From Fluviicola sp. (lineage in GTDB: Bacteria; Bacteroidota; Bacteroidia; Flavobacteriales_D; Crocinitomicaceae), in assembly GCF_039596395.1 (NCBI RefSeq), contig NZ_JBCNJT010000002.1:248001-312000 (forward strand): a DNA stretch of 64,000 nucleotides. Direction: 5' to 3'. Below, piece by piece: positions 1-64,000 of this stretch. The translations under genes were made by a program, and so were the position numbers. Under the pieces are notes generated by a model, which did no database searches, was not told where the DNA came from, and saw only the letters and a list, made by a program, of their open reading frames with translations. Numbering within the stretch: position 1 is the stretch's first letter; every line of letters starts with the position of its first letter.

Positions 1-72
1 AGGCGAAAAGGTTTGCCCGGTGGCAAATAACGCGGTAGCTAATCCTGTAATTAACGTCAAAAATAATTTCAT
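1..72 (-). CDS. Secreted protein, N-terminal fragment cut by the window edge
   Basis: Only the first 24 codons are present. They read as a signal peptide: Met-Lys start, hydrophobic core LFLTLITGLATALFATG, then a Gln-Thr-Phe-Ser-Pro sequence typical of the cleavage region in Bacteroidota exported proteins. The gene lies downstream of mtnB on the same strand, but an 87-bp spacer with a perfect inverted repeat separates them, so it probably has its own promoter. The function cannot be judged from 24 residues. It is not an obvious methionine-salvage enzyme, since those are cytoplasmic. Confidence 0.6.
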   Translation of the reverse strand, partial: MKLFLTLITGLATALFATGQTFSP

Positions 73-97
73 ATAGGTCTTTTTTGGCCAATTCTTG

Positions 98-120
98 AAT
101 TGATATCCCTGATATCAATT
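98..120. promoter_or_regulatory. Perfect inverted repeat upstream of the clipped secreted-protein gene
   Basis: The arms AATTGATATC and GATATCAATT are exact reverse complements separated by CCT. The repeat ends 26 bp before the start codon of the clipped gene. It could be an operator for that gene or a weak terminator for mtnB. There is no T-tract of useful length directly after it, so an operator is slightly favoured. Confidence 0.35.
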
Positions 121-159
121 ATCAACGTGTGTTTCGGGCAGACGGTTGGGTGCTCTTGC

Positions 160-762
160 TTATTTCGAAAATTTCCAGTCTACTTCGAACAGGTATTCTG
201 CTGTTTCGAGGTGGCGTTTGGCTTCGAATAAGTTTCTTCCCCAGGCATACGTTCCGTGTTGGCGCATAATGAATGTAGGAACTGTGAGGCGGTGTTTCTG
301 CGCTTCCAGCGTAGCTGCAAATGCCGGCATATCCTGGGTATTGTCGAAAACCGGGACTTGCACGGTTGTATCGTGTGTCTGGATTCCTTCGAAACCTTTC
401 AACACTTCGTAACCGCTCAATTCAACGGCCTGGGAGTTCTTCATGGATTGCAACACCGAATACACCGAATGGCTGTGAACAATGCACATCATCTCCGGGA
501 ATAATTGGTACAATTTGCAATGGATCAGCGTTTCTGCCGACGGACGAATTCCTTCGTAAGCCGGAAGTGCTTTCCCTTCCATGTCCACTTCCATGAAATC
601 AGCTGCAGAGAACGCGGATTTATCGATCCCGGAGCGGGAAACAACGATCACCTCGGGTCTTTCAGCCAATCTGAAGGAATAATTGGTAGAAGTTGCAGGC
701 GACCAGCCTTTTTGGTGATAGGCACGAATAACGTCTGCCAGTTCTTTTTTCAGCTGTTCCAT
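160..762 (-). CDS. mtnB: Methylthioribulose-1-phosphate dehydratase
   Basis: Cytoplasmic enzyme of the methionine salvage pathway that dehydrates 5-methylthioribulose 1-phosphate to the diketo compound. The 200-residue length is normal for MtnB. It is a class II aldolase-fold protein: the zinc-binding HSHS motif supplies His96 and His98, the third histidine is His169 in RQHG, and PSAET at about residue 74 lies in the active-site region. The family also contains fuculose- and ribulose-phosphate aldolases; the GYEVLKGFEG stretch and overall length favour MtnB. No other salvage gene is visible beside it. It starts 1 bp after the upstream hydroxylase gene ends, so the two are probably co-transcribed. 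Confidence 0.85.
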   Translation of the reverse strand: MEQLKKELADVIRAYHQKGWSPATSTNYSFRLAERPEVIVVSRSGIDKSAFSAADFMEVDMEGKALPAYEGIRPSAETLIHCKLYQLFPEMMCIVHSHSVYSVLQSMKNSQAVELSGYEVLKGFEGIQTHDTTVQVPVFDNTQDMPAFAATLEAQKHRLTVPTFIMRQHGTYAWGRNLFEAKRHLETAEYLFEVDWKFSK

Positions 763-763
763 C

Positions 764-1657
764 CTATTTCTTTTCTGCTTGTTTTATCTGGTTTCGCAAT
801 TGTTTCGATGTCATGGTGCTTCCGTCCGGGCTCCATCCGGGCGGCTTGGTGATGTACAACCATTTATTCTTCAGTCCTCTTGCATTTCGAACGTCTTTGT
901 AAATAGACACCCATTCGTGGAAAATAACGTTCGCCGGATTGTTGTCTATCTTCTTTTCGTACAATCCGAATTGAATCGGAAGATCGTCTATTTCTGCCTG
1001 GAAAGTGCCAAAAAGCTTGTCCCAGACAATCAGGATCATTCCCATGTTCTTATCCAGGTATTCCACATTGGAAGCATGATGCACGCGATGGTGTGAAGGA
1101 GTGACTAAAAAATACTCCAGTGCTCCAAGTTTCTTCACTGCTTTGGTGTGAACCAAAATCCCGTAAGTCTGGGTGATCGAATACATGATGAAAATATCGA
1201 AAGGTTCGAAGCCTAAAAATACCAAAGGAATAAACCAGATAAAGCGATAAACGGGCTGGAACACCGAAGAACGGAAACCGGTTGTTAGATTGTACTTATC
1301 CGATGAATGGTGCGTTACGTGAATGGCCCAAAAGAAGCGCACCATGTGATCGATGCGGTGGATCCAATAGAAAATAAAATCTTCCGCGATGAATAGCATA
1401 GTCCAGTACATCCACGCATGTGATTCCCAATGAACGAAGCGGTAATCAAAGAAGAATAGAAGCACGAACAGGGTTATTCCGCGCATCAGTACGTCGATTC
1501 CCATATTGGCGATCATCAGGTAAAGGTTCTGGATCGTATCTCCGACCGTATATAGCTTGCGGTTGTGCCAATTACTCAGAATAATTTCACCAAGGATCAA
1601 CACCACGTAAATCGGTGTGCTGATAAAAATGATGAGTTTTTCTACGTAATCAACCAT
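764..1657 (-). CDS. Fatty acid hydroxylase / sterol desaturase family membrane protein
   Basis: Integral membrane di-iron oxygenase of 297 residues. The three histidine clusters of the family are all visible: HRIDH at 100-104, HVTHH at 113-117 and HHRVHH at 189-194. Several hydrophobic segments lie between about 7 and 165. Family members hydroxylate or desaturate lipids such as sterols, ceramides, carotenoids or alkylglycerols. Spacing and length resemble the alkylglycerol monooxygenase-like bacterial group, but the substrate cannot be set from sequence. It sits between pyrF (12 bp upstream) and mtnB (1 bp downstream) in what looks like one transcript. Confidence 0.85.
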   Translation of the reverse strand: MVDYVEKLIIFISTPIYVVLILGEIILSNWHNRKLYTVGDTIQNLYLMIANMGIDVLMRGITLFVLLFFFDYRFVHWESHAWMYWTMLFIAEDFIFYWIHRIDHMVRFFWAIHVTHHSSDKYNLTTGFRSSVFQPVYRFIWFIPLVFLGFEPFDIFIMYSITQTYGILVHTKAVKKLGALEYFLVTPSHHRVHHASNVEYLDKNMGMILIVWDKLFGTFQAEIDDLPIQFGLYEKKIDNNPANVIFHEWVSIYKDVRNARGLKNKWLYITKPPGWSPDGSTMTSKQLRNQIKQAEKK

Positions 1658-1669
1658 AAAAATTCCGTT

Positions 1670-2488
1670 TTAGAAATTCTTCGCTGTCAAAATCTGAGCC
1701 ATTTCTTCCTGCAGTTTCTGAGCCTCTTTTCGTGCTTCGGAAGCAAAATCAGGAGTGTTTGAAGCATAAATAATCGAACGGGATGCATTGACCAATAAAC
1801 CGCAATCTTCATTCCAGCCGTATTTAGCAACATCTTCCAGGCTTCCTCCCTGCGCTCCCACTCCGGGAACCAGGAAAAAGTGATTCGGGACCAGTTTACG
1901 CACTTCTGCAATTCCTTCGGCGCGTGTTGCCCCTACTACGTACATCAGGTTACTTTCCGATCCCCATTTGGAGCTTTTTTTTAATACTTTTTTATACAAT
2001 TCCTCCCCGGAAGCATCGGTTGTAAATTGAAAATCCAAAGCGCCTTTATTGGAAGTCAATGCCAAAAGGATTACCCATTTGTTTTCAAATTCCTGGAAAG
2101 GAGTCACCGAATCTTCTCCCATGTATGGAGCAACGGTAACTGCATCACAATTCAAATATTCAAAGAAGGTTTTTGCGTAATAAGTAGACGTATTCCCGAT
2201 ATCTCCGCGCTTTGCATCTGCAATGGTCATACAGTGGGAAGGAATATAATCGATGGTCTTTTTCAGCGATTCCCAGCCTTTCGGACCCAATGCCTCGTAA
2301 AAAGCAATATTGGGCTTGTAGGCCACACACAAATCTTTGGTCGCATCGATAATGGCTTTGTTGAATTCAAAAACCGGATCTTCTGTCTGCAACAAATGAG
2401 CAGGAATTTTATCCAAATCGGTATCCAAACCGACACATAAAAACGATCTCTTTTCGCGAATTTGCTGAATTAACTCCTGTCTTGTCAT
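1670..2488 (-). CDS. pyrF: Orotidine 5'-phosphate decarboxylase (type 2)
   Basis: Catalyses the last step of UMP synthesis, decarboxylation of orotidine monophosphate. The active-site signature [10 protein letters not shown] is at residues 91-100, with the substrate-contact segment FLCVGLDTD near the N-terminus and VVGATRAEG near the C-terminus. The length of 272 matches the longer type 2 form found in Bacteroidota, mycobacteria and Myxococcus. The start is an ATG (MTRQEL) 18 bp downstream of a good -7 box. It is probably the first gene of a pyrF - hydroxylase - mtnB transcript. Confidence 0.93.
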
Positions 2489-2506
2489 CCATTTGTTTTA
2501 AGCCTG

Positions 2507-2514
2507 CAAAGATA
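2507..2514 (-). promoter_or_regulatory. -7 box of the pyrF promoter
   Basis: TATCTTTG matches the Bacteroidota housekeeping -7 consensus TAnnTTTG exactly and leaves an untranslated leader of roughly 15 nt before the pyrF ATG. No convincing -33 TTTG is seen at the usual 19-21 bp. Confidence 0.5.
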
Positions 2515-2594
2515 AGAAAAAGCTTTTGAAAACTAAATTACGATCCCGGATATCCGGGATTAGTGGAAAGTAATTTACCGGAAAATTCTTCGTC

Positions 2595-3371
2595 CTAATT
2601 GACCACAATAGTTCGCGTATCAAAAGTCCTCGCTGAAAAATAGCCCATACATCCGCCGCTTAAGTTAGAAATCGGGTTTGCAGGTGTGGCACTGCTCGAA
2701 GAATTCACTCCCAACTGGTTGAAATACGTATGGACCGGTTTGTCGATACCGAACATATCCACACGAACCGTATCGCCCACTTCCAACTCTTGGATAAACA
2801 ATGGCTGAACCACCAGGTTCCCGTCTGTGAACTGGTCGTCCTGGATGAAAATGTTGTTATTCTTTTTCCCGTTTATGTAAACATGGAACTGGTAATAATT
2901 GGCAACTCCCTGTTCATCGTAGTGCGCCGGGACCACCGAACGAAGGGTATCGGCCCCGAACGGATAAAAGACGGAATACAATCCCTGGAAAGGCTGATAA
3001 GAAGGCATCGTACTGCTTCCGGTGTAAGAAGTTCCGTCCACAACGGTTGTCAATGTGTAAGTACGGCCTTCAATTCCCGGGTAGTTCGTTAATTCGTACC
3101 AACCATTTCCTACCGCTGTAAATGTTCCTGCATTTCCATAGTTATCGATCACGGTTATGGATGCATTATCTACCGTCGGGGGAGCCGTGCTCTCATCGAA
3201 ATTCTGGGTTCTGGTAACACGCACTCGTTGAACGGTATCACCTCTTAAGATAAATCCTTCGATCACCACTTTTTGCTCGGTATCGTTCAAATCCACGTCA
3301 ATGACTTTTTCACAGCTTGAAAAACCCAAAAGAACGGCAAAAGAAATCCATATAATCAGTGCAAATTTCAT
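2595..3371 (-). CDS. DUF4249 family lipoprotein
   Basis: A 258-residue outer-envelope lipoprotein. The signal peptide ends in a lipobox, GFSSC, with Cys20 as the expected lipidated residue, followed by ekvidvdl, a typical start of DUF4249 proteins. The body is beta-rich with no catalytic motif. DUF4249 proteins are regularly encoded next to a TonB-dependent receptor in Bacteroidota, as here, where the gene begins 1 bp after the receptor gene ends. By analogy with SusD-like partners it is probably a surface or periplasmic accessory subunit of that receptor; this is inference. Confidence 0.8.
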   Translation of the reverse strand: MKFALIIWISFAVLLGFSSCEKVIDVDLNDTEQKVVIEGFILRGDTVQRVRVTRTQNFDESTAPPTVDNASITVIDNYGNAGTFTAVGNGWYELTNYPGIEGRTYTLTTVVDGTSYTGSSTMPSYQPFQGLYSVFYPFGADTLRSVVPAHYDEQGVANYYQFHVYINGKKNNNIFIQDDQFTDGNLVVQPLFIQELEVGDTVRVDMFGIDKPVHTYFNQLGVNSSSSATPANPISNLSGGCMGYFSARTFDTRTIVVN

Positions 3372-3372
3372 C

Positions 3373-5694
3373 CTATTTGAATTTAAAATTGTAAGTAATT
3401 GCAGGAACTATGCGGAACAGGGTTGTTTGGACCGCTTCTGTTTTGGAAGGATCATCCTTGTTCTCGCGGAATGTAATCGAATACGCATTCTCGTGTGCGT
3501 ATGCGTTGTAAATCGAGAAGTTCCAGCTGCTTTCAAATTTCTTGGTATTCTTGCGCAGCCACGTTACTCCCAAATCCAGTCGGTGATAATTCGGCATGCG
3601 GTACCCGTTTCGCTGGGTGTAAATAAAGTAAGTCTGGCCATCGATCTGGTATTTCCCGGAAGGGAAGGTCACGGCATTTCCGGTATAGAAAACAAACAAG
3701 GCAGAAATCGACCATTTGGGCGTAATCTCATAAATTCCCACTACGGATAAATCATGCAGCCTGTCTTGTTTTGCCAGGTACCATTTTCCGTCATTGATCC
3801 CGTCAATTTTGCGTTCCGTGCGCGAAAGCGTATACCCGATCCAACCGGTAAATTTACCCGTCTTCTTCTTCAGCATGATTTCCAACCCGTAAGCACGTCC
3901 GATCCCGGAAAGCAATTCTCCCTCCAGGCGTTCATTGGCCTGTTCGTTTGCCCCGTTCTTATAATCAAGCTGGTTCTGCATCCATTTGTAGTATACTTCC
4001 GTGCTCAGTTCCAGTTTGTTGTCGAGGAAATTCCGGAACCACCCCAAAGCTACCTGGTCGGAGATCTCCGGTTTGATATTCAGGCTGGAAGAAAGCCACA
4101 CATCCGTGGGTGAACCCGAAGTGGAATTCGACACCTGGTGAATGTTCTGTGTATTGCGGGAATAAGCCGCTTTAATGGATTGTCCTTTTAAATACTGCCA
4201 GCTGAAAGAGAGTCTCGGTTCCACGAAGAAATAAGCCTTCAGAAATTTGTTTTTGGCCCAGGTATTTGCTGTGGCAACGGTTCCATCCGGGTTATAGGTA
4301 TACATTTCATCGCCGTTTGCGAGTGCGATCAGGTTCGAACCGCGTACTCCGTAGCTCATGGTAAAGTTCTCGGTGATGGTGTAATCGTTCGTGATGTACA
4401 CCGCATTCTCCACGGAATTGGTCGGCTTGATACGCTTGGTATTGATCCCCGAATCTTCGTTGGCATCGATTTGTCCCGGAGTAATTCCGTGATTGATCAC
4501 ATTCAGCCCGAGCTTCAATTTATTCCGGTTATTCGGGAACCACTGGAATTCCTGTTTCAGGTTGAAATCCTGGATCTGGGAAGTAATGTCGAACTGCACA
4601 TCTCCTCCTGAAATGGAAATTTTGTAATCGTATTTGCTGTAAATGAAAGAGGTGTTGGAAAACCACTTTTCATTGATGATGTGGTTCCAGCGTAGTGTTC
4701 CGGTAGCATTTCCCCAGTTTATCCCGAAAACATCACCCAAGCCGAGTTTATCCCTTCCGAAGTAGCCGGATAAGAACAAGCGGTCTTTTTTCCCTACGCG
4801 GTAATTGACTTTTGCATTCAAATCGTAGAAAAACAACTTATTATCCTTGAACCGGTCGGACAATTTCAGGAACAGGTCCGCATAGGTTCTTCTTCCGGAA
4901 ACCAAAAAGGATGCTTTGTCTTTTGCGATCGGGCCTTCCACGATTAATTTGGAAGAGATCAGACCGATCCCGCCACCTACATTGTAGCGTTTCTGGTTCC
5001 CGTCATTCATTTTAATATCCAGTACGGAAGAAAGCCGTCCACCGTAATTCGAAGGCTGATTTCCCTTATAAAGCATCGCATCTTTGATCGCATCGGAATT
5101 GAAGGTCGAGAAGAAACCCAACAAGTGACTGGCATTGTAAACAGGCGCTTCATCCAGCAAGATGAGGTTTTGATCAGCACCACCACCGCGCACATAAAAT
5201 CCGGAACTTCCTTCACCCGCGTTTTTCACACCGGGAATCAGCTGCATGGTCTTGATCAAATCCTTCTCCCCGAAAATTACCGGGATCTTGGAAATTTCCT
5301 TCGGATCGATCTTTTCTACTCCCATCAACGGATCGCGCACGTTTCCATCGCGCCTCTCGGAAGAAACCACCACTTCTTCCAGTTCTTTTTCATCCTGTTC
5401 GGTCTTTAATTGAAAATCGACAGATTGTGAAACGGAAAGATCTACTTCTTTCTCCATCAACAAGTATCCGACAGCTGAAATTTGAATGATGTATTTTCCC
5501 ACCGGCAAAGTCAGGGAATAAAACCCGTACTCGTTGGTTACCGCGCCCAGTTTCTGGTCTTTTACGCGGACCGTAGCCCCGATGATTTCTTCGCCTTTTG
5601 ATTGATCCTTGACGGTTCCGCTCAGGGTTGCATTCCCCTGACCGAAAGAAATTGCAGTGATTAGAACAAATAAAATGAGTATTCCTGATTTCAT
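3373..5694 (-). CDS. TonB-dependent receptor with carboxypeptidase-like N-terminal domain
   Basis: Outer-membrane active transporter of 773 residues. After a signal peptide (cleaved near residue 18) comes a carboxypeptidase regulatory-like domain at about 20-110, then a plug domain around 125-235 including the FYVRGGGADQNLILLDEAPV region, then a 22-strand-type barrel to the end, which closes with NFKFK. The N-terminal beta-sandwich and downstream DUF4249 gene place it in the large CarboxypepD_reg/TonB group of Bacteroidota. The substrate is not evident; no heme or siderophore motif is recognisable. It is the first gene of a two-gene operon and is insulated from the upstream regulator gene by a terminator hairpin. 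Confidence 0.88.
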   Translation of the reverse strand: MKSGILILFVLITAISFGQGNATLSGTVKDQSKGEEIIGATVRVKDQKLGAVTNEYGFYSLTLPVGKYIIQISAVGYLLMEKEVDLSVSQSVDFQLKTEQDEKELEEVVVSSERRDGNVRDPLMGVEKIDPKEISKIPVIFGEKDLIKTMQLIPGVKNAGEGSSGFYVRGGGADQNLILLDEAPVYNASHLLGFFSTFNSDAIKDAMLYKGNQPSNYGGRLSSVLDIKMNDGNQKRYNVGGGIGLISSKLIVEGPIAKDKASFLVSGRRTYADLFLKLSDRFKDNKLFFYDLNAKVNYRVGKKDRLFLSGYFGRDKLGLGDVFGINWGNATGTLRWNHIINEKWFSNTSFIYSKYDYKISISGGDVQFDITSQIQDFNLKQEFQWFPNNRNKLKLGLNVINHGITPGQIDANEDSGINTKRIKPTNSVENAVYITNDYTITENFTMSYGVRGSNLIALANGDEMYTYNPDGTVATANTWAKNKFLKAYFFVEPRLSFSWQYLKGQSIKAAYSRNTQNIHQVSNSTSGSPTDVWLSSSLNIKPEISDQVALGWFRNFLDNKLELSTEVYYKWMQNQLDYKNGANEQANERLEGELLSGIGRAYGLEIMLKKKTGKFTGWIGYTLSRTERKIDGINDGKWYLAKQDRLHDLSVVGIYEITPKWSISALFVFYTGNAVTFPSGKYQIDGQTYFIYTQRNGYRMPNYHRLDLGVTWLRKNTKKFESSWNFSIYNAYAHENAYSITFRENKDDPSKTEAVQTTLFRIVPAITYNFKFK

Positions 5695-5796
5695 ATTGTT
5701 GAGTTGTGGTGCAAAAATCGCATTTATCTTTTCAAAAAGGTTAAAAAAAATGGTGAACGGTTGTTATTATTCGGTTAAACGTACTCTGTAAACGAA

Positions 5797-5825
5797 AAAA
5801 ACTCCCGTTCATTGTGGGAGTTTTT
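5797..5825 (-). terminator. Bidirectional rho-independent terminator after the AraC gene
   Basis: Arms AAAAACTCCC and GGGAGTTTTT form a perfect 10-bp stem around a 9-nt loop, with a T-run on either strand. It ends the AraC-type regulator transcript just before the TonB receptor promoter region. Confidence 0.8.
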
Positions 5826-5856
5826 ATTGTTAAAAGTGAAGCGCTGATCTTTGAAC

Positions 5857-6747
5857 TTAATTCATTAATCCCTTTTTAAACTGGTTGGGACTGATTCCGG
5901 TTTCTTTCTTGAAAAGCCTTGAAAAGTAAGGAAGGTTTTCAAATCCGAGCTGATAAGCAATTTCAGAAACACTTTGATCATCACTTTTCAGCCGGTTCTT
6001 TGCTTCATTGACCAGATAAATATGAATCAGTTCAATGGCTGTTTTACCGGTTTCCTGTTTCAGTAAATCACTCAGATAACGTGGTGATAAGTTTATTTGG
6101 GCCGCCAGATTGTTCACCGAAGGAAGTCCCTGGGAAAGAAGTAAGCCATTTTTGAAATACGCATTCAAAGCCTCGTTAAACCTGGAAACCGTTTTGCCGG
6201 AAAGTTCTGTACGGTTGATAAACTGACGTTTGTAGAAGCGCTGGGAATATTTCAGCATCGAATCAATATGCGTAAGGATGATATCCCGGCTATATTCATC
6301 GGGATTGTTGCGGTATTCATTTTCCAGTTTATCGTGTAAATCCCACATAATCTGTTCCTCAGAAGGTGAAAGATGCAGGGCTTCATTGGCTTCGTAATCG
6401 AAAAAAGCATACTTATTGATTTCGGTATGCAGGAAATGGCCATTCAGAAAATCTTCGTGAATAAAAATGATAAATGCATCTTCATCGTATTCCACATTTT
6501 TAAATTCGATCACTTGCCGGGGCTTAATGAATATCATGCTGCCATTTTCATGGTCGTATTTCGTCCGTCCGTAAAGGATCATTCCGGCTTTCAGTTTTTT
6601 AAACCCGATCATGTAAAAATCGGAAGTGAACTCGCGATCTCCTAATCCGCAAGTCTGGGTACAGCGGTAAATGCTGAACAAAGGATTTTCAGGCATCGGA
6701 AAGCCGTTAAACCGATGAATGTCGGACAGTTTTTTAAAATGCTCCAT
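5857..6747 (-). CDS. AraC family transcriptional regulator
   Basis: DNA-binding regulator of 296 residues. The C-terminal two-helix-turn-helix AraC domain spans about 205-293; its second half contains SVSEIAYQLGFENLPYFSRLFK, the classic family signature, and ends in GISPNQFKK. The N-terminal 190 residues look like the cupin-type ligand domain of this family but carry no residue pattern that names a ligand. It lies downstream of, and on the same strand as, a short-chain dehydrogenase gene, a common pairing in Bacteroidota, so the SDR gene is a likely target. A TAGATTTG -7 box lies in the spacer, partly inside a short hairpin. Confidence 0.88.
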   Translation of the reverse strand: MEHFKKLSDIHRFNGFPMPENPLFSIYRCTQTCGLGDREFTSDFYMIGFKKLKAGMILYGRTKYDHENGSMIFIKPRQVIEFKNVEYDEDAFIIFIHEDFLNGHFLHTEINKYAFFDYEANEALHLSPSEEQIMWDLHDKLENEYRNNPDEYSRDIILTHIDSMLKYSQRFYKRQFINRTELSGKTVSRFNEALNAYFKNGLLLSQGLPSVNNLAAQINLSPRYLSDLLKQETGKTAIELIHIYLVNEAKNRLKSDDQSVSEIAYQLGFENLPYFSRLFKKETGISPNQFKKGLMN

Positions 6748-6764
6748 GATACATTGTTATACTA

Positions 6765-6790
6765 CAAATCTACGCCGAAATACGGCGCAG
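6765..6790 (-). promoter_or_regulatory. -7 box of the AraC gene overlapping a GC-rich hairpin
   Basis: TAGATTTG at the left end fits TAnnTTTG. The adjoining arms CTACGCCG and CGGCGCAG can form an 8-bp stem with one G-T pair that includes the end of the -7 box. The hairpin may be the SDR terminator or an operator; the sequence does not decide. Confidence 0.4.
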
Positions 6791-6816
6791 ATTCACTAAA
6801 ATAAACGGATAATGAA

Positions 6817-7635
6817 TTATTTGCCGTGAGCAGCGGTAGAAACATCGTTCCAGCTTTCCCATTCGGCATACTTTTCTTCATAAGCTTGTTTCACCCAGTT
6901 ATAACCGTATTTCCCCAGGAATAATCGTTGCGGCGGATTTTCACTGTCAATCAGTTTCAGAATAGCCGGAACTGTTGCTTCCGGAACGCCGAAGAAATCA
7001 TCCTGCATTCCAGCCTGAAATGCTGCTTTTACGCCATCGTATTCCGGCATTGCAGTTGTGCTCGCCGCAGAAGCACCAGACCAGTCTGTAGCATACGAAT
7101 TCGGTTCAACCAATGTAACATCGATTCCGAATCCCTTCACTTCTGCAGCAAGTGTTCCGCTTAATCCCTCCACAGCAAATTTAGAAGCGTTGTAAACCCC
7201 CAGTACCGGAAAGGTAATCAATCCTACAACACTTGAAACCTGGATAATATGGCCTGATCCCTGTTCGCGCATAACCGGTAACACGGCTTGTGTGAGCCAA
7301 AGCAAACCGAAAAAATTGGTTTCCATTTGTGCACGGGCCTCTTGTTCACTCGTTTCTTCTATACTTCCAAACAAACCATAACCGGCATTATTGATCAACA
7401 CATCAATCCTCCCGAAGTGTTCCTTTGCTTTACGGATTGCAGCGAAATCAGCTGTGCGGTCATTTACATCCAGTTGTAACGGGAGAATATTTTCTCCGTA
7501 GCGTTTCACTAAATCATCCAGTGAACGCAGGTCACGGGCTGTTGCCACGACTTTTTCACCTCTTTGTAAAAGGGCTTCTGCCCAGATCTTACCGAATCCT
7601 TTTGAAGCACCGGTAATAAAAATTGTCTTTGCCAT
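6817..7635 (-). CDS. Short-chain dehydrogenase/reductase (SDR)
   Basis: Cytoplasmic NAD(P)-dependent oxidoreductase of 272 residues with a Rossmann fold. Seen are the cofactor motif TGASKGFG at the N-terminus, the NNAGYG structural motif, the catalytic Ser in QVSSVVG and the YNASK catalytic pair. I chose the ATG giving MAKTIFITG; an in-frame ATG 27 bp upstream would add a hydrophilic tail with no family support. This classical-SDR group is often annotated as an oxidoreductase of unknown substrate. It neighbours an AraC regulator gene that may control it. Confidence 0.85.
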   Translation of the reverse strand: MAKTIFITGASKGFGKIWAEALLQRGEKVVATARDLRSLDDLVKRYGENILPLQLDVNDRTADFAAIRKAKEHFGRIDVLINNAGYGLFGSIEETSEQEARAQMETNFFGLLWLTQAVLPVMREQGSGHIIQVSSVVGLITFPVLGVYNASKFAVEGLSGTLAAEVKGFGIDVTLVEPNSYATDWSGASAASTTAMPEYDGVKAAFQAGMQDDFFGVPEATVPAILKLIDSENPPQRLFLGKYGYNWVKQAYEEKYAEWESWNDVSTAAHGK

Positions 7636-7748
7636 TGTTTTTGTCTTTAATGATGAAGACAAAATTAGGCTGAGGGAATGCCTGATAATTTATACAGAAG
7701 TCGGGAAGAATGATACATTTTTACATTTGCCGGAGTCTGCAAAACAAA

Positions 7749-7787
7749 AAAGGTGGTTTCCCGAAACTTCGGGACTCAACCACCTTT
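7749..7787 (-). terminator. Rho-independent terminator after prfA
   Basis: A long two-part stem: outer arms AAAGGTGGTT/AACCACCTTT and an inner CCCGAA/TTCGGG stem. On the minus strand it is followed by a T-rich run, so it ends the prfA transcript. Confidence 0.8.
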
Positions 7788-7814
7788 CTGATTATTTCTG
7801 AATGGTTCAGGAAT

Positions 7815-7860
7815 TAAACTTTTTGAACCTTTGAACTTTTTAAACCTTTAAACTTTTGAA
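7815..7860. repeat. TTGAAC-type intergenic repeat tract next to the prfA stop codon
   Basis: About 46 bp made almost entirely of variants of TTTGAACCT / TTTAAACTT. It abuts the prfA stop codon directly. Four other tracts of the same word occur in the window (near 16.8, 46.9, 51.45 and 63.5 kb). Confidence 0.5.
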
Positions 7861-8940
7861 CTAGTTTAATTCGCCTTTCATTTTTTCAGCGTTCTCTGCC
7901 ATTTTCAGCGCATCAATCATCTCCTGGATATCTCCGTTCATAAAAGCTCCCAGGTTGTACATCGTTTTATTGATGCGGTGATCCGTAATACGGCCCTGCG
8001 GATAATTGTAGGTTCTAATCTTGGCAGATCTGTCTCCGGTCGATACCAAAGTTTTTCGTTGAGCCGCACGTTCCTGGTGAACGCGGTCCAATTCTGCCTG
8101 GTATAAACGGGAACGCAATACGGAAATTGCTTTCTCCAGGTTTTTATGCTGTGAACGCCCGTCCTGGCATTCTACCACTACTCCTGTCGGAATGTGAGTC
8201 AAACGGATCGCCGATTCTGTTTTGTTAATGTGCTGACCTCCCGCACCGGATGCTCTGAAGGTGTCTTTCCGAACGTCGTTCATATCCAGTTCGAAATCCA
8301 CTTCTTCTGCCTCCGGCAAAACCGCTACGGTAATTGCGGAAGTGTGGACACGCCCTTGCGATTCTGTTTCCGGAACACGCTGTACGCGATGCACACCCGA
8401 TTCGAATTTCAGCATTCCGTAGATTCCCGCACCTTCGATGCTCATGGAAATCTCTTTGTATCCTTTTGCAGAAGCTTCGGAAGAGTTTGCAATTTCGTAT
8501 TGCCAACCCATTTCCTTGAAGTACATCGTGTACATCCGGAACACATCCTCCACGAAGATACATGCTTCATCCCCTCCTGTTCCGGCACGCAATTCCAAAA
8601 TGGCATTCTTATCGTCTTCCGGATCTTTCGGGATCAATAATATTTTGATTTCTTCTTCCAGTTCGGGTTTCTTCTGCTCCAGGTCGTTGATTTCCATCTT
8701 TGCCATTTCGCGCATTTCCGGATCGGTCTCAACTTCCAGCATTTCTTTGGAACTCTTCAGGTTGTCCAAAACATTCTTATATGCCTTGTAAGCATTATCA
8801 ACCTCTTCCAAGTCCCGGTATTCCTTATTCAACTTCACATAACGATCCATATCCGAAATAATATCCGGGTCCGTAATCATCTTACCGACTTCTACAAATC
8901 GGAAATGAATTGCTTCCAGTTTAATTAATAAATCTTGCAT
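7861..8940 (-). CDS. prfA: Peptide chain release factor 1
   Basis: Class I release factor that reads UAA and UAG and triggers peptide release on the ribosome. The 359-residue length is standard. The catalytic GGQ sits in GAGGQHINKTES, and the codon-recognition loop reads VPETES, the PxT form that marks RF1 rather than the SPF of RF2. The N-terminal helical domain and the C-terminal QGRITDHRINKT segment are present. The gene lies just downstream of purM on the same strand. Its own stop is TAG, which RF1 itself reads. Confidence 0.96.
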   Translation of the reverse strand: MQDLLIKLEAIHFRFVEVGKMITDPDIISDMDRYVKLNKEYRDLEEVDNAYKAYKNVLDNLKSSKEMLEVETDPEMREMAKMEINDLEQKKPELEEEIKILLIPKDPEDDKNAILELRAGTGGDEACIFVEDVFRMYTMYFKEMGWQYEIANSSEASAKGYKEISMSIEGAGIYGMLKFESGVHRVQRVPETESQGRVHTSAITVAVLPEAEEVDFELDMNDVRKDTFRASGAGGQHINKTESAIRLTHIPTGVVVECQDGRSQHKNLEKAISVLRSRLYQAELDRVHQERAAQRKTLVSTGDRSAKIRTYNYPQGRITDHRINKTMYNLGAFMNGDIQEMIDALKMAENAEKMKGELN

Positions 8941-8992
8941 CTATTTTCTAATCTTTTAATTCTTATTCTGCATTCATGAAAAAACGCGAAAA

Positions 8993-10165
8993 TTATCCGT
9001 TGTATACGAATTCTCCGACTTCCGAGCGAACAGTTACCTGTTTCCCGTCCATTTTTTCTACCCGTCCGATGATCTGTGCATCGATCCCGAATGATTGACT
9101 GATTTCGATGATTTGCTGCGCTTCACTTTCCGGCAGGTAAACCTCCATACGGTGGCCCATATTGAATACTTTGTACATTTCCTTCCAATCCGTTCCGGAC
9201 TCTTCCTGAATCATTCTGAACAATGGCGGAATCGGGAACAGATTGTCTTTTATGACGTGAACATCGTCTACAAAGTGAAGCACTTTTGTTTGAGCTCCGC
9301 CCGAACAATGAACCATTCCATGGATCGACGAACGGCATTTGTCTAAAATTGCCTTGATAACCGGTGCATATGTTCTGGTAGGTGAAAGCACCAGTTTCCC
9401 TGCATCAACCGGAACTCCGTCTACGAAATCCGTCAAGTTCTTCGATCCGGAATACACCAAATCTGCAGGAACTGCCGCGTCAAAACTTTCCGGGTATTTT
9501 TCCGCCAGTGATTTATTGAACACATCGTGACGGGCAGAAGTCAATCCGTTGGATCCCATTCCCCCGTTATATGCGCTTTCATACGTCGCCTGGCCGTAAG
9601 AAGCCAGCCCCACGATCACATCACCGTCCTGGATGGTATGATTGGAAATCACTTCCGAGCGTTTCATGCGGCAAACCACCGTTGAATCCACAATAATGGT
9701 GCGAACCAAGTCACCCACATCAGCTGTTTCGCCACCTGTAGAGTAAATCCCGATTCCCTGTTCACGAAGTGTTTCCAACAACTCCTCAGTTCCGTTAATG
9801 ATCGCAGCGATCACTTCACCGGTGATCAGGTTCTTGTTTCTCCCGATTGTAGATGAAAGCAAAATGTTTTCCGTAGCACCCACACACAACAGGTCATCGA
9901 TATTCATGATCAATGCATCCTGGGCAATTCCTTTCCACACGGAAATATCGCCGGTTTCTTTCCAATACATGTACGCCAGGGAAGATTTTGTACCCGCACC
10001 GTCTGCATGCATGACAATGCAATACTCTTCGTCTCCCGTCAAATAATCCGGCACAATTTTACAGAAGGCTTTTGGGAACAAGCCTTTATCGACTTTTTTG
10101 ATCGCATTGTGTACTTCTTCTTTTCCGGCGGAAACACCGCGTAAGTTGTATCGAATATCTGACAT
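8993..10165 (-). CDS. purM: Phosphoribosylformylglycinamidine cyclo-ligase (AIR synthetase)
   Basis: Purine-synthesis enzyme that closes the imidazole ring of AIR using ATP. At 390 residues it is of the somewhat longer type found in Bacteroidota. Visible are the ATP/substrate segment HADGAGTKSSLAY, the DALIMNIDDLLCVGA stretch, GGETADVGD and the C-terminal MGHRMEVY region. The ATG at MSDIRYNLRG was chosen; an upstream in-frame ATG adds an 18-residue hydrophobic extension with no family counterpart. It is followed by prfA after 52 bp. Confidence 0.94.
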   Translation of the reverse strand: MSDIRYNLRGVSAGKEEVHNAIKKVDKGLFPKAFCKIVPDYLTGDEEYCIVMHADGAGTKSSLAYMYWKETGDISVWKGIAQDALIMNIDDLLCVGATENILLSSTIGRNKNLITGEVIAAIINGTEELLETLREQGIGIYSTGGETADVGDLVRTIIVDSTVVCRMKRSEVISNHTIQDGDVIVGLASYGQATYESAYNGGMGSNGLTSARHDVFNKSLAEKYPESFDAAVPADLVYSGSKNLTDFVDGVPVDAGKLVLSPTRTYAPVIKAILDKCRSSIHGMVHCSGGAQTKVLHFVDDVHVIKDNLFPIPPLFRMIQEESGTDWKEMYKVFNMGHRMEVYLPESEAQQIIEISQSFGIDAQIIGRVEKMDGKQVTVRSEVGEFVYNG

Positions 10166-10216
10166 ACTAAAAATTGAAAGGGCAAAGTTACAAAATTCAA
10201 TTGAGAGGAAAGGCCA

Positions 10217-10246
10217 CAAAAAAAGGCCTTTGAAACAAAGACCTTT
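10217..10246 (-). terminator. Rho-independent terminator after the PorE-like gene
   Basis: Arms AAAGGCCTTTG and CAAAGACCTTT make an 11-bp stem (one G-T pair) around a 3-nt loop. On the minus strand it is followed by about seven T residues. Confidence 0.8.
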
Positions 10247-10266
10247 TTCTATCAGTTATTTTAGAA

Positions 10267-12441
10267 CTACTTCGCTTTCGGAAGCGGTTTAAATATCAGG
10301 TTATCCGGATTTGCAGGAGCCGCGTTGGCTGCGTCAAACTCCAGGGTAATCACTTTACCTTCCGTACGTCTGTTGTACTGCTGCAATTGTTCAAACAACT
10401 TCTTGTTTGTTTTCTTAAACTGGTTCATGTATGCTTCTTTCAATACAATCACCTGTGTCCCTGCAATCATTACCCCATTTTCATCCTTCGGTTCAGATTC
10501 CATGTACTTACCAGCCAACAGGTAAACTGTTCTTGGCTCACGCTCACCTTTTCCAACAGGAATAATTCTGCGCGGATCTACCCCTTTTTCCTCTACCAGG
10601 AACTTGTAACAAGCTTTGGCGCGGTTTTCAGAAAGAACCTGGTTGTAAACATCGTTACCACGTGGATCCGTATGAGAACTCAACTCAAGAACCAATCCAG
10701 GGAACTCGTTTAACAGGTTGTAAACAAACAACAAGGAATCTTTTGAGTTAATGGAAGAGTCAACTAACAAATCCCATTTTGCCAAAGGATAACGAACTTC
10801 CGGCAGACGGATTGGTTTTTTCACCGGGAATAATCCCATATCCAATACGAAATCCTGGTTGTATTTCAATCCTTTCGTAGAGATAGATGCTCCTAATTTA
10901 TCTTCGTAGTAACCTTCTTTTGAAATCGTTACTTTGTAATCAGACTCTTCAGCGATGTAACGGTCTCCGTTTGGTTTTTTATCCCAGTAAACAGATCCGT
11001 CTTTTGCAGTCAAACCTTCCCACTTCTCATTTGCATTGGATCCGGTAACAACTACTTTCACTCCTTCGATCTTCGTTTGGCGAGTTTTATCCAATAAATC
11101 GAATACGTTTACTTTCAAAGAGAAAATGTTCGGAGGCAATTCGTACATCCATAAATCCGGGCTGAACTGCTCACCTACGTTTCCTTTACGCTCAGACGTG
11201 AAGTATCCTTTGCGGTCATCTACTTCTACCAATGCGTAATCGTTAAACTCAGAGTTAATTGGAGAACCCAGGTTTGTTGGTTTTTCCCACTGGTTTTTGT
11301 CTCCTATTTTTTCAGCGCGGAACATGTCCAATGCACCCATTCCCGGAAGTCCGTTGGAAGCATAAATCAAATCTCCGTTTCTTGCAAAGCTCGGGAACAA
11401 TTCGTTTCCTGCAGTGTTAATCTCAGGCCCCATATTTACAGGAACTGTCCAGGAATCTCCTTTTTTGTCGTAAGTCGTGTACCACAAATCGTGTCCACCC
11501 TGACCACCTGGCATATCAGAAGCAAAAATCAGGAATTTCCCGTCGTCAGACACACATGGGTGACCAACAGATAGTGTATCGTTTGGTTTCAAAGAAAGTT
11601 TTTTCGGACGTTCCCATCCTTTACCTCCCAATTCAGACATGTAAATGTCACAACCTAAGTTTTGTTTTTTGATGCTTGGACAACGTGTAAAGAACATGGT
11701 TTTACCACGGGCATCGATACACAAAGTACCTTCGCTGTCTTCTGTATTGATACTGTCACCTACAATTGGTTTCGGCTCGAGCCAGTTTCCTTTTTTATCC
11801 AGTTCGGAAACGAAGATATCCATGTATTTTTGGCATGTCAACGGATCTTTTGCTTTTCCCTGAAGGCCTTCACGGTCACTGGATGTACCGAAAGCGATCT
11901 TGGTATCTTTCTTATCTACGAACATCGGTGCCATTTCAAAACCTTCTTTGTTCAAGGCTTTTACGTTGGAAACCGTGTGGCGTGTTCTGTTTTCCTTAAA
12001 TTCTTCATACATCTTGCAAGATGCAATCCCTACATCTGCTCTCGGATCATCCGGAACCAATGCTTTATACGCCATGTAGTTTTCCTGAGCTTTTTTCAAA
12101 TCACTCATTTGGCGAAGCATGTCTGCATTGTACAATAACACAAGCGGTTCTTTTTGCTGGTACTTCAACAGAATAGCTTTTTCATACCATTCATTCGCAT
12201 TTTTGAATTGGTCTGTCATTCTGTAGCTTTCAGCTGTTTTATAAGCCATCTCCCCCTTCAATGCAAGTCCTGATTTTGACTTACGCTTGATTTTCGAATA
12301 GGCTAGCTGAGTTTTTTCTGCAGCTTCACAGTAATTTCCACTTCTAAACTGAGTATTTGCATCTTTAATTTGTTTCACTTGTCCGAAAGACACGCCGGAA
12401 ACAACTAAAAGTCCAGATAAAATAAGCGTTTTAACATTCAT
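10267..12441 (-). CDS. PorE-like OmpA-family envelope protein (TPR, PD40 propeller, OmpA domain)
   Basis: Exported protein of 724 residues. Domains in order: signal peptide (1-21), TPR region (about 25-130), PD40/WD40-like beta-propeller repeats (about 165-440), a carboxypeptidase-like beta-sandwich (about 450-540) and a C-terminal OmpA peptidoglycan-binding domain (about 560-680). In the last, SSHTDPRGND and LSENRAKACYKFLV carry the Asp and Arg expected to hold peptidoglycan. This exact order is that of PorE, a periplasmic T9SS component in Porphyromonas gingivalis that anchors the secretion complex to peptidoglycan. Bacteroidota genomes hold several paralogues with this order, so T9SS function is likely but not certain. 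The start MNVKTLIL was preferred over an ATG 12 bp upstream. Confidence 0.75.
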   Translation of the reverse strand: MNVKTLILSGLLVVSGVSFGQVKQIKDANTQFRSGNYCEAAEKTQLAYSKIKRKSKSGLALKGEMAYKTAESYRMTDQFKNANEWYEKAILLKYQQKEPLVLLYNADMLRQMSDLKKAQENYMAYKALVPDDPRADVGIASCKMYEEFKENRTRHTVSNVKALNKEGFEMAPMFVDKKDTKIAFGTSSDREGLQGKAKDPLTCQKYMDIFVSELDKKGNWLEPKPIVGDSINTEDSEGTLCIDARGKTMFFTRCPSIKKQNLGCDIYMSELGGKGWERPKKLSLKPNDTLSVGHPCVSDDGKFLIFASDMPGGQGGHDLWYTTYDKKGDSWTVPVNMGPEINTAGNELFPSFARNGDLIYASNGLPGMGALDMFRAEKIGDKNQWEKPTNLGSPINSEFNDYALVEVDDRKGYFTSERKGNVGEQFSPDLWMYELPPNIFSLKVNVFDLLDKTRQTKIEGVKVVVTGSNANEKWEGLTAKDGSVYWDKKPNGDRYIAEESDYKVTISKEGYYEDKLGASISTKGLKYNQDFVLDMGLFPVKKPIRLPEVRYPLAKWDLLVDSSINSKDSLLFVYNLLNEFPGLVLELSSHTDPRGNDVYNQVLSENRAKACYKFLVEEKGVDPRRIIPVGKGEREPRTVYLLAGKYMESEPKDENGVMIAGTQVIVLKEAYMNQFKKTNKKLFEQLQQYNRRTEGKVITLEFDAANAAPANPDNLIFKPLPKAK

Positions 12442-12603
12442 AGCAAGGTGCAATCTTTTTATATAAACACAGTGATAAATGGGCTACTACAGGATTAAAG
12501 TTATAGTTACTCAGTTATCGTGATTGCCGAAATTAAATTAAAATTTTGAATACGCACTATTTATCAAGGAAAAAAAAACGTCTAAAGTGGTTTTTGTGAG
12601 ATT

Positions 12604-13632
12604 TTATTCGGAGACGTATCTTTCCCATTTATGCAGTAAATTCTGAAATCCTTCCGGTAAATCGGAATCAAACTGCTTCCACTCTCCCGTTTTCGGATGT
12701 TGGAATCCTAAAGACTTTGCATGCAGTGCCTGACCGGGAATCAGGTCGAAACAATTGGAAATGAATTGCTTGTACTTATCATGTGTCGTTCCTTTTACGA
12801 TGCGGTCACCGCCATATTCCAGGTCGTGGAATAAAGGATGTCCTTTCCATTTCAGATGCGTACGGATCTGGTGAGTCCTTCCTGTTTCCAATTTACATTC
12901 AACCAAGGTCACCAGACCGAATCTTTTCAGAACCTTCACATGTGTTACGGCATGTTTTCCGTGATCTCCGTCCGGGAAGACGGTCATTACCTTCCGGTTT
13001 TGCAGGGAACGCCCCAGGTTGCCTTCAATGCGCATATCTTCTTCCACATCTCCCCAAACCAAAGCCTGGTACCTTCTTTCAGTGGTCCTGTCGTAAAACT
13101 GTTTTGCCAGGTTTGTCAATGCATCTTCGGTTTTGGCTACCACCATGATACCGGTAGTGTGTTTGTCCAAACGGTGCACCAACCCGGGCCTTCCGAAATA
13201 ATCCGATTTGCGTTCCGGCAGGTTGTCGAAGTGATACACAAGCGCGTTGACCAAGGTGCCTGTATAATTCCCGTAACCCGGATGAACAACCATATTTGCC
13301 GGTTTATTCACAACGATCAGTTCATGGTCTTCGTATACAATATCCAACGGGATATTTTGCGGAATCAATTCTATTTCGCGCACCGGATAAGGTAAAACGA
13401 TTGCTACCTCATCTTTCGGTTTTACTTTATAATTGGATTTAACCGGTTTGCCGTTAACAACCACGCTTCCATTCTTGGCCGCGGACTGGATCTTATTCCT
13501 GGAAGTATTCGGAAGCCGGTCTAATAAGTATTTATCGATACGGACAGATTCTTGCCCCGGGTCTGCTTTAAAACGGTAATGTTCAAAAAGTTCTTCCTCT
13601 TCCTGCTCAACATCCTGAACATCTTCATTCAT
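12604..13632 (-). CDS. rluD: RluA/RluD family 23S rRNA pseudouridine synthase
   Basis: Converts specific uridines of 23S rRNA to pseudouridine. It has 342 residues with an N-terminal S4 RNA-binding domain (about 25-90: RIDKYLLDRLPNTSRNKIQ) and a C-terminal catalytic domain with the signature HRLDKHTTG, whose Asp is the nucleophile. RluD is the best fit on domain order, although RluA-family members are hard to tell apart by sequence alone. It is the last gene of a PASTA - T9SS - rluD run; the gap to the T9SS gene is 3 bp. PASTA, rluD and ddl neighbourhoods recur in Bacteroidota. Confidence 0.88.
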   Translation of the reverse strand: MNEDVQDVEQEEEELFEHYRFKADPGQESVRIDKYLLDRLPNTSRNKIQSAAKNGSVVVNGKPVKSNYKVKPKDEVAIVLPYPVREIELIPQNIPLDIVYEDHELIVVNKPANMVVHPGYGNYTGTLVNALVYHFDNLPERKSDYFGRPGLVHRLDKHTTGIMVVAKTEDALTNLAKQFYDRTTERRYQALVWGDVEEDMRIEGNLGRSLQNRKVMTVFPDGDHGKHAVTHVKVLKRFGLVTLVECKLETGRTHQIRTHLKWKGHPLFHDLEYGGDRIVKGTTHDKYKQFISNCFDLIPGQALHAKSLGFQHPKTGEWKQFDSDLPEGFQNLLHKWERYVSE

Positions 13633-13635
13633 ACC

Positions 13636-15849
13636 TTATCTGATAATTTTTTTGACTGTTTGTGTATTGTTCAATCTCAGGAAGTAGATTCCGCCAGGAG
13701 CATCGCTCAGGTCAAAACGCAAATCTTCCGTTCCGACCGTTAAAATCGTGCGTCCCTGTGAATCCACCAATACGGCTCCCGGGAATGCACTTTCCGATCT
13801 CCAGTCAATGTTCACCATACCTGTTGTCGGATTCGGATATACATTCCAGTCAATTTCTTCGCGCGCTAATTCGTCCACAGAAAGGTTTACGTTGTCTCCC
13901 GTCAGGATAATAGGACGGATCATCGGAACCCCAGGTGTTGATGACGCATTCCAGGTTGTACCACCGTTGATTGAGTAAAACAATTTCCCGGTTGGTGTGG
14001 TATTTCTGTCAAAACCGATGTTCAAAGGATCTGCATCGATCTGGCGCATTCCCACATAAAACACTCCTGCATTAGCCGGAAGCGGAAGTCGTGTATCTTT
14101 TAGCAAATAATCCGTGTAAACTCCTCTTTCGTCTTCATAAATCGGTGTTCTCGGGTAGAAGAACTGATCTTCATAAAGCACTGATCCCGGAACGCCGTTA
14201 TTATCTCCCCAAACTGTCAACAGGAACAATTTATTGGACATATCTTTCACCGTCGGAACAAAACACATCCTTACTCCCAACAAGGTATCCGTCTGGTAGG
14301 GCTTGAATTTCAGGGCCAATCTTGCCTGAACCTGTGAAATTCCATAAGCTGCTTCTGCAGACCCGTCGTCATAGGCATATACGTTCTCAAATACTTGTTG
14401 TGTATAGGAAGAATCGTTTAAAGGGAGGTTCGGGAATTGTGCTCCGGCATTCGCGATAATATCAAATGTTTTGGTTGTGGATGCAGGAGTTGTCGAAAAG
14501 GTATATCCTCCGGTAAAATCATGTACACTCGCCACGGTTGTTCTCGGTGCATAGTTCAATGCTCCCGACAAAGTAGCTCCATTCATCGTGAATGATCCTT
14601 CGGTTGTTCCTGCAAAATTCACTTTTACCGTTCCATTCAGGTTGTTTTCCGGAATATTTGATCCGTTTCTCACGGAAACTTTCACGGCAGGATTCATGTG
14701 TGTCGGGTCATTCACCCAATGTTCCCACGGAACCTGCGTATATTCCTGGATCAATGATCCGATATTGTATACGAAGGCAAAATCTTTGAAAAGTGTATCC
14801 TGATAACCGCTTCCGTTTCTTAAATGCACGTAATCCAAATGGAATTCGTCCAGCATACCGGAAAGTGCTCCGTAATTCTTAAAGCGGAATCTGAATCCGT
14901 TTGTCAGGTAAGCCGCATTCACAATTCTCAAATGGCCCAACTTGAAATCTCCCAATGACCCGCCGTTCATAGACCAAATATGGTCCCACTCGTCATTTGC
15001 CTGGTTATAGAATTCCAGAACAAGGGAATCCTGTTGCTCCGGTGCATCACCGAATCCCTGCCGCTGAACGAGGAAACTCAGGTAAATGGAATCATTGGGA
15101 GTATATCCCGATAAATTAATGACTTTGGAAGTCAGATAATCTGCATACCCTGTTTGTGTCGTATTGATCGCATACGGATAGCCTGTTTCGTCCAAACCGT
15201 CAAAAGTTACCACGCCCAAAGTCCATGGGTTTACAGCATGTGTGTAATTGTGGTATGCCGACACATCCATCCAGTATTTATCCGGATCCACTTCGTGTGC
15301 ATAAAAGATCGTCACGGAATCCTGTTTGATATCCGGGTTTGTGAGACTAACCGTATCCGGATCATTCGGAAAATCAATACTGTCGTAAATATTGTATGGC
15401 GGATAAAACTGTGTCGGGGAGTAAACTACCGGGTAATTCTGAAAATCGGCTTCTTTAATGGTAATCAACGGTAAATCTGTCTGGCTCTGAAGAATTCCTC
15501 CCGAATAGGTATAGCGTCTCGTAGGAGTTGTTGAGAACATTTTAGTATTCGGCAACGGAACGTCCGACATGTCTGTCAAATGATAGAATTTCTGCTCCGT
15601 AACGTTCGCATCACCGGGTTGTGCATCCAATACCGGGAATTTGGAGTGAGAAAACTCATCCAAAAGCGGCAGGGACAAGGTGTCGAATGAATAGATAAAG
15701 GTACTGTCAATGTTTGTGATGCTTTTCAGATTCAAGGATCTTTTAGGAGAAACTTCTCTTTTCATCGCACCGATCGGGCTCAGAACTTCCTGTCCGAACG
15801 AAACAACACCAATAACAAATACAAAAACGGATACTAAACTAAATTTCAT
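13636..15849 (-). CDS. Large secreted protein with T9SS type A sorting domain
   Basis: Protein of 737 residues with a signal peptide (cleaved near 19) and a C-terminal T9SS type A domain at about 665-737: WNVYPNPTTGMVNI followed by a strand-rich end reading GGIYFLRLNN and closing TVKKIIR. The middle contains no named domain I can identify; it is rich in Tyr, Asp and Asn and looks like beta-sandwich surface material. It is expected to cross the outer membrane by T9SS and be attached to the cell surface or released. It sits between the PASTA gene (16 bp upstream) and rluD (3 bp downstream), an unusual place for a secreted protein. Confidence 0.8.
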   Translation of the reverse strand: MKFSLVSVFVFVIGVVSFGQEVLSPIGAMKREVSPKRSLNLKSITNIDSTFIYSFDTLSLPLLDEFSHSKFPVLDAQPGDANVTEQKFYHLTDMSDVPLPNTKMFSTTPTRRYTYSGGILQSQTDLPLITIKEADFQNYPVVYSPTQFYPPYNIYDSIDFPNDPDTVSLTNPDIKQDSVTIFYAHEVDPDKYWMDVSAYHNYTHAVNPWTLGVVTFDGLDETGYPYAINTTQTGYADYLTSKVINLSGYTPNDSIYLSFLVQRQGFGDAPEQQDSLVLEFYNQANDEWDHIWSMNGGSLGDFKLGHLRIVNAAYLTNGFRFRFKNYGALSGMLDEFHLDYVHLRNGSGYQDTLFKDFAFVYNIGSLIQEYTQVPWEHWVNDPTHMNPAVKVSVRNGSNIPENNLNGTVKVNFAGTTEGSFTMNGATLSGALNYAPRTTVASVHDFTGGYTFSTTPASTTKTFDIIANAGAQFPNLPLNDSSYTQQVFENVYAYDDGSAEAAYGISQVQARLALKFKPYQTDTLLGVRMCFVPTVKDMSNKLFLLTVWGDNNGVPGSVLYEDQFFYPRTPIYEDERGVYTDYLLKDTRLPLPANAGVFYVGMRQIDADPLNIGFDRNTTPTGKLFYSINGGTTWNASSTPGVPMIRPIILTGDNVNLSVDELAREEIDWNVYPNPTTGMVNIDWRSESAFPGAVLVDSQGRTILTVGTEDLRFDLSDAPGGIYFLRLNNTQTVKKIIR

Positions 15850-15865
15850 CTAAATCAAAAATTAC

Positions 15866-16654
15866 CTACTTTTTTTCAGCTGAAACCATGATTGTAGTAC
15901 CAGATGGAACAGTAACACCTTCAATAAACTCAGGGCTTTGAGAATAAATCTGTGCGTTAGCTGAATCGGCTGCATTCGTACATCCATCGCATGCGCCAAC
16001 TGAAATCTGTAGCGATATTCCACTTAAACGCGCTTTGGCATCAGATATTGTTAACCCGATCAAATCAATTACCGTAACAGGCTGTGCTTCGTTGTTCTGA
16101 CCTACGACCAGAGTAATAGTACTTCCTACCGGGATTCTTGTTCCTTCCTTGATTTCTCTTCCGTTGTAAAGCTGTTTCAGCACCGCTCCGTTGGATTCGG
16201 ACGTAGGTACATATGTTTTACGGCATTTCAAGCCACGGTTCTTCAGGATACTTTCTGAAATACGTTCTGATTTATCGATCAAACTCGGCATTTCCACCAA
16301 ACGCGATTTTTTGGAAACCTGTACACGGATAATACGTCCGGGCTTCACACAAACCAATGATTTGGAAGTCGGAAGCGGGTCCTGTGAAACAATCGTTCCT
16401 GCAGGCAGATCCGGTTTATAAACCGAATCCAGGACTTCAATTTTCAATTCCAAAGCTTCCAGTTTGGACTGGGCACTGCCGGTATTCAATCCAACCACAT
16501 TCGGAACATCAATCTTTTCACCGTGATTGGTATACGAATCCAGGTAGAAAACAAGGATCGTAATCACCAGAAAATAAGTAAGCACAATGAAGATGGTATG
16601 CTTCAAAAAATGCCTGCTCCAAACAAATGCCTTAAGCTTCTGAAAAAACTTCAT
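15866..16654 (-). CDS. Membrane-anchored protein with three PASTA domains
   Basis: Protein of 262 residues with a short cytoplasmic N-terminus, one transmembrane helix (about 16-39) and three periplasmic PASTA domains (about 45-110, 115-185, 190-262). PASTA domains bind peptidoglycan or beta-lactams. In Firmicutes and Actinobacteria they occur on Ser/Thr kinases or penicillin-binding proteins; here no kinase or transpeptidase domain is attached, the usual state in Bacteroidota. The divergent neighbour is ddl, fitting a cell-wall role. The start MKFFQKL was chosen because an upstream in-frame ATG gives an unsupported 15-residue extension. Confidence 0.85.
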   Translation of the reverse strand: MKFFQKLKAFVWSRHFLKHTIFIVLTYFLVITILVFYLDSYTNHGEKIDVPNVVGLNTGSAQSKLEALELKIEVLDSVYKPDLPAGTIVSQDPLPTSKSLVCVKPGRIIRVQVSKKSRLVEMPSLIDKSERISESILKNRGLKCRKTYVPTSESNGAVLKQLYNGREIKEGTRIPVGSTITLVVGQNNEAQPVTVIDLIGLTISDAKARLSGISLQISVGACDGCTNAADSANAQIYSQSPEFIEGVTVPSGTTIMVSAEKK

Positions 16655-16803
16655 AAATCGATTGTAAGTTGCACAAATATAAAAAGAATGTTTCTGCAAG
16701 GATGCAAAGCAGATACGAAGCTTTTAACAATCTGTTCTGAAAACTTTTCGGAGCAGAATAAAACACGGCATAATTATCCGCTACTTTTGCAAAAAAGCGT
16801 TCC

Positions 16804-16870
16804 AAATGTTCAAAAGTTCAATGGTCCAATCTTCCATTTTTTGAACAGTTGAACAGTTATTCTTTTGAAC
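16804..16870. repeat. TTGAAC-type repeat tract between the PASTA gene and ddl
   Basis: Contains GTTCAAAAGTTCAA on the left and TTGAACAGTTGAACAG on the right, so the tract is an imperfect inverted repeat as well as a direct repeat of TTGAAC. It lies in the divergent spacer directly before the ddl start. Confidence 0.5.
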
Positions 16871-16884
16871 TAAAAAAATACGTT

Positions 16885-17856
16885 ATGAAGCTGGTTGGTT
16901 TGTTTTGCGGCGGATATTCTTCGGAATTTGAGATCTCTTTGAAAAGTGCTCAAACTATTATGGATAATTTCCCGAAGGAATTTGAAGTAGTTCCGGTCCA
17001 TGTAACAGAAAGCGGCTGGTTCGTTCCGAGCGGCGAAGAAAAATTCCCGTTTTCCATTGAAAGCATGAGTTTCGCAGGCAAAACCGGCGAGCGTAAGATC
17101 GATATCGGGCTGATCTACATCCACGGGAATCCCGGAGAAAACGGAAAGATCCAGGCTTTGCTCGACATGAAAGGAATTCCGTATGTGAATTCCAATGCAC
17201 TGGCTTCCGAATTGAGCTTCGACAAGTGGTACTGCAACCAGTTCCTGTCGCGCTTCGGTATCCCGGTAGCCAAATCGCTTTTCTTAAAATCGCGCCAGCA
17301 ATACAGCTCTGATGAAATCCTCTCGGAATTGGGACTTCCTTGTTTCGTAAAACCATCCGATTCGGGATCCAGTTTCGGGATCAGTAAGGTTTCCCAGGCG
17401 GAAGACCTGCAAAATGCACTGGACAAAGCTTTTGAAGAAGGAGACACGGTGGTGATCGAATCTTTCCTGAAAGGAACAGAAGTTACCTGCGGCATTTATC
17501 GTTCTCCGGAAGGATTGGTGACCTTGCCATTGACAGAAATCGTAACGGAAAATGACTTCTTCGATTACGAAGCCAAATATTTGGGACAATCCCAGGAAAT
17601 CACACCGGCGCGTATTCCGGATGCTATTCGAAACAAAGTTTGGGAAACATCCAAAGATGTTTACAACCTGCTGCAGTTAAAATCGATCGCACGTATTGAT
17701 TTCATGGTGGTGAATGATATTCCGCATGTGATTGAAGTAAATACGACTCCCGGATTTTCTGCTGCGAGTTTGGTGCCGCAGATGCTGGCAGAAGCAGGAA
17801 TTTCCATTACGGATTTCTGGAGCCAGATTTTCAGCGTGGAACTAACGAAAAAATAA
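16885..17856 (+). CDS. ddl: D-alanine--D-alanine ligase
   Basis: Makes the D-Ala-D-Ala dipeptide for peptidoglycan, using ATP. It has 323 residues with the ATP-grasp layout: N-terminal GLFCGGYSSEFEISL with the substrate-contact Glu, central CFVKPSDSGSSFGISKV ATP-binding segment, FLKGTEVTCG, and the C-terminal RIDFMV and EVNTTPGFS magnesium and substrate segments. The Bacteroidota form often has GGYSSE at the N-terminus in place of the HEVS motif of other phyla. The start MKLVGLFCGG was chosen; an upstream ATG adds 12 residues out of line with the family. It is transcribed away from the PASTA/rluD group. Confidence 0.93.
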   Translation: MKLVGLFCGGYSSEFEISLKSAQTIMDNFPKEFEVVPVHVTESGWFVPSGEEKFPFSIESMSFAGKTGERKIDIGLIYIHGNPGENGKIQALLDMKGIPYVNSNALASELSFDKWYCNQFLSRFGIPVAKSLFLKSRQQYSSDEILSELGLPCFVKPSDSGSSFGISKVSQAEDLQNALDKAFEEGDTVVIESFLKGTEVTCGIYRSPEGLVTLPLTEIVTENDFFDYEAKYLGQSQEITPARIPDAIRNKVWETSKDVYNLLQLKSIARIDFMVVNDIPHVIEVNTTPGFSAASLVPQMLAEAGISITDFWSQIFSVELTKK

Positions 17857-17984
17857 ACCATTGGTTTATACCGCAAAGAAGGAAGGGCGCAAAGATAAAA
17901 CACTCAAAATTCCATGCTCTTCTTTTCTTATTCTCTTTGCGCTGAAACTAAAAAGCAGAATTTGCACCTCGAACGTTTATTAAA

Positions 17985-18079
17985 TGAAAAAGGGTACAAT
18001 CTAAATAAGTACCCTTTTCCAAACCTAAAACCCAATTTACCAAACCAATCAGAGAGATTTCTGATATATACTTGACACC
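17985..18079 (-). ncRNA. Candidate small RNA driven by an ECF-type promoter
   Basis: A transcript starting about 6 nt after the GCATC element would be roughly 95 nt long and end in the stem AAAAGGGTAC/GTACCCTTTT followed by U-rich sequence. It would contain a 5' hairpin (ATCAGA/TCTGAT) and a single-stranded GU-rich stretch (GGTTTGGTAAATTGGG). There is no ATG within it. The alternative is a 3' untranslated region of the leucine-rich-repeat gene, with the promoter match arising by chance; the identical promoter at two other places argues against chance. Confidence 0.4.
17988..18018. terminator. Hairpin terminator in the ddl / LRR convergent spacer
   Basis: Perfect 10-bp stem, AAAAGGGTAC and GTACCCTTTT, with an 11-nt loop. 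A/T ends on both sides allow use in both directions: for ddl on the plus strand and for the candidate small RNA on the minus strand. Confidence 0.7.
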
Positions 18080-18084
18080 CTTAT

Positions 18085-18108
18085 GATGCTCGGGTTTTTA
18101 AAAGGTTG
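18085..18108 (-). promoter_or_regulatory. ECF sigma-type promoter, copy 1 (orphan)
   Basis: CAACC at 18104-18108 and GCATC at 18085-18089 (minus strand) are spaced by exactly 14 bp; the -35 context is TTTCCAACCTTTT. The same pair occurs upstream of the ECF sigma operon and directly after it. An AAC-containing -35 element is typical of ECF sigma promoters. An A/T-rich hairpin lies just upstream, which would insulate it from the LRR gene. Confidence 0.6.
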
Positions 18109-18263
18109 GAAAAAAAAATAATTTTTTTCCAGTTTTTTTCAAATTACCAGATTTGTCTGAACTTTCCGGGTGAAAATAATTCGTTCTATTCAATGAATCG
18201 AACTTCCTTCGGCTTTCTTTCTTGTGAGACATAGCCTCGGTCTTCATCCGCTGATGAGGACTC

Positions 18264-18836
18264 TTATTCAACGCAACGGCAAGGTGCATCAAAATACCAT
18301 TTCACCTGTGGCATGGATTCTTCCCATTTTTGTTGAAAGCGCGGACCTAAAAGAATTCCACGCATGTCTACCGCCTCCAGTTTTTTCAAGCCTAAGATTT
18401 CCTCCGGAAGCACATTAATCGGGTTATCCCAGATGTCCAGCACTTTCAAATCTGCCAGGTATCCGGTACAAGCCGGAAGGGAACTGATTCTGTTTCTTGC
18501 CAGGTGAAGCCGCTGAAGTTTCGGCATCTGACAAATTACAATCGGGGCACCATCCAAGTCATTTTTTGTTGCATCCAGGGTTTTCAGCGATTTAAAAACA
18601 CCCATTTCCAATGGAAGTTCTTTCAATTTATTTTTCGAAATATTTAAATATTTCAGATTCTTGAATGCATATAATTTCTCAGGGATCTGTTCCCACTTTA
18701 ATTTCGAAGCATCTATTGCAAGGATCGTGTCCGGATTTGCTTTTTGAATAGCTTCCCACCGGTAAATCTTCAGGGTATCCTGCGAGAAAGAAAAGTTAGT
18801 GATACAAAGAAAAATAAGTGCGGGCAGTAATTTCAT
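18264..18836 (-). CDS. Small secreted leucine-rich-repeat protein
   Basis: Protein of 190 residues with a signal peptide (MKLLPALIFLCITNFSFSQ) and about five leucine-rich repeats from residue 60 to 165, seen as LKYLNISKNKLKELP, LKTLDATKNDLDGAP, LQRLHLARNRISSLP and LKVLDIWDNPINVLP. Repeats of this kind form a curved binding surface; partners are unknown. The C-terminus ends in a Cys-Arg-Cys cap. No T9SS domain is present, so it probably stays in the periplasm. Its start codon lies inside the 3' end of ribF (41-bp overlap in another frame), so translation is likely coupled to ribF. Confidence 0.8.
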   Translation of the reverse strand: MKLLPALIFLCITNFSFSQDTLKIYRWEAIQKANPDTILAIDASKLKWEQIPEKLYAFKNLKYLNISKNKLKELPLEMGVFKSLKTLDATKNDLDGAPIVICQMPKLQRLHLARNRISSLPACTGYLADLKVLDIWDNPINVLPEEILGLKKLEAVDMRGILLGPRFQQKWEESMPQVKWYFDAPCRCVE

Positions 18837-19734
18837 CCTGTTGAATTTGATGTTTCAGATCTTCTATATTTTCAAAACGCTTTTCGTCGCGTATATGTTG
18901 CATGACTTCCACCTGAATCTGCCGGTCGTAAATTTCCTCCGAGAAATCGAACAAATAAACCTCAATGGTAATCTGGCCGTTATTCGCAACAGTGGGACGC
19001 GTGCCAATATTCATAACCCCGTAAACCAATTGGTCTCCCAGGTGAACTTTCGCAGCATACACCCCATTTTTAGGAAAGATTTTCTCGGAGTTTTCCAGGT
19101 CTATATTCGCAGTCGGGAAACCGATTGTCCGCCCGATTTGCTGTCCTTTTACCACTTTTCCCTGCAACACAAACGGAGTTCCCATCAATTCGGACGCGTA
19201 TTCCACATTTCCTTCCAGGATAGCATTGCGGATTTTGGTAGAACTGATCGTTACTTCTCCGGCAGAAATAGCAGGCAACTGGAAAACATCAAAATGGTAC
19301 AATTCGCCCAACTCCTGCAATTCCTGGAAAGATCCTTCCCGGTTCTTCCCGAAGTGATGATCGTGGCCAATGTGCATTTCGCTGACACCGATCTGGTTCA
19401 CCAATACATCACGGACAAATTCCATGGCTGATAAGCGTGAAAATTCTTTCGTGAAAGGAAAAAGAATAACGGTATCCAGTCCCAGTTTTTCCAGTTTCGC
19501 CAATTTCTCGTCCACCGTATCGATCAGTTTCACGGAGTAACTGTCGGGGTAAAGGACTTTTCGCGGATGTGGTTCGAATGTAAATAAAACAGATTCCTTG
19601 TTTTCGCGCTTAGCCTTCTGAACCAACGAACGAATAATCTCCTGGTGGCCCAAATGAACACCGTCATAGGTACCCAAAGTAAGGATTGGATGATTAAACT
19701 TTGTTTCTGAATTCAACTGCCGGACTACACGCAT
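18796..19734 (-). CDS. ribF: Bifunctional riboflavin kinase / FAD synthetase
   Basis: Converts riboflavin to FMN and FMN to FAD. It has 312 residues: N-terminal FMN adenylyltransferase domain with GTYDGVHLGHQEII (the nucleotidyltransferase HxGH-type motif) and ISSTKIR, and C-terminal riboflavin kinase domain with GFPTANID, containing the PTAN motif. The start MRVVRQL was chosen over an ATG 21 bp upstream that would overlap the promoter region. Its 3' end overlaps the LRR gene. Confidence 0.94.
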   Translation of the reverse strand: MRVVRQLNSETKFNHPILTLGTYDGVHLGHQEIIRSLVQKAKRENKESVLFTFEPHPRKVLYPDSYSVKLIDTVDEKLAKLEKLGLDTVILFPFTKEFSRLSAMEFVRDVLVNQIGVSEMHIGHDHHFGKNREGSFQELQELGELYHFDVFQLPAISAGEVTISSTKIRNAILEGNVEYASELMGTPFVLQGKVVKGQQIGRTIGFPTANIDLENSEKIFPKNGVYAAKVHLGDQLVYGVMNIGTRPTVANNGQITIEVYLFDFSEEIYDRQIQVEVMQHIRDEKRFENIEDLKHQIQQDEITARTYFSLYH

Positions 19735-19755
19735 GGTACAAATGTAGTCAAACAA

Positions 19756-19796
19756 AAAAAGACTGCACTCATCGAAAATTGAAATGCAGTCTTTTT
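19756..19796 (-). terminator. Rho-independent terminator after adhesin 1
   Basis: Arms AAAAAGACTGCA and TGCAGTCTTTTT form a perfect 12-bp stem with a 17-nt loop and a T-run on either strand. It lies between the end of the first adhesin gene and the ribF start. Confidence 0.85.
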
Positions 19797-19815
19797 CCCG
19801 AAAAAGTTTTTTGCG

Positions 19816-22800
19816 TTACCGGATCAACTGGATATCTCCATGACCCGTCAGTATTTTCCCATTGAGTCCCTCGATTTCGTATTTGAAGAAATAAACACCG
19901 TCGGAAGCAAGGTCCCCGCGAACAACTCCGTCCCAATATCCGTTTACATTGTCGTAATCGCACATTTTATCTCCCCAGCGGTTCACAATGACCACTTTCA
20001 CCGATTTCACATAAGTTGCCGTAATGAAGAATGTATCGTTATTATGGTCTCCGTTCGGCGTGAAAATATTCGGAATGCGGATAATAGGATCTGGAATCGG
20101 GTTTACGATGATCTTCACCGTGTCGGTATCCACACAAGATCCGTTCGCGGCAGTTAAAACAACCAGGTATTCTCCCGGGCTGGTATAGATATATTGAGTT
20201 CCGGCAGTCGTCGTCAGATCAATTTCCCAACCGTTCCCGAATGACCAGTTATAGGTAGAAGCGTTGATGGAGTTATTGTCGAAATTCACCGTCAGATCAG
20301 GGAAACCTTCCGTGACATCTGCTGAAACAACTGCGGTCGGCATCGGCACGATAGTTACTGTAATCTGATCGGTATTGACACACCCGTTAGCGTCTGTTCC
20401 GGTAACCGTATACGTTTGACTGGATCCCGGAGCGAATGGAACCCCGTTTGAAACTCCGTTGTTCCAGGTATAAGTCTGCGCTCCTGAGCCGGAAAGTATA
20501 ATCGTGCCCCCGATACAAATGGACTGATCGGCTCCTGCATTCACGTTCGGCAATGGATTTACAGTAATGGTTACCTGGTCTGTTCCCATACAACCGTTTG
20601 CAGCAGTTCCAGTTACCGTATAGGTAGTTGTTGACCCAGGAACAAAAGAAACGCCGTTAGTAACCCCGTTATTCCAGGTATAGGATTGCGCTCCGTATCC
20701 GTTCAATGTAACCGACCCGCCCTGGCACACCGCCTGAGGAGAACCCGCATCTACATTCGGAAGCGGATTTACGGTAATGGTAACCTGATCGGTATTCGTA
20801 CATCCGTTCGCATTTGTTCCGGTCACCGTGTAAGTCGTTGTAGCAGACGGAGTAAAAGCAACTCCGTTCGAAACACCATTATTCCAGGCGTAAGATTGTG
20901 CTCCCGAACCGTTCAATGTAACAGGCAAGCCCTGACAAACCGTTTGAGGCGAACCTGCGTCTACGTTTGGCAACGGATTCACTGTAACCGTCACCTGGTC
21001 TGTTCCCGTACAGCCGTTTGCATCTGTTCCGGTTACCGTATAAGTTGTGGTTGACGCCGGAGAAAAGGAGACTCCGTTGCTGACTCCATTGTTCCAGGTA
21101 TAAGATTGTGCTCCTGATCCGTTCAAAGTAACAGATCCGCCCTGGCAAACAGATTGGGGAGAACCCGCATCTACATTGGACAATGGATTGATCGTAACCG
21201 TAACCTGATCTGTACTTTGGCAGCCATTCGCATCCGTACCGGTTACCGTATAAGTCGTTGTTGAAGCGGGAACAAAGGAAACTCCGTTCGTAACTCCATT
21301 ATTCCAGGAATACGATTGTGCTCCCGATCCGTTCAATGTAACCGACCCGCCCTGGCAAACCGATTGAGGCGCACCCGCATCTACGTTTGGCAACAGATTT
21401 ACTGTAATAGTAACCTGATCCGTACTCTGACAGCCGTTCACATCCGTACCGGTTACTGTATAAGTCGTTGTTGAGGCTGGAGCAAAAGAAACACCGTTGC
21501 TGACTCCATTATTCCAGGAGTAGGTTTGCGCTCCCGAACCGGAAACCGAAATCATTGCTCCCTGGCAAATCGTTTGATCCGAACCTGCATTCACAACCGG
21601 GACCGCATTTACTGTAATGGTAACTGCGTCTGTAGATGTACAGCCATTTGCCGCCGTTCCGGTAACATTATAAGTAGTTGTAGTTGCAGGAGAAACAGAA
21701 ATACCATTTCCTGCTCCCAATCCATTATCCCAGGAATAGCTCACAGCTCCCGTAGCCGATAAAGTGGTGCTTCCTCCCGGACAAATAGAAGTATTTGTTC
21801 CGGCATCAATAACGGGTGGAGTTCCCACAGCTACCGTTACCTGGTCGGTAGCAGTACGTCCGCACTGATCGGTTGCCGTAACCGTATACGTTGTTGTTGA
21901 AGCAGGTGACACGGAAACTGACGCGGTTGATCCCGCACCGTTATCCCAGGAATAAGTCACTGATCCGTTTCCGTTAGCAGATGTAGCAGTTAATGTAGCC
22001 GAAGAAGCGCCGCCGCAAATATCCGTATCCGGACCAGCATTAGCGGTCAATGGAGCAGCATCATCAATATTTATAATGGCTAATCCGTTGCTGCAAACAC
22101 TTATCGGATAAGTACATTCGATCGTTTCAACTCCTTCCGTTATCCCATCTGTAAAGACATTGATCGGCAGGTTAATGGAAGTTTGCCCGGCAGGAATAGT
22201 AATCGAAGATGGCAAGGACGAATAATCGACACCACTGGTAGCCGTTCCTCCCCAGGTTACGTTGAACGAATAATCGGACGCCTGCGCAGTTGGAATGGTA
22301 AAAGTGATGGTATTCGTATTGAAACATTCTTCGTACAAAGCAGTTCCGAACGGATAAGTTGCCGCCAGTGACAATGGAGGATTTCCAACCGCAAACAATC
22401 CGTTTTCCTGGATAAATACCCATGAATCGTAGATCGGGTCACCACCATCTGCTATCATCAAACGGATATGATAAGTTTGACAAGCAATTACGTTACTGCT
22501 GGCAGTCAACTGAACAGTGTACCCATCCATGACATTCGGGTTGTTCAATGCAATATTATTTCTATACAAAGAACTGTTCGACCCGAGATTGATATTATCA
22601 ATGGTTACAGGCATATTACCCGGTAGCACGGCGATGTTTGGTGTTCCGGCTATTCCCGGCCCTGAAATATAAAACGCAAAGGCATCATTATACCCCAAAC
22701 CAACATATTCATTGTACTCTTCCGAACCAAAAATGTAATTTACATTGATACTATTGGTGATGGGAACAAAGTCAAACTCCAGGATGATTCCATCATAAGT

Positions 22801-23169
22801 ATCATCGCCGGCAATTCCATCCAATTGAGGAATAGAATTACCATTATTGTCTCCGCTCAAAAATACTCCCGGACCTCCCTGAAGTGCCGTGGCAGTATTC
22901 ACAAATCCGCTGCTCAAAACAACTCCCGAGTTCATGGATGTACCGATACCTGCAGAAGTACCGCCTATAAATTTGGCAATGGCTCTTGAATCTCCGGTAA
23001 GTGATACGTTGGAAAAAGTTACTCCCGGACCGCAGATGGTGGCCACGTAATTATTGGCGACATCGGAGCTTAAAGTAATCTGTGCGCTGACAGAATTGGT
23101 GCAACTTATAATCGTCACAACCAATGACGACAAAAGCGTCAATTGAACTTGTTTCAATAGCTTTTTCAT
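19816..23169 (-). CDS. T9SS type B adhesin 1 (choice-of-anchor L, Calx-beta, eight 70-residue repeats, PKD)
   Basis: Surface protein of 1117 residues. After the signal peptide (ending near SVSAQ) come a choice-of-anchor L domain (about 30-250), recognisable by FGSEEYNEYVGLGYNDAFAF; a Calx-beta-like region (about 270-370); eight Ig-like repeats of about 70 residues with the core AGxxQxxCQGGSVTLNGSGA and WNNGVxNGVxF; a PKD-type domain (about 945-1030); and the type B gliding/T9SS C-terminal domain from IPNIFTPNGDHNN through RWGDKM and GVYFFKYE. The type B domain directs secretion by T9SS; the other domains suggest adhesion. The start MKKLLKQ fits a signal peptide; a 7-residue longer form is possible. 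TTACTACT words precede the start. Confidence 0.85.
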   Translation of the reverse strand: MKKLLKQVQLTLLSSLVVTIISCTNSVSAQITLSSDVANNYVATICGPGVTFSNVSLTGDSRAIAKFIGGTSAGIGTSMNSGVVLSSGFVNTATALQGGPGVFLSGDNNGNSIPQLDGIAGDDTYDGIILEFDFVPITNSINVNYIFGSEEYNEYVGLGYNDAFAFYISGPGIAGTPNIAVLPGNMPVTIDNINLGSNSSLYRNNIALNNPNVMDGYTVQLTASSNVIACQTYHIRLMIADGGDPIYDSWVFIQENGLFAVGNPPLSLAATYPFGTALYEECFNTNTITFTIPTAQASDYSFNVTWGGTATSGVDYSSLPSSITIPAGQTSINLPINVFTDGITEGVETIECTYPISVCSNGLAIINIDDAAPLTANAGPDTDICGGASSATLTATSANGNGSVTYSWDNGAGSTASVSVSPASTTTYTVTATDQCGRTATDQVTVAVGTPPVIDAGTNTSICPGGSTTLSATGAVSYSWDNGLGAGNGISVSPATTTTYNVTGTAANGCTSTDAVTITVNAVPVVNAGSDQTICQGAMISVSGSGAQTYSWNNGVSNGVSFAPASTTTYTVTGTDVNGCQSTDQVTITVNLLPNVDAGAPQSVCQGGSVTLNGSGAQSYSWNNGVTNGVSFVPASTTTYTVTGTDANGCQSTDQVTVTINPLSNVDAGSPQSVCQGGSVTLNGSGAQSYTWNNGVSNGVSFSPASTTTYTVTGTDANGCTGTDQVTVTVNPLPNVDAGSPQTVCQGLPVTLNGSGAQSYAWNNGVSNGVAFTPSATTTYTVTGTNANGCTNTDQVTITVNPLPNVDAGSPQAVCQGGSVTLNGYGAQSYTWNNGVTNGVSFVPGSTTTYTVTGTAANGCMGTDQVTITVNPLPNVNAGADQSICIGGTIILSGSGAQTYTWNNGVSNGVPFAPGSSQTYTVTGTDANGCVNTDQITVTIVPMPTAVVSADVTEGFPDLTVNFDNNSINASTYNWSFGNGWEIDLTTTAGTQYIYTSPGEYLVVLTAANGSCVDTDTVKIIVNPIPDPIIRIPNIFTPNGDHNNDTFFITATYVKSVKVVIVNRWGDKMCDYDNVNGYWDGVVRGDLASDGVYFFKYEIEGLNGKILTGHGDIQLIR
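20345..22055 (-). repeat. Tandem 210-bp repeats of adhesin 1
   Basis: Eight copies encode the 70-residue Ig-like unit. Copies 3 to 8 keep an exact 210-bp period; for example TTCCAGG recurs near 20672, 20882, 21092, 21302 and 21512. The first two copies are more divergent. Confidence 0.85.
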
Positions 23170-23327
23170 AGTAGTAATAAGTAGTAACAAGAAACCTCCT
23201 TAAGAAATGTGTTCCTTGTTTTTTAGTAGTAATAATCCTTTAAAAGTTACGAATTTTAAGGAATAATTAAATAAAAACCAATTATACGTCTTTTTTTAAC
23301 AACAAAAAATTCCGAATTGTCCTAAAA

Positions 23328-23356
23328 AAAGGCCGCATTTTCGGAATACGGCCTTT
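23328..23356 (-). terminator. Rho-independent terminator after adhesin 2
   Basis: Arms AAAGGCCG and CGGCCTTT enclose a 13-nt loop, with an A-run on the plus side giving a T-run at the end of the minus-strand transcript. Confidence 0.75.
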
Positions 23357-23376
23357 GGAACAAAAAGTTGCATAAA

Positions 23377-26300
23377 TTATCGGGCCAGCTGAATATTTCC
23401 TTGTCCGGAAAGAATAGTTCCGTTCAATCCTTCGATGACATAAGTGAAGAAATAAACCCCGTCTGAAGCGAGATTTCCGTTCACTGTTCCATCCCAATAA
23501 CCCTGTACATTGTCGTAATCATACATTCTGTCTCCCCAGCGGTTCACAATCTGCACCCTCACAGATTTCACGTAACTTGCTGTAATAAAGAATGTATCGT
23601 TATTATGATCTCCGTTCGGTGTAAAAATATTCGGAACTACGATAATCGGATCCGGAAGCGGATTCACTGTTATTAATACCGTATCGGTATCGGAGCATGA
23701 CCCGTTCGAAGCTGTTAAAATAACGATGTAATCACCCGGATTCGCATATTCATGTTGTTGCCCCGCTGTGGAAGAAACATTCCATTGGGAACCATCTCCG
23801 AAGTTCCAGTGATAGGTTGATGCATTGGTTGAATTATTATCGAAATTAACCGTAAGGGCAGGAAAACCTTCCGTCACATCTGCAGAAACACTTGCCGCCG
23901 GATACGTAACGATTGTTACAGTAACCTGGTCGGTATTGACACAGCCATTGATATCCGTACCTGTAACCGTGTAAGTTTGAGTCGATCCCGGAGTAAATGA
24001 AACTCCGTTGGTAACTCCATTATTCCAAACGTAAGTCTGAGCTCCGGAACCTGAAAGTGTCACAGGGCTTCCGATACAAATCGTTTGATCTGCTCCGGCG
24101 TTTACATTCGGAAGCGGATTGATGGTTACCACTACCTGATCCGTACTCTGACACCCGTTCGCATCCGTACCGGTTACTGTGTATGTTTGTGTAGAGCCAG
24201 GTATGAAGGAAACGCCGTTTGTAACGCCATTATTCCAGCTATATGTTTGGGTTCCTGTGGCTGTTAACGTAACACTTCCGCCCTGGCAAACCGACTGGTC
24301 AATTCCTGCATTCACGGGAACCGCCGTGTTTACTGTAATGGTAACCTGGTCGGTATTGGTACAACCATTCGCATTTGTTCCTGTTACCGTATATGTTTGT
24401 GTCGCAGAAGGTGTAAATGCTACACCATTTGTAACTCCATTGTTCCAGGTATAGGAAGTCGCACCCGAACCATTCAAAGTAACCGGACTTCCCTGACAAA
24501 CTGTTTGCGGGGCACCTGCATCAACCACAGGCAGCGGATTTACTGTAACAACTACCTGATCTGTTCCCTGGCAACCATTCGCAGCAGTACCGGTTACCGT
24601 ATATGTTTGGGTAGAAGCCGGGGTAAATGAAACACCGTTGGTAACACCATTATTCCAGGTATAAGATTGCACTCCGGAACCACTCAATACGACAGAACTT
24701 CCGATACAGATCGCCTGATCATTTCCGGCATTTACCAGTGGAGCCGGATTCACAGTCACCTGAATGATCGAATTTGCCGTACATCCGTTTACATCTGTTG
24801 CGGTAACCGTATAGTTGGTGGTCGTTGCCGGACTAACCGTATTGCTCGGCCCATTTGGAAGGGAATTGCTCCAGGAGAAAACGTAAGATCCGTTCCCGCC
24901 CGTTGCCTGAGCATTCATCACCACACTAGCACCCGCACACATCGTTAGCGGTGTATTGGTTGTTACGTTTACAGGAGTAGGCTGTGCAATAGTAACTGAA
25001 ATTGTATCCCGGCAATTATTGACATCAGCTACCACATAATTATATGTTCCGGCAGCCAGGCTTGTGAATGTATTCGATCCCTGGTAAGTACCACCTACAA
25101 GCGAATAGGTATAAGGTAATGGTGTTCCCGTTCCTCCGAGTTGCGCACTTCCGTCACTCAATCCGTTACAGGATGCATCCTGGTTGTCAATCAAAAGAGC
25201 GGTCAGGTTGTTAACCATTCCCACCGTTGCGGGCATGGATGCAGAACAACCATTATCGTCAACCACCTGAATGGTGTAAGTTCCTCCTGCCACATTGTTA
25301 AATGTCGGGCTTGTTTGAGAAGTTCCTCCGTTGGAAGAATAATGAAGCGTTCCGGTTCCTCCCGATCCTGACATGGTTAAACTTCCGTCGCTTGCAGAGC
25401 AATTTGCAGCTGTTGCCGATACGAAAGAAATGGTAACTGCCGCCGGTTGTGTAATGGTTACAGGCTGAGTATCGGTACATCCGTTCGCATCCGTTACTTC
25501 AATAGTATAGGTTCCGGCTGCCAAGTTTGAATAAGTACCGCCGGATTGGGTGGAACCACCGTTTAGTGTATAAGAATAAGGTGCCTGGCCTCCCGACACC
25601 GCAGTAACAGCAGAACCGTTTGAACCACCGTTACAGGAAACATCCATAGTGCTTGCAAGCGTTAAATCAATCGTACTTGACGGACCAACTGTAGCAGAAA
25701 TACTTCCCTGGCAACCATTCACATCCTGAACCAGGACCGTGTAGTTACCTGAAGCCAGGTTGTTAAACACTCCACCCGGCTGCCAGCTTACTCCGTTATC
25801 GATCGAATACTGATAACTACCCGCTCCGCCGGTCCCCTGCACCTCAAAACTACCTGTGGATGAAGAACAGGAAGGAGGCGTTGAAGCAATTTGATTTCCG
25901 GAAGGTATTCCCGGATCCGGGGTGACCAGTACATTATCTGTTTTAACAATCACCGTTCCGTCACAGGCGGTATACGTTGTTGTAGCGGTATAAGTAGTTG
26001 CTACCGTTGGACAAACGTTTACGGTATTTCCAGTTCCTACACTTGTTGCTCCCTGGAACCATTCCGTTGTATAAATCGGAGCTCCGTTCGGAGTAAAGCG
26101 CCATCCTTCCGGGGTTGAAACCGTCCAGGTAGGTGAAGTATTCCTGTTAGGAGCTGCAATTCCGGAAGTCCCTGCAGGATTTTGAATACCGATAATCGCC
26201 GCTCCGCCGTTCCAGCTTGAACACAACCCTTTATTGTTTACGTATACATCGATCACATTGGTTGTTTCATACAATACCATCATAAAAGTGGAAAACACAC

Positions 26301-26862
26301 TACCGTTACAGGAAGTGGAGTAATGAGGCAAGCCATTATAAGAGACAACAAATATTCTGCACGGTGCTGTTCCAACCACATACCACTTTACGGTCCCTCC
26401 ATAAGACGGATCAATATCGTGGTAAATTCCAAAAATATCTCCTGCCGCAGTCAAACTGGTTGAAGGACAAGATGCCGTAAACGACCAGGGTTGTGTTGTC
26501 GGTGCATACGTTCCGAACTTGATAGATCCGTTCGACCCGATCTTACAACTTGTGTAGGATTGTCCGTAATAACAAAACGTAAAAGGCAATGTAATCTGAG
26601 GACTCCAAACGTCATCGGTTCCTACGGAAACTCCCGTTCCTCCTGCCTGATTGTAAGCAATCGGCGGAGTGTGTGGAATAGAAGCAACTGAATAAGTATT
26701 GGTGGCTCCGGCATGAAACGGTGTGGCCGTTAATGTAGCACAGGGCTGATTACAAGTAAGCGTTTGATCTGCTCCGGCATTCACGCTGGGACATCCCGGA
26801 AACTGTGCATACGCAGTTGTAATTACTGACAGGATCCCTATCAGAGTAGTAGTAAGTTTCAT
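23377..26862 (-). CDS. T9SS type B adhesin 2 (SprB-like repeats, 70-residue repeats, PKD)
   Basis: Surface protein of 1161 residues with a signal peptide (MKLTTTLIGILSVITTAYAQ). The N-terminal 300 residues are Cys- and aromatic-rich and contain a region like a nidogen-type extracellular fold. Then come four SprB-like repeats (each with GTYTIEVTDANGC-type ends), five Ig-like repeats of the 70-residue family, a PKD domain, and a type B C-terminal domain with VPNIFTPNGDHNN and RWGDRMYDYD. SprB of Flavobacterium johnsoniae is the motile adhesin of gliding; a role in gliding or attachment is inferred, and no SprF-like partner is in the window. An ATG 81 bp upstream is in frame but would ruin the signal peptide. 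Confidence 0.84.
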   Translation of the reverse strand: MKLTTTLIGILSVITTAYAQFPGCPSVNAGADQTLTCNQPCATLTATPFHAGATNTYSVASIPHTPPIAYNQAGGTGVSVGTDDVWSPQITLPFTFCYYGQSYTSCKIGSNGSIKFGTYAPTTQPWSFTASCPSTSLTAAGDIFGIYHDIDPSYGGTVKWYVVGTAPCRIFVVSYNGLPHYSTSCNGSVFSTFMMVLYETTNVIDVYVNNKGLCSSWNGGAAIIGIQNPAGTSGIAAPNRNTSPTWTVSTPEGWRFTPNGAPIYTTEWFQGATSVGTGNTVNVCPTVATTYTATTTYTACDGTVIVKTDNVLVTPDPGIPSGNQIASTPPSCSSSTGSFEVQGTGGAGSYQYSIDNGVSWQPGGVFNNLASGNYTVLVQDVNGCQGSISATVGPSSTIDLTLASTMDVSCNGGSNGSAVTAVSGGQAPYSYTLNGGSTQSGGTYSNLAAGTYTIEVTDANGCTDTQPVTITQPAAVTISFVSATAANCSASDGSLTMSGSGGTGTLHYSSNGGTSQTSPTFNNVAGGTYTIQVVDDNGCSASMPATVGMVNNLTALLIDNQDASCNGLSDGSAQLGGTGTPLPYTYSLVGGTYQGSNTFTSLAAGTYNYVVADVNNCRDTISVTIAQPTPVNVTTNTPLTMCAGASVVMNAQATGGNGSYVFSWSNSLPNGPSNTVSPATTTNYTVTATDVNGCTANSIIQVTVNPAPLVNAGNDQAICIGSSVVLSGSGVQSYTWNNGVTNGVSFTPASTQTYTVTGTAANGCQGTDQVVVTVNPLPVVDAGAPQTVCQGSPVTLNGSGATSYTWNNGVTNGVAFTPSATQTYTVTGTNANGCTNTDQVTITVNTAVPVNAGIDQSVCQGGSVTLTATGTQTYSWNNGVTNGVSFIPGSTQTYTVTGTDANGCQSTDQVVVTINPLPNVNAGADQTICIGSPVTLSGSGAQTYVWNNGVTNGVSFTPGSTQTYTVTGTDINGCVNTDQVTVTIVTYPAASVSADVTEGFPALTVNFDNNSTNASTYHWNFGDGSQWNVSSTAGQQHEYANPGDYIVILTASNGSCSDTDTVLITVNPLPDPIIVVPNIFTPNGDHNNDTFFITASYVKSVRVQIVNRWGDRMYDYDNVQGYWDGTVNGNLASDGVYFFTYVIEGLNGTILSGQGNIQLAR
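23910..24960 (-). repeat. Tandem 210-bp repeats of adhesin 2
   Basis: Five copies of the same 70-residue Ig-like unit as in adhesin 1; four are close to the consensus and the most N-terminal one is divergent. Confidence 0.8.
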
Positions 26863-26927
26863 AATTGGTCGTTCTGAGTAACAAGTAGTTGAAACGAAAA
26901 TACACAAAAAAGGTTTCAAACCAAAAA

Positions 26928-26968
26928 AAGGTGTGCAAATCATTGTATTATCAATAATTGCACACCTT
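26928..26968 (-). terminator. Rho-independent terminator after adhesin 3
   Basis: Arms AAGGTGTGCAA and TTGCACACCTT form an 11-bp stem with a 19-nt A/T-rich loop; T residues follow on the minus strand. Confidence 0.8.
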
Positions 26969-26985
26969 CGAATCTTTATCTGTAT

Positions 26986-29580
26986 TTAATCCCTCAACAA
27001 CTGCACATTTCCTTGTCCGGTCAGCGTAGTTCCGTTCAGGCCGGTTGCTGTATAGTTAAAGAAATAAACGCCTTCTTCTGCCAGGTTTCCGTTGACAGTT
27101 CCATCCCAGGAGCTGTTTACCCCTGAAAAGCTAACCATTTTATTTCCCCATCTATTCACAATGGTTACTTCTACAGATGCGGCATTTTCCAAACGAATGA
27201 AGAATACGTCGTTTTTACCATCCCCGTTCGGCGTAAAAATATTCGGGATCACAACTACCGGATCAGGAATTGGTTCAACAAGAATTTTTAGCGTATCCGA
27301 ATCCACACAGGAACCATTTGCAGCGGTCAGAATAACCGTGTATTCTCCCGGATTGGTATACTGATATTGCTGCCCCGCTGTAGTGGCGGAGTTTGTTTCG
27401 GCACCTGTTCCGAATGCCCAGTGATAACCGGACGCATTGCTTGAATTATTATCAAAATTAACGGTCAGTGTTGGCGGCCCTGAGAGCACATCCGCAGAAA
27501 CATCTGCCACCGGTACAGGAACCACTGTTACGGTAAGCTGGTCGGTATTGACACACCCGTTTGCGTCTGTTCCTGTCACCGTATACGTTTGCGTAGAACC
27601 GGGAGCGAAGGAAATTCCATTAACGGCCCCATTGTTCCAGCTATAGGTTTGCGCACCGGATCCGGAAAGTATGATTTCGTCTCCTGCACAAATCGACTGA
27701 TCAACGCCCGCATTCACGTTCGGCAACGGATTTACCGTTACAACTACCTGATCGGATGCCTGACAGCCATTCGCAGTTACCGTCACTGTATATGTCTGAG
27801 TAGCCCCGGGTACAAAAGCAACACCATTCGTAACTCCGTTGTTCCAGGAATAATTCGAAGCACCCGAAGCCGTAAGCGTAACGTTTCCACCGATACAGAC
27901 AGACTGATCCGCTCCTGCATTCACCGTTGGAATCGGGTTTACAGTCACCAGCACCTGGTCTGTATTCTGGCAGCCGTTTGCATCTGTTCCCGTGCAAATA
28001 TAGGTTGAAGTCGAACCCGGAGTAAATGGTACCCCGTCGATCCCACCATTATTCCAGGTGTAGGTTTGAGCACCTGAACCAGTGAGTGTAACGGGGCTTC
28101 CCTGACAAACACTTTGAGGCAAACCTGCTTCCACAACAGGTAGCGGATTCACGGTGATCGTTACCTGGCCGGTATTGCTGCACCCGTTTGCATCCGTTCC
28201 GGTAACCGTATATGTTTGCGTAGCTCCGGGAATAAAGGACAATCCATTCGTCACACTGTTGCTCCAAACATACGTTTGGGCTCCCGATCCGGCCAGTGTA
28301 ATCACCTCTCCCAAACAAATGGATTGCGGCAAACCGGCACTGATTACCGGCAAAGGATTAACCGTTAAAGTTACCTGGTCCGTATTCTGACAACCATTCG
28401 CATCCGTTCCTGTAACTGTGTAGGTTTGATTGCTAAGCGGAACAAAAGAAACTCCGTTTGTTGCGCCATTGTCCCAGCTATACGTTTGTGCTCCGGTACC
28501 CGATAAAGTAACTGAACCACCGGCACAAACAGCAATCGCCGCACCCGCATCAACAGCCGGCAAAGCATAAACTGTGACAGTTGTTGTGGAAGAACACACC
28601 GACCCGTTATCTGTCACATCAACCGTGAAAGTATAGGTTCCGGGTGTAGCTGGAACCGGAACTGAGGCCGGGTTTTGAGCCGAAGAAGTGAACCCGTTCG
28701 GACCCGTCCAGGAATAAGTTGCCCCAGTAATGGTTGTTGCAAAGAGATTAATCGTACCCGTTCCTGCGCAAACGTTACCACTATTCGTAGCTGTCACGCT
28801 ACATCCGCATGGGTTCACGACAATCGTAGCGGTTGCAGATGCGGAAGAAGGACATAATGAATTCCCGGTAGACGAGCTTACCGTGTAAGTATAAGTACCC
28901 GGAGTTGACGGAGGAGTAGCTGTTACTGATGCACCGCTTGTTGTACTTAAATCAGGGGATGCATTCCATGTGTAAGTTCCACCGCCGCCTGTCGCTGTCA
29001 ATGAAACGGATTCTCCCACACAAATGGTTGAATTCGCCGGATTGATATCCACGGGAATTGAAACTCCTGAAGTTGCAGCAAAGGTGTAATCACAAACATC
29101 TCCTGCAAATCCGTCTATCATGATATAGTAAGTATTTCCGGGTGTTAATCCGCTGGCACTGACTGTTTGTGAACCTGCCGACGGAGCCAGCTGGCTGCAG
29201 TAGTAGGAAGTAACCGTTCCGGAACAGTTATTTGCAGAGAAAATCATGATCTGGATTCCGTCGCCGTACGTTGAATTATACACCCAGCAATTGAATGTAA
29301 TGGATGAGGACGAAGCAACAAAAGACAGGAAGGAGTTGTTTTCAATGGATCCGCAAAATTCTCCCGATAACCCACAATCGAACAGCCCTAAAAATCCGCA
29401 GGATTGGCTCCAGGTATCAACAGCATAGGATGAGGAAGTATTTCCGCAGTATCCGTTCAACTCACAAATCGGAGTTGCAGTAGCGCAGCTTTCTCCGGCT
29501 GCAGGATTACTGCCACAAGGCGGTTGGGAATAACCCTTCAGTGACAGTAGTAATAGTAGTGTTAGCAGGATGTGTTTCAT
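26986..29580 (-). CDS. T9SS type B adhesin 3 (Ig-like repeats, PKD)
   Basis: Surface protein of 864 residues. A signal peptide (to about GYSQ) is followed by a Cys-rich N-terminal domain of about 150 residues (SCATATPICELNGYCG), two divergent Ig-like units, five repeats of the 70-residue family (from about residue 340), a PKD domain and a type B T9SS domain with IPNIFTPNGDGKND and NRWGNKMVSF. Its ATG overlaps the stop of the short upstream gene as ATGA, so the two are translationally coupled. The C-terminal 90 residues are nearly identical to those of adhesin 4, suggesting recent duplication or gene conversion. Confidence 0.85.
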   Translation of the reverse strand: MKHILLTLLLLLSLKGYSQPPCGSNPAAGESCATATPICELNGYCGNTSSSYAVDTWSQSCGFLGLFDCGLSGEFCGSIENNSFLSFVASSSSITFNCWVYNSTYGDGIQIMIFSANNCSGTVTSYYCSQLAPSAGSQTVSASGLTPGNTYYIMIDGFAGDVCDYTFAATSGVSIPVDINPANSTICVGESVSLTATGGGGTYTWNASPDLSTTSGASVTATPPSTPGTYTYTVSSSTGNSLCPSSASATATIVVNPCGCSVTATNSGNVCAGTGTINLFATTITGATYSWTGPNGFTSSAQNPASVPVPATPGTYTFTVDVTDNGSVCSSTTTVTVYALPAVDAGAAIAVCAGGSVTLSGTGAQTYSWDNGATNGVSFVPLSNQTYTVTGTDANGCQNTDQVTLTVNPLPVISAGLPQSICLGEVITLAGSGAQTYVWSNSVTNGLSFIPGATQTYTVTGTDANGCSNTGQVTITVNPLPVVEAGLPQSVCQGSPVTLTGSGAQTYTWNNGGIDGVPFTPGSTSTYICTGTDANGCQNTDQVLVTVNPIPTVNAGADQSVCIGGNVTLTASGASNYSWNNGVTNGVAFVPGATQTYTVTVTANGCQASDQVVVTVNPLPNVNAGVDQSICAGDEIILSGSGAQTYSWNNGAVNGISFAPGSTQTYTVTGTDANGCVNTDQLTVTVVPVPVADVSADVLSGPPTLTVNFDNNSSNASGYHWAFGTGAETNSATTAGQQYQYTNPGEYTVILTAANGSCVDSDTLKILVEPIPDPVVVIPNIFTPNGDGKNDVFFIRLENAASVEVTIVNRWGNKMVSFSGVNSSWDGTVNGNLAEEGVYFFNYTATGLNGTTLTGQGNVQLLRD
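27520..28580 (-). repeat. Tandem 210-bp repeats of adhesin 3
   Basis: Five copies of the 70-residue unit with the WNNG(V/A)xNG core; one copy is a few residues short (ending TVTVTANGC). Confidence 0.8.
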
Positions 29581-29867
29581 TTTGGTTGATTTTTCTTGTT
29601 TTTGATGTATTCCAAAATGGCCCTGTTCCGATCGGTGGGTTCCGTCCGGGCTTTATACACAAAATGTTCATGCAGTTTGTTAAACTCGGAAAGCGAACAT
29701 TGATCGACCAATCCGTAGATCACTTCCAGTGATTCGGTCTTGGATTTTTCAGAAACATACTGATAAGTGATGTTTTGCTGAGTTGTTTGCACTTGACTGC
29801 CATCCTGGGAAAAAACACAAGGTACGGCAACAAAGAAAAACAACTGTAGGATTACAATTTTTTTCAT
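29577..29867 (-). CDS. Small secreted helical protein coupled to adhesin 3
   Basis: Protein of 96 residues: a signal peptide (MKKIVILQLFFFVAVPCVFSQ) and then about 75 charged, Gln- and Lys-rich residues predicted helical, ending NRAILEYIKNKKNQPK. No known domain is recognised. Its TGA stop overlaps the adhesin 3 ATG (ATGA). A protein of similar size and layout stands 1 bp before adhesin 4. The tight linkage suggests a periplasmic helper or a processing or anchoring partner of the adhesin; this is inference. The start at MKKIVIL gives the best signal peptide; an ATG 24 bp upstream overlaps the TACTACTACTA leader. Confidence 0.7.
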   Translation of the reverse strand: MKKIVILQLFFFVAVPCVFSQDGSQVQTTQQNITYQYVSEKSKTESLEVIYGLVDQCSLSEFNKLHEHFVYKARTEPTDRNRAILEYIKNKKNQPK

Positions 29868-29998
29868 TTTAGTAGTAGTAAATGGTTTCAATTCAAATGC
29901 GGTCGGAATAAATCCCCGGATGCATTTGTATCAAATTTATGAATTAATATTCCGGTAAAAAAAATATAACTTTCAATCAACCAGCATTTTTCACAAAA

Positions 29999-30040
29999 AA
30001 AGGAGCGCCGGTTTTGAATATAAACACCCTGCGCCCCTTT
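29999..30040 (-). terminator. Rho-independent terminator after adhesin 4
   Basis: Arms AAAGGAGCGC and GCGCCCCTTT pair over 10 bp with one mismatch around a 22-nt loop; a T-run follows on the minus strand. Confidence 0.65.
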
Positions 30041-30064
30041 CGTATTATCTGGATTTGATGAATT

Positions 30065-32869
30065 CTATTTAATTAACTGGACATTTCCTTGTCCGGTTTG
30101 CGTGGTTCCGTCAAGGCCTGTTGCTGTATAGTTGTAGAAATAAACTCCTTCATCTGCTAAGTTTCCGTTGACAGTACCATCCCAGTAGCTGTTCAACCCG
30201 GAGAAACTCACCATTTTATTTCCCCATCTGTTTACGATCGTTACGTCAATAGCCGTAGCATTTTCCAAGCGAATAAAGAATATATCGTTCTTACCGTCAC
30301 CGTTCGGAGTGAAAATATTCGGTGCTACGATCGACATCGGAGGGAAAGGAATAACAATCACTTCCAAGTGAGCTGTATCCTGGCAAACTCCGTTACTCGC
30401 AGTCAAAATAACCGTATACGTTCCCGGTGTTTGATAAGTAACACTCGGTGTTGCCAAAATATTGGTCGTATTGTAGGAAGAACCGTTTCCATAGGCAAAG
30501 TTGTAGGAATTTGAATTCAAACTGGAGTTGGTAAACTCAACTTCCAGCCCCGGATACCCGGAAAGCACGGAGTTACTTCCCAAAACAGCTGTTGGAACCA
30601 AAATAACCGTGATCACAACCGTGTCCGTACTTTGACAACCCGCGGCGGTAGTTCCTGTTACTACATAGGTATTCGTTCCCAGTGGCGGCGTAAATGGCGC
30701 TCCATTCGTTACTCCGTTATTCCATGTATACGTTTGCGCACCGGAACCGCTCAAAATAAACGGACTTCCTTCACAAATCGTCTGGTTCGCTCCCCCATTT
30801 ACAACCGGAATCGGGTTTACAGTTATAATCACCTGATCCGTTCCTGTACAACCGTTCGCAGCTGTCCCGGTAACTGTATAAGTGGCAGTTGACCCCGGAA
30901 CAAAAGAAACTCCGTTCGTTACACCGTTATTCCAGGAGTATGATTGAGCACCAGTAGCTGTCAGTGTAACACCTGCACCCTGACAAACCGCCTGATCTGC
31001 ACCGGCATTGACCGTTGGAGCAGGATTGATGGTGATCGTAACCTGGTCGGTATTCGTACAACCGTTTGCATTGGTTCCTGTTACGGTATAAGTCGTTGTT
31101 GCATTTGCAATGAACGGAACTCCGTTCGTTACTCCATTGTTCCAGGTATACGTTTGAGCTCCAGAACCATTGAGTGTAACAGATGTTCCCTGACAAACGT
31201 TTTGAGCCGGTCCTGCATCAACCACCGGAAGCGGATTTACGGTCACCACTACCTGATCTGTTCCCGTGCAACCGTTTGCATCGGTTCCAGTTACGGTATA
31301 AGTTGCTGTTGAAGCCGGTACAAAAGGAACGCCGTTCGTTACGCCGTTATTCCAGGTATACGTTTGTGCTCCCGAACCGGAAAGTGTTACCGGTTGTCCC
31401 ATACAAACCGACTGGTCTTGTCCTGCACCTACCGGAATGGTTGTATTCACGGTTACAAGTACATCATCCGTATCCGTACACCCGTTTGCAGCAGTTCCTG
31501 TTACGGTATAAGTTGTGGTAGCACCCGGAACGAAAGGAACACCGTTCGTTACACCGTTATTCCAGGTATAGGTTTGTGCTCCGGAACCGGAAAGCGTTAC
31601 CGATTGACCCATACAAACCGTTTGATCCGGTCCTGCATCCACCGTAGGATAAACAACCGTTACACTGGTTGAAGCAGCCGGAGGTGAACAAGTCGTTGTA
31701 CCGTAAGTTGTAGTTGCAGTCAATGTAAAAGTAGAAGTTCCCGCCGGTAATCCGGTCGAAGTTGTCGTACCTGTAGTCGGATCTGCGATAGCACCCGGAC
31801 CTGCCCACAACAAAGTGGTTGTAGCAGTAATGGTAATCGGTGTGGTTAAAGTTGGCGAAACCGGTACCTGGAAAATAGAAGCCGAAGCAGCAGTACAGGA
31901 ATTATCGTTAATAACCGAATTGATTGCCCCGGAACTATATGAAATAGTAGTTGGAGAACCACAGATCGAAGTTAAGTTTGAAAAAGTGATGTTGGCATTC
32001 GTCAACGCACCGACGTCCGCTCCGATACAGTCGTAAATCTGAACGGCCCAGCCTCCTCCGGCAGCATTACAGCCTATCAATGACGACCAGTTGATCGGTG
32101 TATTGGAAGGTCCGTAAGTACTGTAAGTTCCGCTTAAAGAAGACGGAGACGGATTACACACGTTGATATTGCCTCCGCCTGATGTTGTAAAGCACAGGTT
32201 ATTTACATTGTCACCGCTGTTACAGGTTGAGCCCTGTCCGATTGCTCCCGGGTTAGGAAGTAAGAGAATAGTTGGGGATCCGCAAGCCGGTGGCCCTACT
32301 AAATAGAATGCCAAATCCGAAACAAATGTATGATTTGCAGTAAAACAAACCTGAATCTGCGTATTTGAATTGATCAGGGATTGCGGCGGCGGCGGATTAT
32401 AGTACGAGAATGAACCCGTGGTATTTACTGTCGAAGACAGTGACGCATTGTTACAATTCGACAATGAACTGGAAGCCGTTACTTCGGTATTTAAATTCCA
32501 AACCCAGGCCACAAAACAATCTATCAATGTATTGGAAGCGTCGCGGATCTCTACCCGATAACCGTCACTTGGAAGATTGGAGATTGTAGAAGTGCTTACT
32601 CCCGCTTCAACCGATAACGATTGCCAGGAAGAGGTTGCCTGATCGTGATAGAACCAGTTAAAGGTAAACGGACCTGTTCCACTTGTCGGGGTAGCAGTTA
32701 AACTTCCCTGCTGAGCGTTTAACGTATTTCCGCACCAGATATAAATAGGATCATTCGGAGCTCCGTTGGTATATGCGGTCGTAGAAGCACCCGAATTTCC
32801 GTTTGCAACCAACTGTCCGTAGCTGTACACTGAACTTACCAGCGCCAGAAGAATCAATAACTTTTTCAT
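30065..32869 (-). CDS. T9SS type B adhesin 4 (P-domain-like region, Ig-like repeats, PKD)
   Basis: Surface protein of 934 residues. A signal peptide (MKKLLILLALVSSVYSYGQ) precedes an N-terminal region of about 350 residues whose middle (VCFTANHTFVSDLAFYLVGP, then GGWAVQIYDCIGADVGALTNANITF) resembles a proprotein-convertase P domain, a beta-sandwich often fused to Bacteroidota secreted proteins. Five 70-residue Ig-like repeats, a PKD domain and a type B T9SS domain with APNIFTPNGDGKND follow. It starts 1 bp after the stop of the upstream short gene. An in-frame ATG 90 bp upstream lies inside that short gene and is rejected. Confidence 0.84.
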   Translation of the reverse strand: MKKLLILLALVSSVYSYGQLVANGNSGASTTAYTNGAPNDPIYIWCGNTLNAQQGSLTATPTSGTGPFTFNWFYHDQATSSWQSLSVEAGVSTSTISNLPSDGYRVEIRDASNTLIDCFVAWVWNLNTEVTASSSLSNCNNASLSSTVNTTGSFSYYNPPPPQSLINSNTQIQVCFTANHTFVSDLAFYLVGPPACGSPTILLLPNPGAIGQGSTCNSGDNVNNLCFTTSGGGNINVCNPSPSSLSGTYSTYGPSNTPINWSSLIGCNAAGGGWAVQIYDCIGADVGALTNANITFSNLTSICGSPTTISYSSGAINSVINDNSCTAASASIFQVPVSPTLTTPITITATTTLLWAGPGAIADPTTGTTTSTGLPAGTSTFTLTATTTYGTTTCSPPAASTSVTVVYPTVDAGPDQTVCMGQSVTLSGSGAQTYTWNNGVTNGVPFVPGATTTYTVTGTAANGCTDTDDVLVTVNTTIPVGAGQDQSVCMGQPVTLSGSGAQTYTWNNGVTNGVPFVPASTATYTVTGTDANGCTGTDQVVVTVNPLPVVDAGPAQNVCQGTSVTLNGSGAQTYTWNNGVTNGVPFIANATTTYTVTGTNANGCTNTDQVTITINPAPTVNAGADQAVCQGAGVTLTATGAQSYSWNNGVTNGVSFVPGSTATYTVTGTAANGCTGTDQVIITVNPIPVVNGGANQTICEGSPFILSGSGAQTYTWNNGVTNGAPFTPPLGTNTYVVTGTTAAGCQSTDTVVITVILVPTAVLGSNSVLSGYPGLEVEFTNSSLNSNSYNFAYGNGSSYNTTNILATPSVTYQTPGTYTVILTASNGVCQDTAHLEVIVIPFPPMSIVAPNIFTPNGDGKNDIFFIRLENATAIDVTIVNRWGNKMVSFSGLNSYWDGTVNGNLADEGVYFYNYTATGLDGTTQTGQGNVQLIK
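30600..31660 (-). repeat. Tandem 210-bp repeats of adhesin 4
   Basis: Five copies of the 70-residue unit. The phrase AQTYTWNNGVTNG occurs almost unchanged in four of them, so the DNA is also highly similar between copies. Confidence 0.8.
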
Positions 32870-32870
32870 C

Positions 32871-33185
32871 TTAATTGACTGCTTTAAGTTCGTTAATCCG
32901 TTGAACAATGCGGGCTTTCTCAGCCAGATAACGTTCGCGGTCGGCTTCTGAGGCTTCATTCAGCTTCATTTCGGTATCTGCCAAAGCATCGATGCATTCC
33001 GGGAGTGTTAAATCCTGAAGCGTTCTGACATGAACCTGTTTCTCATTTTTTGCCTCAGGTGTTTTTTCCACTCCCTGGGCCTGGTGAACAATCACCCCAT
33101 TCGGTAATTGGGTGGTATTTGTTTGCGAATGGCCTGCGAGCGATACAAAGGACGCGTACAGGCCCAAAAGAATTATTTTTCTCAT
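32871..33185 (-). CDS. Small secreted helical protein coupled to adhesin 4
   Basis: Protein of 104 residues with a signal peptide (MRKIILLGLYASFVSLAGHSQ) and a charged helical C-terminal half rich in Glu, Lys and Ala (DRERYLAEKARIVQRINELKAVN). No known domain. Only 1 bp separates its stop from the adhesin 4 ATG. It resembles the small protein before adhesin 3 in size, signal peptide and helical C-terminus rather than in strong sequence identity. A shared role with the downstream adhesin is inferred from this arrangement. Confidence 0.7.
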   Translation of the reverse strand: MRKIILLGLYASFVSLAGHSQTNTTQLPNGVIVHQAQGVEKTPEAKNEKQVHVRTLQDLTLPECIDALADTEMKLNEASEADRERYLAEKARIVQRINELKAVN

Positions 33186-33551
33186 TTTTAGCAGAGGTAT
33201 AACAATATTACTTTAATGGTTGTTTCAGTACTGTTTTAAGCAAAACGAGGCGGTTTTTGGAAAAGTTGCACTCTTTCAACGTTTTTTTTCGTTGATATAT
33301 CAAGTCCGAAACCCTTTATTTTTGAGGGTTTTAAAAAAACAAACGAATTGTCTTTGTTTGAAATTTCCGCTCGTTGGGCACTGTTCAGCCCGAATCAATG
33401 ACAGATCACAAATTCCATTGATAAATCAATAATTTCCGGTTATTTTCCGAATAGAAAAAACCGCATTTAAATTCCTCATTCTATTAGCGGCTGCTTATTT
33501 GGACTGATTTAAAATAAAATAACGGTGATACTCAATTATCTTTGCCATTTT

Positions 33552-33583
33552 ATTGCACCTATACCATAAATGTGGTATTTTTG
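33552..33583 (+). promoter_or_regulatory. Promoter of the sufABCD operon
   Basis: ATTG at 33552-33555 and TATTTTTG at 33576-33583 are separated by 20 bp, close to the Bacteroidota consensus (-33 TTTG, -7 TAnnTTTG). It leaves an A/T-rich leader of about 50 nt before the sufA ATG. Confidence 0.6.
33561..33578. promoter_or_regulatory. Inverted repeat inside the sufA promoter, candidate operator
   Basis: ATACCA and TGGTAT are exact reverse complements with a 6-bp spacer. The element fills the space between the -33 and -7 boxes and covers the first bases of the -7 box, so a bound protein would block transcription. Iron- or redox-sensing regulators of the Rrf2 or Fur type control SUF operons in other bacteria; which one acts here cannot be told. 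Confidence 0.5.
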
Positions 33584-33639
33584 TCAACGAAATACAGCTT
33601 TATTTAAAATTAATCTAAATAAAGAACAACATACTTGTC

Positions 33640-33963
33640 ATGATTACAGTAACAGAACAAGCCAAAAAACAAGCGATTCGCTTGATGGAAGACGAAGGCA
33701 AAGCAGGCTATTTCATTCGTGTTGGAGTTGAGGGCGGAGGTTGCTCCGGATTGATGTACCAACTTACATTTGACAACCAGGAAAACACAGACGATAAGAT
33801 TTTTGAAGACAACGGAATTAAGGTTGTTGTGGACAAAAAAAGCTTTTTATACCTGGTCGGAACGACCCTGGATTTTTCAGGCGGATTGAACGGAAAAGGA
33901 TTTGTGTTTTCGAATCCGAATGCAGGCAGAACCTGCGGTTGCGGAGAATCTTTCTCCTTATAA
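33640..33963 (+). CDS. sufA: A-type iron-sulfur carrier protein (HesB/IscA family)
   Basis: Protein of 107 residues that receives Fe-S clusters from the SufBCD scaffold and hands them to apo-proteins. The three conserved cysteines are present: one in GGGCSG and two in the C-terminal CGCGESF. Length and motifs are standard for the family. It is the first gene of a sufA-B-C-D operon, 17 bp before sufB. Without a tree, assignment to SufA rather than IscA or ErpA rests on this context. Confidence 0.9.
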   Translation: MITVTEQAKKQAIRLMEDEGKAGYFIRVGVEGGGCSGLMYQLTFDNQENTDDKIFEDNGIKVVVDKKSFLYLVGTTLDFSGGLNGKGFVFSNPNAGRTCGCGESFSL

Positions 33964-33980
33964 TAAAGTACAAAATTTAG

Positions 33981-35426
33981 ATGGGTTATACTGAAAACGA
34001 CTTAGCGAAGGACTTAGAGAACTCGGAATACAAATTCGGTTTTACGACCGATATCGAATCCGACAGAGCGCCGCTTGGATTGAACGAAGATATTATCCGG
34101 TTTATTTCTGCCAAGAAAGAAGAACCGGAATGGCTATTGGATTACCGCTTGAAATGCTACAAGATCTGGTCAGAAATGACTGAACCTTCCTGGGCGCATA
34201 TTTCCTATCCGAAACCAAATTTCCAGGGAATCTCGTATTACGCAGCTCCGAAACAGACTAAAAAATACGAAAGCTGGGATGACGTGGATCCTGAAATGAA
34301 AGAAACCATGGCAAAATTGGGAATTTCATTGGAGGAACAACAACGTTTGACAGGTGTTGCAGTGGATTTCGTGATGGATTCCGTTTCTGTGGCAACCAGC
34401 TTTAAATCCAAATTGAAGGAACTGGGAATTATCTTCTGCTCGTTTTCCGAAGCAGTACAGGAACACCCGGAATTGGTGAAACAATACATGGGTTCTGTGG
34501 TTCCGGCAACGGATAATTTTTATGCCGCGCTGAATTCAGCTGTATTTACCGACGGTTCTTTCTGCTACATACCGAAAGGTGTCAGATGCCCGATGGAATT
34601 ATCCACTTACTTCCGTATCAACGAAGCAAACACAGGTCAGTTCGAACGCACATTGGTTATTGCCGACGAAGGATCTTATGTTTCATACCTGGAAGGATGT
34701 ACGGCTCCACAGCGCGATGAAAATCAGTTACACGCTGCGGTAGTAGAATTGATTGCATTGAAAGATGCAGAGATCAAATACTCGACTGTTCAGAACTGGT
34801 ATCCGGGAGATAAAAACGGAGACGGAGGAGTTTTCAACTTCGTGACCAAACGCGGAATTTGTGAAACAAACGCCAAAATTTCCTGGACACAGGTGGAAAC
34901 AGGTTCGGCAGTAACCTGGAAATATCCGTCATGTATCCTGAAAGGAGATAACTCGATCGGGGAATTCTACTCGGTTGCAGTTACCAACAACTTCCAGCAG
35001 GCGGATACCGGAACAAAAATGATCCACCTGGGTAAAAACACCAAAAGTACGATCATTTCCAAAGGAATCTCAGCAGGAAAATCCCACAACTCTTACCGCG
35101 GATTGGTTCAGATCCACAAGAATGCGCACAATGCGAGAAACTTCTCTCAATGTGATTCCTTATTGATGACCGATGAGTGTGGTGCACATACTTTCCCATA
35201 CATCGAATGTAAAAACCCGAGTGCTAAAATTGAGCACGAAGCAACGACATCCAAAATCGGAGAAGACCAGATTTTTTACTGCCTTCAACGGGGAATTTCG
35301 GAAGAAAAAGCGATCAGTTTGATCGTAAACGGATATTGTAAAGAAGTATTGAACCAGCTTCCGATGGAATTTGCCGTAGAAGCACAAAAATTATTGACCA
35401 TCAGTTTGGAAGGGTCAGTAGGATAG
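33981..35426 (+). CDS. sufB: Fe-S cluster assembly scaffold protein SufB
   Basis: Core scaffold subunit of the SufBC2D complex in the cytoplasm, where new Fe-S clusters are built. It has 481 residues, with the beta-helix core and the C-terminal region containing [18 protein letters not shown]; the Cys of QCDSLL corresponds to the essential scaffold cysteine in E. coli Suf[23 protein letters not shown] is the conserved SufB/SufD C-terminal family signature. Translation starts at ATG (MGYTEN) shortly after sufA. A structured 71-bp spacer precedes sufC. Confidence 0.97.
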
Positions 35427-35449
35427 AAAATTATTAATGGATTAATTAT

Positions 35450-35486
35450 GAATTATCAAGGAATTGATAATTCTGAAATTCAGAAT
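35450..35486 (+). promoter_or_regulatory. Two overlapping hairpins in the sufB-sufC spacer
   Basis: GAATTATCAA/TTGATAATTC is a perfect 10-bp stem with a GGAA tetraloop of the GNRA type. ATTCTGAA/TTCAGAAT is a second, 8-bp stem around one base. They share four bases, so only one can form fully at a time. The second ends 12 bp before the sufC ATG, where it could affect ribosome access or mRNA stability. Confidence 0.4.
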
Positions 35487-35497
35487 TGAAGAATAAG

Positions 35498-36250
35498 ATG
35501 TTAAAGATCACAAATTTACACGCGTCGATTGACGGGAAAGAAATCCTGAAAGGGTTGAACTTAGAAGTAAAAGCAGGTGAAGTTCACGCAATCATGGGGC
35601 CGAACGGTGCCGGAAAAAGTACTTTGGCGAGTGTTTTGGCAGGACGCGAAGAATATGAAATCACAGCAGGTTCTGTAGATTTTGACGGAACTGATTTGCT
35701 GGAAATGGCAACGGAAGACCGCGCCAGAGAAGGTTTGTTCTTAGCATTTCAATATCCGGTTGAGATACCTGGGGTTTCCAATGTAAATTTCCTGCGCACG
35801 GCTTTGAATGAAATCCGTGAATACCGTGGAGAAAGCACCATTTCGGCAAAAGATTTCATGGCTCTGGTAAAGGAAAAGTCAGCTATCGTTGAATTGGATG
35901 CAAAACTGGCTTCCCGTTCCGTAAACGAAGGATTTTCCGGAGGAGAGAAGAAACGCAACGAGATCTTCCAAATGGCGATGCTTGACCCGAAATTGGCGAT
36001 CCTCGATGAAACGGATTCCGGATTGGATATCGATGCACTTCGTATCGTTGCCAACGGTGTCAATAAATTGAAATCAGATAAGAACGCAACAATCGTAATC
36101 ACGCATTACCAACGTTTGCTGGATTATATCGTTCCGGATTTCGTGCACGTTCTTTACAACGGACAGATTGTAAAATCAGGACCGAAAGAATTGGCTCTTG
36201 AACTGGAAGAAAAAGGATACGACTGGATTAAAGCAGAATTTGCTCATTAA
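35498..36250 (+). CDS. sufC: Fe-S cluster assembly ATPase SufC
   Basis: ABC-type ATPase of 250 residues that drives the SufBD scaffold. Walker A is GPNGAGKST, the signature is SGGEKKRNE, Walker B reads LAILDETDSGLD, and the H-loop is ITHY; SGGEKKR and the D-E-T-D-S-G-L-D loop are diagnostic for SufC. The ATG at MLKITN is preferred; a TTG 12 bp upstream would fall inside the hairpin. It lies 8 bp before sufD. Confidence 0.96.
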   Translation: MLKITNLHASIDGKEILKGLNLEVKAGEVHAIMGPNGAGKSTLASVLAGREEYEITAGSVDFDGTDLLEMATEDRAREGLFLAFQYPVEIPGVSNVNFLRTALNEIREYRGESTISAKDFMALVKEKSAIVELDAKLASRSVNEGFSGGEKKRNEIFQMAMLDPKLAILDETDSGLDIDALRIVANGVNKLKSDKNATIVITHYQRLLDYIVPDFVHVLYNGQIVKSGPKELALELEEKGYDWIKAEFAH

Positions 36251-36258
36251 TTTAAATC

Positions 36259-37533
36259 ATGCAGATGCAAACCATTGAAAAAGAATCGGCAGCAAGTGTG
36301 AATTGGCAATTAAAAGGAGCTTTTCCCTTAAACCCGGAACTGCGCCGGAAAGCGCTTGAAGTCCTGGAAAACACCCCTTTTCCAACGACCAAAACGGAAG
36401 CATGGAAATATACCCGTGTTGCCAGAATTAAAAACAGCGAATTATCCATCCAGGAAAACCCGGTTTCTGTTTCAGGAAATTTCGGACTTTCAACAGAGAA
36501 CGTTCAATACGTTTTTGTGAACGGACATTTCTCAAGCGAACTTTCTTCCAACTCGTATCCGGAAGGCCTTAAAATTCTTCCGCTTTCTCAAATGGATGAA
36601 GCTGAAGTACGTGTTTTGGGTGGAAATGTCTTATTGGACGGAGAAGTTTTCTCTTCCATCAATACCGCTTATACAACGGACGGATTGTACGTCCACGTTT
36701 CTGCAAAAATGCAGATCGAACCGGTGATTGAGATCATCCAGATCAATACCAACTCCCATATCCTTTCCAATCTGAGACACGTATTCGTTGCGGAAGCATT
36801 TTCAGAAGTGAAGTTCATTCAGCGTTCCATTTCTGTAAACGGTTCGGATAATTTCACGAATGTGATTTCTGAAATCCACGTTGGAAAGAACGCAAAACTG
36901 ACGATCGATAAATTACAGGAAGAAAACGAATCGTGTTTCCAGGTTTCTACCGAATTGGTAAACCAACACCAGGATTCGAACTTCACCATTAATACGGTTA
37001 CTTTAAACGGTTTATTGGTACGTAATAACCTCACGATTAAGGTAGACGGCCAGAATTGCGAAACGCATCTGAACGGAGCTTACATCCTGAACGGAAACCA
37101 GCATGTGGATAATCACACAGTTGTAGATCATAAAGTGGCCAACTGCGAATCCAATGAATTGTATAAAGGTGTTATCGACGGAAAAGCAACTGCTGTTTTC
37201 AACGGAAAAGTATTCGTACGTAAAGATGCTCAAAAAATCAATGCGTTCCAGTCAAATGGTAACGTGTTATTGAGTGATGACGCCACGATCAACAGCAAAC
37301 CGGAATTGGAAATCTATGCTGATGACGTGAAATGTTCACACGGCTCTACAACCGGGCAATTGGACGAAGAAGCGGTTTTCTACCTGCGTGCACGAGGTTT
37401 GAGCGAAGCAAGCGCCAGACAATTGATGGTAGGTGCTTTCATCGAAGATGTGATCCAAAAAATTGAAAACGAAGCGGTTACTAGCCGCATCCATGAAATA
37501 TTGAAAGAACGGTTCAATTGGGTTATTGAATAA
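36259..37533 (+). CDS. sufD: Fe-S cluster assembly scaffold protein SufD
   Basis: Second scaffold subunit, paralogous to SufB, 424 residues. The C-terminal family region has CSHGSTTGQLDEEAVFYLRARG; the His of CSHG matches the histidine that with the SufB cysteine forms the nascent cluster site. The N-terminal PTTKTEAWKYTRV segment (the TEAWKYT box) is typical of SufD. The last gene of this half of the SUF system; a strong terminator follows, so sufS must be transcribed separately. Confidence 0.95.
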   Translation: MQMQTIEKESAASVNWQLKGAFPLNPELRRKALEVLENTPFPTTKTEAWKYTRVARIKNSELSIQENPVSVSGNFGLSTENVQYVFVNGHFSSELSSNSYPEGLKILPLSQMDEAEVRVLGGNVLLDGEVFSSINTAYTTDGLYVHVSAKMQIEPVIEIIQINTNSHILSNLRHVFVAEAFSEVKFIQRSISVNGSDNFTNVISEIHVGKNAKLTIDKLQEENESCFQVSTELVNQHQDSNFTINTVTLNGLLVRNNLTIKVDGQNCETHLNGAYILNGNQHVDNHTVVDHKVANCESNELYKGVIDGKATAVFNGKVFVRKDAQKINAFQSNGNVLLSDDATINSKPELEIYADDVKCSHGSTTGQLDEEAVFYLRARGLSEASARQLMVGAFIEDVIQKIENEAVTSRIHEILKERFNWVIE

Positions 37534-37561
37534 TAAACCGATTCTGTTCTTTCTGCAAAAC

Positions 37562-37590
37562 AAAAAATCCAGCCTTCAGCTGGATTTTTT
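37562..37590. terminator. Bidirectional terminator between sufD and a convergent gene
   Basis: Perfect 12-bp stem AAAAAATCCAGC/GCTGGATTTTTT with a 5-nt loop and T-runs on both strands. It ends both the sufABCD operon and the convergent operon of the collagen-like protein. Confidence 0.92.
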
Positions 37591-37610
37591 TATGATCTGA
37601 TATTCCGGAA

Positions 37611-37943
37611 CTATTCCGGTTTTTTGTTTGTTGAATTAGCCGGTTTTTCCGGAACAGGATTCGAAGATTGATTGCTTGCTCTTTCCGTAGCATTAATCAG
37701 ATGAACAGATGAACCAACAGGTGCATTTCCCGCTGTCTTTTCAGAAGATTGTTCAGCAGCATTCATTGCTCTTTCAATTGGCTGAGCGACAATCAAAGTT
37801 CCTCCTGCCGTATTTTCAGTTACGGGCAGTTGTTTTTGATTGGGGTCGGCAACAGCAGTTCTTTGATTGGAAACTTTCAGTTCCTGGGAGAAACCAACCA
37901 CTGAAAACAGGGCCATTCCTCCTAATAAAAAAATAGACTTCAT
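37611..37943 (-). CDS. Small secreted low-complexity protein
   Basis: Protein of 110 residues with a signal peptide (MKSIFLLGGMALFSVVGFSQ) and then a disordered-looking region rich in Asn, Pro, Ala and Glu, ending PEKPANSTNKKPE. No domain is recognised. It is the last of three genes in an operon with the collagen-like protein and a T9SS type B protein (13-bp gap to the former). The composition differs from the two helical small proteins near adhesins 3 and 4, so homology with them is not claimed. A possible role is a stalk, linker or chaperone for the collagen-like protein. Confidence 0.6.
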   Translation of the reverse strand: MKSIFLLGGMALFSVVGFSQELKVSNQRTAVADPNQKQLPVTENTAGGTLIVAQPIERAMNAAEQSSEKTAGNAPVGSSVHLINATERASNQSSNPVPEKPANSTNKKPE

Positions 37944-37956
37944 ATTGCTTTCCAAA

Positions 37957-39195
37957 TTAATTAAACACCACGATTGTCATTTCTCCTGCATTTGAATTTA
38001 CAGCAGCATTTCCTCCCATTTGTGCAGTTCCGGAACCAGCATATTTCAATCCGTACAATCCGAAAGTATAACTGCCTGTTGTAGGTACCGTATACATCGT
38101 GCTTAACGGCAAAATTCCTCCTCCGGTAGTTGTATGTCCGCTGGTATTATCCCAATACATCTGAGAATAAGCCCCGGTAGGTAAAAATCCCCCGTTGACA
38201 AAAATACATGCTCTTACATCTGCCCATTGCCCTACGGTAAGTGAAGTAATATTACCTCCGACAACAGCATGGATCATTACTTTTTGTCCTGCAGTCAAAC
38301 TAATTGTTTGTGAACATCCGGGAATTAATGTCAAGGTTGCCGGATTTGTTATATACCCGGTAGAAGACACATAATAAGTAGCAACTACTCCTGATGGACC
38401 TTGAGGACCTGTTGCACCGGTTGCACCCGTAGCTCCTGTTGGTCCTGCCGGACCCGCTGGACCTTGAGGACCTGTAGCACCAATCGGACCTTGTGGTCCT
38501 GCCGGACCTGTTGCTCCCGGTGCTCCGTCAACACCATTTGTTCCTGCCGGACCCGCTGGACCTTGAGGACCCGTTGCTCCAATTGGACCTTGTGGACCTG
38601 CCGGACCTGTTGCTCCCGGTGCTCCATCAACACCATTTGTTCCTGCCGGGCCTTGAGGACCTGTCGCTCCAATCGGACCTTGTGGGCCTGCAGGACCTGT
38701 TGCTCCTGGTGCTCCGTCAATACCGTTTGTTCCCGCAGGGCCTTGTGGGCCTGCCGGTCCTGCTGCGCCAGCTGGTCCTGCCGGACCAGTTAAACCGATC
38801 GGGCCTTGTGGACCCGCTGCACCGGTAGCTCCCGCCGGACCAGCCGGGCCTGTTGCTCCGGTTGCACCTGTAGGACCCGCAGGTCCTGCCGGACCTTGTG
38901 GCCCTACTCCACCGGCACTGCATAAACTTGTCCAGGACGCAGCAGTGCTTTCATAAAAGAAAAAGCAATTCACATCAATATCATAAACAAGCAATCCTTC
39001 CGTAGGAGCAGCAATGGCATTCCGTTGAACGGTTGTCATTCTTGGCACCAATACTCCCTGACTGGTGGATTGCATTTCCAAAATAGCATTTGCATTCGGT
39101 GTAGTTGTTCCGATTCCTACATTGTTTTGAGCATAAACCGCCCCCACTCCGAAGACGAATGCTATAGCCGCAATAAAGTTCTGTTTTTGTAGCAT
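37957..39195 (-). CDS. Secreted protein with a long collagen-like Gly-X-Y domain
   Basis: Protein of 412 residues: signal peptide (cleaved near AQ, residue 23), an N-terminal region of the type often found on Bacteroidota tail-fibre-like surface proteins ([17 protein letters not shown], residues 25-75), an unbroken run of 57 Gly-X-Y triplets at about 98-268, and a C-terminal beta-rich domain of about 140 residues. The triplets are rich in GPQ, GPA and GAT and are expected to form a triple helix, so the protein is probably a trimeric stalk with a globular tip. No T9SS sorting domain is visible, so the secretion route is unclear. It lies between a T9SS type B gene and a small secreted protein gene. 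Confidence 0.82.
38392..38904 (-). repeat. Collagen-like repeat tract
   Basis: A 9-bp Gly-X-Y period runs for 57 triplets. Inside it, a 30-33-residue super-repeat (GTN[27 protein letters not shown]) occurs three times, giving DNA copies 90-99 bp long. Confidence 0.88.
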
Positions 39196-39207
39196 AGTAA
39201 TTTTTGA

Positions 39208-40992
39208 TTAGTTTCTGACAACTGTTACGTTGCCTTGATAATTGTATTCTTTTGTAGCAGATGAAGCCTTTAATTTATAGAAGTAAACTCCTTCATCCAC
39301 CGGTTTTCCATCACTTTTTCCATCCCAGATTACGTTAGGATCACTTGATTGGAAAACCATATTCCCCCATCGGTTGACGATGACAAGGTCATAAGATTTA
39401 ATTCCTGCTGTTTTAATTAAGAAAAAGTCATTCGTTCCGTCACCGTTCGGTGTAATGATATTCGGAACGGTAATATCCTGGAAGATTTCGATGACCTGCG
39501 TCAGGCTAGCCATACACCCGTTTGCCGCAGTTACCTGCAAAACTACGCTGTAAGCATCGCCATTGTCTTCGTAATTGTGCGACGGATTTTGAGTCGTCGA
39601 ACCCTGTCCGTCCCCGAAATTCCAGTTCCAGGCAGTAATTGACCCGGTACTTTCATCTGTAAACGCATAGCTTGTTCCTTCTTCCGTGTAGCTGAATTGT
39701 GCAGCGGGTGAAGGTTTAATCGTTGGTGTACACGTTCCGGGCTGTGAGCTGCATCCGTTCGCTCCCATATCTACCACTGTGATCTCGCCGCTTCCGGTGG
39801 TCCAGTCAACCAATACACTCGAAGTTCCTTGTCCGGAGGTAATTGTACCGTTTGAAGGAAAAGTCCATTGGAAATTTCCGGATCCTCCGTTTACGGAAAA
39901 TACGTTATTGAAGGAATTCTCACAAACTGCCGGACAATTCAAATCAGGAGGACCAGGTCTTGTTGTCGACAAAATATAAGGAAACCCTGGATTCGTAAAA
40001 TTCCAACCGGTTCTTGTGCGGGTAGTAAATCCGCCGTTGATAGCCGACGTATTGGCACTCATATCGTTCCAATCCGAGCTTGCGGTTCTCCAATGTGCCA
40101 TACCTGTCCAGTCACCGTCAGTTGCGATCACATAAAACAAGCGGACATCCGTAGGAGCATTTCCGATCAACCGTTCAATAGAATGGTAATAAGCCGGGTT
40201 CAATGCACACATGCTTCCGTCATTCTCGTTCCGGTCAAATGCATCCGTGTTGGCATCGTAATTATTGAAACGAACCGTATATTCCGATCCGATATTTGTT
40301 TGTGGGGTCAATTCCACAGGTCGAAAACGCAGGGTTCCGTCACTTGAACCGGTCGGGAAAATATATGTATTTGCGAAATTTGTAATCCGCGAAAGTGTTC
40401 CCGGTTCCAAACTGCTCACAAAACCTTCAGCCCCGAAGGTATTGGAATATGTAACTGCCGCAACAGCTGGATTCAATACAAAAAAAGAATTGGTTTGAGT
40501 TTCCAGTTCCCGGTCATTCAACTGAAGGGTTCCTGAAACACCCGTGGAGGCGTTCACACCCTGCAATGTTTTCTTGCGGTTGGCCCCAACTCCGGCACCG
40601 GTAAGTACCAGGTTATTAAAAACGGTTGAAACTCCGTTTGTAGAAGTAATCAATTGTTGGGTATTCCCGAACAAAGTAACGGTTGAAGTTCCGAAATTGA
40701 ACGTTCCGTTGTTCACCCAATCCTGTTCAACCAGGTAAAACCCATTTCCGCTTGCGGTGGAGTTATTTCCGATTTGAAAGTTTCCGGGATTCGGGAAAGT
40801 CGAATTCTTGGTAATTGTAACGGTACCCTGATTCGTAAAATTGGTTGTTTGTGCGAGTTCTGCACCTCCGTTTACCTGCACTATCGCCCCGGAAGAGACG
40901 GAAAGCAAAGCACCGTTTGAGAAGAGGATCTGTCCGAAAGAAGAGAGCGGCAGAAATATCCCTCCCAGCAACGCACGAGTTAGTAGTTTCAT
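39208..40992 (-). CDS. T9SS type B surface protein with PKD domain
   Basis: Protein of 594 residues with a signal peptide (MKLLTRALLGGIFLPLSSFGQ), about 300 residues of strand-rich sequence with no named fold, an Ig/PKD-like region (about 440-520) reading WNWNFGDGQGSTTQNPSHNY, and a type B C-terminal domain with VPNIITPNGDGTND and NRWGNMVFQ. It is the first gene of an operon with the collagen-like protein (12-bp gap). A -7 box TATATTTG lies about 22 bp before the ATG. The upstream in-frame ATG would lie at the promoter and is rejected. Confidence 0.84.
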   Translation of the reverse strand: MKLLTRALLGGIFLPLSSFGQILFSNGALLSVSSGAIVQVNGGAELAQTTNFTNQGTVTITKNSTFPNPGNFQIGNNSTASGNGFYLVEQDWVNNGTFNFGTSTVTLFGNTQQLITSTNGVSTVFNNLVLTGAGVGANRKKTLQGVNASTGVSGTLQLNDRELETQTNSFFVLNPAVAAVTYSNTFGAEGFVSSLEPGTLSRITNFANTYIFPTGSSDGTLRFRPVELTPQTNIGSEYTVRFNNYDANTDAFDRNENDGSMCALNPAYYHSIERLIGNAPTDVRLFYVIATDGDWTGMAHWRTASSDWNDMSANTSAINGGFTTRTRTGWNFTNPGFPYILSTTRPGPPDLNCPAVCENSFNNVFSVNGGSGNFQWTFPSNGTITSGQGTSSVLVDWTTGSGEITVVDMGANGCSSQPGTCTPTIKPSPAAQFSYTEEGTSYAFTDESTGSITAWNWNFGDGQGSTTQNPSHNYEDNGDAYSVVLQVTAANGCMASLTQVIEIFQDITVPNIITPNGDGTNDFFLIKTAGIKSYDLVIVNRWGNMVFQSSDPNVIWDGKSDGKPVDEGVYFYKLKASSATKEYNYQGNVTVVRN

Positions 40993-41014
40993 GTAGTGTA
41001 CAATTAATGTGCAA

Positions 41015-41022
41015 CAAATATA
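41015..41022 (-). promoter_or_regulatory. -7 box of the T9SS / collagen-like operon
   Basis: TATATTTG on the minus strand matches TAnnTTTG exactly and leaves a leader of about 18-20 nt. Confidence 0.5.
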
Positions 41023-41301
41023 ATTAACGCTATTCAAAACCAGACGTATAACTATGAAAATTAGTTGCTTATCGTGCTGATTTTATTAGAATTAGGTGAA
41101 AATGAGCGTTAATTTGTGAAATAAAATTTCTTCTGTTTTCAGATTTTAATTTTAAAGTTAAATAATCAGGTTTTTGACTCACTTAAATAACCTCCGCAAA
41201 AGTGCAGATTCTGAAAATGCGCGTTCTCACACTTTGCTTTCACACAATCATCCAAATAGCATCGCCGATAATTATCAGGAACAATCAGCCATTATTTAAG
41301 C

Positions 41302-41309
41302 TAACTTTG
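41302..41309 (+). promoter_or_regulatory. -7 box of tlyA giving a near-leaderless mRNA
   Basis: TAACTTTG fits TAnnTTTG; the tlyA ATG begins 4 bp after its last base, so transcription would start at or next to the start codon. Confidence 0.5.
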
Positions 41310-41313
41310 CAGC

Positions 41314-42045
41314 ATGGAAGAGCGCTTGGATAAATTATTGGTCGACCGCGGATTGGTAACCTCCCGGACACGCGGTGAAGAACTGATCAAGAACGGCGAT
41401 GTATTGGTCAATGGAATTTCCGTGGAAAAACCCGGAAAGAAAATTGCTATCGATGCCAAAATCCTGTTGTTAAACGAAGAATTGACCTGGGTTTCCAGGG
41501 GTGCGTTGAAATTACTGAAAGCGCTGGAACATTTCCAAATCTCTGCAAGCTGCCATACTTTCATCGACCTGGGAGCTTCTACCGGAGGTTTTACGGAAGT
41601 ATTGTTGAGCAAAGGTGCCAAACATGTTTTTTGCGTAGATGTAGGCCACGGGCAATTGCACGAACGCATTCGCAGCAATCCTTCTGTCACGAATATTGAA
41701 AAAACGCATATCCGTGAATTAACAACATCGCATATTCCGGAACCTGTTGATGGGATTGTGATAGATGTTTCGTTCATTTCCCTGGAAAAAGTCCTTCCGT
41801 TTACCGGTTCTTTCGTAAAGGAAGGTGGAATACTTGTTGCCTTAATTAAGCCCCAGTTCGAACTGGAAAAACGTTTTCTGAATAAGCATGGCGTAGTGAA
41901 AAGCGCGTCCGTTTACCCGGATATTCTGAAACGCATCGAAAAGTCAGCGGCGGATTCTCATTTTGAAGTGAAAGGGATTATTGATTCACCAATCATCGGA
42001 GGAGATGGGAACAAGGAATTCCTGATGTACGCTGTAAAGAAATAG
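41314..42045 (+). CDS. tlyA: TlyA family rRNA 2'-O-methyltransferase
   Basis: Protein of 243 residues: an N-terminal S4 RNA-binding domain (MEERLDKLLVDRGLVTSRTR, 1-60) and a C-terminal FtsJ-type SAM-dependent methyltransferase (about 75-243) with the cofactor motif DLGASTGGFTEVLL and the DVSFISLE strand. TlyA of mycobacteria methylates cytidine ribose in 16S and 23S rRNA and affects capreomycin sensitivity. Old annotation as a hemolysin is not supported by these domains. It stands alone between two oppositely oriented groups. Confidence 0.88.
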   Translation: MEERLDKLLVDRGLVTSRTRGEELIKNGDVLVNGISVEKPGKKIAIDAKILLLNEELTWVSRGALKLLKALEHFQISASCHTFIDLGASTGGFTEVLLSKGAKHVFCVDVGHGQLHERIRSNPSVTNIEKTHIRELTTSHIPEPVDGIVIDVSFISLEKVLPFTGSFVKEGGILVALIKPQFELEKRFLNKHGVVKSASVYPDILKRIEKSAADSHFEVKGIIDSPIIGGDGNKEFLMYAVKK

Positions 42046-42110
42046 TTCCCGCTGATTGCGCAGATTTCTTTTTGCATATTCTTTTAAGGGTTAAGTTTTT
42101 CCATGGGAAT

Positions 42111-42136
42111 AAAAAAATCCCCCGAAAATTCAGGGG
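42111..42136 (-). terminator. Rho-independent terminator of the sigma operon / candidate small RNA
   Basis: On the minus strand the stem CCCCTGA/TTCGGGG (one G-T pair) is followed by GA and seven T residues. On the plus strand it lacks a T-run, so it is specific for leftward transcripts. Confidence 0.85.
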
Positions 42137-42247
42137 ACTTATTCAAGCCAGTTCTACCTTGCCTCGACTATTTCGTTATCGTTTGAGCTGTAGTAATTTT
42201 TCAAACTCCTTTGGAGAAGTTGACAACGAAATAAATATCTTTCTACC
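42111..42247 (-). ncRNA. Candidate ECF-sigma-dependent small RNA downstream of the sigma operon
   Basis: A transcript from the CAACC-N14-GCATC promoter would be about 135 nt and end in the stem CCCCTGA/TTCGGGG followed by seven U. A long-range stem TATTTCGTT/AACGAAATA closes the 5' half. There is no ATG in the predicted transcript, so it is unlikely to be a message. It could instead be only the 3' UTR of the anti-sigma gene, whose stop is a few bases upstream of the promoter; a specific promoter placed exactly after the stop favours an independent or processed RNA. Confidence 0.45.
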
Positions 42248-42252
42248 CCTTA

Positions 42253-42276
42253 GATGCACTATCTTTTAAAAGGTTG
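42253..42276 (-). promoter_or_regulatory. ECF sigma-type promoter, copy 2 (directly after the anti-sigma gene)
   Basis: CAACC at 42272-42276 and GCATC at 42253-42257 on the minus strand, spacer 14 bp, with the context TTTCCAACCTTTTAAAA shared with copy 1. It begins 5 bp after the stop codon of the barrel-fused anti-sigma gene and points at no gene. Confidence 0.65.
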
Positions 42277-42280
42277 GAAA

Positions 42281-43648
42281 TTAAAATGAATATTTTATCT
42301 GGAGCTTCACACCCTGGATGTCATTAAACACCGTATTCTCGCTTTTCAGCCTGGAAACAAACTGGTATTGAATGCCTAATCCCAAAGCTGTTTTGTTTCT
42401 GAACGGCGTAAAATGGTAATCTACGCCGGCGGTTGCCCCGATTTGTAATTTCTTCGAATTGTACACATTCGTAATAGCTGTTCTGCTTTCCTCGTACCCA
42501 TTCAATAAACGGTTTACAGCAATTCCTCCGGAAATTGTTACTCCTTTGAAAGAATAACCTACGGAAGAAATCAAATGAACGGTATTCAGTTTTTGGTTTG
42601 AATTCGTATAGCGCCCGTTTACATAACTTCCGTTGGACTGTGCATACTGACTGAAACCTACGTCCTGAGTCAATCTCCATTTACCTAAGTATGTGTGGTA
42701 CTGGAAATCTCCCGCAATTCCCATAGAAGGAAGCGAACTGGAAAACGCGCTTCTATCTTTCTCATTAATAAAGGAGAACTGTCCGCCGACCAATACACTA
42801 AACTTCGGTCTGAAAGGTGCCTGGGATGGCAGGAAGTCAAAATCACTCACTGTTCCCGGTACGCTGAATTCAGAAACTCCTTTTGGAGCTAATTGATCCA
42901 AAGAAGCCAAATCTGTTGCTGTTGTCTCTTCAGAAGTTGTATTGGAAGTATTTTCAGCAGAACGGTTTCCAGCAGAATTTTGGTTCGCGATCAATTCGTT
43001 ATTTCGAGTTTCTTGCTCGTTATTAACCGGGTTCACCCGATTCGCATTCGAAACCAGCAATTTGTTCGCCGTGTTTGTATTACGAGGAGTATTATTCAAC
43101 GCATTATTAACGCGAACTTCATTTGCTCCGTCAACAGCAACCGTTTTATCCGTTCCGTTAGCAGAAGCAATCGGAAGATTCGCACCGGTATTTTCCGGTC
43201 CGGAAGTATGCTCAACTGCTAAATAAGCAGTCCCGGAATGATGGATATCTGAACCTGTAAAGCGGTCAGCATAAAATGCCAGGAATGTGAACAATACGGA
43301 AGCTGCCGCCATTTTCACCCATGGAATGCGGGTTGTAACCGGATAATTCAGCGTATTGTTCAATCGGGTCCAAACACGTTCACGGGAAAGTTCTTCTTCC
43401 AATCGCGACCAGCCGTCTCCGGAACTGTTCGGCGACCAGTTTTCGTAAGCATCTGTCAATGCCTTGTCTGCAGAACTTCCGTTTGCTTCCAGGGTTTCAT
43501 CCAAACGGTCCCAAACAGCAGAAACAGCCAAATCAGCCTCCAGATTTTCCCAGACATCCGCAGACGGTTCACCCGCCTCCCATTGCCCGAAGGATTTTTG
43601 CAGAGATTTGAACTCCCGGTTTGTATGTGATCCCTTGTCTAAAGACAT
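42281..43648 (-). CDS. Dual-membrane-spanning anti-sigma factor (inner-membrane helix fused to an outer-membrane barrel)
   Basis: Protein of 455 residues. The first 105 are soluble, acidic and carry two imperfect copies of a Trp-containing helix (DVWENLEADLAVSAVWDRL and DGWSRLEEELSRERVWTRL); this is the probable sigma-binding part. A single transmembrane helix follows at about 110-128. Residues 165-240 form an Asn/Thr-rich linker of the kind that crosses the periplasm. The C-terminal 185 residues are alternating beta strands ending in KIQIKYSF-type terminal Phe, an outer-membrane beta-barrel. Dual-membrane-spanning anti-sigma (Dma) proteins with this design have been described in Bacteroides, where they pair with ECF sigma factors and affect vesicle release. 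It starts 3 bp after the sigma gene. Confidence 0.75.
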   Translation of the reverse strand: MSLDKGSHTNREFKSLQKSFGQWEAGEPSADVWENLEADLAVSAVWDRLDETLEANGSSADKALTDAYENWSPNSSGDGWSRLEEELSRERVWTRLNNTLNYPVTTRIPWVKMAAASVLFTFLAFYADRFTGSDIHHSGTAYLAVEHTSGPENTGANLPIASANGTDKTVAVDGANEVRVNNALNNTPRNTNTANKLLVSNANRVNPVNNEQETRNNELIANQNSAGNRSAENTSNTTSEETTATDLASLDQLAPKGVSEFSVPGTVSDFDFLPSQAPFRPKFSVLVGGQFSFINEKDRSAFSSSLPSMGIAGDFQYHTYLGKWRLTQDVGFSQYAQSNGSYVNGRYTNSNQKLNTVHLISSVGYSFKGVTISGGIAVNRLLNGYEESRTAITNVYNSKKLQIGATAGVDYHFTPFRNKTALGLGIQYQFVSRLKSENTVFNDIQGVKLQIKYSF

Positions 43649-43651
43649 GTT

Positions 43652-44170
43652 TTATGAAACCAATTTTTGTTTGAGCACGGAGCGTGCATAATTCAATTGT
43701 GACTTGGAAGTTCCCACGGAAATTTCCAGTTCTTCCGCGATTTCAGAATGCGACCATCCTTCCAGCGCGTATAATTTGAGCACCAATCCCGCTTTTGTTG
43801 GCAGCAGGTTGATCTCTTCCAGTACTTTGGCAAATGGGATTCCTGTTTCCAGATCCGCTTCTTCCTGGTCCACAAAAGGAACATCTCCCAATTGTGCGAA
43901 ATTCTTTCTTTTACGCAGTGTTTGAAGGCAGCAATTCACGGTAACTCTTCGCAGCCAGCCTTCGAACGACCCTGTAAATGTATATGAACCAATGTTTTTA
44001 TAAATGTGCATGTACGCGTCGTGCAGCATATCTTCCGCATCCTGCGTATCCGAACCGTACAATTTACAAACCTTGAACAGGTCTTTCGAGAAAAGACGAT
44101 ACAACCGTTCCTGTGCAGATCGTTCCCAATTTGCGCAGCCTTCGATGATATCTTTGTATTCTGCAGACAT
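43652..44170 (-). CDS. ECF-type RNA polymerase sigma factor
   Basis: Protein of 172 residues with sigma-70 region 2 at about 15-85 (LYRLFSKDLFKVCKLYGSD, DAEDMLHDAYMHIYKNI) and region 4 at about 105-168 (LYALEGWSHSEIAEELEISVGTSKSQLNYARSVLK), the two-domain form of ECF sigma factors. The ATG overlaps the stop of the upstream lipoprotein gene by one base (TAATG). The downstream gene is the probable anti-sigma factor. A CAACC-N14-GTATC motif upstream of the operon suggests autoregulation. Confidence 0.92.
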   Translation of the reverse strand: MSAEYKDIIEGCANWERSAQERLYRLFSKDLFKVCKLYGSDTQDAEDMLHDAYMHIYKNIGSYTFTGSFEGWLRRVTVNCCLQTLRKRKNFAQLGDVPFVDQEEADLETGIPFAKVLEEINLLPTKAGLVLKLYALEGWSHSEIAEELEISVGTSKSQLNYARSVLKQKLVS

Positions 44171-44823
44171 TATTCAACGGTTAAAACCAATGCGTTTGGT
44201 ATTTGTGCAGTGATTTTATTAAACATATTAACGTTGTAATCCTTGTTTATAACCACCGTCGGAACACCGTTTTGATAAGGCTTCTGAGGATCATTAGATA
44301 AAGTACTTGGAACCTCCGAAAACAATTTATTGATATCAAACCCAATAAACACTTTGTAATTCTTCTTTTTCTGCAGGAAGAACGGATTTCGAATCTTAAA
44401 ATTCAAATCATCCAAATCAGTCCATTCAATGACCATCGGAAAAGATTCCGGTCCTTTAGAATAAGTTCCTTCCAAACGGATACTCGGATTATTCGACTTA
44501 TCGATCAATGTTTTCAAATTGAATTCCGTGTAACTTCCCATAGGTACATCCAATGAAATGTACAAATCATCTTCCGTGGAAAACTGTACCTTCTGAGCGG
44601 GTAAACTCTTCGTAATCTCAATCGGAGAGCCCTTTTCACGAGTACCTGAAACAGTGAATTCTTTGGAATAAAAGAACCCTTTTGTTACCGCATAATTTCC
44701 CTGACTATTGGTTGTTGATTGAAATTTCCAATTTAGTCCAAGATAAGCAGGCTGCTTCAAGTTGTATCTTTCACAACCGGAACCTAAAACCACCAGTATC
44801 AATAATAGGTATAATGCCCTCAT
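44170..44823 (-). CDS. Lipoprotein of unknown function, first gene of the ECF sigma operon
   Basis: Protein of 217 residues. The start MRALYLLLILVVLGSGC gives a lipobox (LGSGC) with the lipidated Cys at position 17; longer in-frame starts would bury it. The rest is beta-rich (about 15 strands by eye) with repeated FxxxL and YxV patterns and no known domain. It shares an operon with the sigma and anti-sigma genes, with its stop codon overlapping the sigma start, so it may be a periplasmic or outer-membrane sensor or a regulated envelope protein. The leader is short, about 15 nt after the ECF-type -10 element. Confidence 0.8.
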   Translation of the reverse strand: MRALYLLLILVVLGSGCERYNLKQPAYLGLNWKFQSTTNSQGNYAVTKGFFYSKEFTVSGTREKGSPIEITKSLPAQKVQFSTEDDLYISLDVPMGSYTEFNLKTLIDKSNNPSIRLEGTYSKGPESFPMVIEWTDLDDLNFKIRNPFFLQKKKNYKVFIGFDINKLFSEVPSTLSNDPQKPYQNGVPTVVINKDYNVNMFNKITAQIPNALVLTVE

Positions 44824-44844
44824 TTGTAAACAATTTAAAGCTAA

Positions 44845-44868
44845 GATACAGCTAAAATAAAAAGGTTG
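44845..44868 (-). promoter_or_regulatory. ECF sigma-type promoter, copy 3 (upstream of the sigma operon)
   Basis: CAACC at 44864-44868 and GTATC at 44845-44849 on the minus strand with a 14-bp spacer, context TTTCCAACCTTTTT. It is placed to give a leader of about 15 nt before the lipoprotein ATG. The match to two other copies is exact in the -35 region and spacer length; the -10 differs in one base (GTATC versus GCATC). Confidence 0.65.
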
Positions 44869-44909
44869 GAAATTAATCTTATTTAGAAGTATTATAAATA
44901 GCATTTTGC

Positions 44910-44917
44910 TACCTTTG
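44910..44917 (+). promoter_or_regulatory. -7 box of sufS giving a near-leaderless mRNA
   Basis: TACCTTTG fits TAnnTTTG, and the sufS ATG begins 4 bp later. A -33 box at the expected distance is poor. If used, translation of sufSET begins on a leaderless or nearly leaderless message. Confidence 0.5.
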
Positions 44918-44921
44918 TACC

Positions 44922-46157
44922 ATGGAAAATCCATCAAAAAGAAAATTCAATGTGCGTGATATCCGCCAGGACTTCCCTGCATTACGCCAACAAGTATACG
45001 GAAAGAACCTCATCTACTTTGATAACGGCGCAACTTCTCAAAAACCGCAAATGGTACTGGATGCCATTAACCAATATTACAGCAAGGACAATGCGAACAT
45101 CCACCGCGGGGTGCACCATTTGAGCCAAAAGGCTACGAACGAATACGAAGAAGCACGTGAAATTATCCGCCGGTTTATTAATGCCGGAAAAAAAGAAGAA
45201 ATTATTTTCACCAAGGGAACAACCGACGGAATTAACCTCGTTGCAAATTCTTTCGGTGAATTACTGAGCGCCGGAGATGAAATCATGATTTCCGCCATGG
45301 AACACCATTCCAACATTGTTCCGTGGCAAATGCTGGCAGAACGCAAGAAATTAGTACTGAAAGTGATCCCGATCAATAAACGCGGCGAATTGCTGATGGA
45401 AGAATACCAGAACATGCTTTCTTCCAAAACGAAACTGGTTGCGGTTACCCACATTTCAAACAGTTTGGGAACGGTTAACCCGGTAGAACAGATCATTCAA
45501 GCAGCGCACGCTGTGGGAGCAAAAGTACTGATTGACGGAGCGCAGAGCGTACAGCATACAAAAGTAGACGTTACAGCCATGAACTGTGACTTTTTCGTCT
45601 TCTCCGGACACAAGGTTTTCGGACCTACCGGAATCGGGGTGCTTTACGGTAAAGAAGCGCTTTTGGATGAAATGCCTCCTTACCAGGGTGGCGGTGATAT
45701 GATTGCCAAAGTAACATTCGAGCGTACAACTTACAACGAATTGCCGTTTAAATTTGAAGCGGGAACACCGCACATTGCCGGCGGAATTTGTTTGGGAACC
45801 GCTTTGAACTACCTGGACCAGTTCAACCCGCACGAACTGGAAGAATACGAGCGTGAATTGACCGAATACGCACAGGAAATGCTTGAAACATTCGAAAATA
45901 TCAAGCTGATCGGAACAGCAAAGAACAAAACTTCCGTGGTTGCTTTTACGGTAGACGGAATCCATCCTTTCGACATCGGGACACTGCTGGACAAACAGGG
46001 AATTGCTGTCAGAACAGGACATCACTGTACACAACCATTGATGGATTTCTATCAGATTCCCGGAACGGTGCGCGCTTCCTTTGCATTTTACAATACACGC
46101 GAAGAAATTGATCAATTTATAGCAGCAGTGGAGAAGAGTATTTCCATGCTGGGTTAG
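44922..46157 (+). CDS. sufS: Cysteine desulfurase SufS
   Basis: PLP enzyme that takes sulfur from L-cysteine for Fe-S cluster assembly, 411 residues. The PLP lysine is in FSGHKVFGPTG, and the catalytic cysteine is in RTGHHCTQPLM, the RxGHHC motif typical of SufS-type (group II) enzymes. It is followed 8 bp later by sufE, its sulfur acceptor. The gene is separated from sufABCD by about 7.4 kb and has its own promoter, an unusual split. Confidence 0.96.
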   Translation: MENPSKRKFNVRDIRQDFPALRQQVYGKNLIYFDNGATSQKPQMVLDAINQYYSKDNANIHRGVHHLSQKATNEYEEAREIIRRFINAGKKEEIIFTKGTTDGINLVANSFGELLSAGDEIMISAMEHHSNIVPWQMLAERKKLVLKVIPINKRGELLMEEYQNMLSSKTKLVAVTHISNSLGTVNPVEQIIQAAHAVGAKVLIDGAQSVQHTKVDVTAMNCDFFVFSGHKVFGPTGIGVLYGKEALLDEMPPYQGGGDMIAKVTFERTTYNELPFKFEAGTPHIAGGICLGTALNYLDQFNPHELEEYERELTEYAQEMLETFENIKLIGTAKNKTSVVAFTVDGIHPFDIGTLLDKQGIAVRTGHHCTQPLMDFYQIPGTVRASFAFYNTREEIDQFIAAVEKSISMLG

Positions 46158-46165
46158 GAGAGAAA

Positions 46166-46582
46166 ATGACAATAGAACAAAAACAACAAGAAATCATTGA
46201 TGATTTTTCTATCTACGACGACTGGATGGAGAAATACGAATACATCATTGAGCTTGGAAAAGAACTTCCTTTAATTGACCCGGAGAAAAAAACGGACGAC
46301 CGTTTGATCGAAGGTTGCCAGAGCCGTGTTTGGCTTGATGCAGCCATTGAGAACAACAAACTCCAGTTAACGGCAGATTCGGATGCGATCATCACCAAAG
46401 GAATCATTGGTTTGCTGATTCGCGTTTTAGACAACGAAACACCGGAAGACATCGTAAAAAGTGATCTTCATTTCATATCAGACATCGGACTACAAGAACA
46501 TCTTTCACCTACTCGGGCAAACGGATTACTGAGTATGGTCAAAAAAATCAAATTACTGGCATTGTCCTCATTAGCAAAATAA
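46166..46582 (+). CDS. sufE: SufE-like sulfur acceptor
   Basis: Cytoplasmic protein of 138 residues that accepts persulfide sulfur from SufS and passes it to SufB. The acceptor cysteine is in LIEGCQSRVWL, the family signature. Length is standard. One base separates its stop from the next ATG, so translation of sufT is probably coupled. Confidence 0.94.
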   Translation: MTIEQKQQEIIDDFSIYDDWMEKYEYIIELGKELPLIDPEKKTDDRLIEGCQSRVWLDAAIENNKLQLTADSDAIITKGIIGLLIRVLDNETPEDIVKSDLHFISDIGLQEHLSPTRANGLLSMVKKIKLLALSSLAK

Positions 46583-46583
46583 G

Positions 46584-46889
46584 ATGGAACATTTAGAAGA
46601 CAAAATAGTAGAAATACTAAAAACCATATTCGATCCGGAAATCCCGGTTGATATCTACGAATTGGGCTTAATCTACGAGGTTCGCATCTCCAAGGAAGGA
46701 GTTGTGGAAATCGATATGACACTGACTTCTCCCAACTGCCCCGTTGCAGAATCCCTTCCGAAAGACGTGAAGGAGAAAGTGGAAAGTGTGGACGGAGTGT
46801 CCGAAGCACACGTAAACATTGTATTCGACCCGCCATGGGACAAGGATATGATGAGCGAAGAAGCGAAGCTGGAACTTGGATTTTTATAA
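46584..46889 (+). CDS. sufT: SufT-like DUF59/MIP18 family protein
   Basis: Protein of 101 residues of the MIP18/DUF59 family, which takes part in Fe-S cluster maturation. Motifs are DPEIPVDIYELGLIYEV near the start, MTLTSPNCPVAESLP with the conserved Cys, and VVFDPPWD-like NIVFDPPWD near the end. The position after sufS-sufE and the short size support SufT; PaaD-like members of the same family are excluded by context. Confidence 0.88.
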   Translation: MEHLEDKIVEILKTIFDPEIPVDIYELGLIYEVRISKEGVVEIDMTLTSPNCPVAESLPKDVKEKVESVDGVSEAHVNIVFDPPWDKDMMSEEAKLELGFL

Positions 46890-46892
46890 ACC

Positions 46893-46956
46893 AGTTCAAA
46901 AGACGAAATGTTCAAAAGTTCCATTTAAACTTTTTGAACGCTTTGAACGTTTTGAC
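46893..46956. repeat. TTGAAC-type repeat tract after sufT
   Basis: Left part reads GTTCAAAAGACG... with GTTCAAAAGTTCC, right part TTTTTGAACGCTTTGAACG, so the tract is again an imperfect inverted arrangement of TTGAAC words. Confidence 0.45.
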
Positions 46957-46988
46957 CCCCTCGTTTTTTTATAAAATTTAAAAATATG

Positions 46989-47016
46989 GTAGGGACGCGA
47001 TGCATTGCGTCCCTAC
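46989..47016. repeat. 28-bp palindrome upstream of fabF (REP-like)
   Basis: Arms GTAGGGACGC and GCGTCCCTAC are exact reverse complements around an 8-bp centre GATGCATT. A related palindrome of the same length follows fabF. Elements of this form occur dispersed in many genomes. It could also terminate the sufSET message, although no T-run follows at once. Confidence 0.6.
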
Positions 47017-47022
47017 AGTTTT

Positions 47023-47030
47023 TAAATTTG
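47023..47030 (+). promoter_or_regulatory. -7 box of the fabF promoter
   Basis: TAAATTTG fits TAnnTTTG and leaves a leader of about 18 nt. The upstream palindrome occupies the -33 region, so it may influence this promoter. Confidence 0.5.
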
Positions 47031-47051
47031 CACCGTTAATCGAAACAATTT

Positions 47052-48296
47052 ATGATGACAAGAAGAGTTGTAATTACCGGTTTGGGAGCCCTTACACCAA
47101 TCGGAAACAACGTTCCTGATTTTTGGAACAACATGAAAGCAGGTAAAAGCGGTGCAGCACCGATTACCAAATTTGACACATCGAAATTCAAAACAACTTT
47201 CGCTTGTGAAGTGAAAGGATACAATCCGGCAGATCACTTTGATGTGAAGGAAATCCGTAAATACGACCCGTTTTCTCAATACGCACTGGTTGCAGTTCGT
47301 GAAGCAGTTGCTGATGCAGGAATTAACTTCGAAGAATTGAACCGCGACCGTATCGGGGTGATCTGGGGATCCGGAAACGGGGGAATCCAGACATTCCAGG
47401 ACCAGATGAAAGAATATTGTGCAGGTGACGGAACTCCGCGCTTCACGCCATTCTTTATCCCGAGAATCCTGGTAGACATTGCTTCCGGGATTATTTCCAT
47501 GGAATACGGTCTGCGCGGAATCAATTACTGTGCAGTTTCTGCCTGTGCTACTTCCAACACTGCTATGATCGATGCTTTCAACTACATCAAGTGGGGAAAA
47601 GCAAATATGATCATTACCGGCGGATCTGAAGCAGCAGTCAACGAAGCAGCGATCGGAGGATTCTCTTCCGCTCAGGCTTTGTCTAAACGCAATGATTCCT
47701 ACGAAACAGCTTCACGCCCGTTTGATGTAACCCGCGACGGTTTCGTGATGGGTGAAGGTGCCGGAGCAATCATCCTGGAAGAATACGAACATGCTGTTGC
47801 TCGTGGTGCGAAAATCTATGCAGAAGTTGTCGGTGGCGGAATGGCCGCTGATGCTTATCACCTAACGGGGACGCACCCGGAAGGAGACGGAGCTGTTTTG
47901 GGGATGGAAGAAGCCTTGCGCGATGCGGAAATCGGTCCGGAACAAATTGACTACGTGAACATGCACGCCACTTCTACTCCTCAGGGAGATAACAGCGAGT
48001 TGATTGCTTTGAGACGCGTTTTCGGTGAAAAAACCGACCTGAGTGTTTCGGGGACAAAATCCATGACCGGTCACTTGCTTGGAGCGGCCGGAGCAGTGGA
48101 AGCCATTTCCTGTATTCTGGCGATCCGCGATTCGGTAGTTCCTCCAACAATCAACACTACGGAGATCGAACCGGAATTCAAAGATTTGTATGACTTCCCG
48201 CTAGGAAAAGGGAAAGCAAAAGAGATCAATTATGCCATGAGCAATACCTTTGGTTTCGGTGGGCACATTGCCACCGTGATTTTCAAGAAAATATAA
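47052..48296 (+). CDS. fabF: Beta-ketoacyl-ACP synthase II
   Basis: Condensing enzyme of fatty acid elongation, 414 residues. The catalytic triad is visible: Cys in AVSACATSN, His in MHATSTPQGD and His in TGHLLGAAG. The C-terminal NTFGFGGHI is also characteristic. Two ATG codons stand in tandem; either may be used. It stands alone on the plus strand, between two palindromic repeats, without an adjacent acpP, which is often next to fabF in other bacteria. Confidence 0.95.
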   Translation: MMTRRVVITGLGALTPIGNNVPDFWNNMKAGKSGAAPITKFDTSKFKTTFACEVKGYNPADHFDVKEIRKYDPFSQYALVAVREAVADAGINFEELNRDRIGVIWGSGNGGIQTFQDQMKEYCAGDGTPRFTPFFIPRILVDIASGIISMEYGLRGINYCAVSACATSNTAMIDAFNYIKWGKANMIITGGSEAAVNEAAIGGFSSAQALSKRNDSYETASRPFDVTRDGFVMGEGAGAIILEEYEHAVARGAKIYAEVVGGGMAADAYHLTGTHPEGDGAVLGMEEALRDAEIGPEQIDYVNMHATSTPQGDNSELIALRRVFGEKTDLSVSGTKSMTGHLLGAAGAVEAISCILAIRDSVVPPTINTTEIEPEFKDLYDFPLGKGKAKEINYAMSNTFGFGGHIATVIFKKI

Positions 48297-48307
48297 TGCA
48301 AAAAACG

Positions 48308-48335
48308 GTGGGCACGCGATTAATCGCGTGCCCAC
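48308..48335. repeat. 28-bp palindrome downstream of fabF (REP-like)
   Basis: Arms GTGGGCACGCGAT and ATCGCGTGCCCAC form a perfect 13-bp stem around TA. It shares the G(T)xGGxACGCGAT layout with the element upstream of fabF. It lies between convergent fabF and hydrolase genes and may also stop transcription from both sides. Confidence 0.65.
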
Positions 48336-49165
48336 GTGGTTTTTATCCAATTCACCACCTGTTCACAGAAAAACTGCAATTCTTCCGAATCCCTTTTCAT
48401 GGGATGTGTGGTATTCAAAGTATGGCCTGCGTTCGGAATCGGTAGGAATGCATTTTGAGGGTTGTTTTTATATACCCACGAGAAAATCGTCCGGCCGTGC
48501 TCGAAAGGAACTGCTTCATCATCCACAGCATGTGCTACAAAACACGGAATGGTCAATTTCTCTACCACCGTTTGCATGCTCCAGGTAGAATCGCTTGCTA
48601 AAGTTTCGGCTAAAAATTCCGGTCCCTGCGGCAATTCCTGCTTTGTGCGCATATTCGGCCTGAAATACACGCCGTTTGCTTTCCATTCCTCCATGATTTC
48701 CGGAGTGCGTGTATCCAGCGTTCGAAGTGAATTCAATAAAATAATTCCGTTGAGTTTTATTCCTGCTTCCTGCATGGCTTTCGAAGCAAACATCGCTGAA
48801 AAACCACCCATACTGTGACCGAACAGGAATAATTGTTCCGGTTGATGGAAAACAGTATTTTCCGACAGCTGCCTGGCCATAAAAACCAGGTCTTCCACTT
48901 CCAGCCGGCGGCAATTGCTCTTATAGCTTTCCAAATCGTCGAAATAATCGCCGTCACCGGAGATACCGCAATGCGTGTAATTGAACGCAATGGAAGAAAT
49001 CCCGTTCTCAGCCAGGTATTTTTGGATCGTGGGAAACATCCCGAAATGGTAAAAGCCATTGTGGCCACAAGCCATCAATACGATAGCAGAATCCGGTCCG
49101 CAGGAGGCAAAATTTCCCCTGATCGTCCCATTCGGACTTTCGATCCGGAACACCTTATTTTCCAT
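48320..49165 (-). CDS. Alpha/beta hydrolase
   Basis: Protein of 281 residues with the nucleophile elbow GHSMGG (Ser118), the oxyanion-side HNGFYHFG segment and late Asp and His candidates in HAVDDEAVPFEHG and HTLNTTHPM, giving a Ser-Asp-His triad. No signal peptide, so cytoplasmic. It probably hydrolyses small esters, but the substrate is unknown. Its 3' end covers part of the palindrome downstream of fabF, and its start overlaps the end of the upstream hydrolase gene by 11 bp, indicating one transcript. Confidence 0.82.
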   Translation of the reverse strand: MENKVFRIESPNGTIRGNFASCGPDSAIVLMACGHNGFYHFGMFPTIQKYLAENGISSIAFNYTHCGISGDGDYFDDLESYKSNCRRLEVEDLVFMARQLSENTVFHQPEQLFLFGHSMGGFSAMFASKAMQEAGIKLNGIILLNSLRTLDTRTPEIMEEWKANGVYFRPNMRTKQELPQGPEFLAETLASDSTWSMQTVVEKLTIPCFVAHAVDDEAVPFEHGRTIFSWVYKNNPQNAFLPIPNAGHTLNTTHPMKRDSEELQFFCEQVVNWIKTTWARD

Positions 49166-50399
49166 ATTTCATCAATTGCACCACTCCGGCAGAGGTTTGC
49201 AGGAAGTAAATTCCGTTTTCCAGGTTTTCTCCTTTTACGCGAATTCCTGTAGCCGTTTTCGCATATTCCACCGGTAATTCATGCCCGGAAATATCCACCA
49301 GGCGAATTTGCGTGAGTTCATTGGCTGTTTCCAGTACAAAATCGCTTTGAAAAGGGTTCGGAGAAACTTTCAGCAGGTGCAGGTCATTTTCACTGATCCC
49401 GCCCAAAGGTTCGCAATACCCGATTCTCAGGTTAATGGATGAATCGCACGGAAACTGGTAGCTGCTCATGGGTCTTGTAATGTGCGGAGCATCTGTCTGA
49501 AGAATGGGTTTCAATCCGGCGGGCATCGTTGTCTGCGCTGCAGAACCATTCCCGAGACAAACGTCCTTCGCAGCGATGTTACCGTTCCACACATAATCTG
49601 CCAATGCATCCAAAATGCGGTAAATTCCGTAGTAATCATGCGCATTCAAAGCAATGACCGTATTGGGAGTATTGTGATCTGCCGGGTAAATGTAGCCGTT
49701 CACCGTATCTCTTTGAAGCACCAGGAAATCCTTTTCCGAATTTGCAATTGAAATATTCCGGAAAATATCTGCTGCCAGGCGATGGTCATTCGTAGAATCG
49801 CTTTCGTAAATCTCCGTAACGAGTCTGACATCCGAAGGGAAATTCTGCAAATCATTCTGGCTGATATTATAGGAATACCACTGCGCGGAAACATAGATAA
49901 AACGCCCGTTGCTTCCCCAGTTATTTTCGGTAAAGCACTTGAATGCATTCCCGAAAGAAGCACCGCCCCCAAAAGAATGGCCCATAAATGCCGCTCTGGT
50001 GGTGTCGATAATGTTCGGATAATCGCGCGCTGCCTTGCGGAATCCCTGTAACAGGTTTTCATAGCGCAACGGAACGGATACTCCTGTAGTTTGGTACGGA
50101 ACGAAAACCAATGCATATCCTTTTTTGGCCACGAAATCCGTTAAACCTTTGATGTAAACCGGGTTATTTCCTCCATAACCATGTGAATAAAAAATCGTAG
50201 GAACCGGCGTTGTAATTTGTTGCGGGTGATAGATTACGATGTCTTCACCCGGAAAATTGACATTTTCGAAGGCTTCTGATGCTACCGTATAGCTCCCGTC
50301 AGAACCATAGCCCGAACTTGGTTTCCCCACATTCGGATCTGAGTATTGAGCTGTTGTTAAAAACGGAATCGTTAAAATGAGTGCGGAAAGTATTTTCAT
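49155..50399 (-). CDS. Exported dienelactone hydrolase / polyester hydrolase-like enzyme with T9SS type A domain
   Basis: Protein of 414 residues with a signal peptide (MKILSALILTIPFLTTAQ), an alpha/beta hydrolase domain (about 35-320) with the Ser elbow FMGHSFGGGASF and a VPTIFYSHGYGG oxyanion-hole region, and a C-terminal T9SS type A domain (about 340-414) with SPNPFQSDFVL and GIYFLQTSAG. The domain resembles the dienelactone hydrolase-like group that includes polyester- and chlorophyllase-type enzymes. The T9SS domain means it acts outside the cell or on the surface. Substrate not determined. The in-frame ATG 126 bp upstream is rejected because it would place the signal peptide inside the protein. 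Confidence 0.8.
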   Translation of the reverse strand: MKILSALILTIPFLTTAQYSDPNVGKPSSGYGSDGSYTVASEAFENVNFPGEDIVIYHPQQITTPVPTIFYSHGYGGNNPVYIKGLTDFVAKKGYALVFVPYQTTGVSVPLRYENLLQGFRKAARDYPNIIDTTRAAFMGHSFGGGASFGNAFKCFTENNWGSNGRFIYVSAQWYSYNISQNDLQNFPSDVRLVTEIYESDSTNDHRLAADIFRNISIANSEKDFLVLQRDTVNGYIYPADHNTPNTVIALNAHDYYGIYRILDALADYVWNGNIAAKDVCLGNGSAAQTTMPAGLKPILQTDAPHITRPMSSYQFPCDSSINLRIGYCEPLGGISENDLHLLKVSPNPFQSDFVLETANELTQIRLVDISGHELPVEYAKTATGIRVKGENLENGIYFLQTSAGVVQLMKYGK

Positions 50400-50488
50400 G
50401 TGTTGCGTATTAGTTTGCCGTTTAGATGTTGTTGTATGCAGAAAGTTTAATTCGACCTGTGAAAATAGGCAAGCTCTTTTAAAGGTAC

Positions 50489-51364
50489 TTAAAACATTCC
50501 GAAATAACAGACACCGTTTCTCCAAAAGACAGCCGGGAAAGGTATTTTAATCGAATTCAACGGTTTCAACACCTTTTTTAACCACGGCTTTTTAATGGGA
50601 AGTTGTGCCCAGTCAATATCCAGTGAAATGGCATATTCCTGTTTGGCGAAATACGTTTTACCCGTATTCAAATCTGTGTAAGTATTTAAATCCCCGTTTA
50701 GTTTGGAATCGATGCTGTACCCGAAACCAACCTGGATCCATTTCGGGAATTTGGATTGTTTGAAAAACGTTCCGGGAGCCACGCACAGCCAATAACTTTG
50801 TGCATTGTAATCTTTCAGCAATCTTTCCGGGAAATTGGAACCCAGGGTATTCGGCCGGATTGCGGCATAAGGTGAAGGTTTGTAACCGAATTTGAGTTGA
50901 AAACGCTGTTCGTCCCAACCCAATTGCTGTCCCAGGAATAAACCGACCCCGGCTGTATTTGCAGTCAGATCGGCCCAGGAAAATCCCCACTCCGCGCTGA
51001 ATCCATCCAAAATTTCCACGGAAAGCTGGTAGGTCCAGGCAATTCCTCCCGAAACGAGCACGGCTTTCTTTTTAGGCATTCGCGCCCAGCGCCAGGCTGC
51101 ATAATTTACGGTCGACAATTTATAAGCCGTGTATGCATGGCCGAATTTGTCCATGTAAAGCCATTCGTTGGAATCGTCAAAGGAGTGGAATTTCGATTTG
51201 GGGTATTCCTGATACCAAACCGCTGAAAGCAAGGCTACACTTCCTCCGCCCAATACCAGATCCGTTCCGCCGACCCAATAAGAACGCTTGTTCCACGTAG
51301 TATCCGCTTGCTGGGCAGAAACGGAAACAGACGCAAAAAAAAGACAGAAAAGGAGCACTTTCAC
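50489..51364 (-). CDS. DUF2279 (YfiM-like) envelope protein
   Basis: Protein of about 291 residues: signal peptide MKVLLFCLFFASVSVSAQ and the DUF2279 hallmark WLYMDKFGHAYTAYKL, in a fold with hydrophobic membrane-associated segments and C-terminal strands. The function of the family is unknown; the E. coli relative YfiM is a predicted lipoprotein. The start is a GTG (giving MKVLL) rather than a TTG 15 bp upstream; a TATTTTTC near -7 supports a very short or absent leader. It precedes the T9SS hydrolase gene by 89 bp on the same strand. Confidence 0.7.
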   Translation of the reverse strand: MKVLLFCLFFASVSVSAQQADTTWNKRSYWVGGTDLVLGGGSVALLSAVWYQEYPKSKFHSFDDSNEWLYMDKFGHAYTAYKLSTVNYAAWRWARMPKKKAVLVSGGIAWTYQLSVEILDGFSAEWGFSWADLTANTAGVGLFLGQQLGWDEQRFQLKFGYKPSPYAAIRPNTLGSNFPERLLKDYNAQSYWLCVAPGTFFKQSKFPKWIQVGFGYSIDSKLNGDLNTYTDLNTGKTYFAKQEYAISLDIDWAQLPIKKPWLKKVLKPLNSIKIPFPAVFWRNGVCYFGMF

Positions 51365-51416
51365 GACTGAAAAATACAACTTTCTGTCTTTAATCTCTTT
51401 TGACAGGATTTAAAAA

Positions 51417-51520
51417 TGTTCAAATGTTCAAATTCTAATTAATCTCTTTGACCCTTGACCTCTTTGAACTCCTTTAAACTTTTTTTGAACTTTCTTTTTG
51501 AACTTTCTTTTTGAACTTTC
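51417..51520. repeat. TTGAAC-type repeat tract ending at the YceI-fusion stop codon
   Basis: Variants of TTTGAAC fill the spacer. At the right end the 13-bp unit TTTCTTTTTGAAC repeats three times with exact period and runs straight into the stop codon of the next gene. Confidence 0.55.
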
Positions 51521-53065
51521 CTAGCGTGAAACAGCGACTTCAAAGGTTACATCAACCAAATCACCGATTTTCGAATCGGAAGTCATGTTGTGTTTGGTGC
51601 GGTCTACCGTCGTTTTTCCCACAAAAACCAGTATAGCACTTCCGTCTTTATCCACTTTCGACACAAAACGCAGATCAATGACCGTTTCTGATTTCATTCC
51701 CACGAATTCCAGGTCGCCGGTGATCTTGTAATCCTCACCCATTTTCCGGATTTCTTTTGAACGGAAGGTTATTTCCGGGTATTTCTCGCTTTCGATAAAT
51801 TCATCACTTAGCACCGATTCGTCGCGGATGTCATTGAAAGTCGTTAAACTGCCGCTTTTCATAGCTACATTCAAATATTTCAAGACCCCGGCTTTATCCA
51901 GTTGAAGGTCAACGGTAAAATCTTTGATCGCACCGGCTGTTCTGCTTGCAGGCGGACCTACTTCAAATTCCAGTTTTGAATTGGCAGCCACACTTTTCCA
52001 TGCTCCTGCATCTCCATCCGTGAGTGCGATAGCCGGCAAAGCCATGACGTCTTTTTTCTCTGAAGATTGGTTCGGAGTTTCACCGGAGTCTGCCAAAAGC
52101 GTTTCTATTTTTAGTTTTTCGCGCTGCAAACAGCTATCCACCGGATAAGTAAAGCCGATCAGTATCAACGGCAAAAGCATTCCGTGAAAAGGTTTCGCAT
52201 CTTCCGGCTGTTCAACCAATGCCAAAGCAAGCGACGTTCCGATAATGGCCCCCAGGTATGTCGGCATTCCTCCGAAATTTTCGTTGATCAATCCGAAACT
52301 GACCAAAATCCCGATAATCAGAAGCGGCAGGAAGAGGCTTATAAAAACACGAGCCCGGTTGTTTTTGATCGATTTGCAGACCCAAAGTGACCCCAAACCG
52401 GCCAGTATCCCCATCCACAAATTTCCTTTCAGCAAGGAATCCGAAGCTCCATCGAGGGAATTTAAAGAGAAGAAAATCCATGCAACTGCGAACAGTGCTA
52501 TTCCGAGTTGCAATCCATTGTTGGAGCGCAGTCCGAGATTCGCAGCGAAAAATCCGGTTGCCAATAAGATCACTCCGAAAGTGGATACCATAAATGACGC
52601 GACAAAGACAAAAATCCCGAGGTAAACCAGGGAAACAGCCGTGCTGAATTCTGCCTTGTCGGCACCGAACCAGCGCTCCGCAAACCAATCCTTTATTTTC
52701 GCGAAAAGCGGGATGATCGAACCGATAATGGCAAATGCGGCCACTTCAAATGTCCAGTTTACCTCAAATCCCTGGTAGTTTGCCTTTGCCCCGATCGGGA
52801 TCAATGCCAGCAATCCCACAAAATAAGGGGCAATTTTCCGGATCTTTTCCGGAAGCAGGGAAATCACAAATCCCAGAGCAATCATGCCGATCAATGTAAA
52901 ACAGATCATTTCCAGTGAAGGATCTTCCTCGAATCCATTGGTCAAAGCGATGATTAAACAAATGATAGCAATGCTCAATGAAGTTTTAAAAAGAAATCCG
53001 GCACGGACCAAAAAGGCGCTTACGATTGCAATAATCCCTACGCCCATTCCCAGATAATTTTCCAT
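51521..53065 (-). CDS. Multi-helix membrane protein fused to a YceI domain
   Basis: Protein of 514 residues. The first 330 residues contain about ten hydrophobic helices with no recognised domain (starts GMGVGIIAIVSAFLVRAGF). The C-terminal part (about 355-514) is a YceI/lipocalin-like beta-barrel domain, seen as KLEFEVG, FRSKEIRKMGEDYKITGDLEF and DRTKHNMTSDSK; YceI proteins bind isoprenoids such as ubiquinone-like chains. Single-chain fusion of a YceI domain to a membrane bundle is unusual and suggests quinone or isoprenoid handling at the inner membrane. TTACTACTT lies in the leader. Confidence 0.75.
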   Translation of the reverse strand: MENYLGMGVGIIAIVSAFLVRAGFLFKTSLSIAIICLIIALTNGFEEDPSLEMICFTLIGMIALGFVISLLPEKIRKIAPYFVGLLALIPIGAKANYQGFEVNWTFEVAAFAIIGSIIPLFAKIKDWFAERWFGADKAEFSTAVSLVYLGIFVFVASFMVSTFGVILLATGFFAANLGLRSNNGLQLGIALFAVAWIFFSLNSLDGASDSLLKGNLWMGILAGLGSLWVCKSIKNNRARVFISLFLPLLIIGILVSFGLINENFGGMPTYLGAIIGTSLALALVEQPEDAKPFHGMLLPLILIGFTYPVDSCLQREKLKIETLLADSGETPNQSSEKKDVMALPAIALTDGDAGAWKSVAANSKLEFEVGPPASRTAGAIKDFTVDLQLDKAGVLKYLNVAMKSGSLTTFNDIRDESVLSDEFIESEKYPEITFRSKEIRKMGEDYKITGDLEFVGMKSETVIDLRFVSKVDKDGSAILVFVGKTTVDRTKHNMTSDSKIGDLVDVTFEVAVSR

Positions 53066-53415
53066 GTGGTGTTTTTTAAGTAGTAATTATTTCTATTGGA
53101 ATCATCCCGGTAACTACCGGAACCAAGTGAAAAATTAGTTTAAAAAAATGAACTTTCCAAAGAAATTTTAACAACTAGACTTGTTTGCACACGAATCATT
53201 TACTGTTCTTATCCCGTAAATTCACAAATCAATACTTGCCTTTTCTATAATCCAACATTCCGGTAACTTCTTAATTGCTGCTGGTTTTCGAAAAATAAGA
53301 CGTCTATTAAATTTTAGGAACAAGGCGACCGGTGAGCGCCTTCAAAATTTGTGCAACTTGTCCCGCTATTATGGGATTTGCGGGAATAAACCCTGGCGGT
53401 AAGAAGATAACAAGT
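53066..53415. other. Spacer upstream of the YceI-fusion gene
   Basis: Gene-free, 350 bp. It holds a hairpin AAGGCG/CGCCTT at 53322-53342, a second hairpin-like pair (TCCCGC and GCGGGA) near 53361-53386, and a CCGGTAACTACCGG palindrome near 53107. The pair near 53370 may be the terminator of the cpsB-rfbB transcript. No other structure seen. Confidence 0.4.
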
Positions 53416-54159
53416 TTAAAAAAACTCCCGGTTTTTGACTTTCAATGTCATCAATTGGTGAAAAACCGAATCCTTCAGGGAACTTTGCAGGAGTTCCAAA
53501 TGCTGAATACGGTGGCAATCGCTTCCCAGAATATCTATTAAACCTGCTTTCAGCAAACGAATGGCCTGGTTTTTTACATCCGCGCCGTAATGTCCGGTAA
53601 AGGAATTGAGGTTGACCTGGATGTAACACCCGCGTTCACGCAAAGAGCGCGCAATTTCAATGGACGGGTGGAAATACAGGTAGCGCTCAAAATGTGCTAA
53701 AACAGGTTGGTAACCGGCCGATTTCAAACTGAAAACGATGTCCTCGACTTGTGAGGGCTGATTCCGGAATGAGAACTCAAAGAGAATGTGATTTCCTGCG
53801 AACGGCAGTAAGTCTTTCCTGCGGATCCGGTCAAAAAGCGTTTCATCGAAATAATATTCTGCGGAAGCTTCCAATTGTAGTTTTAAGCCGAGATCATGAC
53901 TTACTTTGCGGACCTCTTCCAGCTTTTGCACGATAATCTCAGAAGTGTTGTCATAAACTCCCGACATGATGTGCGGAGTCATGATCAACTTTTGGTAACC
54001 GAGTTCTTCAAACTTCCGGAGCATCCCGATCGTATGATCCATGGTGGGCGCTCCGTCATCGATACCCGGAAGTAAATGGCTATGAATGTCAACAAGCAGG
54101 TTCCCGCCCAGGTTGGCAGCTTCCTTTTTTTGGGTGTTAAATAGTCCGAACAGGGCCAT
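53416..54159 (-). CDS. PHP-domain tyrosine phosphatase (CpsB/CapC/YwqE family)
   Basis: Protein of 247 residues with metal-binding motifs of the polymerase/histidinol phosphatase fold: DIHSHLLPGIDDGA near the start and LIMTPHIMSG, with further conserved residues in VLAHFERY and SDCHR. In Firmicutes this family dephosphorylates tyrosine kinases controlling capsule synthesis. It ends the transcript that begins with rfbB (1-bp gap), consistent with control of polysaccharide export; no tyrosine kinase is in the window. The ATG giving MALFGLF is preferred. Confidence 0.85.
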   Translation of the reverse strand: MALFGLFNTQKKEAANLGGNLLVDIHSHLLPGIDDGAPTMDHTIGMLRKFEELGYQKLIMTPHIMSGVYDNTSEIIVQKLEEVRKVSHDLGLKLQLEASAEYYFDETLFDRIRRKDLLPFAGNHILFEFSFRNQPSQVEDIVFSLKSAGYQPVLAHFERYLYFHPSIEIARSLRERGCYIQVNLNSFTGHYGADVKNQAIRLLKAGLIDILGSDCHRIQHLELLQSSLKDSVFHQLMTLKVKNREFF

Positions 54160-54160
54160 T

Positions 54161-55219
54161 CTATCGTTGATGATACATATTCTTGTAATAATCCTGGTAA
54201 GCACCCGAAGTTACCTGCTGCACCCAGTCCTGGTTATTCAAATACCAAAGAACCGTGTTTCGAAGGCCTTCTTCAAAGGTAATGCTCGGTTTCCAGCCCA
54301 ATTCATCAAACAGTTTGGTAGCATCGATGGCATAGCGCATATCGTGGCCGGCGCGGTCTTTCACATAGGTAATGAGTTCCGCACTTTCTCCCTCCTTCCG
54401 GCCCAATTCGCCGTCCATAATTTTGCAAAGTTCGTGGATCAGATCAATGTTCCGCCACTCGTTCCAACCGCCAACATTGTAGTTGCAGCCGATTTCACCC
54501 TCGTGGAAAATCACGTCGATAGCACGTGCATGATCTTCGACCCACAACCAATCCCGCACATTGATCCCTTCGCCGTAAACAGGCAATGGTTTTTTATGAA
54601 GGATGTTGTTAATCATCAGCGGGATCAATTTTTCCGGATGGTGATGGCTTCCGTAATTATTGGAACAATTGGAGCGTTTTACCGGGAAACCGTAAGTATG
54701 ATAATAAGCAGAAACGAAATGATCGGATGCGGCCTTGGATGCCGAATACGGGCTTCTGGGATCATATGGAGTTGCTTCCGTAAAAAACCCTTCATCTCCC
54801 AAGGATCCGAACACTTCATCCGTTGAAACGTGGTAAAAAACATGTCCCTCCAACGTTTTCCAATACGCTCTGGCCTGGTTCATCAGGTTTACTGTTCCGA
54901 CCACATTGGTATGCACGAATTCCATAGGCCCTTCAATGGAACGGTCTACATGGGATTCCGCTGCCAGGTGAATAACATCTGTGATCTGATAGTTCTCAAA
55001 AGCTCCTTTTACATCTGTTTCGGAAGTAATATCCCCTTTCAGAAACACGTGGTTTCCTGCGTCCATAACGTCATTGAGATTGGACAAATTTCCTGCATAC
55101 GTGAGGGAATCAAAGGTAATGATTTGATAGGAAGGGTATTTGTTTACCAGCAGGCGAACCAAATGAGATCCGATGAACCCTGCGCCGCCTGTTACCAGTA
55201 TGTGTTTCTGTGCTGTCAT
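54161..55219 (-). CDS. rfbB: dTDP-glucose 4,6-dehydratase
   Basis: Second enzyme of dTDP-rhamnose synthesis, 352 residues, NAD-dependent extended SDR. Seen are GGAGFIGSH at the NAD site, STDEVFGSLG, the catalytic YSASKAA and the ERSNCSNNYG-like RSNCSNNYGSHHHPEK region diagnostic of this subfamily. rmlA, C and D are absent from the window, so the pathway is completed elsewhere. The start MTAQKHILVTGG is preferred over one 33 bp upstream. Confidence 0.93.
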   Translation of the reverse strand: MTAQKHILVTGGAGFIGSHLVRLLVNKYPSYQIITFDSLTYAGNLSNLNDVMDAGNHVFLKGDITSETDVKGAFENYQITDVIHLAAESHVDRSIEGPMEFVHTNVVGTVNLMNQARAYWKTLEGHVFYHVSTDEVFGSLGDEGFFTEATPYDPRSPYSASKAASDHFVSAYYHTYGFPVKRSNCSNNYGSHHHPEKLIPLMINNILHKKPLPVYGEGINVRDWLWVEDHARAIDVIFHEGEIGCNYNVGGWNEWRNIDLIHELCKIMDGELGRKEGESAELITYVKDRAGHDMRYAIDATKLFDELGWKPSITFEEGLRNTVLWYLNNQDWVQQVTSGAYQDYYKNMYHQR

Positions 55220-55435
55220 ACAAGAAGTAAAAATAACGAACCAAAATGACAATGAGAAAGGGAATGAAGATAATATTCCTTTTTCCAGCTTCAGATGCGA
55301 AGTATACTTTACGCACTCTCTTCCTCTTTCTCATTCTGTATTAATAGGATTCCAATTTTAAGTTTTCAATAAGTTTTGCGACTAAACCGATTAAATTCCT
55401 GATTTAGCTAATTTTACCCCCAAAATTCTCACTCT

Positions 55436-58021
55436 ATGAAAACTGGATCAGTTTTAGCTTTGCTATTCACACTATTTATACAGACAACCTTTGTTTGTGC
55501 CCAGGAAATTGAACTGATCGATAAACTCAGAAAACAAGAGTATCCGAAAAAAATTGAACAAAGCAGCGGTGATCAAAAAATTGCCTATGAGTATATATAC
55601 CTGCGATTACTCAACAATTCTTTCAAAAAAGAGCTTCCTGCCTATCAGAAAAAATTCGCCGCCAAAAAAGACGAAAAGCATCTAAAACTGCTTCACTTAT
55701 TTGAACTTTCCACCAAGGAAAACACTCCTGAAAAGCTGGAAGAAATCCGCAGGTTTACGACAGAAAACCAATCCATTACGCTCGTTCATGCCTTTGGAAA
55801 ATACCACGAACTAAAAACCCTTGGCAAACTGGATATGCATCCTGAAGTACTTGTTTTGGGAGAAAAAAATATGCCTTTGTTTAAAAAGTACAAGGAGTTT
55901 CCGCTTTCCGATATCTACAGCGCTATGGGGATCAGTGCTTACATGATGGGAGATACCCGGAAATCCATTTACACCTTTGAAAAATCGGTGGATTACATGG
56001 ATACCAGAGACAGCTCAGGAATTGCCGGATCGCTCATGAACCTGGGCGTAATCAATTTCCGGACAGGGAATAACGCAAAAGCGATTGAAGCCTATAAAAG
56101 AGCCGACCGCATGAACGGGAATATCGACATGCCTTTGAAAGGAATGATCAACGAAAACCTGGCAATTTCCTATTCCAATTACGGAAAAACAGATATTGCC
56201 ATGGATTACTACGATAAGGCGGCGGATATTTACCTGCAGATAAAAGATACCACCAAGTACAATGCATTGATCCAGAACAAGATCGGTGAATACATTCAAA
56301 TGAAAGATTTTGAATCGGCTATCAAATGTGCCAAATCCAGCATGGCTTTCTTCAAAAAGACCAAAAATACCCGGATGCTTCCGAATTCTCACATCAAATT
56401 GGCGAGTATTTATATCCAGCTGAAAGATACGGTTCATGCTCTCCGGGAAATCAATGAAGCGATCCGTTTGTCAAAGGGCAAGCACATGTTTACCTATGTT
56501 TCGGCTGTTTTCGAAAAGTCGGATATGCTTCCCGTGAAAAAAGGGCTGCGGCTTCTTCTGGATCTGGAAAAAGAATTGATTGAAAAGAAATACGACGGTG
56601 AGAACTCGACCTTGTACTGCAAAATCGGGGTTTGCTACAAGCAAATGAACCAATTGGACCCGGCTGAAAAGTACTTCCGGAAAGCCATTGAAGCAGAATC
56701 GAAGAAAACTCCACCAAATCCAGATGCAATGACCGGTTACAACCAAAACCTGGGGGTTGTTTATTTCGACAGGAAAGACTTCGCTAAGGCATTGAAAGCT
56801 TACCAGGAAGCAGATAAATACCAGGATTTAAAGTATGCAACAGGCCAGCATATCGCCGACAGGTATTTGCTGTATGCAAACGTTTACGGAAAGCTCGGAA
56901 AATACCAGTTGGCCTATGAAAACCTGAATGCGCATAAGCGTGTCCAGGATTCATTGGATGCATTGACCTTAAACGATAAAATCCTTTCCCTGAAACAGGA
57001 ATTCCAGACACAGCAGATCGAAGATTCCCTGAACATCAATAAAAAAGAACTTAGCCTGTCAAACCTTAAAATCATTTCAGAGAAAGCAACGAACCAGCGC
57101 AATACGTCTATTATTTTCGGGATGCTGATCGTTTTGGTGCTGATTTTCGGATTGGTGATCCTCATTGCCAGAAGCAATAAACAGCGTAAACTGGCAAACC
57201 TGACACTTACGGAAAAGAACGCGGAAATTGAAGCGCAGCAAGTGATCCTTCAACAGAAAAACGATGAGATTATTGACAGTATCAACTACGCAAAACGCCT
57301 TCAGAACACCATTCTGCCACCGCAGGCAAAAATCGACGACCTGTTTCCGAAGAATTTCGTTCTATACAAGCCGAAAGACATTGTTGCAGGAGATTTCTAC
57401 GTGTGTGAAAGTATTGAGATGGCCGGGCGCAAAATCGGGATCGTTGCCGTTGCGGATTGTACCGGACACGGTGTTCCCGGAGCGCTGGTTTCCATGGTTT
57501 GTTCTTCCGCCATCAAGCGTTCGGTAACAGAGTTCAACCTGACGGATCCGGGCAAAATCCTGGATAAATCCGCACAGCTGGTGGTAGAATCATTCGAGTC
57601 CGCGCACGAAAATGTGAAAGACGGAATGGACATTTCCCTGGCTTGTATCGATTTCAGCACCAATACCATGAAGTGGGCCGGAGCCCACAATCCGTTGTGG
57701 ATTATCCGCAACAAGGAACTGATCGAGATCAAGGCCGACAAACAACCGGTAGGACATTTTGAACATTTCAAATCCTTCACCAGTCACGAAATCATCCTTG
57801 AACCAATGGATCGCCTGTATTTCATTTCGGATGGTTTTGCAGATCAGTTCGGAGGGCCGATCGGGAAAAAATTGAAGACTAAAAACCTGAAAGAGTTTTT
57901 AGTGGCCACATCCGGAAATTCCATTACACAACAAGCTTCTGAACTGGAACGCTATTTCACCGAATGGAAAGCGAATTTCGAGCAGGTGGATGATGTTTGT
58001 ATCATGGGGATTGAGATTTAA
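55436..58021 (+). CDS. TPR-containing membrane serine phosphatase (SpoIIE-type PP2C)
   Basis: Protein of 861 residues: signal peptide (to about VCAQ), periplasmic TPR repeats (about 100-500), one transmembrane helix (about 557-578), a coiled coil (580-620) and a cytoplasmic SpoIIE/PP2C phosphatase domain (about 626-861) with VAGDFYV, DCTGHGVPGALVSMV and a WAGAHNPLW region. Metal-binding aspartates lie in GDFY, DCTGHG and VDDVC. Such proteins sense envelope or nutrient state through the periplasmic repeats and act on anti-sigma-factor antagonists; no STAS partner is in the window, so the target is unknown. Confidence 0.85.
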   Translation: MKTGSVLALLFTLFIQTTFVCAQEIELIDKLRKQEYPKKIEQSSGDQKIAYEYIYLRLLNNSFKKELPAYQKKFAAKKDEKHLKLLHLFELSTKENTPEKLEEIRRFTTENQSITLVHAFGKYHELKTLGKLDMHPEVLVLGEKNMPLFKKYKEFPLSDIYSAMGISAYMMGDTRKSIYTFEKSVDYMDTRDSSGIAGSLMNLGVINFRTGNNAKAIEAYKRADRMNGNIDMPLKGMINENLAISYSNYGKTDIAMDYYDKAADIYLQIKDTTKYNALIQNKIGEYIQMKDFESAIKCAKSSMAFFKKTKNTRMLPNSHIKLASIYIQLKDTVHALREINEAIRLSKGKHMFTYVSAVFEKSDMLPVKKGLRLLLDLEKELIEKKYDGENSTLYCKIGVCYKQMNQLDPAEKYFRKAIEAESKKTPPNPDAMTGYNQNLGVVYFDRKDFAKALKAYQEADKYQDLKYATGQHIADRYLLYANVYGKLGKYQLAYENLNAHKRVQDSLDALTLNDKILSLKQEFQTQQIEDSLNINKKELSLSNLKIISEKATNQRNTSIIFGMLIVLVLIFGLVILIARSNKQRKLANLTLTEKNAEIEAQQVILQQKNDEIIDSINYAKRLQNTILPPQAKIDDLFPKNFVLYKPKDIVAGDFYVCESIEMAGRKIGIVAVADCTGHGVPGALVSMVCSSAIKRSVTEFNLTDPGKILDKSAQLVVESFESAHENVKDGMDISLACIDFSTNTMKWAGAHNPLWIIRNKELIEIKADKQPVGHFEHFKSFTSHEIILEPMDRLYFISDGFADQFGGPIGKKLKTKNLKEFLVATSGNSITQQASELERYFTEWKANFEQVDDVCIMGIEI

Positions 58022-58510
58022 CAATCCCGCATGCTCTCGTCAGCTGACGCAGATAACAAGAATTGATTTTTTGAACCACATAGGTACATAGAACACAGAG
58101 GTTTTGTTTTGATTAGTGCTATTCAAGCTGGTAATTTGTCGTTTCGCTCCGCTCTCATTTCTTTTAACCACATAGGGACATAGGTCACATAGAAAAGTGA
58201 TGTTTTGTACAATTTTTTGCTAAATACATAATCATTATTCCTGCTCGGGAAGGTCAAAAAACTCTATCGAAACTTACAAGAATAGCTAAGTTACGTAGCT
58301 TTTAATTCACCATTAAAGAGTTGTTTGTTTACAGGCAACTTTGTAAATCTATGTTCCCTATGTGGTTCATTTTTATTATCCTATGCAGTTTATTTTAAAC
58401 CCGGATACTATCAAAAAAGGGTGATCCGACGGACCACCCTTCTAAACTGAGATTATACCTAAAAAATTACCGAACAATTACTAATTCGATAATTGCTTTT
58501 AATCTGTTTA
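58022..58510. repeat. Gene-free region with CACATAG-type interspersed repeats
   Basis: Two direct copies of AACCACATAG(G)xACATAG occur near 58074-58096 and 58169-58192, and an inverted copy (CTATGTTCCCTATGTGGTT) near 58349-58367. This resembles short interspersed elements seen in Bacteroidota spacers. A terminator at 58418-58440 ends the next minus-strand gene. No ORF in the region is supported. Confidence 0.5.
58413..58440 (-). terminator. Rho-independent terminator after the lectin-like T9SS gene
   Basis: AGGGTGATCC and GGACCACCCT pair over 10 positions with one mismatch and a 3-nt loop (GAC); on the minus strand a run of T residues follows. Confidence 0.8.
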
Positions 58511-61500
58511 TTATTCTACTACCAGTTTAATAACACTTGTTTTCTCTTCGCTTTGAACATGCAGGAAGTAAACTCCAGGTGTCAAATCGCTTACAGATAC
58601 CGTTGTTTTAGCTGTAAAGCTGTCAACCGTTCTGATCAAAGATCCTGCCATGTTGTATACAGATCCTGTAGCCTGAGTTGCAGCAGGTAATTCAACCGTT
58701 ACATACTCATTAGCCGGATTCGGATATACATTCAATCCTTCGATTGTGTTTGTTGCAACACCTGCAGTACTTGTAACTACAACCGTTGCGATCACTGTTT
58801 CAGTTCCACATTCGTTTGTCAATGTAACAGATACTTGTCTCGGACCAGCCGTTGTATAAGTATGCGTTACTGTTGCAGGTGCATTTGCGATCGTTGTTCC
58901 GTCTCCGAAATCCCATGAATACTGATCAGCATTTTGCGGGTTCAGGATAGTGAATGTGTACGTCGGCATGTTGTTTACTATGTAAATGGTTGACGCTGTA
59001 GGATGGTCCATTACAGAAACGTTGATTGAACCAACACCGATACATCCGTTAGGAGCTGTAACGTTAACTACATAAGGGCCAGCCTGAGTTACAACGCGTG
59101 TTTGAGTAGTGATCTGAGAACCACTCCATACATATGAAGCTCCAGGGTTACCTGCATCCAAAGTCAAAGATTCACCTTCACAGATTGTTGTATCGTTTCC
59201 TAAAAGAACCAATGGGTTTGTGTTCACGATCTCAACAGTCTCAATTTTTTTCGCGCAGGAAGTTGATCCGTTGCTGCTGATCCATACATCGTAAGTTCCG
59301 GGTTGAACGTTTGTAAACGCTGTTGTTGTTCCCCAGGTTGAAGGCGTTGTGTTTGCAGGTACAAATGCATATTTCACAGACGGAGAAGTAATCACTACAT
59401 CTTTGATAGCTTGTCTCATGGCATCACCTCCTGTTGCAGCACCGAATACGTGTTTCCATGCAGCTGTATTTGCATTCATATAAGCAGCCGGCATCTGAAT
59501 GTTTTGGAATACCGTTGATCCGTCAACTGTTAAGCTTGCTTTTCCGTTTGCATCAATTGTCAATACTACAGGAACGTCTTGCTTGATTTTCCACAAAGCG
59601 ATATTTCCTACGTGAACCAATGTTCCTGTACCTGTAGGAGAAAGTGTACCTGTTACACCGTATCCAAGATAAATCCCTGCGATGTTCGGGCTGTTATCGT
59701 TCGCGTCAAAAGAAAGTCTCAATTTGGAACCTGAACCGTTCTGGTTTCCTGTTGCACTTACGTCGTCTCCGAAAGAATAGGAGATTCCGTCAGCACCACC
59801 TGTACCAAATACATTGATCGGTTGGTCAGCAGTCATTTTAAAGGAAACAGTCATGGCGTTGTTCAATCCTGTATGGAATGCCGGATCGTTGATTGTAAGC
59901 GAACCGTTAGCACTCGTTTGGGATGGAGTCAAAACTGCACGTCCACCGGAAATAGCAGCTACTCCGCCCAAAGTAACAATACCGGAAGTTACATCCGTTG
60001 TTGCTGCAAATGGGTTTGAATAAACTGTTTCGGTAGTCGTTTGCCCGAAGATAGAGCTCAATGTCACAGATCCGCCCAAATTAATACAGTCGTAATCTAC
60101 AACTGCTACGTTTGCTCCGAATCCTACAGTAACGGAAGTTAAAATAGAATCAACTGCATCCGTACAGGTGTTTGATCTGAAATCTGTGTAAACTTTGTAA
60201 ACGCTGTCTGCAGTTGGTGTGAAATTATATGTATTGGAAGAACTCCAATCCTGTAAAATAGCTCCGTTTGCTCCGATGAATTTGTATTCATAAGCTCCTC
60301 CACCGTTAATTACAGCAGGCATAGCAGTAGCTGTCACTGTTACAGGCGTTCCCGGAGTACAAAGTGTTGCCGGAGTGTAAGATGCTGTTCTGTCAATTTT
60401 TGACAATGGGTATACTTTAACTGTAGTTGTGTCTTTACATCCCATTACATCTGTTCCTACTACGCTATAAGTAGTAACTGCTGTCGGGTTTGCATTTACC
60501 GTATCGTTATTAGTAACGTTCAATCCTGTTGCAGGCGTCCATGCGTATGTGCTGGCACCTGTTGCAATTAATTGAGCCGGTGCTCCCGTACAATAAGCCA
60601 ATTCCGTAAAGTTTGCAGCAACTGTTGGAGCCGGATTAACTACCACAGAAGCTTCTTCTGAAAAATCCTGGTCACCCGTTGCAACACAAGTAGTTACCAA
60701 ACGAACGTTTACAGTGGTTGATGGAACAGTAGCGAATGTTTCTGTTGTACCTGTAGGGTAATTTACCCATCCCGATCCGTCGTTGTATTGCCACTGGAAA
60801 GATAATCCGTTAACAAACGATGTTCCTGTAACAGAAAAAGTAACAGGCACCGGAGAGTTGGAACAAACCGAAGAAACAGAAGCTGTTGCAGTTGCATGAT
60901 TCGGCATTCCCGCACAAGCTACTGACGGCGCGTGAACAAACTGTGCCTGTGGTACGTATGCAAAACGTGAGTTGTTTGTACCTGCAGGCGCAGCCGGATC
61001 GATATCCGTACCATCACGGCTGATGTACAAAGATCTGTTTGAACCGGTTCCCGTATCGTAACGACGCCATGTCAGATTGACAAAGCCCGGAGCATTTTCG
61101 TCAACAGCTACTACTACATTACTTACACCGTCCCAAAGAAAGGGAGTAGCCAATGTAACTTCCACCCAGGAATTCGCAGCCGGAGTTGGCAGGGTTCCGG
61201 AAAACACTTGTGTCAAACTCCCTACAGGAATCCATGCGCTGTTACTCGCAAAAGAAGTAGTTGACGTGTTACCCATATAAACCGTCCAGTTATTGGATGA
61301 TCCCAATGATCCTGTAACGTTGAAAAAGCGAACTTTTGTAATATAGTTCGGTGTACCTGCTACTGCTACGTTGAAATCAGTTGCCAGGTAAATTTGCTGA
61401 GAATACGAATAATCGTAGTTTCCGTGAATCGGAACGTTGGTAGACGTGTTGGTTCCTGTTGCAAGACTCGTTGTAATAGTCTGTGCAAAAGAAACCAAAG

Positions 61501-61582
61501 AACCCATCGACATCAAGATACCCAGTGTAAGGTTTCTTGCAACCGATCGATTCCTCATTTTGAAAGTTGTAAGTTTCTTCAT
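58511..61582 (-). CDS. T9SS type A surface protein with a ConA/lectin-like domain and PKD
   Basis: Protein of 1023 residues. A signal peptide ends near VSFAQ. The N-terminal 250 residues include PCTGAP-type Ig/fibronectin-like sequence; about 517-729 form a ConA-like (legume-lectin or laminin-G type) beta sandwich, with SFKMTADQPINVFGTGG and GGDAMRQAIKDV; a PKD-like region is at about 870-922 (YSWDFGDGTTI); and a T9SS type A domain (about 945-1023) has LNVYPNPANEYVTV and GVYFLHVQ. Sugar or glycan binding is plausible. The start MKKLTTFKM is used. Its 3' end carries a conserved-looking leader before the terminator. Confidence 0.83.
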   Translation of the reverse strand: MKKLTTFKMRNRSVARNLTLGILMSMGSLVSFAQTITTSLATGTNTSTNVPIHGNYDYSYSQQIYLATDFNVAVAGTPNYITKVRFFNVTGSLGSSNNWTVYMGNTSTTSFASNSAWIPVGSLTQVFSGTLPTPAANSWVEVTLATPFLWDGVSNVVVAVDENAPGFVNLTWRRYDTGTGSNRSLYISRDGTDIDPAAPAGTNNSRFAYVPQAQFVHAPSVACAGMPNHATATASVSSVCSNSPVPVTFSVTGTSFVNGLSFQWQYNDGSGWVNYPTGTTETFATVPSTTVNVRLVTTCVATGDQDFSEEASVVVNPAPTVAANFTELAYCTGAPAQLIATGASTYAWTPATGLNVTNNDTVNANPTAVTTYSVVGTDVMGCKDTTTVKVYPLSKIDRTASYTPATLCTPGTPVTVTATAMPAVINGGGAYEYKFIGANGAILQDWSSSNTYNFTPTADSVYKVYTDFRSNTCTDAVDSILTSVTVGFGANVAVVDYDCINLGGSVTLSSIFGQTTTETVYSNPFAATTDVTSGIVTLGGVAAISGGRAVLTPSQTSANGSLTINDPAFHTGLNNAMTVSFKMTADQPINVFGTGGADGISYSFGDDVSATGNQNGSGSKLRLSFDANDNSPNIAGIYLGYGVTGTLSPTGTGTLVHVGNIALWKIKQDVPVVLTIDANGKASLTVDGSTVFQNIQMPAAYMNANTAAWKHVFGAATGGDAMRQAIKDVVITSPSVKYAFVPANTTPSTWGTTTAFTNVQPGTYDVWISSNGSTSCAKKIETVEIVNTNPLVLLGNDTTICEGESLTLDAGNPGASYVWSGSQITTQTRVVTQAGPYVVNVTAPNGCIGVGSINVSVMDHPTASTIYIVNNMPTYTFTILNPQNADQYSWDFGDGTTIANAPATVTHTYTTAGPRQVSVTLTNECGTETVIATVVVTSTAGVATNTIEGLNVYPNPANEYVTVELPAATQATGSVYNMAGSLIRTVDSFTAKTTVSVSDLTPGVYFLHVQSEEKTSVIKLVVE

Positions 61583-61720
61583 AAGATTATGATAAGTTTA
61601 TTTTTAGGCTAACTTATAAAGAACCCGGTGTTTTTACTAAATGATTAGTGAGACAAAAAGGGGACAAACCGGTTTTTGTGAAATGATTAACAGTGAGCGT
61701 TTCAAGCATGATAAATTGAA

Positions 61721-63349
61721 CTAAATCCCTTTGATAAAGCGTGTGAGATCGTCTAAGGATTCGATATTTAATTTTTTTCGAAGACGCAGGTTGGTCTTTC
61801 GCACGGAGTCAGGAGAGATTGCCAACGTTCGTGCCATCTCCAGGTTGGACAAATTCAGTTTAATCAATGCGGCCAACCGGATCTCAGCGGCGGTAATCTC
61901 CGGGAAACGTTCCTGGAAGAAATCAAAGAAGCCCGGATTCAGCTTTTCGAACAGGCGTTTGAACTCAATCCAGTCATTTTCCGTCAGCAGGGAAAAAGAC
62001 TGCAAATCATTCAGCATGGTTTCTTTCTCCGAATCTGTTTTGAAATGCTGGTTCTTTTCAAAAGCCTCTACCTGTTCCTGCAATTCAAAGATCACTTTGT
62101 TTTTATCAAACATGGTTGAAAGCAGCGCCCGCATTTCGCGCTCAGTAGCATGCAATTCGTCTTCCATTTTCTGCGCACGCAGGGTCAATAATTCCTTATC
62201 CTGGAAACGTTTGCGCTGGATTTGTTTGATGATGATAAAACTGGTCAACCCCAGAATGAGACAAATTACGAATAACCCTAAAATGATCAGGTCGTCGGTT
62301 TTTTTCTTTTCCTTGTAAATGTTGTTTTCTCCCTGTTTCCGTTCAAACTCGATCTGGAATTCCGCATTCTGAATATTCAGGAACTGCCGTTTTTCATCAT
62401 TGATTTTCTTGTAGGAAATGTACTTCCGGAAACTGTTCAAAGCCATTTCGTATTGCCCCAATTTCTCGTAGTAGGTAATCTTTGTTTTATAAAGTGTTCC
62501 CCACAATTGCGGATTCGTCTCATCTTTCATCAGGCTATCAAACACTTTCATTTTTAAAGATGCCTGTGCCAGTTTGTTTTCCATCAGGTCCAACTCGATC
62601 AGTAAAGCCAGGGCATTGATCTGGCTATTCGTTTGTGCACTTTTCGTACTTACTTCGTAATCAAACTGGATGAGCTTGCGGGCTTTTTCGTTCTCTTTTT
62701 TCGACAAGGCAATGTAGCCCAAGTTCCCAGACAAAATTCCTGTCCACGCCTCGTCCTTTAATTTGACTGCCTGGTTATAAGCTTTTTGCAGATACCATTC
62801 CGAAGTTTTATTGTCCAGTTTGTCCCGGTAAATCAAACTCAGCGTGTTGTACAATTTGATCTTGCTGATTTCCGTAACATGCGAATGATGCAAGGCGATT
62901 TTCAGGTGTTTTTCTGAAAGATCAAAGCGTCTAAAAAAATAGTATATCTGACCTAATGTTTCGTGAAAAAGGGCCAAATAAGGTTTTTGAGAAGTGTAAA
63001 CATGTTTCTCTTCCCGCAAGGTAATGTATAGAAAATAATAAGCTTCCCGGTATTTTTGGGCATCGCTCAAGCGCCGTCCGATTGCATAGCACAACTCTGG
63101 AAAATCTTCTCTTTCCGTTACTTTTTCCTGTCGGCAAAGTTTTCGCAGGAAGCGGTCCCACTCAGCGTTTGTGGAAAAATCGGAGGAATGATAATCTTCA
63201 AACAATCGGATAAATGAAACCCCTTTCGTTTCCTGTTCCGAAATCATTTTTGCTACTCCCTGTTCTGCATCCAGTGTTGCACCGGAAAAGAATGAGATTA
63301 GTACGCAAGAAAAGAACAATGCGGTTAAACGATAGTAAATGTGTTTCAA
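61721..63349 (-). CDS. TPR-containing membrane regulator with a C-terminal LuxR-type helix-turn-helix
   Basis: Protein of 542 residues: an N-terminal signal/membrane segment, periplasmic TPR repeats (about 60-320), a transmembrane helix (about 349-372), a coiled coil (375-440) and a C-terminal helix-turn-helix (about 475-540) reading ITAAEIRLAALIKLNLSNLEMARTL, of the LuxR/GerE type. It resembles the SpoIIE protein upstream in layout, with a DNA-binding end in place of the phosphatase. The start is a TTG (MKHIYY); a TACTTTTG -7 box lies 26 bp upstream, and no in-frame ATG precedes the signal segment. Confidence 0.8.
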   Translation of the reverse strand: MKHIYYRLTALFFSCVLISFFSGATLDAEQGVAKMISEQETKGVSFIRLFEDYHSSDFSTNAEWDRFLRKLCRQEKVTEREDFPELCYAIGRRLSDAQKYREAYYFLYITLREEKHVYTSQKPYLALFHETLGQIYYFFRRFDLSEKHLKIALHHSHVTEISKIKLYNTLSLIYRDKLDNKTSEWYLQKAYNQAVKLKDEAWTGILSGNLGYIALSKKENEKARKLIQFDYEVSTKSAQTNSQINALALLIELDLMENKLAQASLKMKVFDSLMKDETNPQLWGTLYKTKITYYEKLGQYEMALNSFRKYISYKKINDEKRQFLNIQNAEFQIEFERKQGENNIYKEKKKTDDLIILGLFVICLILGLTSFIIIKQIQRKRFQDKELLTLRAQKMEDELHATEREMRALLSTMFDKNKVIFELQEQVEAFEKNQHFKTDSEKETMLNDLQSFSLLTENDWIEFKRLFEKLNPGFFDFFQERFPEITAAEIRLAALIKLNLSNLEMARTLAISPDSVRKTNLRLRKKLNIESLDDLTRFIKGI

Positions 63350-63374
63350 AGTGTCTTCAACTAGGGGTATCTTA

Positions 63375-63382
63375 CAAAAGTA
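63375..63382 (-). promoter_or_regulatory. -7 box of the TPR/LuxR gene
   Basis: TACTTTTG fits TAnnTTTG and gives a leader of about 20 nt before the TTG start, which supports that start. Confidence 0.5.
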
Positions 63383-63458
63383 AACTATTTATTCCTCGAA
63401 GAAAAAACGAAGAATCAATAGCTTTATCAGATCACTAGACGAATAACACGCAGAATTA

Positions 63459-63543
63459 GTTGTTTGAAGGTCTAAAAGTTTAAAAGGATCAATCGTTCAA
63501 AAAGTCTAATTTGAATCTGCCGCGGCAGAAACATTTGAACTCT
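63459..63543. repeat. TTGAAC-type repeat tract at 63.5 kb
   Basis: Variants of TTTGAAC/GTTCAAA and TTTAAA flank a perfect 12-bp palindrome, CTGCCGCGGCAG (63518-63529). The tract ends within 4 bp of the stop codon of the next minus-strand gene. Confidence 0.45.
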
Positions 63544-63546
63544 TGG

Positions 63547-64000
63547 TTACTTCATCAAATTGATGTGACCGGCAAATTCAAACTTTTCGTCGTTGTCATC
63601 GTCTTTGAAACGGATGACCCAGGTGTACAATCCAACCTGCGACATGCCGCCTCCCCCATACGTTCCGTCCCAGCCTACCTGCGTATCGTGCGACTCAAAC
63701 ACCAGTTCTCCCCAACGATTGTAGATATAGAACTCGTAAGTTGCCGGTGAAAAACCAGCTGTCATGATCGGAAGGAAAATATTGTTGTGCTCGTCGCCAT
63801 CCGGTGTGAAGGTATTCGGAACATAGAACAGCAACTGGTCTTTTACGATGACAATCCGATATGCCGTATCCCGGCAGCCCTGATCGGAAATCACGATCAG
63901 TTCCACGTTGTAATTACCAATTTGCCCGATCGGGAACTGATGCGTAGGACTTACCTGGTCGGAAGTTGTTCCGTCATCAAAATTCCAGAGATTTTGGTCA
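63547..64000 (-). CDS. T9SS type B protein, C-terminal part (cut by the window edge)
   Basis: The 151 visible residues start inside a PKD domain (FDDGTTSDQVSPTHQF) and end in a type B gliding/T9SS C-terminal domain with VPNTFTPDGDEHNN, NRWGELVFES and VGLYTWVIRF. The reading frame is open to the window edge, so the gene continues beyond it; an internal GTG should not be taken as its start. Probably a long adhesin-like protein similar to those at 20-33 kb, although its N-terminal domains are unknown. Confidence 0.82.
   Translation of the reverse strand, partial: DQNLWNFDDGTTSDQVSPTHQFPIGQIGNYNVELIVISDQGCRDTAYRIVIVKDQLLFYVPNTFTPDGDEHNNIFLPIMTAGFSPATYEFYIYNRWGELVFESHDTQVGWDGTYGGGGMSQVGLYTWVIRFKDDDNDEKFEFAGHINLMK

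Follow-up and report, generated by a model that had tools for sequence, protein, structure and literature searches.

A candidate sigma-dependent small RNA behind a Dma-like anti-sigma gene in Fluviicola, and a second RNA under a copy of the same promoter

The sigma operon and the sRNA-1 locus

The window, by which we mean the whole stretch of 64,000 nucleotides of Fluviicola sp. DNA that was analysed, carries a sigma operon of three genes on the minus strand (44823 to 42281). Behind it follow, all on the same strand and in this order, the anti-sigma stop codon, an ECF-type promoter, a putative non-coding RNA, which we call sRNA-1, and a terminator. The next gene past sRNA-1, tlyA, is convergent. 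The features of the operon and of the locus behind it are as follows.

44871-44845, minus strand: promoter copy 1, of the sigma operon, 21 nt before the ATG (44823-44821) of the first operon gene
44170..44823, minus strand: first operon gene, lipoprotein-like; no Pfam or NCBIfam match at 0.001
43652..44170, minus strand: ECF sigma factor, 172 aa
42281..43648, minus strand: anti-sigma gene, 455 aa; no family match at 0.001, layout predicted
42279-42253, minus strand: promoter copy 2, of sRNA-1, TTCCAACCTTT-N13-ATC; -35 box and ATC invariant across the 13 genomes
42111..42244, minus strand: sRNA-1, predicted transcript of about 134 nt, its start placed from the -10 box
42168..42234, minus strand: stem P1, 13 bp, arms 42234-42222 and 42180-42168, enclosing a small hairpin and a loop
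42200-42190, minus strand: loop 1 with AAAATTACTAC, inside P1
42143..42167, minus strand: stem P3, 5 bp, with loop 2 AAGGTAGAACTGG at 42160-42148
42140-42115, minus strand: intrinsic terminator of sRNA-1, 11 pairs, with T7 at 42117-42111

The anti-sigma stop codon occupies 42283-42281, and promoter copy 2 starts at the second base past it; counted from CAACC (42276), the promoter starts 5 nt past the stop, which is how an earlier note on this DNA had placed it. The same note had described a stretch without ATG giving an RNA of about 135 nt, a long-range stem and a clean terminator with seven T residues. These descriptions agree with our examination, in which the predicted RNA (~42244-42111) contains no ATG and measures 134 nt from its presumed start, a 13-bp stem, P1, is present, and the 11-pair hairpin is followed by the T7 run. 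A scan for sigma-70-type promoters gave none at the sRNA-1 site, as is expected for this phylum. At the level of sequence, sRNA-1 thus appears as a non-coding element with its own promoter and terminator and without a conserved reading frame. Its promoter is conserved and common to the sigma operon, and transcription by the envelope ECF sigma factor is predicted.

The structure prediction of the anti-sigma protein gave helices at residues 8-100, a membrane helix at 110-131, an Asn-rich region without structure at 132-281, and strands at 282-454. The model has a mean pLDDT of 43, with residues 1-277 all below 50 and the barrel blocks at 45-78. Its best structure matches include the OmpA, NspA, Ail, OmpX and OmpW barrels, and weak Pfam matches, below the cut-off, also point to an outer-membrane barrel. 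The Dma anti-sigma factors, described in PMC13088901 as a recent class reported only from Bacteroidota, consist by that account of an anti-sigma domain, a membrane helix, a long disordered tether and a C-terminal barrel. Compared by the description of this layout, the Fluviicola protein is predicted to be of the Dma type: its gene lies in an operon with the cognate ECF sigma factor, and a cytoplasmic domain, a membrane helix, a disordered linker and a C-terminal barrel are all present as predictions.

Conservation and structure of sRNA-1

Promoter, RNA and terminator were found at this place in 13 of the 14 Fluviicola genomes. The anti-sigma gene is present in 13 of the 14 as well, and in all 13 the promoter stands directly past the stop codon, followed by the RNA and the terminator; no match to this gene at 0.001 was obtained in 45 genomes outside the genus. 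Across the 13 genomes that have the operon, the -35 box and the ATC are 100% identical and stand at a constant distance; of the 13 columns of the spacer, five reach only 31-46% identity and the others 62-92%. A hairpin with a T run ends the RNA in 13/13, with several different terminator stem sequences of the same form.

When we compared the sRNA-1 core with the window copy, seven genomes gave identities of 93-99%, one gave 84% and four gave 50-55%. For the anti-sigma DNA the corresponding values were 64-76% among the eight closest relatives and 51-55% among the divergent four, and the DNA beyond the sRNA-1 terminator was 41-50% identical to that of the window. It is therefore in the eight close genomes that an excess conservation of the sRNA-1 core over the gene is established. 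The four divergent genomes show no such advantage of the core over the anti-sigma gene, and there only the promoter and the loops stand out. Among close relatives the length of the core differs by single bases (CTCCATGGAG, CTCCAATGGAG, CTCCAAAGGAG, CTCCAAAAGGAG), and these one-base indels exclude a shared reading frame.

The fold of sRNA-1 has an energy of -40.1 kcal/mol (z = -4.1; none of 200 shuffles as good) with the terminator included, and a window stretch without the terminator, cut short at P3, gave z = -1.5. The cores of the four divergent genomes alone gave z values of only -0.7 to -2.0, and terminator-like sites in the region numbered four against 3.6 expected. What exceeds chance at sRNA-1 is its conservation. 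In the nine close sequences 97.9% of the stem cells are paired, against 30-53% (at most 52.8%) in slid versions; five pairs show a change in one partner, and no pair shows changes in both. The earlier note had proposed looking for conserved structure with compensatory changes; the pairing is indeed kept, while two-sided changes are absent from the nine close copies. Support for the stems therefore comes from conservation and from the way in which the divergent genomes redraw them, not from covariation. Read from the folds, a P1-like stem with other letters occurs in all four divergent genomes (AAATGCATCATT/AATGATGCGTTT, CACTGTC/GACAGTG in two, and CATCGTC/GACGATG), and P3 is rebuilt in two of them as TTAGTG/CACTAA. 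Loop 1 keeps ATTACTAC in 11/13 genomes and loop 2 keeps GTAGAACTGG in 12/13; G005 is without loop 1, G006 has it altered, and G004 is without loop 2.

We then scanned a genome collection with one genome per species (84,980 species) with a pattern containing both loops. The scan gave 12 stretches, eight of which, in genomes of the genus, show the sRNA-1 arrangement or are cut at a contig end. The other four, in other organisms (L047, L048, L051, L054), were rejected, since by eye they are coding-like and have no such promoter or terminator. A covariance model built from the nine close copies recovered only those nine and one contig-end copy among 240 genomes of the family Crocinitomicaceae. This model misses even the four divergent Fluviicola genomes, and its silence is therefore no argument against distant relatives. 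No Rfam family, RybB and MicA included, reaches its gathering cut-off; the best by E-value is PyrR, with 28.6 bits against a cut-off of 54.

Two records deserve separate mention. The UBA5869 assembly contains a second copy of sRNA-1 at a contig end (L053; G002:C100:29224-29293), which is perhaps due to a strain mixture. The record CP034120.1 (L046; G003, in the genus of the window) is titled Glaciecola amylolytica THG-3.7, by name a member of the Gammaproteobacteria, and carries the operon and sRNA-1; it seems to be misnamed.

The promoter family, sRNA-2 and candidate targets

Promoter copies 1 and 2 have 17 identical bases in common. The looser pattern CAACCTTTT-N10-20-GCATCTAA has a single match in the window and none in 100 shuffles. 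In the whole genome the two copies are the sole perfect matches to CAACCTTTT-N13-TCTWAG, a pattern derived from those very copies. Near-matches to it are rarer than those of the reversed control (38 against 65), and the regulon therefore seems small. A third copy, which the earlier note had overlooked, lies 24 kb from sRNA-1 before a second candidate RNA, sRNA-2.

18111-18085, minus strand: promoter copy 3, of sRNA-2
18080-17987, minus strand: sRNA-2, about 93 nt by its presumed start, with a hairpin TCAG..CTGA, a GU-rich stretch and a terminator GGGTAC..GTACCC with T5

When we searched the 14 genus genomes with TTCCAACCTTT-N13-RTCW, allowing at most one mismatch, 40 perfect sites were obtained, 34 of which fall at three places: 13 before sRNA-1, 10 before the sigma operon and 11 before sRNA-2, with six scattered. 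The remaining three sigma operons have the promoter TTACAACC, with one mismatch; one-mismatch sites are common among the matches listed. G010, the sole genus genome without the operon, has no perfect site and no sRNA-2. Two of the scattered sites, one each in G000 and G001, precede genes that by eye encode similar secreted proteins (L111, L113). Two further recurrent ECF-like sites with a CGTCT box, TTACAACCTTTTGTATAATTTGGCGTCT and TTACAACCTTTTTACTTTCTAAACGTCT, were seen in G000 (C1:1745133-1745160 and C2:1240075-1240102) and its relatives, and these probably belong to another ECF sigma factor.

sRNA-2 is flanked by genes for a leucine-rich-repeat protein and a D-Ala-D-Ala ligase, with no operon gene nearby. 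It contains the nearly invariant stretch ATTGGTTTGGTAAATTGGGTTTTAGGTTTGG, with one additional T in L107, and its 24-nt core is exact in 11 of the 14 genus genomes; those without the exact core are two with the operon, whose assemblies are 83-84% complete, and G010. In the other 226 genomes of the family nothing was found at up to two mismatches. Three matches at three mismatches in other genera were taken as chance, the reversed control having also matched in three genomes. The fold of the window stretch, which was cut in the terminator, gave z = -0.9, and that of the L102 copy z = -4.8.

For the target searches we took the 15 matches to the barrel family PF13568 in the window's own genome, 12 of them above the cut-off, and read the gene starts. 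One of these genes has CCAAACCAAT just behind its TAnnTTTG box, an exact complement of ATTGGTTTGG in sRNA-2. Of the 12 orthologs in the genus, 11 retain the 9-nt complement CAAACCAAT, G013 having CCAACCAAT, and in G004, G009 and G011 it is present although the remaining leader differs. In a genus-wide search for CAAACCAAT before ATGAA, the candidate target place appeared in 11 of the 14 genomes, and a few other strings recur; among seven other such loci that we inspected, L183 and L193 both mark the start of the same 108-residue protein, in two closely related genomes. G010, which is without sRNA-2, has 12 matches to the same pattern. A second 10-base match to sRNA-2 exists among 115 gene starts, so that the match of sRNA-2 and target by itself is near chance, and the energy of the duplex is equalled by 14-45% of shuffles. 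It is through the conservation of its complement that the outer-membrane gene is a candidate target of sRNA-2. A relative of this gene occurs twice in tandem in G004 (G004:C181:2140-2247 and 2957-3070). Pairing of sRNA-2 with the start of the sigma gene (TACCAAAC) was also considered and dropped, as the site is coding sequence of the preceding gene and is not kept in all the relatives inspected.

The earlier note had suggested a search for complementarity between sRNA-1 and the 5' ends of outer-membrane protein messages. No convincing target came from it, either by GTAGTAAT before ATGAA in the 14 genomes or by exact matches to the 115 gene starts of the window's own genome. In many genomes the matches listed for GTAGTAAT-ATGAA hardly outnumber those of the reversed control. 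Two individual cases were rejected: a recurrent one before the gene of a protein beginning MNQIACPNCG lies upstream of a TAnnTTTG-like box, and one before a gene that we take to be lysA-like was read in two close genomes only.

Reading of the locus and outputs in related genera

Based on these observations, we suggest that sRNA-1 is best read as a sigma-dependent small RNA, as the earlier note had proposed. This reading is supported by the promoter with fixed spacing in 13/13 genomes, by a core that is better conserved than the gene in eight relatives, by the terminator of its own, and by the missing reading frame. The comparison with sigma-E of E. coli, which was part of that proposal, is strengthened by a second RNA that has a copy of this promoter and by the barrel predicted in the anti-sigma protein; the part in which sRNA-1 lowers outer-membrane protein synthesis found no counterpart in the target searches.

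We consider it probable that the whole locus is explained by a Dma-type sigma factor which is released on envelope disturbance and drives its own operon and two trans-acting small RNAs. The anti-sigma protein, predicted to span from the cytoplasm to a barrel in the outer membrane, would hold the ECF sigma factor, and disturbance of the barrel or of the outer membrane would release it. The freed sigma factor would then transcribe its own operon, sRNA-1 as a primary transcript of about 134 nt, and sRNA-2 of about 93 nt, all from copies of one promoter. Both RNAs would most likely pair in trans near the starts of surface-protein messages and lower their translation. sRNA-2 probably uses ATTGGTTTG to pair with the CAAACCAAT that the candidate outer-membrane protein gene has in its 5' leader, and the likely contact sites of sRNA-1 are the two conserved loops with ATTACTAC and GTAGAACTGG.

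These same loops, mostly conserved on stems of changing sequence, would also suit an RNA that binds a protein as a sponge rather than pairing with messages, and the outcome of the target search for sRNA-1 is in line with this. However, that search covered one exact pattern in the genus and exact matches to the 115 gene starts of the own genome, and we know of no protein partner for sRNA-1; we regard a sponge as rather improbable, though deserving of consideration.

Because the stretch adjoins the last operon gene, read-through from promoter copy 1 should stop at the same terminator, and the stretch could then be just the 3' UTR of the operon mRNA, without a transcript of its own. This is unlikely, since a promoter of fixed spacing stands between gene and RNA in 13/13 genomes, the eight closest relatives conserve the core better than the gene, and sRNA-2 has the same promoter with no operon gene near. 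A processed 3' fragment may exist besides the primary transcript.

The closest sigma relatives outside the genus have an operon of the same kind, and their arrangement raises the question whether sRNA-1 is, or was, the attenuated leader of a downstream gene. Past the anti-sigma gene, L094, L096 and L098 have a promoter copy with a small lipoprotein gene immediately after it. The copy in L093 and L095 is followed first by a different small gene and then by one more copy; the promoter match is poorer in L097, the frame is another one in L088, and L090 has no copy near the stop. Within Fluviicola itself, a small lipoprotein gene follows the RNA in the divergent L041 and L044. The L041 gene scores over the cut-off of the Pfam family Lipocalin_4 and the L098 gene below it, so 'lipocalin-like' appears to be supported for the former and weakly for the latter. 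On the other hand, the next gene in the window, tlyA, is convergent, the terminator closes the RNA in 13/13 genomes, and the gene in L041 and L044 seems by eye to own a TAnnTTTG-like box. We therefore give the leader similarly little credence: it is good as an origin of sRNA-1 and weak as its present function. That sRNA-1 is the message of a small protein can hardly be maintained, because the 16-codon TTG frame seen by eye in the window copy is broken by one-base differences between close relatives and there is no ATG.

Three genomes of another genus, g5 (G017, G136 and G137; L089, L091 and L092), carry this promoter downstream of the anti-sigma gene as well, but on the opposite strand. The RNA predicted from it, about 150-200 nt long and closed by a terminator, has CCAGTTAACC and GTAGTAGC in common among these genomes and differs in sequence from sRNA-1. 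The RNA ends right behind the anti-sigma stop in G136 and G137, and about 285 nt off in G017, with a promoter copy between. We do not claim homology of this RNA to sRNA-1, as only one of the three loci gave a right-strand match to the sRNA-1 model within the RNA, at chance level (L092, 10.5 bits, E 2.2). With the model at chance level in g5, we claim only that the arrangement is the same.

Returning to the sigma-dependent reading, we see about equal grounds for accepting and for doubting a broader proposal. The core regulon of the Dma-type sigma factor in Fluviicola would be non-coding, its own operon aside, with the two small RNAs as the only outputs conserved in the genus. It would be a separately evolved Bacteroidota counterpart of sigma-E with RybB and MicA, and the output at the promoter behind the anti-sigma gene would vary by genus: small lipoproteins in some genera, a small RNA in Fluviicola, and a different RNA on the opposite strand nearby in g5.

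In Salmonella, two sigma-E-dependent RNAs, RybB and MicA, are described as lowering outer-membrane proteins (PMC1804206). The likeness lies in an envelope-sensing ECF sigma factor that drives two small RNAs, with outer-membrane protein messages being known targets there and a candidate here. Fluviicola differs in the design of its anti-sigma factor, in the absence of an Rfam match at cut-off, and in that its targets are putative. FoxI and FoxJ of Fusobacterium nucleatum, reported as sigma-E-dependent and both acting on the porin FomA (PMC11005410), likewise form a pair under a single ECF sigma factor, in a bacterium that is not a proteobacterium. Set side by side by description, they belong to another phylum and have been tested by experiment, whereas the Fluviicola pair is known from sequence. 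As for the Dma factors themselves, the main text of PMC13088901 contains neither 'sRNA' nor 'small RNA' and deals with effects on vesicles and polysaccharide loci. Rfp11 of Flavobacterium psychrophilum, a putative regulatory RNA listed under the ECF-type promoter SM6 (PMC9723704), comes from the same class of bacteria; compared by promoter description, SM6 has a CGT box at -10, unlike the ATC of the Fluviicola promoter. BatR of Bacteroides is given a -7 promoter box and action on surface genes (PMC10861873).

In the literature on small RNAs, envelope stress and ECF factors of Fluviicola, Bacteroidota and Flavobacteri, neither of the two RNAs nor a Dma-type link was found described among the matches listed. 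The kind of circuit, an envelope sigma factor with two small RNAs, is thus already known, and this pair and the Dma-type link are new within the literature searched. The bacterium seems set to answer trouble at its outer membrane with two small RNAs, as E. coli does with a different pair, and a Dma-type sigma factor with two small RNAs as conserved outputs would provide a route from outer-membrane sensing to surface-protein control. If this is true, the combination of an envelope sigma factor and two small RNAs, known in Proteobacteria and Fusobacteriota, extends to a third phylum with a different sensor.

Elsewhere in the window, the minus strand at 37957-39195 encodes a protein of 412 residues with a long collagen-like repeat (GPAGP, GATGP).
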